Assembly (NCBI GenBank): GCA_025458465.1 | Contig: JALOSK010000060.1 | Coordinates: 1-23,840 of the forward strand | DNA length: 23,840 nt | Source of the DNA: Sandarakinorhabdus sp. | Lineage (GTDB): Bacteria; Pseudomonadota; Alphaproteobacteria; Sphingomonadales; Sphingomonadaceae | Direction of reading: 5' to 3' | In this document: positions 1-23,840 of the stretch, piece by piece | How positions within the stretch are numbered: the stretch's first letter is position 1 | How the letters are laid out: the number at the start of each line of letters is the position of its first letter | Program-made: the position numbers and the translations under genes | The notes under the pieces: generated by a model | Told to the model about the DNA's origin: nothing | What the model saw: only the letters and a program-made list of their open reading frames with translations | The model's database searches: none

Positions 1-9
1 GGCGGCGGC

Positions 10-2340
10 TCAATAGCGCAGGATCACACTGGCGCTGACGTTGCGACCGGGCATGGTGAAGGCATCGGCAATCGGTGAATTGCCGGCCAGCCCGCGCACA
101 TCGTTCCACCACCAGTATTTGCGGTTGGTCACGTTGAAGATGCCGATGCGGGCCTGTGCATGATCGTTGATGCTGAACGCTGCCGTGAGATCGAGGATGG
201 TGAAGCCCGGGCTGGCAAAGCAGTTCGGCTTGCAGGCCTCGGCAATCTCGTTCTGCTGCTTGCCGGCGCTGTGCGTGGCAATCGCCTGCACGAACAGCCG
301 ATCATCCAGCCCGCGCCAGTTCAGGCCGGCCACAAGGTTGAACGGGCTGATCGGGGACAGCGGGGTTTCCACCGCCGTCTGGCCGGGCCGGGCGCCGGTG
401 GAGGTGCCCCGCGCCCAGGCCGCCGCCAGGTTGACGCCAAAGCCGCCGCCCAGCGCCGCGTCCAGCCTGGCCTCGATGCCTTCTATATTGACGCTGGCAA
501 AGTTGATGAACTGGAACACGGCGGGATTGTCCGGGCGGAATGCGCCCGAGACCTGCAGCTGATCGATGAAATCCCGATAGCGGGCGGTAAAGCCGTTGAT
601 CTGGCCATTCAGGGTCACGCCGCCAAGCTTCGCCTCGCGCAGGCGCAGGCCGCCTTCCCATGAACGGCTGGTTTCGGGGCGCAGATCGGGATTGCCAAGC
701 GAGACATAGCCGGCGACCGGATTGATGAAGCCGTTGTTGACCTGGCTTGGCGTCGGGCTGCGGAAACCTTCGGCATAGCTGCCGAACAGCCCGAACGCCG
801 GGGTGATCCAGCCCACGAAGCCCAGCTTGGGTGACAGGCGCTGGCCCGACGAATTGACCGCCTGAATGGGGAACAGCGGATCATCCGTGGCGGCGAGCCG
901 ATAATGATCGAGGCGCAACGACGGGTAGAGCAGCAGGCGGCCATCGGCGATGTCGATGCTGTTCTGGATGAAGATGCCGCCCTGATCATAATCGGTGTCG
1001 GGGAAGGCCTTGGTGGGGAAGGTTTCGCCAACCGGCGGCACCGTGCCATCGCGCAGGCCGCTTTGCCGGGTGCGGGAAAAATCACCGCCCACCAGCACCC
1101 GGTGCTTCACCGCGCCAGTGGCGAATTTCAGGCCCAGCTGGCCGTTGATGCCGGTCACGCGGTTGTTGAACTGGTTGTCGCGGATGCGATCGGGTGCGGT
1201 GTTGCGATCCTCGAAGCTTTGCTGGCGGTTGCGGCTGGTCTGCCGGAAGATGATCAGGAAGGCATCGTCCACCAGCCCGGAACCGCTGTAGCGCCAGTCA
1301 AGGCTGATGCGATCGCGCGACAGATCATCCTGCAGATCAAGATCGATCACGGCCGTGGCCGGCAGGATGCCGGACGGCGGCAGCGGCGTGCGGCCGGTGA
1401 GCACATCGGACATGGTCTCGCTGCGCATCAACTCGCCGGTCAGCCGCAGCTTGTGGCCCCCGCCGGCATCCAGCACCAGCTTGCCGAGCAGCGAATCACT
1501 GTTGGCTTCCAGCGGGTTGGGGACGGTGCGGGTGGCGTTTTCGGATGCATTGGTGCCGAAATTGCGGGCCGGGCCATTGTCGCGCCGGCTGTAGGCAATC
1601 AGAGCGGAAAGGGCACCGGTGCGGCCGGCCAGCATGAGGGATTTGGCCCAGCCATCATCAGCGCCGCTGTAACCCAGACGCGCACGGGCGCCGATGCTGT
1701 TGCTTGCCTTGATGACGTCTTCCGGATCACGCGTGGTGAAGCTGACAGCGCCGGCCACACCATCGGAGCCATAGAGCGCCGCCGTCGGCCCGCGCAGGAA
1801 CTCCACCGATTTCAGCAGTTCGATATCGGCATAATCACCGCGACCGGCAGTCTGGCCGCCAAAGGCAAAGGCATCGGGCAGTCGGATGAGATCCTGCTGG
1901 ATCAGCACGCGGTTGCCGGACAGGCCGCGCACCGTGAAGCCGCTGTTGCCGTCCCGCCCGGAGCCGGCAAGGGCCGCGCCGGGGCGGCTGGGCTGGCTGC
2001 GCACGTCGATTCCGGGTTCGAAGCGCACCAGATCCTTGATGTCCTCCATCAGATTGTCCTGGATCTGCTCGGCGGTGATCACGCTCACCGTGGCCGGCAC
2101 GTCGGCCACATCGGTGGGCGTGCGGGTGGCGGTGACGGTGATCACGGCATCGCCGCCGGCGGCAGCAGCATCGGCAACGGCGTCGGCCGAAACGGCATCG
2201 GCGGCATGCGCCGGTGTGGCCAGGCCGGCCAGCAGCGCCAGGGTGCTGGCGGCAGCAAGGTTGAACGGACGGGCGGCGCCTGCAGCAAAACCGGTGCGGA
2301 TGATGTTGCGGCGAATGCGGAGTGATTTGATCTGGATCAT
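10..2340 (-). CDS. TonB-dependent outer membrane receptor, heme/iron-complex type
   Basis: A 776-residue outer membrane receptor that should import an iron complex using TonB energy. The N-terminus has a basic stretch, then a hydrophobic segment ending in a PAHA-type signal peptidase site near residue 46. A TonB-box-like stretch (VITVTATRT) follows, then a plug domain with LRGPTAALYGSDGVAGAV. The region resembling GAVSFTTRDPEDV is typical of the hemoglobin/transferrin/lactoferrin receptor subfamily. In the barrel, FRSP and NPDL sit where heme receptors have FRAP and NPNL, but no histidine lies between them. The chain ends in an aromatic residue (LRY), as expected for barrel assembly, though Tyr replaces the usual Phe. 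No Shine-Dalgarno is visible before the ATG. An iron-type operator lies just upstream. The substrate is inferred only; heme or another chelate is possible. The family call is secure. Confidence 0.92.
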   Translation of the reverse strand: MIQIKSLRIRRNIIRTGFAAGAARPFNLAAASTLALLAGLATPAHAADAVSADAVADAAAAGGDAVITVTATRTPTDVADVPATVSVITAEQIQDNLMEDIKDLVRFEPGIDVRSQPSRPGAALAGSGRDGNSGFTVRGLSGNRVLIQQDLIRLPDAFAFGGQTAGRGDYADIELLKSVEFLRGPTAALYGSDGVAGAVSFTTRDPEDVIKASNSIGARARLGYSGADDGWAKSLMLAGRTGALSALIAYSRRDNGPARNFGTNASENATRTVPNPLEANSDSLLGKLVLDAGGGHKLRLTGELMRSETMSDVLTGRTPLPPSGILPATAVIDLDLQDDLSRDRISLDWRYSGSGLVDDAFLIIFRQTSRNRQQSFEDRNTAPDRIRDNQFNNRVTGINGQLGLKFATGAVKHRVLVGGDFSRTRQSGLRDGTVPPVGETFPTKAFPDTDYDQGGIFIQNSIDIADGRLLLYPSLRLDHYRLAATDDPLFPIQAVNSSGQRLSPKLGFVGWITPAFGLFGSYAEGFRSPTPSQVNNGFINPVAGYVSLGNPDLRPETSRSWEGGLRLREAKLGGVTLNGQINGFTARYRDFIDQLQVSGAFRPDNPAVFQFINFASVNIEGIEARLDAALGGGFGVNLAAAWARGTSTGARPGQTAVETPLSPISPFNLVAGLNWRGLDDRLFVQAIATHSAGKQQNEIAEACKPNCFASPGFTILDLTAAFSINDHAQARIGIFNVTNRKYWWWNDVRGLAGNSPIADAFTMPGRNVSASVILRY

Positions 2341-2349
2341 GGCGGCAGT

Positions 2350-2378
2350 TGGTAAATGCGAATGATTTGCAGAGTCAA
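2350..2378 (-). promoter_or_regulatory. Promoter with Fur-like operator for the TonB receptor
   Basis: On the minus strand a -35-like TTGACT (2373-2378) and a poor -10-like TTACCA (2350-2355) are 17 bases apart. The spacer holds the near-perfect inverted repeat TGCGAATGATTTGCA (2357-2371; 7-1-7 with one mismatch, read on the plus strand), which resembles alphaproteobacterial Fur/Irr boxes. A repressor bound there would block the receptor gene when iron is plentiful. Only about nine bases separate the -10 from the ATG. The palindrome is seen directly; the regulator's identity is inferred. Confidence 0.6.
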
Positions 2379-2425
2379 TAGCGACAATGGTGAAATTTCA
2401 TCGCCCTCGCCGCACTGCACAATGG

Positions 2426-2454
2426 TTGACACCCGCACCCTGCGCCTCTAGGAC
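2426..2454 (+). promoter_or_regulatory. Putative sigma-70 promoter of the F0 ATP synthase operon
   Basis: A perfect TTGACA (2426-2431) is followed after exactly 17 bases by TAGGAC (2449-2454). Transcription would begin near 2461, leaving a leader of about 100 bases before atpI. It is the best -35 match in this 225-base intergenic region and points toward the atp genes. Confidence 0.55.
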
Positions 2455-2565
2455 GCGCGCCAAGTCTCGCAGGCCTCGGCCGGCGGGGCCATCTGCCGCA
2501 CCCGGCTGGTGGCTCGACCTCAACAGGTCGGACGCAAACAGGGTGGGACGACAGGGGTTTTCGCC

Positions 2566-2877
2566 TTGGCCGACCGCAAAGCCGACGAGGACAGTCTCGC
2601 GCGCCGCATCGCTGCGGCCCGGGCCGCCGAATCCGGCCGCAAGGATGGCGCCAAGCAGGGCGAGAACGCGGGTTGGCAGGTGGCTTCCGAATTCATCGGG
2701 GCCATGCTGGCCGGCGGCTTCATCGGCTGGTTCATCGACCGGCAGCTGGGCACCGGACCCTGGGGCCTGATCCTGATGTTGATGCTGGGGTTTGCGACGG
2801 GTCTCTACCAGTCGCTGCGCCGGCAGAAGAGATTGGACGCTGACGCGTCAGGCGCTGAACAGATCGACGGGGAATAG
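2566..2877 (+). CDS. atpI: F0F1 ATP synthase assembly protein AtpI
   Basis: A small membrane protein that heads the F0 operon and is thought to help assemble the c-ring. The start chosen is TTG at 2566 because AGGGG (2552-2556) lies nine bases before it. A GTG at 2509 would add 19 residues that do not look like the family and lacks a good ribosome site. The 103-residue product has a charged N-terminus (ADRKADEDSLARRI) and two hydrophobic segments. The first contains GAMLAGGFIGWFIDRQLGT, the glycine-rich hairpin typical of AtpI; the second is GLILMLMLGFATGLYQSL. It ends six bases before atpB, so the two are co-transcribed. The family is clear; the exact start is not certain. Confidence 0.85.
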   Translation: MADRKADEDSLARRIAAARAAESGRKDGAKQGENAGWQVASEFIGAMLAGGFIGWFIDRQLGTGPWGLILMLMLGFATGLYQSLRRQKRLDADASGAEQIDGE

Positions 2878-2883
2878 ACGGCC

Positions 2884-3624
2884 GTGGCCAATCCGATGGA
2901 CCAGTTCAAGATCGAAACCGTCGTGCCGTTCGAGGCCGGTGGGTTTGATCTGGCCTTCAGCAACTCGTCGCTGTGGATGCTGATCGCGCTGATCTGCATT
3001 TCCGCCTTCCTGTTCATCGGCACCGCCAGGCCGGCGCTGGTGCCGGGCCGCATGCAGGCCGCCGTCGAGCTTCTCTATGATTTCATCCGCGACATGCTGC
3101 GCGAGAATGTGGGCAAGGATGGCCTGCGTTATGCGCCGCTGATCTTCGCGGTGTTCATCTTCGTGCTGGCCTGCAACCTCCTGGGCATGGTGCCGTTCGT
3201 GCACAGCTTCACGCCCACCAGCCACATCGCCGTCACCTTCGGGCTGGCGATGATCGTGTTCACGCTGGTGGTGATTGTCGGCTTCGCCCGCCACGGCCTG
3301 CATTTCTTCTCGCTGTTCCTGCCCGAAGGCACGCCGCTGTTCGTGGCGCCGCTGGTGGCCCTGATCGAGTTCCTGTCGTTCCTGTCGCGCCCGTTCACGC
3401 TGGCCATCCGCTTGTTCGCCAACATGACTGCCGGTCACGTGCTGATGAAGGTGTTCGGCGGCTTCGTGGTGTCGCTGGGCGCCGTGAACGTGGGCCTGGG
3501 CCTGATCCCGCTGGGCGTCAACGTGGCGCTCACCGCGCTGGAACTGCTGATCGCCGTCGTGCAGGCCTATGTGTTCGCGCTGCTGGCCAGCATCTATCTG
3601 AACGACGCCGTCAATCTTCACTGA
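2884..3624 (+). CDS. atpB: ATP synthase F0 subunit a
   Basis: Subunit a of the inner-membrane F0 motor, which forms the two proton half-channels beside the c-ring. The 246-residue length is normal. Several long hydrophobic segments are visible, and the essential arginine is Arg176 in the stretch LAIRLFANMTAGH, the family signature. The start is GTG at 2884, just after a GGGGA-containing stretch in the end of atpI; an ATG four codons later is a weaker alternative. The gene lies between atpI and atpE in the order atpI-B-E-F'-F usual for alphaproteobacteria, whose F1 genes lie elsewhere. Confidence 0.97.
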   Translation: MANPMDQFKIETVVPFEAGGFDLAFSNSSLWMLIALICISAFLFIGTARPALVPGRMQAAVELLYDFIRDMLRENVGKDGLRYAPLIFAVFIFVLACNLLGMVPFVHSFTPTSHIAVTFGLAMIVFTLVVIVGFARHGLHFFSLFLPEGTPLFVAPLVALIEFLSFLSRPFTLAIRLFANMTAGHVLMKVFGGFVVSLGAVNVGLGLIPLGVNVALTALELLIAVVQAYVFALLASIYLNDAVNLH

Positions 3625-3661
3625 GTAACCCCAACCTCTTTCCACACGCAAAGGACGAACA

Positions 3662-3886
3662 ATGGAAGTCGCTGCTTACAAGCTGATCGGTGCCGGTCTG
3701 GCCGCCATGGGTGCCGGTTTCGCCGCCATCGGCGTCGGCATCATCTTCGGGATGTTCCTGCAGGGTGCCCTGCGCAACCCGGCCGCTGCCGACAAGCTGG
3801 GCGCCCGCCTGATCTTCGGCTTCGCCGTGACCGAAGCGCTGGGCCTGATCGCCGCCGTCGTCGCGCTGGCGCTGGCCTTCGGCTGA
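3662..3886 (+). CDS. atpE: ATP synthase F0 subunit c
   Basis: The c subunit, a 74-residue helical hairpin that assembles as a ring and carries protons across the membrane. The first helix is glycine- and alanine-rich (GAGLAAMGAGFAAIGVG). The polar loop contains RNP at residues 38-40. The ion-binding carboxylate is Glu59 in the stretch VTEALGLIA. AAGGA lies about seven bases before the ATG, a good ribosome site that suits the high copy number this subunit needs. A strong stem-loop follows immediately downstream and separates it from the b' gene. Identification is secure. Confidence 0.97.
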   Translation: MEVAAYKLIGAGLAAMGAGFAAIGVGIIFGMFLQGALRNPAAADKLGARLIFGFAVTEALGLIAAVVALALAFG

Positions 3887-3896
3887 TCTTCGGGTT

Positions 3897-3923
3897 CGGG
3901 CGCCGGCAACACGCTGGCGCCCG
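3897..3923 (+). other. Stem-loop between atpE and atpF'
   Basis: CGGGCGCCGGC (3897-3907) pairs with GCTGGCGCCCG (3913-3923) over 11 bp, one of them a G-U wobble, closing a five-base loop. No T-run follows, so it is not a standard intrinsic terminator. Such a hairpin just after the c-subunit gene could stabilise the atpE message or cut down readthrough into the b/b' genes, matching the different subunit copy numbers. The structure is seen; the role is inferred. Confidence 0.6.
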
Positions 3924-3955
3924 CCTGATCAACCGATAACGCCGGGAATTCTGCC

Positions 3956-4356
3956 GTGCCTCAGTTCGATACCGCCAATTTCGCGTCCCAGCTGTTCTGG
4001 TTCGGCGTCATCTTCGCCGTGCTGGCGATCTTGATCGGGCCGAACAGGCCAAGGGCGCCGCCGACGGCATCCGCACCGCCCACGAAGCGGCGATGAAGGA
4101 CGCCCAGGGCGCTGCCCAGGCCAAGGTGAACGCCGCCCGCGAGGCGGCTGCCAAGGCGGCAGATGTCCGGCTGAAGGAACTGAACGCCCGCCTGGAAGCC
4201 GACGCCGAAGCGGCGGCTGCCAGGCTGGACACCGCGCGCGCCACCGCCCGCGAGGGGCTGGCCAGCACGGTTGCCGACTTGACGGCTGAAGCCGTCGGCA
4301 AGCTGGCCGGCATCAGTGTCACCCCGGCCGATGTGGCCAAGGCCCTGAAGGCTTGA
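3956..4356 (+). pseudogene. atpF': ATP synthase F0 subunit b', frameshifted with an internal deletion
   Basis: The b' subunit is part of the peripheral stalk joining F0 to F1. A GTG at 3956 has GGGA eight bases upstream and opens a typical b' N-terminus (PQFDTANFASQLFWFGVIFAV). About 25 codons on, that frame turns into proline/arginine-rich nonsense and stops near 4093-4095. The true coiled-coil tail (DLDRAEQAKGAADG onward to VAKALKA at 4356) is in another frame. The end of the transmembrane helix and the start of the coiled coil are missing. The switch falls at GGCGATCTT (4024-4032), readable as L-A-I in the first frame and G-D-L in the second. This fits a deletion of 3k+1 bases between short direct repeats. 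A 5'-truncated product from ATG 4093 (87 residues, no membrane anchor) is possible. An assembly error is also possible. Confidence 0.8.
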
Positions 4357-4366
4357 GGAGGCGATC

Positions 4367-4921
4367 ATGGCAGATGAAAGCTTGACCGCCGAAACCGTTG
4401 CCAATGGTGAGGCCCATCACGAGGAAACGCTGCTCGGCCTTGGTGCCGAACAGTGGGTCTATACCGGCGTTGCCATTTTCATGGTGCTCGCCGTGGTGGT
4501 CTTCAAGGCGCCGTCGCTGATCGCCAAGGCGCTGGATGAGCGGATTGCCGGCGTGAAGAAGCAGCTGGATGAGGCTGCCTCGCTGCGCGCCGAGGCCGAA
4601 GCCCTGCTGGCCGATGCCAAGGCGAAGACCGCGGCTGCCGAAGCCGAAGCCGCCGCCATTCGTGCGCAGGCCGAAGCCGAGGCAGATGCTCTGGTGAAGG
4701 CCAGCGAGACCGCGGCGAGCGAGGCCATCGCCCGCCGCACCGCTGCTGCCGAAAGCCGCATCGCCGCTGCCGAGCGCGCAGCCGCCGCCGAACTGAAGGC
4801 CGAGGTTGCCGCGCAGGTGACCAAGGCCGCCGCCGCGATCATCGCCGCCAAGGCGGACAAGGACCTGATGACCCGTCTGACCGACGAGGCCATCGCCGGG
4901 CTGGATCGCCGCCTGCACTGA
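4367..4921 (+). CDS. atpF: ATP synthase F0 subunit b
   Basis: Subunit b of the peripheral stalk, 184 residues. A short polar N-terminus (about residues 1-27) is followed by one transmembrane helix (WVYTGVAIFMVLAVVVF) and a long alanine- and glutamate-rich helix that should pair with b'. GGAGG lies six bases before the ATG, a strong ribosome site. The gene begins 10 bases after the broken b' gene, so both would be on one transcript. Length and composition are normal, so if b' is truly lost this would be the only intact b-type subunit in the operon. A tandem repeat starts directly after its stop codon. Confidence 0.95.
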   Translation: MADESLTAETVANGEAHHEETLLGLGAEQWVYTGVAIFMVLAVVVFKAPSLIAKALDERIAGVKKQLDEAASLRAEAEALLADAKAKTAAAEAEAAAIRAQAEAEADALVKASETAASEAIARRTAAAESRIAAAERAAAAELKAEVAAQVTKAAAAIIAAKADKDLMTRLTDEAIAGLDRRLH

Positions 4922-4924
4922 GCC

Positions 4925-5014
4925 GCCTGCGGCGTTCATTGACCGGCCGCCTGCGGCGTTCATTGACCCAGCGCCTGCGGCGTTCATTGACCCAGCGCCT
5001 GCGGCGTTCATTGA
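4925..5014 (+). repeat. 24-bp tandem repeat, four copies, behind atpF
   Basis: The 18-base core gcctgcggcgttcattga recurs at 4925, 4949, 4973 and 4997, an exact 24-base period. The spacers differ slightly (CCGGCC, CCCAGC, CCCAGC). It begins four bases after the atpF stop. Each unit carries a short CCGC/GCGG-type self-complementary stretch. Copy-number variation by slippage is expected. There is no gene in it. Confidence 0.9.
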
Positions 5015-5082
5015 ATCGTCATCACCCTGCTGATATGACGTCGGGCATGACGCATTCGCTGCACTTCGTTCGACGAATCTGA

Positions 5083-5107
5083 CACTGCGCGCACAGCCCG
5101 CGCAGTG
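5083..5107 (+). terminator. Hairpin possibly ending the F0 operon
   Basis: CACTGCGCG (5083-5091) and CGCGCAGTG (5099-5107) form a perfect 9-bp stem with a seven-base loop. No T-run follows, so termination is uncertain and may need Rho. The hairpin covers the GTG at 5105, which argues against that codon as the start of the next gene. Confidence 0.4.
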
Positions 5108-5146
5108 CCCGGTTCGCGTTCACTTCCAGCAGCGGAAACTCATCCC

Positions 5147-5662
5147 TTGATCGACGTTCTTCCCCTTCAACCGGGCCACCTGCCCGCCATCGAGGCGCTG
5201 CTTGATCAGCGCTTTGGCCCCGCGCGCCACAATCGCACCGCCTATCGCCTGCGCGAAGGTGCGACGCCGCTGCCCGGTTCCAGCTTCGTTGCCATGGACG
5301 GTGATACCCTGGTGGGCAGTCTCCAGTGCTGGCCGATCAGCCTGCGCAGCGTGGCCGGCGCGCGCCTGCCGATGATCCTGCTGGGCCCGGTGGCTGTCGC
5401 TGCGGATCGGGAGGGCGAGGGCATTGGTTCGCAGCTTGTGCGCGCCAGCCTGGCCGCGCTGGACGCGGCGGACAGTCCGCCCGTGCTGCTGATCGGCGAT
5501 GCTCCCTTCTATGGCCGATTCGGCTTCACGGCGGCCGCCACCCGGCAATGGCAGCTGCCCGGCCCGGTGGATCATGCGCGCCTGCTGCTGCGCGGGCCGG
5601 CCACCGGCCTGCCGCGCATCGCCTGGGTGGAAGCGGACAGCAGCGCCGCCAAGGTGGCCTGA
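5147..5662 (+). CDS. GNAT family N-acetyltransferase (YhbS-like)
   Basis: A 171-residue acetyltransferase that would move an acetyl group from acetyl-CoA to an amine; the substrate is not predictable. The central part matches the GNAT fold: LLGPVAVAADREGEGIGSQL contains the acetyl-CoA loop (R-x-x-G-x-G type), and LLIGDAPFYGRFGF is the later strand-helix motif found in YhbS-like (COG3153) proteins. I prefer TTG 5147, giving IDVLPLQPGHLPAIEALL, where the domain begins. The in-frame GTG at 5105 lies inside a hairpin. The ribosome site is weak (GCGGAAA, 5132-5138). The gene stands alone between the F0 operon and the DUF1285 cluster, so context does not help. Confidence 0.82.
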   Translation: MIDVLPLQPGHLPAIEALLDQRFGPARHNRTAYRLREGATPLPGSSFVAMDGDTLVGSLQCWPISLRSVAGARLPMILLGPVAVAADREGEGIGSQLVRASLAALDAADSPPVLLIGDAPFYGRFGFTAAATRQWQLPGPVDHARLLLRGPATGLPRIAWVEADSSAAKVA

Positions 5663-5683
5663 GCGTCGATGGCGCAACCACGG

Positions 5684-5711
5684 TTGCCCCGGCGCGCGGC
5701 TGCCCTATCTA
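5684..5711 (+). promoter_or_regulatory. Promoter of the DUF1285-nudix-cca cluster, probably leaderless
   Basis: TTGCCC (5684-5689), a 16-base spacer and TATCTA (5706-5711). The expected transcription start, about seven bases further on, coincides with the GTG start at 5719. No Shine-Dalgarno is present, so the first gene is likely read from a leaderless mRNA. Confidence 0.5.
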
Positions 5712-5718
5712 GGGCGCT

Positions 5719-6288
5719 GTGAACACCGAATCGCCTGCAAACGCCCCGGCTGACCGGTTTGCCGAGCTTCTGGCCCTGTCGAAGGCCGGCAAGCGCTTGC
5801 CGGTGGAAAACTGGCATCCGCAGCATTGCGGGCACAGCGACATGCGCATTGCTGCCGACGGCACCTGGTTCCACGCCGGTTCGCCGATTGGCCGCAAGGA
5901 GCTGGTGAGGCTGTTTTCCACCATCCTGCGGCGCGAGCCCGATGGCAGCCACGTGCTGGTGACCCCGGTGGAAAAGCTCGACATCGACGTGGAGGACGCG
6001 CCGTTCATCGCAGTCGATGCCGATTCGGTGGGGCAGGGGCGTGATCGTCAGATCGTCTTTCGCCTCAACACCGATGATGCGGTGGCCTGCGGGCCCGATC
6101 ATGGGCTGGACGTGCGGGTGGCTGCGGATGGCACCCCGCGCCCCTATCTGCACGTGCGCGGCGGCCTGATGGCGCTGGTCAATCGCGCCACTTTCTATCG
6201 TCTTGCCGATCTGGCGCTGGCCGAGGGCCGGGATCCGCCCGGCCTGTGGAGCGGCGGCGCCTTCTTCCCGTTCGTGAAGCCCGACTGA
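5719..6288 (+). CDS. DUF1285 domain protein
   Basis: A 189-residue cytoplasmic protein of the DUF1285 family, whose biochemical role is not known to me. Recognisable features are the N-terminal stretch VENWHPQHCGHSDMRI, then ADGTWFHAGSPIGRKELVRLFSTIL, a phrase typical of the family, and a C-terminal half with LHVRGGLMALVNRATFYRL. There is no signal peptide or membrane segment. The GTG start at 5719 sits about seven bases downstream of a -10 element, suggesting leaderless translation. Its stop codon overlaps the start of the Nudix gene by one base (TGATG), so the two are translationally coupled. Family membership is confident; function is open. Confidence 0.88.
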   Translation: MNTESPANAPADRFAELLALSKAGKRLPVENWHPQHCGHSDMRIAADGTWFHAGSPIGRKELVRLFSTILRREPDGSHVLVTPVEKLDIDVEDAPFIAVDADSVGQGRDRQIVFRLNTDDAVACGPDHGLDVRVAADGTPRPYLHVRGGLMALVNRATFYRLADLALAEGRDPPGLWSGGAFFPFVKPD

Positions 6289-6884
6289 TGCCGCTGCACC
6301 GCGTTCGCAGCCTGCTGGGGCAGCCCTTCACGCCGCAGCCGCATGGCGACTGGGATCTGATGCGTGATGCCCCGCCGCCGGCTGATCGGTTGATGCCCGC
6401 CGCCGTCCTGATGGCCATTTCCGATGAGCGCGAGCCGCAATTGCTGTTCACCCGCCGCACCGCGCACCTGAAGCGCCACGCCGGGCAGGTGGCCTTTCCC
6501 GGCGGCCGGCAGGATGATGGCGATACCGGCCCGGTGGCCACCGCGCTGCGTGAGGCGCACGAGGAAGTCGCCTTGCCGCCGCCGACAGTGGAGGTGCTGG
6601 GCACGCTGGATCCCTATCGCACCGGCACCGGCTTTCTGGTGACGCCGGTGGTGGGTGTGGTGCCCCCCGGCCTGACGCTGCGGCCCGATCCGGGCGAGGT
6701 GGACGAACTGTTCCACGTGCCGCTGGCCCATGTGCTCGACCCGGCAAACCATCTGCGCGAATCGGCACAATGGCAGGGGCAGTTGCGCCATTACTGGACC
6801 ATCCGGCACGATCGCCACGTGATCTGGGGTGCGACCGCCGGCATGATCGTAGCCCTGTCGCGCCGGCTGGAGACCATGACATGA
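6288..6884 (+). CDS. CoA pyrophosphatase, Nudix hydrolase
   Basis: A 198-residue Nudix hydrolase of the NudL/UPF0035 type, which splits CoA and its derivatives into phosphopantetheine and 3',5'-ADP. The family signature LLFTRRTAHLKRHAGQVAFP is present, followed by FPGGRQDDGD and the Nudix helix REAHEEVAL. The spacing inside the Nudix box has one extra residue and Asp for the first Glu, which is usual for this subfamily. I chose ATG 6288 because it overlaps the upstream stop; an in-frame start at 6246 would add 14 residues without family similarity. The gene ends by overlapping the cca start (ATGA). Confidence 0.92.
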   Translation: MPLHRVRSLLGQPFTPQPHGDWDLMRDAPPPADRLMPAAVLMAISDEREPQLLFTRRTAHLKRHAGQVAFPGGRQDDGDTGPVATALREAHEEVALPPPTVEVLGTLDPYRTGTGFLVTPVVGVVPPGLTLRPDPGEVDELFHVPLAHVLDPANHLRESAQWQGQLRHYWTIRHDRHVIWGATAGMIVALSRRLETMT

Positions 6885-8068
6885 AGCTGCCAACCCCCGA
6901 TTGGGTGGCGTTGCCGGCGGGCCAGGCGTTGCTGGCCGCTCTCGACGCATCCGACGGCACCACCCGGCTGGTGGGCGGCGCCGTGCGCGATGGCCTGTTG
7001 GGGCTGAGCGGTGCCGATATCGATCTCGCCACGCGGCTGACACCACAGGCTGTCATGCAGAAGCTGGCGGCCGCCGGGCTGAAAGCGGTGCCGACCGGCC
7101 TGGCGCATGGCACGGTGACGGCGGTGGGCCCAAATCTCGTGGCCGAAGTCACCACCCTGCGCCGCGATGTGCAAAGCTTTGGCCGCCATGCCGAGGTGGC
7201 CTTCACCGACGATTGGCGGGAAGATGCCGCCCGCCGCGACTTCACCATCAATGCGCTCTATGCCGATCTGCCCGGCGGCGTGGTGGAGGATTTCTGGAGC
7301 GGGCTGGATGATCTGGCGGCCCGCCGCGTGCGCTTCATCGGCGATCCGCTGCAACGCATTGCCGAGGATCACTTGCGCATCCTGCGCTTCTTCCGCTTTT
7401 CGGCGCGCTTTGCCGCCGTGATCGATGCCGACGGGTTGGCCGCCTGCACGGCCCGCGCCAACGATCTGATGGCGCTGTCGCGCGAACGCATCGCCATGGA
7501 ATTGCGCCTGCTGCTGGGACTGCCCGATCCGGCGGCAACGCTGGCGCTGATGCTGGATGCCGGCATCTTCCGGCCCGTGCTGCCGGAACTGGATGCGGTG
7601 CGCCTGCCCGTGCTGGCCCGCACCATCGCTGTCGAGGCGGCGGCGGGTGTGGCGCCGGCATGGGAACGGCGGCTGGCCAGCCTGCTGCCCGCCGACACGC
7701 GCATCGCAAACGAGGTTGGCGCGCGGCTGAAGCTTTCCAATCCACAGCGCGCGCGCATAACGGCGGCCGTGCAGCCTGCGGGCGCGGCGCCACACTGGCC
7801 TGATGCTTATTCCGAAGGCGCCGAAGCGGTGATCGACCGACTGTTCATCGCCGGCGACGCTGATGCCGCCCGGCCCCTGATCGGCTGGCAGCGCCCGAAA
7901 CTGCCGGCATCGGGCAAGGACATCATCGCCCGCGGGGTGGCAGCAGGGCCCGAGGTGGCGCGGCGGCTGGGCGCCTTCGAGCGCGCCTGGGTTGCGGCCG
8001 GCTTTCCCGACGATCCGGCCCGGGTTGCCGCGTTGCTGGACGCTGCGGCAGATCAGTCCTCTGCCTGA
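6881..8068 (+). CDS. cca: CCA-adding tRNA nucleotidyltransferase
   Basis: A 395-residue class II nucleotidyltransferase that builds or repairs the CCA end of tRNAs. The head domain has LVGGAVRDGLLG and DIDLAT, the G-G-x-x-R-D and D-x-D metal-binding motifs. Next come RRDFTINALY and EDHLRILRFFRF, typical of the family, and a helical C-terminal body. No HD phosphohydrolase signature is seen. The ATG at 6881 overlaps the Nudix stop by four bases, so translation is coupled. The 3' end overlaps the convergent ribbon-helix-helix gene by 16 bases. Whether the product adds all of CCA or only part cannot be told, but no second tail-forming gene is near. Confidence 0.95.
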   Translation: MKLPTPDWVALPAGQALLAALDASDGTTRLVGGAVRDGLLGLSGADIDLATRLTPQAVMQKLAAAGLKAVPTGLAHGTVTAVGPNLVAEVTTLRRDVQSFGRHAEVAFTDDWREDAARRDFTINALYADLPGGVVEDFWSGLDDLAARRVRFIGDPLQRIAEDHLRILRFFRFSARFAAVIDADGLAACTARANDLMALSRERIAMELRLLLGLPDPAATLALMLDAGIFRPVLPELDAVRLPVLARTIAVEAAAGVAPAWERRLASLLPADTRIANEVGARLKLSNPQRARITAAVQPAGAAPHWPDAYSEGAEAVIDRLFIAGDADAARPLIGWQRPKLPASGKDIIARGVAAGPEVARRLGAFERAWVAAGFPDDPARVAALLDAAADQSSA

Positions 8069-8253
8069 CCTGGTGGCCGGCCGCGTTTTGGCGGCGGGGT
8101 GATCGGCACCTTCACCCCGCGCCGCGCCAGCGCCTCGCGCAGCAGCACCTCGATCTCGGCATTCAGGCTGCGCAGATCACTGGCGGCGGCGTGTTCGAGT
8201 GCCGCATACAGCGCCGGGTCGAGCCGCAACGGATAGGCCTTCTTCGCCGCCAT
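8053..8253 (-). CDS. Ribbon-helix-helix (Arc/MetJ type) DNA-binding protein
   Basis: A 66-residue putative transcription regulator. The pattern is a short strand (AYPLRLD), a first helix (PALYAALEHAAASD), a turn, and a second helix (SLNAEIEVLLREALAR). This is the Arc-like dimer fold, in which the paired strands read the major groove. The tail is basic and proline-rich (ITPPPKRGRPPG), like an AT-hook, and may add DNA contacts. The gene starts seven bases after the SPFH stop with no clear ribosome site, so it is probably coupled to it. By analogy with antitoxins it may control its own operon through the palindrome at 9169-9186. No toxin-like partner is seen. Confidence 0.8.
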   Translation of the reverse strand: MAAKKAYPLRLDPALYAALEHAAASDLRSLNAEIEVLLREALARRGVKVPITPPPKRGRPPGQAED

Positions 8254-8260
8254 CAGCCCA

Positions 8261-9151
8261 TCAATAAAGGCTGCCGGCGTTCACGATCGGCTGGGTTTCG
8301 CGTTCGCCGCACAGCACCACCATCAGGTTGGACACCATCGCGGCCTTGCGCTCGTCGTCCAGCTCCACCACCTGCTTTTCCGACAGCTGGGCCAGCGCCA
8401 TTTCCACCATGCCCACCGCGCCGGCGACCAGCGTTTCGCGTGCCGCCACCACGGCGGCGGCCTGCTGGCGGCGCAGCATGGCGCCAGCGATTTCGGGCGC
8501 ATAGGCGAGGTGGGTGAAGCCGCATTCATCCACCGTGATGCCGGCCACGGCCAGCCGTTCGATCAGTTCGGTGCGCAATTCGCCCGACACGCGATCATGG
8601 TCACCACGCAGCGTCACTTCCTTGTGCTCGAAATCGTCATAGGGGTAACGCGCGCCGATGGTGCGCACCGCCACTTCCACCTGCGCGGCCACGAAGGCGC
8701 GATAATCATCGACATCGAACAGCGCCTGCGCCGTATCGGTGACGCGCCACACCAGCTGGGCCGCGATCTCGATCGGGTTGCCGCGCAGGTCGTTCACCTT
8801 GATCTGCTGCGAAATCAGGTTGTTGGCACGGCATGAAATCTTCTTCTTGCCCATCCACGGCCAGGTCCAGCGCAGGCCCGGCGTGCGATCGGTGCCGCGG
8901 TAATCACCGAACAGGGTAATCGCCGCCGCCTCGTTGGGCTGCAGGCTGTACAAGCCGGCCAGCACGAACAGCGAGGCAAAGCCCAGCCCGATGCCAAGGA
9001 ACACGCCGGTCACCCAGTCGCTGCCCAGGGCTGCGAAGAAACTCCACGCCGCCGCCGCCAGCAGCAGCAGTGCCACCAGCAGCATGATCAGGCCATTGTC
9101 GCTGGCGCCGGGCACTTCCCGGCTGGCCGCCTTTGGTTCACCTGTGGTCAT
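8261..9151 (-). CDS. SPFH/band-7 domain membrane protein
   Basis: A 296-residue protein of the stomatin/prohibitin/flotillin/HflKC superfamily, which form oligomeric membrane scaffolds. After a polar N-terminus come two hydrophobic segments (roughly residues 20-40 and 48-68), then the SPFH domain starting at [21 protein letters not shown]. Further along are [19 protein letters not shown], and a coiled helix with [20 protein letters not shown], typical of the family's oligomerising region. The ATG at 9151 is preferred because GGGGGA lies six bases before it; the ATG at 9157 is too close to that site. It is transcribed with the downstream ribbon-helix-helix gene. The specific role is unknown. 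Confidence 0.9.
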
Positions 9152-9162
9152 GCGCATTCCCC

Positions 9163-9196
9163 CGATTGAATGATGATATCATCATTATATCAATCG
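9163..9196 (-). promoter_or_regulatory. Promoter and palindromic operator of the SPFH/RHH operon
   Basis: An 18-bp perfect palindrome, AATGATGATATCATCATT (9169-9186), is flanked by the seven-base inverted arms CGATTGA (9163-9169) and TCAATCG (9190-9196). On the minus strand a perfect TATAAT lies at 9184-9189, overlapping the palindrome. Transcription would start near 9177, inside it. A -35-like TTGCGC lies at 9205-9210, though the spacer is short at 15 bases. This is what an autoregulated operon would look like. Confidence 0.7.
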
Positions 9197-9219
9197 AAGG
9201 CGGCGCGCAAGCCGCGGGC

Positions 9220-9354
9220 TCAACCCTTCTTGTCGGCCTCTTCGCGCGCCTTGCGTTCAAGCTCGGCGAAATTGTCGTTCTTCTTCGTGTCCGACAGCAT
9301 GACGAAGCCGGCGACCGCAAGCGAGGCGAGAATCAGGATGATGGTGGCATCCAT
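9220..9354 (-). CDS. Small single-span membrane protein, 44 residues
   Basis: A very short gene, starting MDATIILILASLAVAGFVML and ending in a strongly charged tail (AELERKAREEADKKG). It should be one transmembrane helix with a cytoplasmic charged helix. AAGGA lies nine bases before the ATG, and the start comes five bases after the stop of the preceding small gene, so the two are coupled. I do not recognise a family. Good ribosome site, sensible protein composition and tight spacing make it likely to be real. Confidence 0.6.
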   Translation of the reverse strand: MDATIILILASLAVAGFVMLSDTKKNDNFAELERKAREEADKKG

Positions 9355-9359
9355 GGCGA

Positions 9360-9524
9360 TCAGTCCTTCGCTTCGTCGGCCGGGGGCGCCGGGGCAGGCG
9401 CCGCATCACCGCGCGGTCGCTTCTTCCACACGTTCGCCTTGTCCTGGCTGAACTGGTAGCCGAACCAGATGAACATCAGAACGTTGAGAACGCCGATGAG
9501 AATGATACCAGCCATGCCTGTCAT
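9360..9524 (-). CDS. Small single-span membrane protein, 54 residues
   Basis: A 54-residue gene after parC. The protein has a hydrophobic N-terminal helix (GIILIGVLNVLMFIWFGYQF), then a basic stretch (WKKRPRG) and an alanine/proline tail ending DEAKD. The basic residues after the helix predict a cytoplasmic C-terminus. ATG 9524 is chosen because AAGG lies five bases before it; ATG 9515 is an alternative. It begins 39 bases after the parC stop. No family is recognised. With the next gene it forms a pair of tiny membrane proteins of similar build. Confidence 0.6.
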   Translation of the reverse strand: MTGMAGIILIGVLNVLMFIWFGYQFSQDKANVWKKRPRGDAAPAPAPPADEAKD

Positions 9525-9563
9525 GCGCGCCTTGTAGCGGCTTCGGGCACGGCTGGCGAGGGT

Positions 9564-11819
9564 TCAGGGGGTGAACCGATTGTCGCGCGGGAAGCCGGTG
9601 GGCGGCATCCGCCCGGCGCTGGCGCGTGCGCCCTTCCAGAAGGTGAGATCGCTTTCGGTGCGCATGCGCCCGGAACCGCCGCCCATCGGCCAGGTGAGGC
9701 CATCGGCCATCACGAAGGTGCGGGCATCGGCCATGCCGCCATCCTTGTATTTCTGCAGCGCCACGCCCTGGCCCTTCTGCAACTGCGGCAGTTCGGTGAT
9801 CGGGAACACCAGCAGCTTGCGGTTCTCGCCGATCACCGCGACCATGTCGTCGGCCGCGTCGATCCAGCGCACCACCTTCAGCGTGGCGCCAGTGCGCGGG
9901 CTCATCACCTGGCGGCCCTTGCGGGTTTCGGCCAGCAGTTCGCCCGCATCCACCTGGAAACCGCGACCATCGCTGGCGGCCAGCAACAGCCGGCCATCAG
10001 GCCGGTGCGCGAACAGCGCGACGATGTCGGTCCCTTCGGCCAGATCGATCATCAGCCGCACCGGTTCGCCCAGCCCGCGACCGCCGGGCAGGCGATCGGG
10101 CATCAGCGTGTAGAAGCGACCGTCGCTGGCGGCCAGCACCAGGCGATCCGTGGTCTGGGCATGGAAGGCCCAGGCCGGCCCGTCGCCTTCCTTGAACTTC
10201 AGGGCTTCGGCGCTTGAAAGGTCGCTGTGGCCCTTCATCGCGCGGATCCAGCCCTTGGCCGAACAGATGACGGTGATCGGTTCCTTCTCGATCATCGCCT
10301 CGATCGGCACGTCGCGCACCTGCGGCGCGGCCGCGATGCTGGTGCGGCGCCGGCCCAGCGCGGTGGTGGGGCCATAGGCGGTGCGCAATGTGCCCAGATC
10401 GGCCGCCAGCCGCGCCGTCTGCTTCTCCGGGCTGGCGATCAGCGCCTTCAATTCGCTGGCTTCGGCGGTCAGCGCCTTGTTCTCGCGGGTGATCTCGATC
10501 TCTTCCAGCTTGCGCAAGCTGCGCAGCCGCATGTTCAGGATGGCTTCGGCCTGCACGTCGGTCAGATCGAAGGCGGCTTTCAGTTCGGCCTTGGCATCAT
10601 CGGCCTCGCGGATGATGCGGATCACCTCATCGAGGTTCAGATAGGCCTTCAGCAGCCCGCCCAGCACCTCCAGCCGCGCCTCGATCCGGCCCAGCCGGTA
10701 ACGGCTGCGGGCCAGCAGCACCTCGCGCTGGTGCGCCAGCCACTTGGCGATCACCGCCTTCAGGCCCAGCACGCCGGGCCGGCCGTGATCCAGCACGTTC
10801 ATGTTCAAGGGCACGCGCACTTCCAGATCGGTCAGCTTGAACAGGCTTTCCATCAGCACGTCGGCCTCGACATTGCGCGACCGGGGCGTCAGCACGATGC
10901 GCAATTGCTCGTCACTCTCGTCGGCCACGTCGGCGAGGATCGGCAGCTTCTTCTCGGTGATCAGGGCGGCGAGCTGTTCGATCAGCTTGCCCTTGAGCAC
11001 CTGATAGGGAATTTCGGAAATCACGATGGTCCAGGTGCCGCGGCCCTGATCCTCCACGGCCCAGCGCGCGCGCAGCCGGAACGATCCGCGCCCGGTGGCA
11101 TAGGATTCGGCGATGCTGGCCGGCGATTCCACCAGCACGCCGCCGGTGGGAAAATCGGGACCGGTCACGAATTGCAGCACGGCAGCCTCATCGGCGTCGG
11201 GCTGTTCCAGCAGGTGCAGGGCAGCGTCCACCACCTCCACCGGGTTGTGCGGCGGAATGCTGGTCGCCATGCCCACCGCGATGCCGCTGGCGCCGTTCAC
11301 CAGCAGGTTGGGGAACAGGCCGGGGAACACCTCCGGCTCCTCCTCCTCGCCATTGTAGGTGGCGCGGAACGGCACGCTCTCCTCGTCCAGCCCGTCCATC
11401 AGGCGGATGGCGGCATCGGTCAGCCGCGCTTCGGTGTAGCGCATGGCCGCCGCGTTATCGCCGTCGATGTTGCCGAAATTGCCCTGCCCATCCACCAGCG
11501 GCACGCGCAGCGCGAAATCCTGCGCCAGCCGCACCATCGCATCGTAAACCGATGCATCGCCGTGCGGATGATATTTGCCGATCACGTCGCCCACCACGCG
11601 GGCGCATTTCTTGTAGGCCTGATCCGGGTTCAGCCGCAGCAGCCGCATCGCCCACAACAGGCGGCGGTGCACCGGCTTCAGGCCATCGCGCAGATCGGGC
11701 AGGGACCGCGCCGTGATGGTGGACAGCGCATAAACCAGATAACGATCGCCCAGCGCCGCCGCGAACGGGGCATCAAGGATGGTGGTGGGGGTCGCTTCAT
11801 CGGGGGGCAGGCTGGCCAT
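9564..11819 (-). CDS. parC: DNA topoisomerase IV subunit A
   Basis: The 751-residue cleavage subunit of topoisomerase IV, which unlinks daughter chromosomes with ParE. The N-terminal domain has [19 protein letters not shown], then [20 protein letters not shown], and the catalytic tyrosine is Tyr128 in [11 protein letters not shown] GyrA-box-like region is absent from the C-terminus, which has shorter beta-pinwheel-like repeats, supporting ParC rather than GyrA. In the quinolone-determining region Ala89 replaces the usual Ser and Asp93 the usual Glu. It starts 27 bases after recO with no good ribosome site and is probably in the same transcript. Confidence 0.94.
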
Positions 11820-11846
11820 GGCGATGGGTTAGCCGCGCCACCGACT

Positions 11847-12578
11847 TCACGCAAGCAACAGGCCGCGCAGCCGTTCGCGCGCCGTCCACACGCGCGCCTC
11901 GGCCGGGTTGCCGGCCAGCAGGTTGCGGGCGAGGAAATAGCCGGAAAGCTTCAGGCCATCGGCCAGTGCATCAGCATCGCCGCCGCCGCCTGCCAGCAGA
12001 AAGGCCGGCAACGGCAACAGCTTGGCGGCGTAAGGCGCGCCGGCACCGCGCGACACGGCCTGGCGTGATTTTGGCGAGACATAGGCCAGATCATCGCTTG
12101 CGCCGGTGGCCGCACAACTGGCCAGATCAAGGCCCAGCCCCAGATCGGCCAGCAGCGCCAGTTCCAGCCGCACCAGCGCGGCGGCCTTGGTGGGCGCATC
12201 GCTGCCGGCGCCGGCAGCGGCGAACAGCGCGGCGAACAGCGGGAACAGGCGCGGGTGGGGCTGATCTTCCGGCAAGGTCGCGGCGGCCAGCGCGGCGAGA
12301 TACTCCACCATGGCGATGGCGCCGGCGCCGTGGATCATGGCCAGATTGCTGGCCAGCGGGTGCACGCCGGCCTGCCGCAGCTGTCCGGGCCGCCGCTCGA
12401 CAAGATCAAGCGCCACCACCTGCCCATGCTGCAGGATGGCACGCAATTTCCGCCCGCGCCCGCCGGGCACATAGGCGGCCACCAGGCCCAGTTCTTCGGT
12501 GAGGAAACGGGCCACCACGCCATGTTCGCCATGCGCGATTGCCGCCACCACCAGCGCCGGTTCGATGCGGATCATCAT
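11847..12578 (-). CDS. recO: DNA repair protein RecO
   Basis: A 243-residue RecO, which with RecR loads RecA onto SSB-coated gaps and anneals single strands. The N-terminal OB-fold starts MMIRIEPALVVAAIAHGEHG and includes LVAAYVPGGRGRK, the basic loop common in alphaproteobacterial RecO. The helical C-terminal domain has LGLDLASCAATGASDDLAYV and SPKSRQAVSRGAGAPY, both characteristic. It is the first gene of the minus-strand recO-parC unit. The start may be ATG 12578 or the next codon. The promoter region is shared with the divergent PEP-CTERM gene. Confidence 0.93.
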   Translation of the reverse strand: MMIRIEPALVVAAIAHGEHGVVARFLTEELGLVAAYVPGGRGRKLRAILQHGQVVALDLVERRPGQLRQAGVHPLASNLAMIHGAGAIAMVEYLAALAAATLPEDQPHPRLFPLFAALFAAAGAGSDAPTKAAALVRLELALLADLGLGLDLASCAATGASDDLAYVSPKSRQAVSRGAGAPYAAKLLPLPAFLLAGGGGDADALADGLKLSGYFLARNLLAGNPAEARVWTARERLRGLLLA

Positions 12579-12626
12579 TTGCTTAATCTCTGCGAATCAC
12601 ATAGGAGATTGTGAAATTCACGTAAA
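12579..12626. promoter_or_regulatory. Overlapping divergent promoters, recO and PEP-CTERM gene 1
   Basis: Plus strand: TTGCTT (12579-12584), 17 bases, TAGGAG (12602-12607). Minus strand: TTTACG (12621-12626), 17 bases, TATGTG (12598-12603). The two -10 boxes overlap, so both cannot be occupied at once. Both spacers are exactly 17. The GATTGTGAAAT motif (12607-12617) is shared with the promoter of the second PEP-CTERM gene. Confidence 0.45.
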
Positions 12627-12636
12627 GGTAATGTAC

Positions 12637-13407
12637 ATGAACACGGTTGCGTACACGATGCTCGGTCTCAACAACGCGGCGCTTTGCCGGATTGGCGCCT
12701 CGGCGCTCACCATGATGGCGGCGGCTGCGCCGGCTGCTGCCGCAGTTGTCATCCCCGCTGTTCCGGCCAATATCGGCGCCAACTGGACCGTCACCTATGA
12801 CGCACGGCCAGGCAACAGCAACACCGTGGTCACCCCGGGTGTGACGGCATCGATCAACTTCACGCTGGTCGGCCTGCTGAACGACAATCGCACCTGGCGC
12901 GTGCTGGCAGAGGTGGCCAACACGTCCACCGTTGGCACGGCGGCCACGGGCGCGCGGCTTGGCGCCTTCTCGTTCGATACCGATCCCAATCTTGCCAGCG
13001 TCCGGTTCGTCGACAAGGGGGATTTCAACTTCATCGGCACCGGCGGCAACATGACCGGTGGGTTGAACAACGTCGAATTCTGCATTGGTGTCGGCTCCAA
13101 CAATTGTTCGGGTGGCGGCAACAATGGCATTCGCGTGGGCGAGGCGGGTGACACGCTGTTCGACCTCACCTTCCTTGGCCAGGCGCCCACGGCCATCCAG
13201 TTCAGCAATTTCTTCGTGCGCTGGCAGGTGCTGCCGAGCAATCCGAGCTCGGGCGTCGGCCGCATGACAAGCATCACGGTTGACGGCAATGGCGGTCCCC
13301 AGGGCATCCCGGAACCGTCGAGCTGGGCGATGCTGATCGCCGGCTTTGGCCTTGTTGGTGCGGTGGCGCGCCGCCGCAAGCGCGCAGGGGCTGCCGTCGC
13401 GGCCTGA
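12637..13407 (+). CDS. PEPxxWA-CTERM exported protein, probably cistern family
   Basis: A 256-residue exported protein. The N-terminal signal peptide has a hydrophobic, alanine-rich stretch ending near AAAAVV. The mature part is rich in Asn, Thr and Gly and looks like a beta-sandwich; it contains FCIGVGSNNCSGGG with two nearby cysteines, which I take as the cistern-family pattern. The C-terminus is the sorting signal: PEPSSWA at residues 225-231, a hydrophobic helix, then RRRK. An exosortase would cut there and hand the protein to the outer surface, but none is in this window. ATG 12637 is chosen because AAAGG precedes it by eight bases. The longer in-frame start at 12499 lies within recO. 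Confidence 0.85.
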   Translation: MNTVAYTMLGLNNAALCRIGASALTMMAAAAPAAAAVVIPAVPANIGANWTVTYDARPGNSNTVVTPGVTASINFTLVGLLNDNRTWRVLAEVANTSTVGTAATGARLGAFSFDTDPNLASVRFVDKGDFNFIGTGGNMTGGLNNVEFCIGVGSNNCSGGGNNGIRVGEAGDTLFDLTFLGQAPTAIQFSNFFVRWQVLPSNPSSGVGRMTSITVDGNGGPQGIPEPSSWAMLIAGFGLVGAVARRRKRAGAAVAA

Positions 13408-13430
13408 TCGGTATCACGGTCATTCCCGGG

Positions 13431-13471
13431 CGCCCGGTTGCGGTTGGTGTCGCAGCCGGGCGTCCTTGTTT
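13431..13471 (+). terminator. Intrinsic terminator after PEP-CTERM gene 1
   Basis: CGCCCGGTTGCG (13431-13442) pairs with CGCAGCCGGGCG (13451-13462) over 12 bp including one G-U wobble, with an eight-base loop. It is followed by a T-rich stretch, TCCTTGTTT (13463-13471). The stop codon of the gene is 24 bases upstream. Confidence 0.75.
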
Positions 13472-13581
13472 GCGCGGCCTGCCCCACCGCGCTTCGGCCC
13501 GGCTTCCGTGCCGCCGGTTCTGCGGCTTGCGGTTGCGCTGTAGGGACAATCCCCTAATCACCCGGCTAACGTAAAGTTTGC

Positions 13582-13612
13582 GATTGTGAAATGTGCAAGA
13601 CTCGGTTAGGAA
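13582..13612 (+). promoter_or_regulatory. Putative promoter of PEP-CTERM gene 2
   Basis: TTGTGA (13584-13589), a 17-base spacer and TAGGAA (13607-13612). The -35 lies in GATTGTGAAAT (13582-13592), an 11-base match to the leader region of PEP-CTERM gene 1. The rest of 13472-13581 shows no gene. Confidence 0.45.
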
Positions 13613-13641
13613 AACTTGTTCTTAACGCGAGGGCAATGAAC

Positions 13642-14541
13642 ATGAACAAGTTGATTTACGCTTTGGCGGGATCTGCGATGATGCTGGCGGCGCCGGCATT
13701 CGCATCCGTGCCACTGGTCAGCTCGCCGATCACGGTGACGACGGCTGATATCAACAAGAATTTCACCTATAACTTCAACGGTATCGTTGAAGGCCAGGAC
13801 CAAGCAGGGCTCGAGTCCGCCATCACTTTCCGGCTGACTGGCGTGAATGGCAATGTCTGGACCTTTGCGGCCCGCGTGGACAACACGCTGTCCACCGATC
13901 CGGTTGGCGGTCGTATCACCGGCTTCGGTTTTGACGGTAGCCCCGCCATCACGGGTGGTCAGGCCTTGGCCGGTCCTTTCGGTACGTTCGTGACGAATGC
14001 CGGCTTCCCGCAGATTGGCGGTCAGACCAGGATCGATTTCTGCGTGACGTCCGGTTCGAATTGCCAGGGCGGTGCTGGCGGCGGTGTGGCGGATGACCTG
14101 ACCGGGTTCCAGACGTTCGAACTCTCCTTCGGCAGCTCACCCCTCTCGGTGACGTTCGACAATTTCATCGTTCGCTATCAATCCATCACCGGCAGCCAAT
14201 TCGGCAGCTCCGGTATCGGTCTTGGGACCGGAGGCGGTGGCAATGGTGGCTTCGATCCGGGTGGCATCCCCGAACCGTCGAGCTGGGCGATGCTGATCGC
14301 CGGCTTCGGCCTCGTCGGTGCCGTGGCGCGCCGCCGCAAGGCTTCAGGTCTCACCGTCGGCCCAGTCGACCCTGAAGCCCAGTCGACGCTGAAACCTAGT
14401 CGACGAAGTCCAGCCCGACCGCGCTGTACAGGCTGCGGTCCTCGCCCCAATCGGGCTTCACCTTCACGTGCAGGAACAGGTGCACCTTGGTGCCCAGCAG
14501 ATCGGCGATGGCGGTGCGTGCCGCCTCGCCGATCGTCTTGA
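13642..14541 (+). CDS. PEPxxWA-CTERM exported protein with abnormal C-terminal extension
   Basis: A 299-residue paralogue of the gene just upstream. The signal peptide is MNKLIYALAGSAMMLAAPAF with a cut after AFA. The mature part has FCVTSGSNCQGG (two close cysteines, as in gene 1) and FDNFIVRYQ near the end of the fold. The sorting signal PEPSSWA is at residues 210-216, followed by a hydrophobic helix and RRRK ending at residue 233. Normally the protein would stop soon after. Here it continues for 66 residues of arginine/proline-rich sequence, of which the last 48 codons are antisense to era. A 17-bp tandem duplication explains the loss of the stop. ATG 13642 is chosen because GAGGG lies eight bases upstream. 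The native end was probably near 14399. Confidence 0.8.
   Translation: MNKLIYALAGSAMMLAAPAFASVPLVSSPITVTTADINKNFTYNFNGIVEGQDQAGLESAITFRLTGVNGNVWTFAARVDNTLSTDPVGGRITGFGFDGSPAITGGQALAGPFGTFVTNAGFPQIGGQTRIDFCVTSGSNCQGGAGGGVADDLTGFQTFELSFGSSPLSVTFDNFIVRYQSITGSQFGSSGIGLGTGGGGNGGFDPGGIPEPSSWAMLIAGFGLVGAVARRRKASGLTVGPVDPEAQSTLKPSRRSPARPRCTGCGPRPNRASPSRAGTGAPWCPADRRWRCVPPRRSS
14361..14411 (+). repeat. 17-bp tandem repeat at the PEP-CTERM 2/era boundary
   Basis: Three 17-base units lie head to tail: 14361-14377, 14378-14394 and 14395-14411. Each begins CC(C/T)AGTCGAC. The first two differ at only two positions; the third is degenerate at its 3' part and contains the era stop codon (14396-14398, minus strand). 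Since 17 is not a multiple of three, copy changes shift the plus-strand frame. An 8-bp inverted repeat, GCTTCAGG (14341-14348) with CCTGAAGC (14371-14378), overlaps it. Confidence 0.85.
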
Positions 14542-15301
14542 TGCGGCTGCCGCCCTTGCCCAGCACGATGGCCTTCTGGCTGTCGCGTTCGATGATGATC
14601 TGCTGGCGGATGGCCACGCTGCCGTCGCGGCGTTCCTCCCAGGTTTCGGTCTCGATGGTGGCGGCATAGGGCAGTTCGGCCGAAAGCTGCAGATAAAGCT
14701 GTTCGCGCGTCAGTTCGGCGGCCATCAGGCGGGTGGTGGCGGCGGTCAGCTGGTCTTCGGGATAGTGCCAGGGCCCAGGCGGCAGGCGGGCGGCCAGCGC
14801 CGCCTTCAGTTCGGCGACGCCATCGCCGGTGGTGGCCGACACGAAGAAAATCTCGTCGAAGGGCAGAAGTTCGTTCATCTGCGCGGCCAGCGCCAGCAGG
14901 CGTTCCTTCACGCAGATGTCGACCTTGTTGAGCACGAGGAACTTGGCTTCCCGGCGGTTCTTCAGGCCTTCGATGATGGCCGGCACTTCGCCCTTCAGGC
15001 CGGCCTTGGCATCCACCACCAGCGAGATCACGTCGGCCTCGCCGGCGCCGTCCCACGCGGCCTTCACCATCGCCCGATCCAGCCGGCGGCGCGGCTGGAA
15101 GATGCCCGGCGTGTCGACCAGGATCAGTTGCGCCTGTTCGTGGATGGCAATGCCCACCAGCCGCTGCCGCGTGGTTTGCACCTTGGGCGAGACGATGGCC
15201 ACTTTCTGGCCCACCAGCGCGTTGACCAGCGTGGACTTGCCGGCGTTGGGGGCGCCAACCACGGCGACGCTGCCGCAACGGGTTTCTGCAATCTGTGTCA
15301 T
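14396..15301 (-). CDS. era: GTPase Era
   Basis: A 301-residue GTPase that binds 16S rRNA near its 3' end and aids maturation of the small ribosomal subunit. GTP-binding motifs are in order: GAPNAGKST (G1, about residues 16-24), DTPG (G3), NKVD (G4), and a SATTG-type G5. The C-terminal KH RNA-binding domain has VLGKGGSRIKTIGEAAR. Length is normal for the family. The ATG at 15301 overlaps the rnc stop by four bases, so the genes are translationally coupled in the common rnc-era order. Its last codons lie opposite the extended tail of PEP-CTERM gene 2. Confidence 0.97.
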   Translation of the reverse strand: MTQIAETRCGSVAVVGAPNAGKSTLVNALVGQKVAIVSPKVQTTRQRLVGIAIHEQAQLILVDTPGIFQPRRRLDRAMVKAAWDGAGEADVISLVVDAKAGLKGEVPAIIEGLKNRREAKFLVLNKVDICVKERLLALAAQMNELLPFDEIFFVSATTGDGVAELKAALAARLPPGPWHYPEDQLTAATTRLMAAELTREQLYLQLSAELPYAATIETETWEERRDGSVAIRQQIIIERDSQKAIVLGKGGSRIKTIGEAARTAIADLLGTKVHLFLHVKVKPDWGEDRSLYSAVGLDFVD

Positions 15302-16029
15302 GTCTGTTGCTCCAGCCGCGCCAGCAGCGCGGTCGCGGCGGCTTTCTCCGCCTCCTGCCGGGATTTGCCCGCGCCTGTCACCGGTTCCTGCCCGCGCACC
15401 GTCACTTCAACGGTGAACTGCGGCGCGTGATCCGGCCCCTCGCGGCCCACCACCAGATAGGCTGGCATGCCCAGCCGGCGTTTCAGCGCCCAGATCTGCA
15501 GGGCGCTCTTGGGATCGTTCAGGAACGGCTGTTCGGCGGCCATCATCGGCCCCCAGTGGCGTTCCACGATGGCGCGCGCCGCCTCCCAGCCGGCATCGAC
15601 GAACACGGCGGCCACCACCGCTTCGGCCACGTCGCCCAGCACATTGTCACTGTCGGCCAGGCCCTTGGCGCGGGTCACCGGTTCCATTGCAATCAATGGC
15701 CCCACCGTCCAGCCGCGCGCCACGCGGGCGTTGGCCGGGCCTTCCACCATGGCGTGCAGCCGCGCCGTCAGGCGGCCTTCCTGTTCGTCGTGGCGGCCAT
15801 AAAGCATGGTGGCCACCACGCAGCCCAGCACGCGATCGCCCAGGAATTCCAGACGCTGGTAACTGCTCCCCGCCACCCGGCTGGCGCTGCCGTGGGTGAG
15901 GGCGCGATCCAGCAGCAAGAGATCGGCAAATGCATGGCCCAGCACATCCTTTGCCCATGCATCCAGCCGGGCCAGGCGATCAGCCTGATCCAGCCCCGGA
16001 TCGGGCGCCGTCTTGCGTTTGCGGGTCAT
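15298..16029 (-). CDS. rnc: Ribonuclease III
   Basis: A 243-residue double-strand-specific endoribonuclease that processes rRNA precursors and regulatory duplexes. The catalytic domain carries YQRLEFLGDRVLG, the family signature with the metal-binding Glu and Asp. The second acidic pair is in NVLGDVAEAVVAAVF. The C-terminal double-stranded RNA-binding domain starts near DPKSALQIWALKRRLG and ends with SRQEAEKAAATALL. I chose ATG 16029, which gives a normal length; a TTG at 16065 would add 12 residues. Neither has a clear ribosome site. The gene is first in rnc-era and diverges from pgi. Confidence 0.94.
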   Translation of the reverse strand: MTRKRKTAPDPGLDQADRLARLDAWAKDVLGHAFADLLLLDRALTHGSASRVAGSSYQRLEFLGDRVLGCVVATMLYGRHDEQEGRLTARLHAMVEGPANARVARGWTVGPLIAMEPVTRAKGLADSDNVLGDVAEAVVAAVFVDAGWEAARAIVERHWGPMMAAEQPFLNDPKSALQIWALKRRLGMPAYLVVGREGPDHAPQFTVEVTVRGQEPVTGAGKSRQEAEKAAATALLARLEQQT

Positions 16030-16127
16030 CGGATTTGCCGTGGGCGCAAGGGCGTTTCCGGTCAAGTGTTTCGCTTGTCTTGCAGGGGGGCTGGACTTCC
16101 GCGGCAGGCCGCCGGAAAAGACCGCGC

Positions 16128-17645
16128 ATGGATGTTCTGGCCCCTGTTCGCGCTGCTGCCGCCGCCCCGGTGGACATTGCCGGCCTGTTCGCGGCCGAGC
16201 CTGATCGGCTGGCGCGGCTGAGCCTTTCGGTTGGCGGCATCCATGCGGATTTCTCGCGGCTGGCCTTGCCGCTCAAGGGCCTTGATGCGCTGCTGGCGGC
16301 AGCAGACGCCGCCGATCTGGCCGGCTGGCGGGCACGGCTGCTTGCCGGCGATATCGTCAACCCGTCCGAGGGGCGCGCCGCCACCCACGCGGCGGAACGC
16401 GGCACGGGCGATGCGGCGCTGGTGGCGACTGCGGCGAGTGACGCCGGCCAGGCCGCTGCCTGCGCGGACACGTTGCGCCGCGATGGCACGCGCCACATCA
16501 TCCACATCGGCATCGGCGGTTCGGCGCTGGGCCCGGCGCTGCTGGTCGACGCGCTGGGCCGGGATGGAAATGGCCCCGCCGTCCACATCGTCAGCAACAT
16601 CGATGGCGAGGCGCTGGCGCGGGCGATGGCGGCCTGCGATCCGGCGGCCACGCGGCTGGTGATCGTCTCCAAAACCTTCACCACCGCCGAAACCATGACC
16701 AATGCCGCAACCGCGCTGGCCTGGCTGGAAGGCGCCGGCATTGCCGATGCCCGCCGGCAGAGCATCGCCATCACCGCCCGGCCGGATCGGGCGGCAGCGT
16801 GGGGCGCCGGCACCGTGCTGCCCTTCGCCGATACGGTGGGCGGGCGCTATTCGCTGTGGTCTGCCGTGGGCCTGCCCCTGTCGCTGCGCTGCGGGCCGCA
16901 GGCGATGCAGGCGTTGCGCGATGGTGCTGCGGCGATGGACTCGCATTTCCGGGACGCCCCGCTGGCGCGCAACCTGCCGGTGCTGGCGGCGCTGGCCGAT
17001 GTGTGGGCGGCGCACGGGCAGGGGCAGGGCACGCGCGCCGTGTTCGCCTATGATGAACGGCTGCGGCTGCTGCCGGCCTATCTGCAGCAACTGGAAATGG
17101 AATCGAACGGCAAGCGGGTAACGCGCAATGGCGATCCGGTGCCGGGGATGACGGCGCCCATCACCTGGGGCGGCACCGGCACCGATGCCCAGCACGCGGT
17201 GTTCCAGTTGCTGCACCAGGGCACGGTGGTGGGGCCGGTGGAGTTCATCGGCGTGCGCCAACCCGGCCACGGCCTGCTCGCCACCCATCACCGCCAGTTG
17301 CTGGCCAGCATGCTGGCGCAAGGCGCGGCGCTGCTGACGGGCCGCAGTTTCGAAGCGGCGCTGGCGCTTTCTGATGGGGATGCGGCGTTGGCCCGGGCAA
17401 AGGTTTTCCCTGGCAACCGGCCATCATCCACGCTGCTGCTCGACCGGCTGGACGCCGAAACGCTGGGCGCGCTCCTCGCCTTTTACGAACATCGCACCTT
17501 CACGGCGGCCGTGCTGCTGGGCATCAACCCGTTCGATCAGTGGGGCGTGGAGCTGGGCAAGGAAATGGCCGGGGCGATGTTGGCCGGCGCCGATCTGGGC
17601 TTTGATCCATCCACCGCCGATCTGGTGCGCCGCGCCGGGTTGTGA
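16128..17645 (+). CDS. pgi: Glucose-6-phosphate isomerase
   Basis: A 505-residue enzyme that interconverts glucose 6-phosphate and fructose 6-phosphate in glycolysis and gluconeogenesis. Family motifs seen are HIGIGGSALGPALLVDAL (phosphate-binding region), VSKTFTTAETMTNA, GGRYSLWSAVGLP, LQQLEMESNGKRV with the catalytic Glu, and GGTGTDAQHAVFQLLHQGT. NPFDQWGVELGK near the end is also characteristic. ATG 16128 is preceded by GGAAAAG. A longer in-frame opening from 15930 would overlap rnc and is not supported. The gene is convergent with bpt, whose stop lies 17 bases away. Its N-terminus is somewhat shorter than in enterobacteria. Confidence 0.96.
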   Translation: MDVLAPVRAAAAAPVDIAGLFAAEPDRLARLSLSVGGIHADFSRLALPLKGLDALLAAADAADLAGWRARLLAGDIVNPSEGRAATHAAERGTGDAALVATAASDAGQAAACADTLRRDGTRHIIHIGIGGSALGPALLVDALGRDGNGPAVHIVSNIDGEALARAMAACDPAATRLVIVSKTFTTAETMTNAATALAWLEGAGIADARRQSIAITARPDRAAAWGAGTVLPFADTVGGRYSLWSAVGLPLSLRCGPQAMQALRDGAAAMDSHFRDAPLARNLPVLAALADVWAAHGQGQGTRAVFAYDERLRLLPAYLQQLEMESNGKRVTRNGDPVPGMTAPITWGGTGTDAQHAVFQLLHQGTVVGPVEFIGVRQPGHGLLATHHRQLLASMLAQGAALLTGRSFEAALALSDGDAALARAKVFPGNRPSSTLLLDRLDAETLGALLAFYEHRTFTAAVLLGINPFDQWGVELGKEMAGAMLAGADLGFDPSTADLVRRAGL

Positions 17646-17662
17646 TTGGCGGCTGTGACGCC

Positions 17663-18400
17663 TCAATCCTCCAGCAGCCGCCACTGGCCGCCGATCAGCG
17701 CTTCCACCGGCCGATAATTGCGCTTGTAGGCCATGCGGCCGCAATCCCGGATCCAATAGCCCAGGTATACATGGGGCAGGCCGGCGCGGGCGGCGCGGGT
17801 GATGTGATCCAGGATGATGAAGCTGCCCAAACCGGCGCGGCCGACGAGTTCGGGATCATAGAAGCTGTAGATCATCGACAGGCCATCGGATTGCTTGTCG
17901 GTGAGGCAGCAGCCAACGAGGCGGCCCATCTGGCCATCTCGCGCCGGCTCGCGATATTCCACCAGCACCGTATCGATCGGCGATTGTTCGACCATGTCGG
18001 CAAAATCATGGGCATCCATCGCCGCCATGCCGCCGCCGGGGTGGCGTGTCGCCAGATAGCGGCGCATCAGGGCCCATTGTTCCTCGGTCGCCCAGGGTTC
18101 GCAGGCGTGCACCTCAAGATCGCCGTGGCGGGCCAGCAATTTCTTCTGGCTGCGGCTGGGGGTGAAGCTGGCGGTGGGCACCCGCACCGAAATGCAGGCC
18201 TGGCAGCCATCGCAGCTGGGGCGATAGACAACATTCTGGCTGCGCCGGAAGCCGATGCGGCCCAGCGCCTCGGCCATGGTCTGCGCTTCGTCGCCCTTCA
18301 GTTCGGCGAACACCTTGCGTTCGGTGCGATCCGGCAGATAGGGGCACGGCGACGGCGCAGTGACGAAAAAGCGCGGAAAACGATAGCTCTGGTCGGTCAC
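17663..18400 (-). CDS. bpt: Aspartate/glutamate leucyltransferase
   Basis: A 245-residue aminoacyl-tRNA-protein transferase of the Bpt type. Known members move leucine from Leu-tRNA to proteins with N-terminal Asp or Glu, marking them for the ClpS/ClpAP N-end rule pathway; many databases call them arginyltransferases. Features are [20 protein letters not shown] at the N-terminus, [13 protein letters not shown] (cysteine cluster), then [19 protein letters not shown] and [20 protein letters not shown], which are conserved in the family. The start is GTG 18400 with GAGGG five bases upstream. It is transcribed away from the ilvA-type gene's end and convergent with pgi. Confidence 0.93.
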
Positions 18401-18527
18401 CGATACCCTCGCCCGGATTGTTCACCGGCACGACCCCGTCGCCGATGCAGTGTCTTCCCTGTAACGGCGATGCTAGCGCCGGCTTGCGGTGCTGGCGAGT
18501 CCGCTGTTGCAGCCGGCGGGCGCCAGA

Positions 18528-19784
18528 TCAGTCCGCTTCGACCAGCCGTGTCTCGTAACCGGCGGCCCGCAGCGCCTCCACCAGCCGATCAAGATGGTCG
18601 CGGTCGCGCGTCTCGCACTCGATATCGGTGATCAGGCCCTTGGCCGGCAGATTGGTGAACACGCGCTGGTGATAGACTTCCAGGATGTTCACCTGCTGCT
18701 GATCGAAGATGCGGGCGACTTCGAACAACTGGCCGGGACGATCCTTCAGGCGGATGCGCAGGCGGGCCAGCCGGCCCGAACGCGCCAGATCGCGCAGCAG
18801 CACGTTGGCCAAAAGGCGGGTATCGATGTTGCCGCCGCACAGCACCAGGCCCACCTTGGCGCCCTTGAAGCGGCGCGGATGCGCCAGCAGCGCGGCAAGG
18901 CCAGCGGCGCCGGCGCCTTCCACCACGGTCTTTTCGATGGAGAGCAGCAGGGAGACGGCGCGTTCCAGATCGCGTTCACCCACCAGCACGATATCATCGA
19001 CCAGCGCGCGCACCACCTCCTGCGTCAGCCTGCCCGGCTGCCGCACGGCAATGCCTTCGGCCAGCGTGTCGCCATCGCACACGGCCGATTGGCCCTTCAT
19101 CGCGGCATACATCGAAGGATACAGCTCGGCCTGCACGCCGATCACGCTGATATCGCGGCCCGTGGCCTTCGCATGCGCCTTGGCCACCGTCGAAATGCCG
19201 GAAATCAGCCCGCCGCCGCCGATCGGCACCACCAGCGTGTCCAGTTCCGGCACATCGGCGAGCATTTCCAGGCCCACCGTGCCCTGGCCGGCCATCACCT
19301 TGGCATCATCGAACGGGTGGACGTAAACCAGCCCCTTCTTTGCCGCCAGTTCCAGCGCGTGGGCGCTGGCATCATCATATTTCTCGCCGAACAGCACCAC
19401 GTTGGCATCGTGGCTTTCGGTCTGCTGCACCTTCACGATCGGGGTGAAGCGCGGCATCACGATGGTGGCCGGGATGCCCAGCCGGCGCGCGTGATAGGCC
19501 AGCCCCTGCGCATGGTTGCCGGCCGATGCCGCGATGACGCCGCGCGCGCGTTCCTCGGCCGTCAGCGACAGCAGGCGATTGAGGGCGCCGCGTTCCTTGT
19601 AGGCGGCGGTGAACTGCAGATTTTCGAACTTCAGCCACACCTGCGCGCCGGTCAGCTGGCTCAGCGTTTCCGATTTCAGGCAGGGCGTGCGGATCACGCT
19701 GCCGGCAATGGCGGCGGCAGCAGCCTCCACATCGGCAAGGGCGATCGGCAGGCGATCCTGCGAGAGGGGTGTGGCGGCGTTCAT
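18528..19784 (-). CDS. ilvA: Threonine ammonia-lyase with C-terminal ACT domain
   Basis: A 418-residue PLP enzyme that deaminates threonine to 2-oxobutanoate, the first step toward isoleucine, or acts catabolically. The PLP lysine is Lys63 in FTAAYKERGA; the phosphate loop is VPIGGGGLISG; ASAGNHAQGLAYHA is also conserved. The last 80 or so residues (LRIRLKDRPGQLFEVARIFD onward) form one ACT-like regulatory domain, so this is the shorter TdcB/ilvA form with a single ACT rather than the E. coli IlvA type. ATG 19784 is preceded by GGAGC at good spacing. An 11-bp triplet repeat lies in its leader region. Biosynthetic or catabolic use cannot be decided. Confidence 0.93.
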   Translation of the reverse strand: MNAATPLSQDRLPIALADVEAAAAAIAGSVIRTPCLKSETLSQLTGAQVWLKFENLQFTAAYKERGALNRLLSLTAEERARGVIAASAGNHAQGLAYHARRLGIPATIVMPRFTPIVKVQQTESHDANVVLFGEKYDDASAHALELAAKKGLVYVHPFDDAKVMAGQGTVGLEMLADVPELDTLVVPIGGGGLISGISTVAKAHAKATGRDISVIGVQAELYPSMYAAMKGQSAVCDGDTLAEGIAVRQPGRLTQEVVRALVDDIVLVGERDLERAVSLLLSIEKTVVEGAGAAGLAALLAHPRRFKGAKVGLVLCGGNIDTRLLANVLLRDLARSGRLARLRIRLKDRPGQLFEVARIFDQQQVNILEVYHQRVFTNLPAKGLITDIECETRDRDHLDRLVEALRAAGYETRLVEAD

Positions 19785-19819
19785 GGCTGCTCCATAACGC
19801 CGCAGGGGCGGGCGCGCCA

Positions 19820-19852
19820 GCCGCAGATGGGCCGCAGATGGGCCGCAGATGG
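19820..19852 (+). repeat. 11-bp tandem repeat, three copies
   Basis: The unit gccgcagatgg occurs at 19820, 19831 and 19842 with no mismatch. It lies 36-68 bases upstream of the ilvA start, between that gene and the divergent thioesterase gene, in a G/C-rich stretch. Slippage is expected. If the leader of ilvA is long, it would be transcribed. Confidence 0.9.
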
Positions 19853-19928
19853 GCGGGGGCGGGATGCCGGGCTTGACGCAGTGCAGCAAGCAGGGGCAAC
19901 CTGCCCATCGAACGGTGGGAGCGCGCGT

Positions 19929-20324
19929 ATGTACCGGCATGATGTGGAAGTGGCACCGGCCGACATTGATCACATGGGCCATGTGAACAACGCCGTCTAT
20001 CTGCGCTGGGTGCAGGATGCGGTGGTGGCCTATTGGCAGAACACCGCCCCGCCCGAAGCCGTGGCCAATCACCTGTGGGTCGCGCTGAATCACAACATCA
20101 ACTATCGCGCGCCGGCCTTCCTGGAGGATGACGTGGTGGCCAGCGTGGTGGCCGATGGCGTGCAGGGCGCGCGCGCCTTCTTCACCACGATGTTCAAGCG
20201 CGGCGAACAGGTGATCGCCGAAGTGAAGAGCACCTGGTGCTGCATCGATGTCGCCACCATGCGCCCGGCCCGGCTGGCGCGCGACGTGGTCTCGCTGTTC
20301 CTGCCGCCGCGGCTGCCGGATTGA
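19929..20324 (+). CDS. Hot-dog fold acyl-CoA thioesterase (4HBT/FadM type)
   Basis: A 131-residue thioesterase predicted to hydrolyse acyl-CoA to free acid and CoA. The N-terminal stretch VAPADIDHMGHVNNAVYLRW is the classic 4-hydroxybenzoyl-CoA thioesterase signature, with the catalytic acidic residue in the D-I-D segment (residues 12-14). NHNINYRAPAFLEDDV forms the next part of the fold. Length fits a single hot-dog domain. ATG 19929 has GGGAG upstream; a longer in-frame opening exists but overlaps ilvA on the other strand. It is followed 35 bases later by a dehydrogenase gene with its own promoter. The physiological acyl group is unknown. Confidence 0.9.
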   Translation: MYRHDVEVAPADIDHMGHVNNAVYLRWVQDAVVAYWQNTAPPEAVANHLWVALNHNINYRAPAFLEDDVVASVVADGVQGARAFFTTMFKRGEQVIAEVKSTWCCIDVATMRPARLARDVVSLFLPPRLPD

Positions 20325-20353
20325 TTGCGCGCCTGCCTGCCGGGCGGTAGAGC
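20325..20353 (+). promoter_or_regulatory. Promoter of the dehydrogenase gene, probably leaderless
   Basis: TTGCGC (20325-20330), immediately after the thioesterase stop, a 17-base spacer, then TAGAGC (20348-20353). Six bases remain before the ATG at 20360, where transcription itself should begin. No Shine-Dalgarno exists in that gap. Confidence 0.55.
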
Positions 20354-20359
20354 CGGCCC

Positions 20360-21229
20360 ATGGGCAAGAACATCGCATATCTCGGGCTGGGCGTGATGGG
20401 TGCGCCGATGGCCCGCCACCTCGTCGCCGCTGGCCACAGCCTCACCGTTTACAATCGCACGGCCGAAAAGGCCGCGGCCTGGGTTGCCGCGCATGGTGGC
20501 CGCGCCGCGCCCACCCCCGCCGCAGCGGCGCAAGGTGCAGACGTGGTGATCGCCTGCGTCGGCGCCGATGCCGATCTGGAAGCGGTGACGCTTGGCCCCG
20601 ATGGCTGCCTTGCCGCCATGGCACCGGGCAGCCTGTTCATCGATCACACCACGGTTTCGGCCGCCATCGCCCGCCGGCTGGCAGCGGAAGGCGACGCGCG
20701 GGGGCTACTGGTGGTGGATGCGCCGGTGTCGGGCGGGCAGGCCGGGGCGGAAAATGGCAAGCTCACCATCATGGTGGGCGGTTCCGGCGGGGCATTCGCG
20801 GCGGCAGAGCCGGTGATGAGCGCCTATGCCCAGCGCATCGGCCACATGGGGCCGGCCGGTTCGGGCCAACTCACCAAGATGGTCAACCAATTGTGCATCG
20901 CCGGCGTGCTGCAGGGGCTTTCGGAAGGCCTGGCGCTGGGCCTGAAGGCCGGGCTGGACATGGATGCGGTGGTGGACGTGATTTCCAAGGGCGCCGCGCA
21001 AAGCTGGCAGATGGACAATCGCGCGAAAACAATGACGCGCGGCCAGTTCGATTTCGGCTTCGCGGTGGACTGGATGCGCAAGGATCTCGGCCTCGCGCTG
21101 GACGAAGCCCGCCGGCTGGGCGTGCCGCTGCCGCTGGGCGCGCTGGTCGATCAATTCTATGCCGATGTGCAGGCTTGTGGAGGCAATCGCAACGACACCA
21201 GCAGCCTCATTCGCCGGCTGGTGAAATGA
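20360..21229 (+). CDS. NAD(P)-dependent beta-hydroxyacid dehydrogenase
   Basis: A 289-residue member of the 3-hydroxyisobutyrate dehydrogenase family, which oxidises beta-hydroxyacids or reduces semialdehydes. The N-terminal Rossmann motif is G-x-G-x-x-G at residues 9-14 (GLGVMG). YNRT follows the second strand, and its Asn-Arg pair suggests NADP(H). The substrate loop is DAPVSGGQAGAENG (residues 120-133), and the catalytic lysine is Lys173 in GSGQLTKMVNQ. The helical C-terminal domain ends with LVDQFYADVQA. The gene appears to be read from a leaderless mRNA. Tartronate semialdehyde reductase and glyoxylate/succinic semialdehyde reductases are alternative specificities. Confidence 0.93.
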   Translation: MGKNIAYLGLGVMGAPMARHLVAAGHSLTVYNRTAEKAAAWVAAHGGRAAPTPAAAAQGADVVIACVGADADLEAVTLGPDGCLAAMAPGSLFIDHTTVSAAIARRLAAEGDARGLLVVDAPVSGGQAGAENGKLTIMVGGSGGAFAAAEPVMSAYAQRIGHMGPAGSGQLTKMVNQLCIAGVLQGLSEGLALGLKAGLDMDAVVDVISKGAAQSWQMDNRAKTMTRGQFDFGFAVDWMRKDLGLALDEARRLGVPLPLGALVDQFYADVQACGGNRNDTSSLIRRLVK

Positions 21230-21235
21230 GTCGTT

Positions 21236-21250
21236 TCTGTAAAATACAGA
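21236..21250. promoter_or_regulatory. AT-rich inverted repeat upstream of the LytM-like gene
   Basis: TCTGTA (21236-21241) and TACAGA (21245-21250) are perfect six-base arms around AAA. It starts seven bases after the dehydrogenase stop and lies 62 bases before the next ATG. It may be an operator. The arms are too close for a LexA box. A UUCG-type mini-hairpin (AGGC-TTCG-GCCT, 21256-21267) follows. Confidence 0.35.
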
Positions 21251-21311
21251 GGTGAAGGCTTCGGCCTATTGTCCCGATCGGCGAGGGGTCGCTTGTTCAG
21301 GAGGGACACTC

Positions 21312-22424
21312 ATGATCGTTCGATTCTCTGTTCTGCTCACCGCTGCGCTGGTGCCAGCGGCCGCCCAGGCGCAGCTGCTTGCCATGCCGTTCAAGGGGGA
21401 AGATCTCGCCCCCGGTGAACGGCTGGTCACCGACAAGCACGGCGATGATACGCGACATCCCCAGTACAATGGCAAGGACATCATCGTCACCCGGCACATT
21501 GGTGACGGAAAATGGTCGCGCTTCCGAACGGCCAACGGCAAGCGTGGCGTCAACAGCGATCACCTGGCCTACAACAAGCCCATCTATGCCATGGCGCCAG
21601 GCCGCGTGGTCGGTTGCTGGCGCAACGCGCCGGAAAATCCTGATCCACCCGCCCATTCCGACACCTACAAGGCTGGGCGCATTCCGGGCGCCGGCAATTT
21701 CGTCGAAATCCGCCACGATGATGGGAATGTTGCGCTCTACGCCCATGCCATACCGGGCACGATTCCGGCAGCGATCTGCCCGCACAATGGCACGCTGGTT
21801 CCCGCGGCCCGCAATTCCGACGGATCACTCAAGCGCTTCGAGGATGGCACCGTGGAGTCCGATATCAGCGGGACGGTGGTCACCGGCGGCGTCCGCGTCG
21901 CGGCCGGCCAGTTCATCGGCCGGGTTGGCAACAGCGGCTCGTCGTCAGATCCGCATCTGCACGTCCATATCGACAGCCTGGGCGCCAACAGGGGCACGCC
22001 AATCGTGATGAACTTCGCGCGCGGCCTCTCCACCCCGGCGACCGGCGACGGCCTGGGCGAAAAAGCCAACATCAACGGCCCCTGGACCCGCGTTGCCGGC
22101 GGTCCGTTGCCACGCCGCCGTGTGCTGGTGTGGCCGGCGCGCACCGCCGGGAATGCCACCTGGAATGGAATCAGTGCTGGCGCCTTCCAGCGCACCTTTG
22201 AACATTTCACGGACTCCGGCATGATGCCCGACAAGATCAGCTGTCGGAACGGCGGCAAGACCTATGACAGCACGTGGGTGCCAGCCGTCGGCGCCTTCAT
22301 CACCCACCACGGCATGACCCCGATGGATTATGCCGCAAAGAACAACCAGTATCGCGGTCAGGGCTACCGGCTGGCCAGCATGTCGCAATGCGGCATGACA
22401 GTGGTGGCGGTCTGGCGGAAATGA
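21312..22424 (+). CDS. Secreted LytM/M23-like protein with C-terminal tandem repeat domains
   Basis: A 370-residue exported protein. Its signal peptide ends at AQA (about residue 20). Residues about 75-235 resemble the LytM/M23 peptidase fold: PIYAMAPGRVVGC, then ALYAHAIPG with His145, and SSDPHLHVH with the His215/His217 pair. In active M23 enzymes a first metal ligand sits in H-x-x-x-D; here Asp83 aligns but position 79 is Gly, so this ligand seems lost. Residues about 270-370 form two repeats resembling bacterial tandem repeat domain 1: AFQRTFEHFTDSGMMPDKIS, and DYAAKNNQYRGQGYRLASMS ending VVAVWRK. AGGAGGG lies seven bases before the ATG. It may bind rather than cut peptidoglycan. Confidence 0.8.
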   Translation: MIVRFSVLLTAALVPAAAQAQLLAMPFKGEDLAPGERLVTDKHGDDTRHPQYNGKDIIVTRHIGDGKWSRFRTANGKRGVNSDHLAYNKPIYAMAPGRVVGCWRNAPENPDPPAHSDTYKAGRIPGAGNFVEIRHDDGNVALYAHAIPGTIPAAICPHNGTLVPAARNSDGSLKRFEDGTVESDISGTVVTGGVRVAAGQFIGRVGNSGSSSDPHLHVHIDSLGANRGTPIVMNFARGLSTPATGDGLGEKANINGPWTRVAGGPLPRRRVLVWPARTAGNATWNGISAGAFQRTFEHFTDSGMMPDKISCRNGGKTYDSTWVPAVGAFITHHGMTPMDYAAKNNQYRGQGYRLASMSQCGMTVVAVWRK

Positions 22425-22479
22425 CCGGCCAGGCATGGCCCTTGCCTCCGCACCGCGTCGTCGGCATCAGGCAGGGGCC

Positions 22480-23007
22480 ATGCCGGTTTCCTGTCGCCCC
22501 GCCAGTCTGCCTGATGACGAAGCGCTGCTGATCGATCTGAATGCCGAATATCTGGCGTTCGTGTTCGCCGGCGTCGCCGCGCGCCTTGGTGTGACCCTGG
22601 GCGACATCTTCCCCGGCGGCGACATTCGCGCCTATCTGCCGGGCGCGCTGCCAAAGACGCTGGGCGCCGGCCCGCCGGAAAGCGTGTTCTATATCGTTGA
22701 GCAGGATGGCCAACCCATCGGCATGGGCGGCATCCGCCGGGTGCGCGATGGCGTGTGCGAGATGAAGCGGGTTTATGTGCGCGATGTGGCCCGCGGCCAG
22801 GGCCTGGGCCGCGCGCTGGTGGAGCGGCTGATCGCGGACGCGCAGGGCTTTGGCTATCGCAGCATGGTCCTCGATACCGCGCCCACGCTGGAAACCGCCA
22901 TTGGCCTTTATGAGCGCTTGGGTTTTGCGCCCATCCCGGCCTATCCTGAAGTGGAAGTGCCGGCCATCATGCACCCGCATTGGGTGTTCATGGGCAAGGC
23001 GCTGTAA
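22480..23007 (+). CDS. GNAT family N-acetyltransferase
   Basis: A 175-residue acetyltransferase with an unknown acceptor. The acetyl-CoA loop is VRDVARGQGLGRALVERLI, giving R-G-Q-G-L-G; the preceding strand is CEMKRVYV, and the later motif is ETAIGLYERLGFAPIPAY, all typical of GNATs. I chose ATG 22480 because the domain starts right after it (VSCRPASLPDDEALLIDL). ATG 22435 would add 15 basic residues. A weak TTGCCT-17-CATCAG promoter lies at 22442-22470, nine bases before the ATG. The amidohydrolase gene follows after 18 bases, so the two may form an operon. Confidence 0.86.
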   Translation: MPVSCRPASLPDDEALLIDLNAEYLAFVFAGVAARLGVTLGDIFPGGDIRAYLPGALPKTLGAGPPESVFYIVEQDGQPIGMGGIRRVRDGVCEMKRVYVRDVARGQGLGRALVERLIADAQGFGYRSMVLDTAPTLETAIGLYERLGFAPIPAYPEVEVPAIMHPHWVFMGKAL

Positions 23008-23025
23008 GACAGGGGACCGACCAAC

Positions 23026-23840
23026 ATGAAGACGCTGATCCTCGCCCTCGCGCTGGGCGTTTCCATGCCGGCAATGGCTGACACGCTCTACACCAACGCC
23101 AATGGCTACACGCTGGATGGCAAGGGCGAACTGCACCGCTTTGCGACGCTGGTGGTGGCTGATGATGGGCGCGTGAAGTCCACGCTGAAGGCTGGTGAGG
23201 CGCTGCCCGCCGGCGCCCGCATCGACCTGAAGGGCGCCACTTTGTGGCCCGGTCTCATTGATGCGCATGGCCACGTGATGCGGCTGGGCGAACTGAAGCT
23301 GGTGGTCGATCTGCGCGACACCGCCTCCATCCCCGATGCGCTGGCCCGCATCAAGGCCGGCGCCCCTACTGCGGGCTGGATCATGGGCCGCGGCTGGAAC
23401 CAGGAACGCTGGTATGCCGATGGCAAGCTGATCAATCGCTTCCCCACCGCGCAGGAGCTGGACAGCGTGACCGGCGACCGCCCGGCCTGGTTCGCCCGCG
23501 TCGATGGCCACGCCGGCTGGGCCAACAGCGCTGCCATGCAGGCCGCCGGCATCACGAAAGACACGAAAGCCCCCGACGGCGGCGAGATCATCCGGGATGC
23601 GCAGGGCAACCCCACCGGCGTGTTCGTGGACAAGGCAATGGCGCTGATCACCGCCGCCATCCCCGCCGATGATGCCGCCCGGCTTGATCTGGTGCTGGAA
23701 AAGTCATTGGAAACCATGGCCGAAGTCGGCCTCACCGGCGCGCACGATGCCGGCATGGACAAGGATACGTGGGACCGTTACGTCCGCTTTGCCGAGGGTG
23801 GCCGCATGACGGCGCGCATCTATGCGATGGCCGGCGGGCC
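23026..23840 (+). CDS. YtcJ-like amidohydrolase, exported, 3' end cut by the window
   Basis: The first 271 codons of a metal-dependent hydrolase of the amidohydrolase superfamily (YtcJ-like, amidohydrolase 3). The signal peptide is MKTLILALALGVSMPAMA. The metal-binding H-x-H motif appears in GLIDAHGHVMRLGE, and RVDGHAGWANSAAM is the conserved second segment of this family. GWIMGRGWNQERW also fits. Family members are usually over 500 residues, so roughly half is missing at the window edge. GGGGA lies about ten bases before the ATG. The substrate is not predictable; N-acyl or amide hydrolysis is usual. It is probably co-transcribed with the GNAT gene. Confidence 0.9.
   Translation, partial: MKTLILALALGVSMPAMADTLYTNANGYTLDGKGELHRFATLVVADDGRVKSTLKAGEALPAGARIDLKGATLWPGLIDAHGHVMRLGELKLVVDLRDTASIPDALARIKAGAPTAGWIMGRGWNQERWYADGKLINRFPTAQELDSVTGDRPAWFARVDGHAGWANSAAMQAAGITKDTKAPDGGEIIRDAQGNPTGVFVDKAMALITAAIPADDAARLDLVLEKSLETMAEVGLTGAHDAGMDKDTWDRYVRFAEGGRMTARIYAMAGG

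Follow-up and report, generated by a model that had tools for sequence, protein, structure and literature searches.

The gene for the b' subunit of the F-type ATP synthase (atpF') lacks 73 bases in the window, by which we mean the whole 23,840-nucleotide stretch analysed here, and frame breaks are in excess in its source draft genome (G000) over a genome of the same genus (G004). We regard the b' break as very probably an assembly error, one among the many short deletions that we take to be spurious in this draft, with b' being intact in the living cell.

The b' gene in the atp operon

The window spans the full length of contig G000:C96, which belongs to a 2.5-Mb draft genome made up of 374 contigs, with a completeness of 75.9% and 2.26% contamination. 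The subunit a that it encodes has 95-97% identity over 196 residues to those of Sandarakinorhabdus sp. AAP62, S. limnophila, S. oryzae, and two pond drafts, which are the top five among the best 80 loci. On the + strand the genes stand in the order atpI-atpB-atpE-b'-atpF, with starts at 2509, 2884, 3662, 3956, and 4367, and b' therefore has its operon place. The four neighbours are intact and all score above their own Pfam cut-offs: atpI (2509..2877; PF09527, 49.9 bits, although no NCBIfam match was found at E 0.1), atpB for subunit a (2884..3624; PF00119, 213 bits), atpE for subunit c (3662..3886; PF00137, 31.5 bits), and atpF for subunit b (4367..4921; PF00430, 61.3 bits). As with the F-type ATP synthase b' of Paracoccus denitrificans and purple non-sulfur bacteria, the b' of the window lies between atpE and atpF and has a homologous N-terminus and a coiled-coil tail, but in the window it has no continuous frame and residues 24-47 are gone.

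Several other features were seen in this DNA. A 24-bp tandem repeat (4923-5014, 3.8 copies, 95% match) begins directly 3' of the atpF stop codon, and searches of the window for RNA families and tRNAs found none. Two adjoining proteins (12499-13407 and 13591-14541) each carry a PEP-S-S-W-A-M stretch near the C-terminus, which we take to resemble a PEP-CTERM sorting signal. Elsewhere in the draft, a PF00006 frame fitting the ATP synthase beta subunit (L211, on G000:C361, 2777-3376) reaches a contig end. A second full-length PF00006 match, on G000:C264, has neighbours that look flagellar by eye, and no clear ATP synthase alpha subunit is therefore seen in the incomplete draft.

The break and the size of the loss

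The frame that opens with GTG at 3956 has 46 codons and stops at 4093. Its first 23 codons (3956..4024, + strand) are an intact b' N-terminal piece, all 23 residues being equal by eye to those of the homologue P0002, and a 26-residue query from this end matches relatives. The tail (4027..4356, + strand, with its stop) is in another frame; it begins D-L-D-R-A-E-Q at 4027, has 90% identity to P0002 over 98% of its length, and its frame contains no start codon earlier than ATG 4093. Both ends are thus homologous to intact b' proteins, although the tail scores 18.1 bits with PF00430, below the cut-off of 28, compared to 56.2 for intact P0002. A single open frame of about 158 residues is not present, as the frame changes at 4024/4027, while the b' proteins of 65 intact loci have 158-166 residues. 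The preliminary description had placed the start at 3956 and the tail in a different frame, and had noted that the last part of the membrane helix and the beginning of the stalk were missing; its coordinates and frames are confirmed, and P0002 residues 24-47 are indeed absent from the window.

We examined 102 loci of relatives (L005-L106), of which 65 have both an N-terminal match and an intact b', some genomes being present twice. From codon 23 to the Asp codon there are 75 bases in all ten of the closest loci compared and 2 in the window, giving a loss of 73 bp, or 24 codons and one base, rather than the approximately 30 codons supposed earlier. The join, at 4023..4026 on the + strand, has an edge that is ambiguous by about one G, and blastn against a same-genus stretch (L147) places a gap of exactly 73 bases there with a clean join. 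Because 24 codons are absent, no frame shift could restore the b' protein, and gene overlap and programmed frameshifting are ruled out. L-A-I had been thought plausible for an intact b', but the 65 intact loci, again with some genomes counted twice, have Tyr at residue 24 in 52 cases, Leu in 12, and Trp in one, and never Ala.

The preliminary description had also proposed that 3k+1 bases were deleted between two copies of the nonamer GGCGATCTT. The length fits this proposal (73 = 3x24+1) but the mechanism does not, and on the evidence of the relatives' sequences, which led us to reject it, the deletion almost certainly did not occur in this way. GGCGATCTT has a single + strand copy in the window, at 4024; there, as in three of the ten closest loci, it does lie at the right edge. 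Among the 65 intact loci, however, it is absent in 54, occurs once in 11, and never twice. Moreover, the left edge reads CTC-TAT in all ten closest loci and shares 0 bp of homology with the right edge, so the second nonamer sought at the other edge is not there.

Frame breaks elsewhere in the draft

A reference-free scan for frame switches was run on 562,317 unmasked bases of G000, drawn from 72 contigs or parts of contigs and including the window, and on 1,040,000 bases of G004. Unfiltered, the scan gives 32 candidates in G000 and 13 in G004 (p 9e-7). With a filter that was picked after the unfiltered lists had been viewed, it gives 22 and 3, respectively, corresponding to 39 and 2.9 per Mb (binomial p 7e-8). 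At this rate about 0.9 candidates are expected per 23.8-kb window. The b' break itself is not caught, its first piece being too short, and the sole unfiltered row in the window lies on the other strand and is removed by the filter. Some of the 22 filtered rows do not appear by eye to be gene-internal: L131 resembles a shadow frame, the two pieces of L120 have residues in common, and two genes are joined in each of L200, L216, and L226.

Family models were applied to 16 pieces from nine of the 22 G000 rows, representing seven proteins; the other 13 G000 rows and the three G004 rows lie outside this comparison. All 16 pieces match their own family; within each protein they follow the order of the model, which has positions skipped at each join, although many score under whole-protein cut-offs, as expected for protein pieces. 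The model gaps run from 164 to 196 in PyrC (dihydroorotase), 46 to 63 in CydB, 125 to 134 in Tig (trigger factor), 166 to 209 in MetF, and 107 to 131 in a serine hydrolase. Two joins each are found in NrdB (ribonucleotide reductase beta; 214 to 228, and 64 to 126 with a 42-residue piece outside the model search in between) and in an HI0933-like protein (127 to 152 and 57 to 74). The split nrdB, pyrC, cydB, tig, metF, and HI0933-like genes are found on the G000 stretches L213, L119, L196, L192, and L247. Conserved genes are thus broken more often in G000 than in the relative, the pattern looked for in an assembly break, with 22 candidates in 562 kb compared to 3 in 1.04 Mb and seven proteins recognized by family models.

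Alignment of G000 with G004 by blastn covers 123,402 bases and reveals three gaps of at least 50 bp on the G000 side, all of them out of frame within conserved genes. These are 53 bp, split by blastn into 19 and 34, in an acyl-CoA dehydrogenase gene (L134), presumably for isovaleryl-CoA dehydrogenase; 73 bp in the b' gene of the window; and 115 bp in a gene on L214 that we assume to be DsbD-like. On the G004 side there are likewise three gaps of at least 50 bp (68, 129, and 551 bp), each beginning where a frame ends or shortly beyond it, so that the two genomes differ here in the place of the gaps only and not in their number. Gaps of 15-29 bp number six per side. A scan of gene pairs finds that 4 of 82 change frame on the G000 side, which by eye are two true breaks and two start extensions, with b' not being flagged. 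In the reverse scan, 5 of 77 pairs change frame: the same two G000 breaks, two that resemble start or shadow extensions, and one pairing L193 with L186. In this last pair a 510-residue frame (L193 from 10138) is continuous in G000 and split in G004 (L186) by a 19-base gap, and either side may be right. The three joins located against the relative all read G and then GC (window 4023-4026, TG|GCGA; L134 at about 5792, TG|GCCG; L214 at about 400, CG|GCGC), a pattern noted after the fact from three joins of a GC-rich genome, which may be chance or a trace of read failure.

Presence of b' in the lineage

Of 23 other genomes searched in the genus, 22 yield a b' match free of internal stops and one yields no match. 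None of the 28 database matches to the tail is truncated, all having 157-180 residues among candidates limited to about 60-190, and the database search with the 46-residue product of the broken frame gives no candidate. For the tail, dN/dS is 0.27-0.44 against six relatives, compared to 0.15-0.36 among those six. Being only slightly above the relatives' values, the ratio indicates no long period of relaxed constraint and is unlike that of an old pseudogene, although a very recent loss would leave no such trace.

We also considered whether an intact b' lies elsewhere in the genome, as had been suggested. With PF00430 the draft yields only b, the broken b', and one weak match (E 0.49), and a DNA search of the draft with the b' region returns the region itself and 41 short matches, the best with E 2.4e-4 over 30 bases; no second b' is thus found, and in a draft that is incomplete this leaves its absence unproven.

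Discussion

The stator of alphaproteobacterial ATP synthases normally needs b' beside b. A cell living on b alone had been one of the options put forward, and we see nothing in favour of it; our literature search on the need for b' found no test of its loss. In Paracoccus, the peripheral stalk contains b and b' as single copies (PMC4593670).

Had a real deletion recently inactivated b' in the sampled strain, the cell would have been left either with a stator built on b only or without a working ATP synthase. The contig does read this way, the neighbouring atp genes are intact, and no second b' was found. Such a deletion would also require, however, that NrdB, PyrC, Tig, MetF, and CydB be broken in the same genome, and the untruncated database matches, the fragment without a candidate, and the only slightly raised dN/dS of the tail likewise speak against it. 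We therefore consider it very unlikely. It is also very unlikely that a sub-population of this Sandarakinorhabdus-like bacterium has truly lost these bases, in which case its ATP synthase would run with a b-only stator or with b' pieces that are translated separately.

That the assembly is wrong at this point, the remaining option of the preliminary description, is supported by the many breaks of the same kind in G000, and we favour this reading because it is implausible that one living cell should have this many of its core genes broken together. The sequences show the 73-base loss and the excess of frame breaks over G004; that the loss arose in assembly, and at which step, we infer. The fragmented draft assembly would have put the two sides of a short stretch together and dropped the 73 bases between them, and it would likewise have omitted 50-115 bases from many other genes, where the sides joined share hardly any homology or none. 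One sub-case of assembly error would be a mosaic contig, with sequence from two related strains meeting within b', or a contig that carries a minor variant from a strain mixture. The fragmentation of the draft and its 2.26% contamination are compatible with this, yet both halves of b' fit one closest homologue, P0002, and we consider this sub-case very unlikely.

Spurious pseudogenes of draft assemblies have been documented in a study that ties them to low coverage and sequencing platform and uses an excess of them to recognize poor assemblies (PMC11017572). G000 resembles such cases in that conserved genes appear broken in a poor assembly, and differs from them in that the breaks looked at here each remove 53-115 bases, or about 8 to 42 positions of the family model.

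A count of frame switches against a genome of the same genus, being reference-free, is a cheap check of an assembly. Gene losses read from the G000 draft, including those of core genes, are not to be trusted, and the claim of an alphaproteobacterium living without b' is removed.
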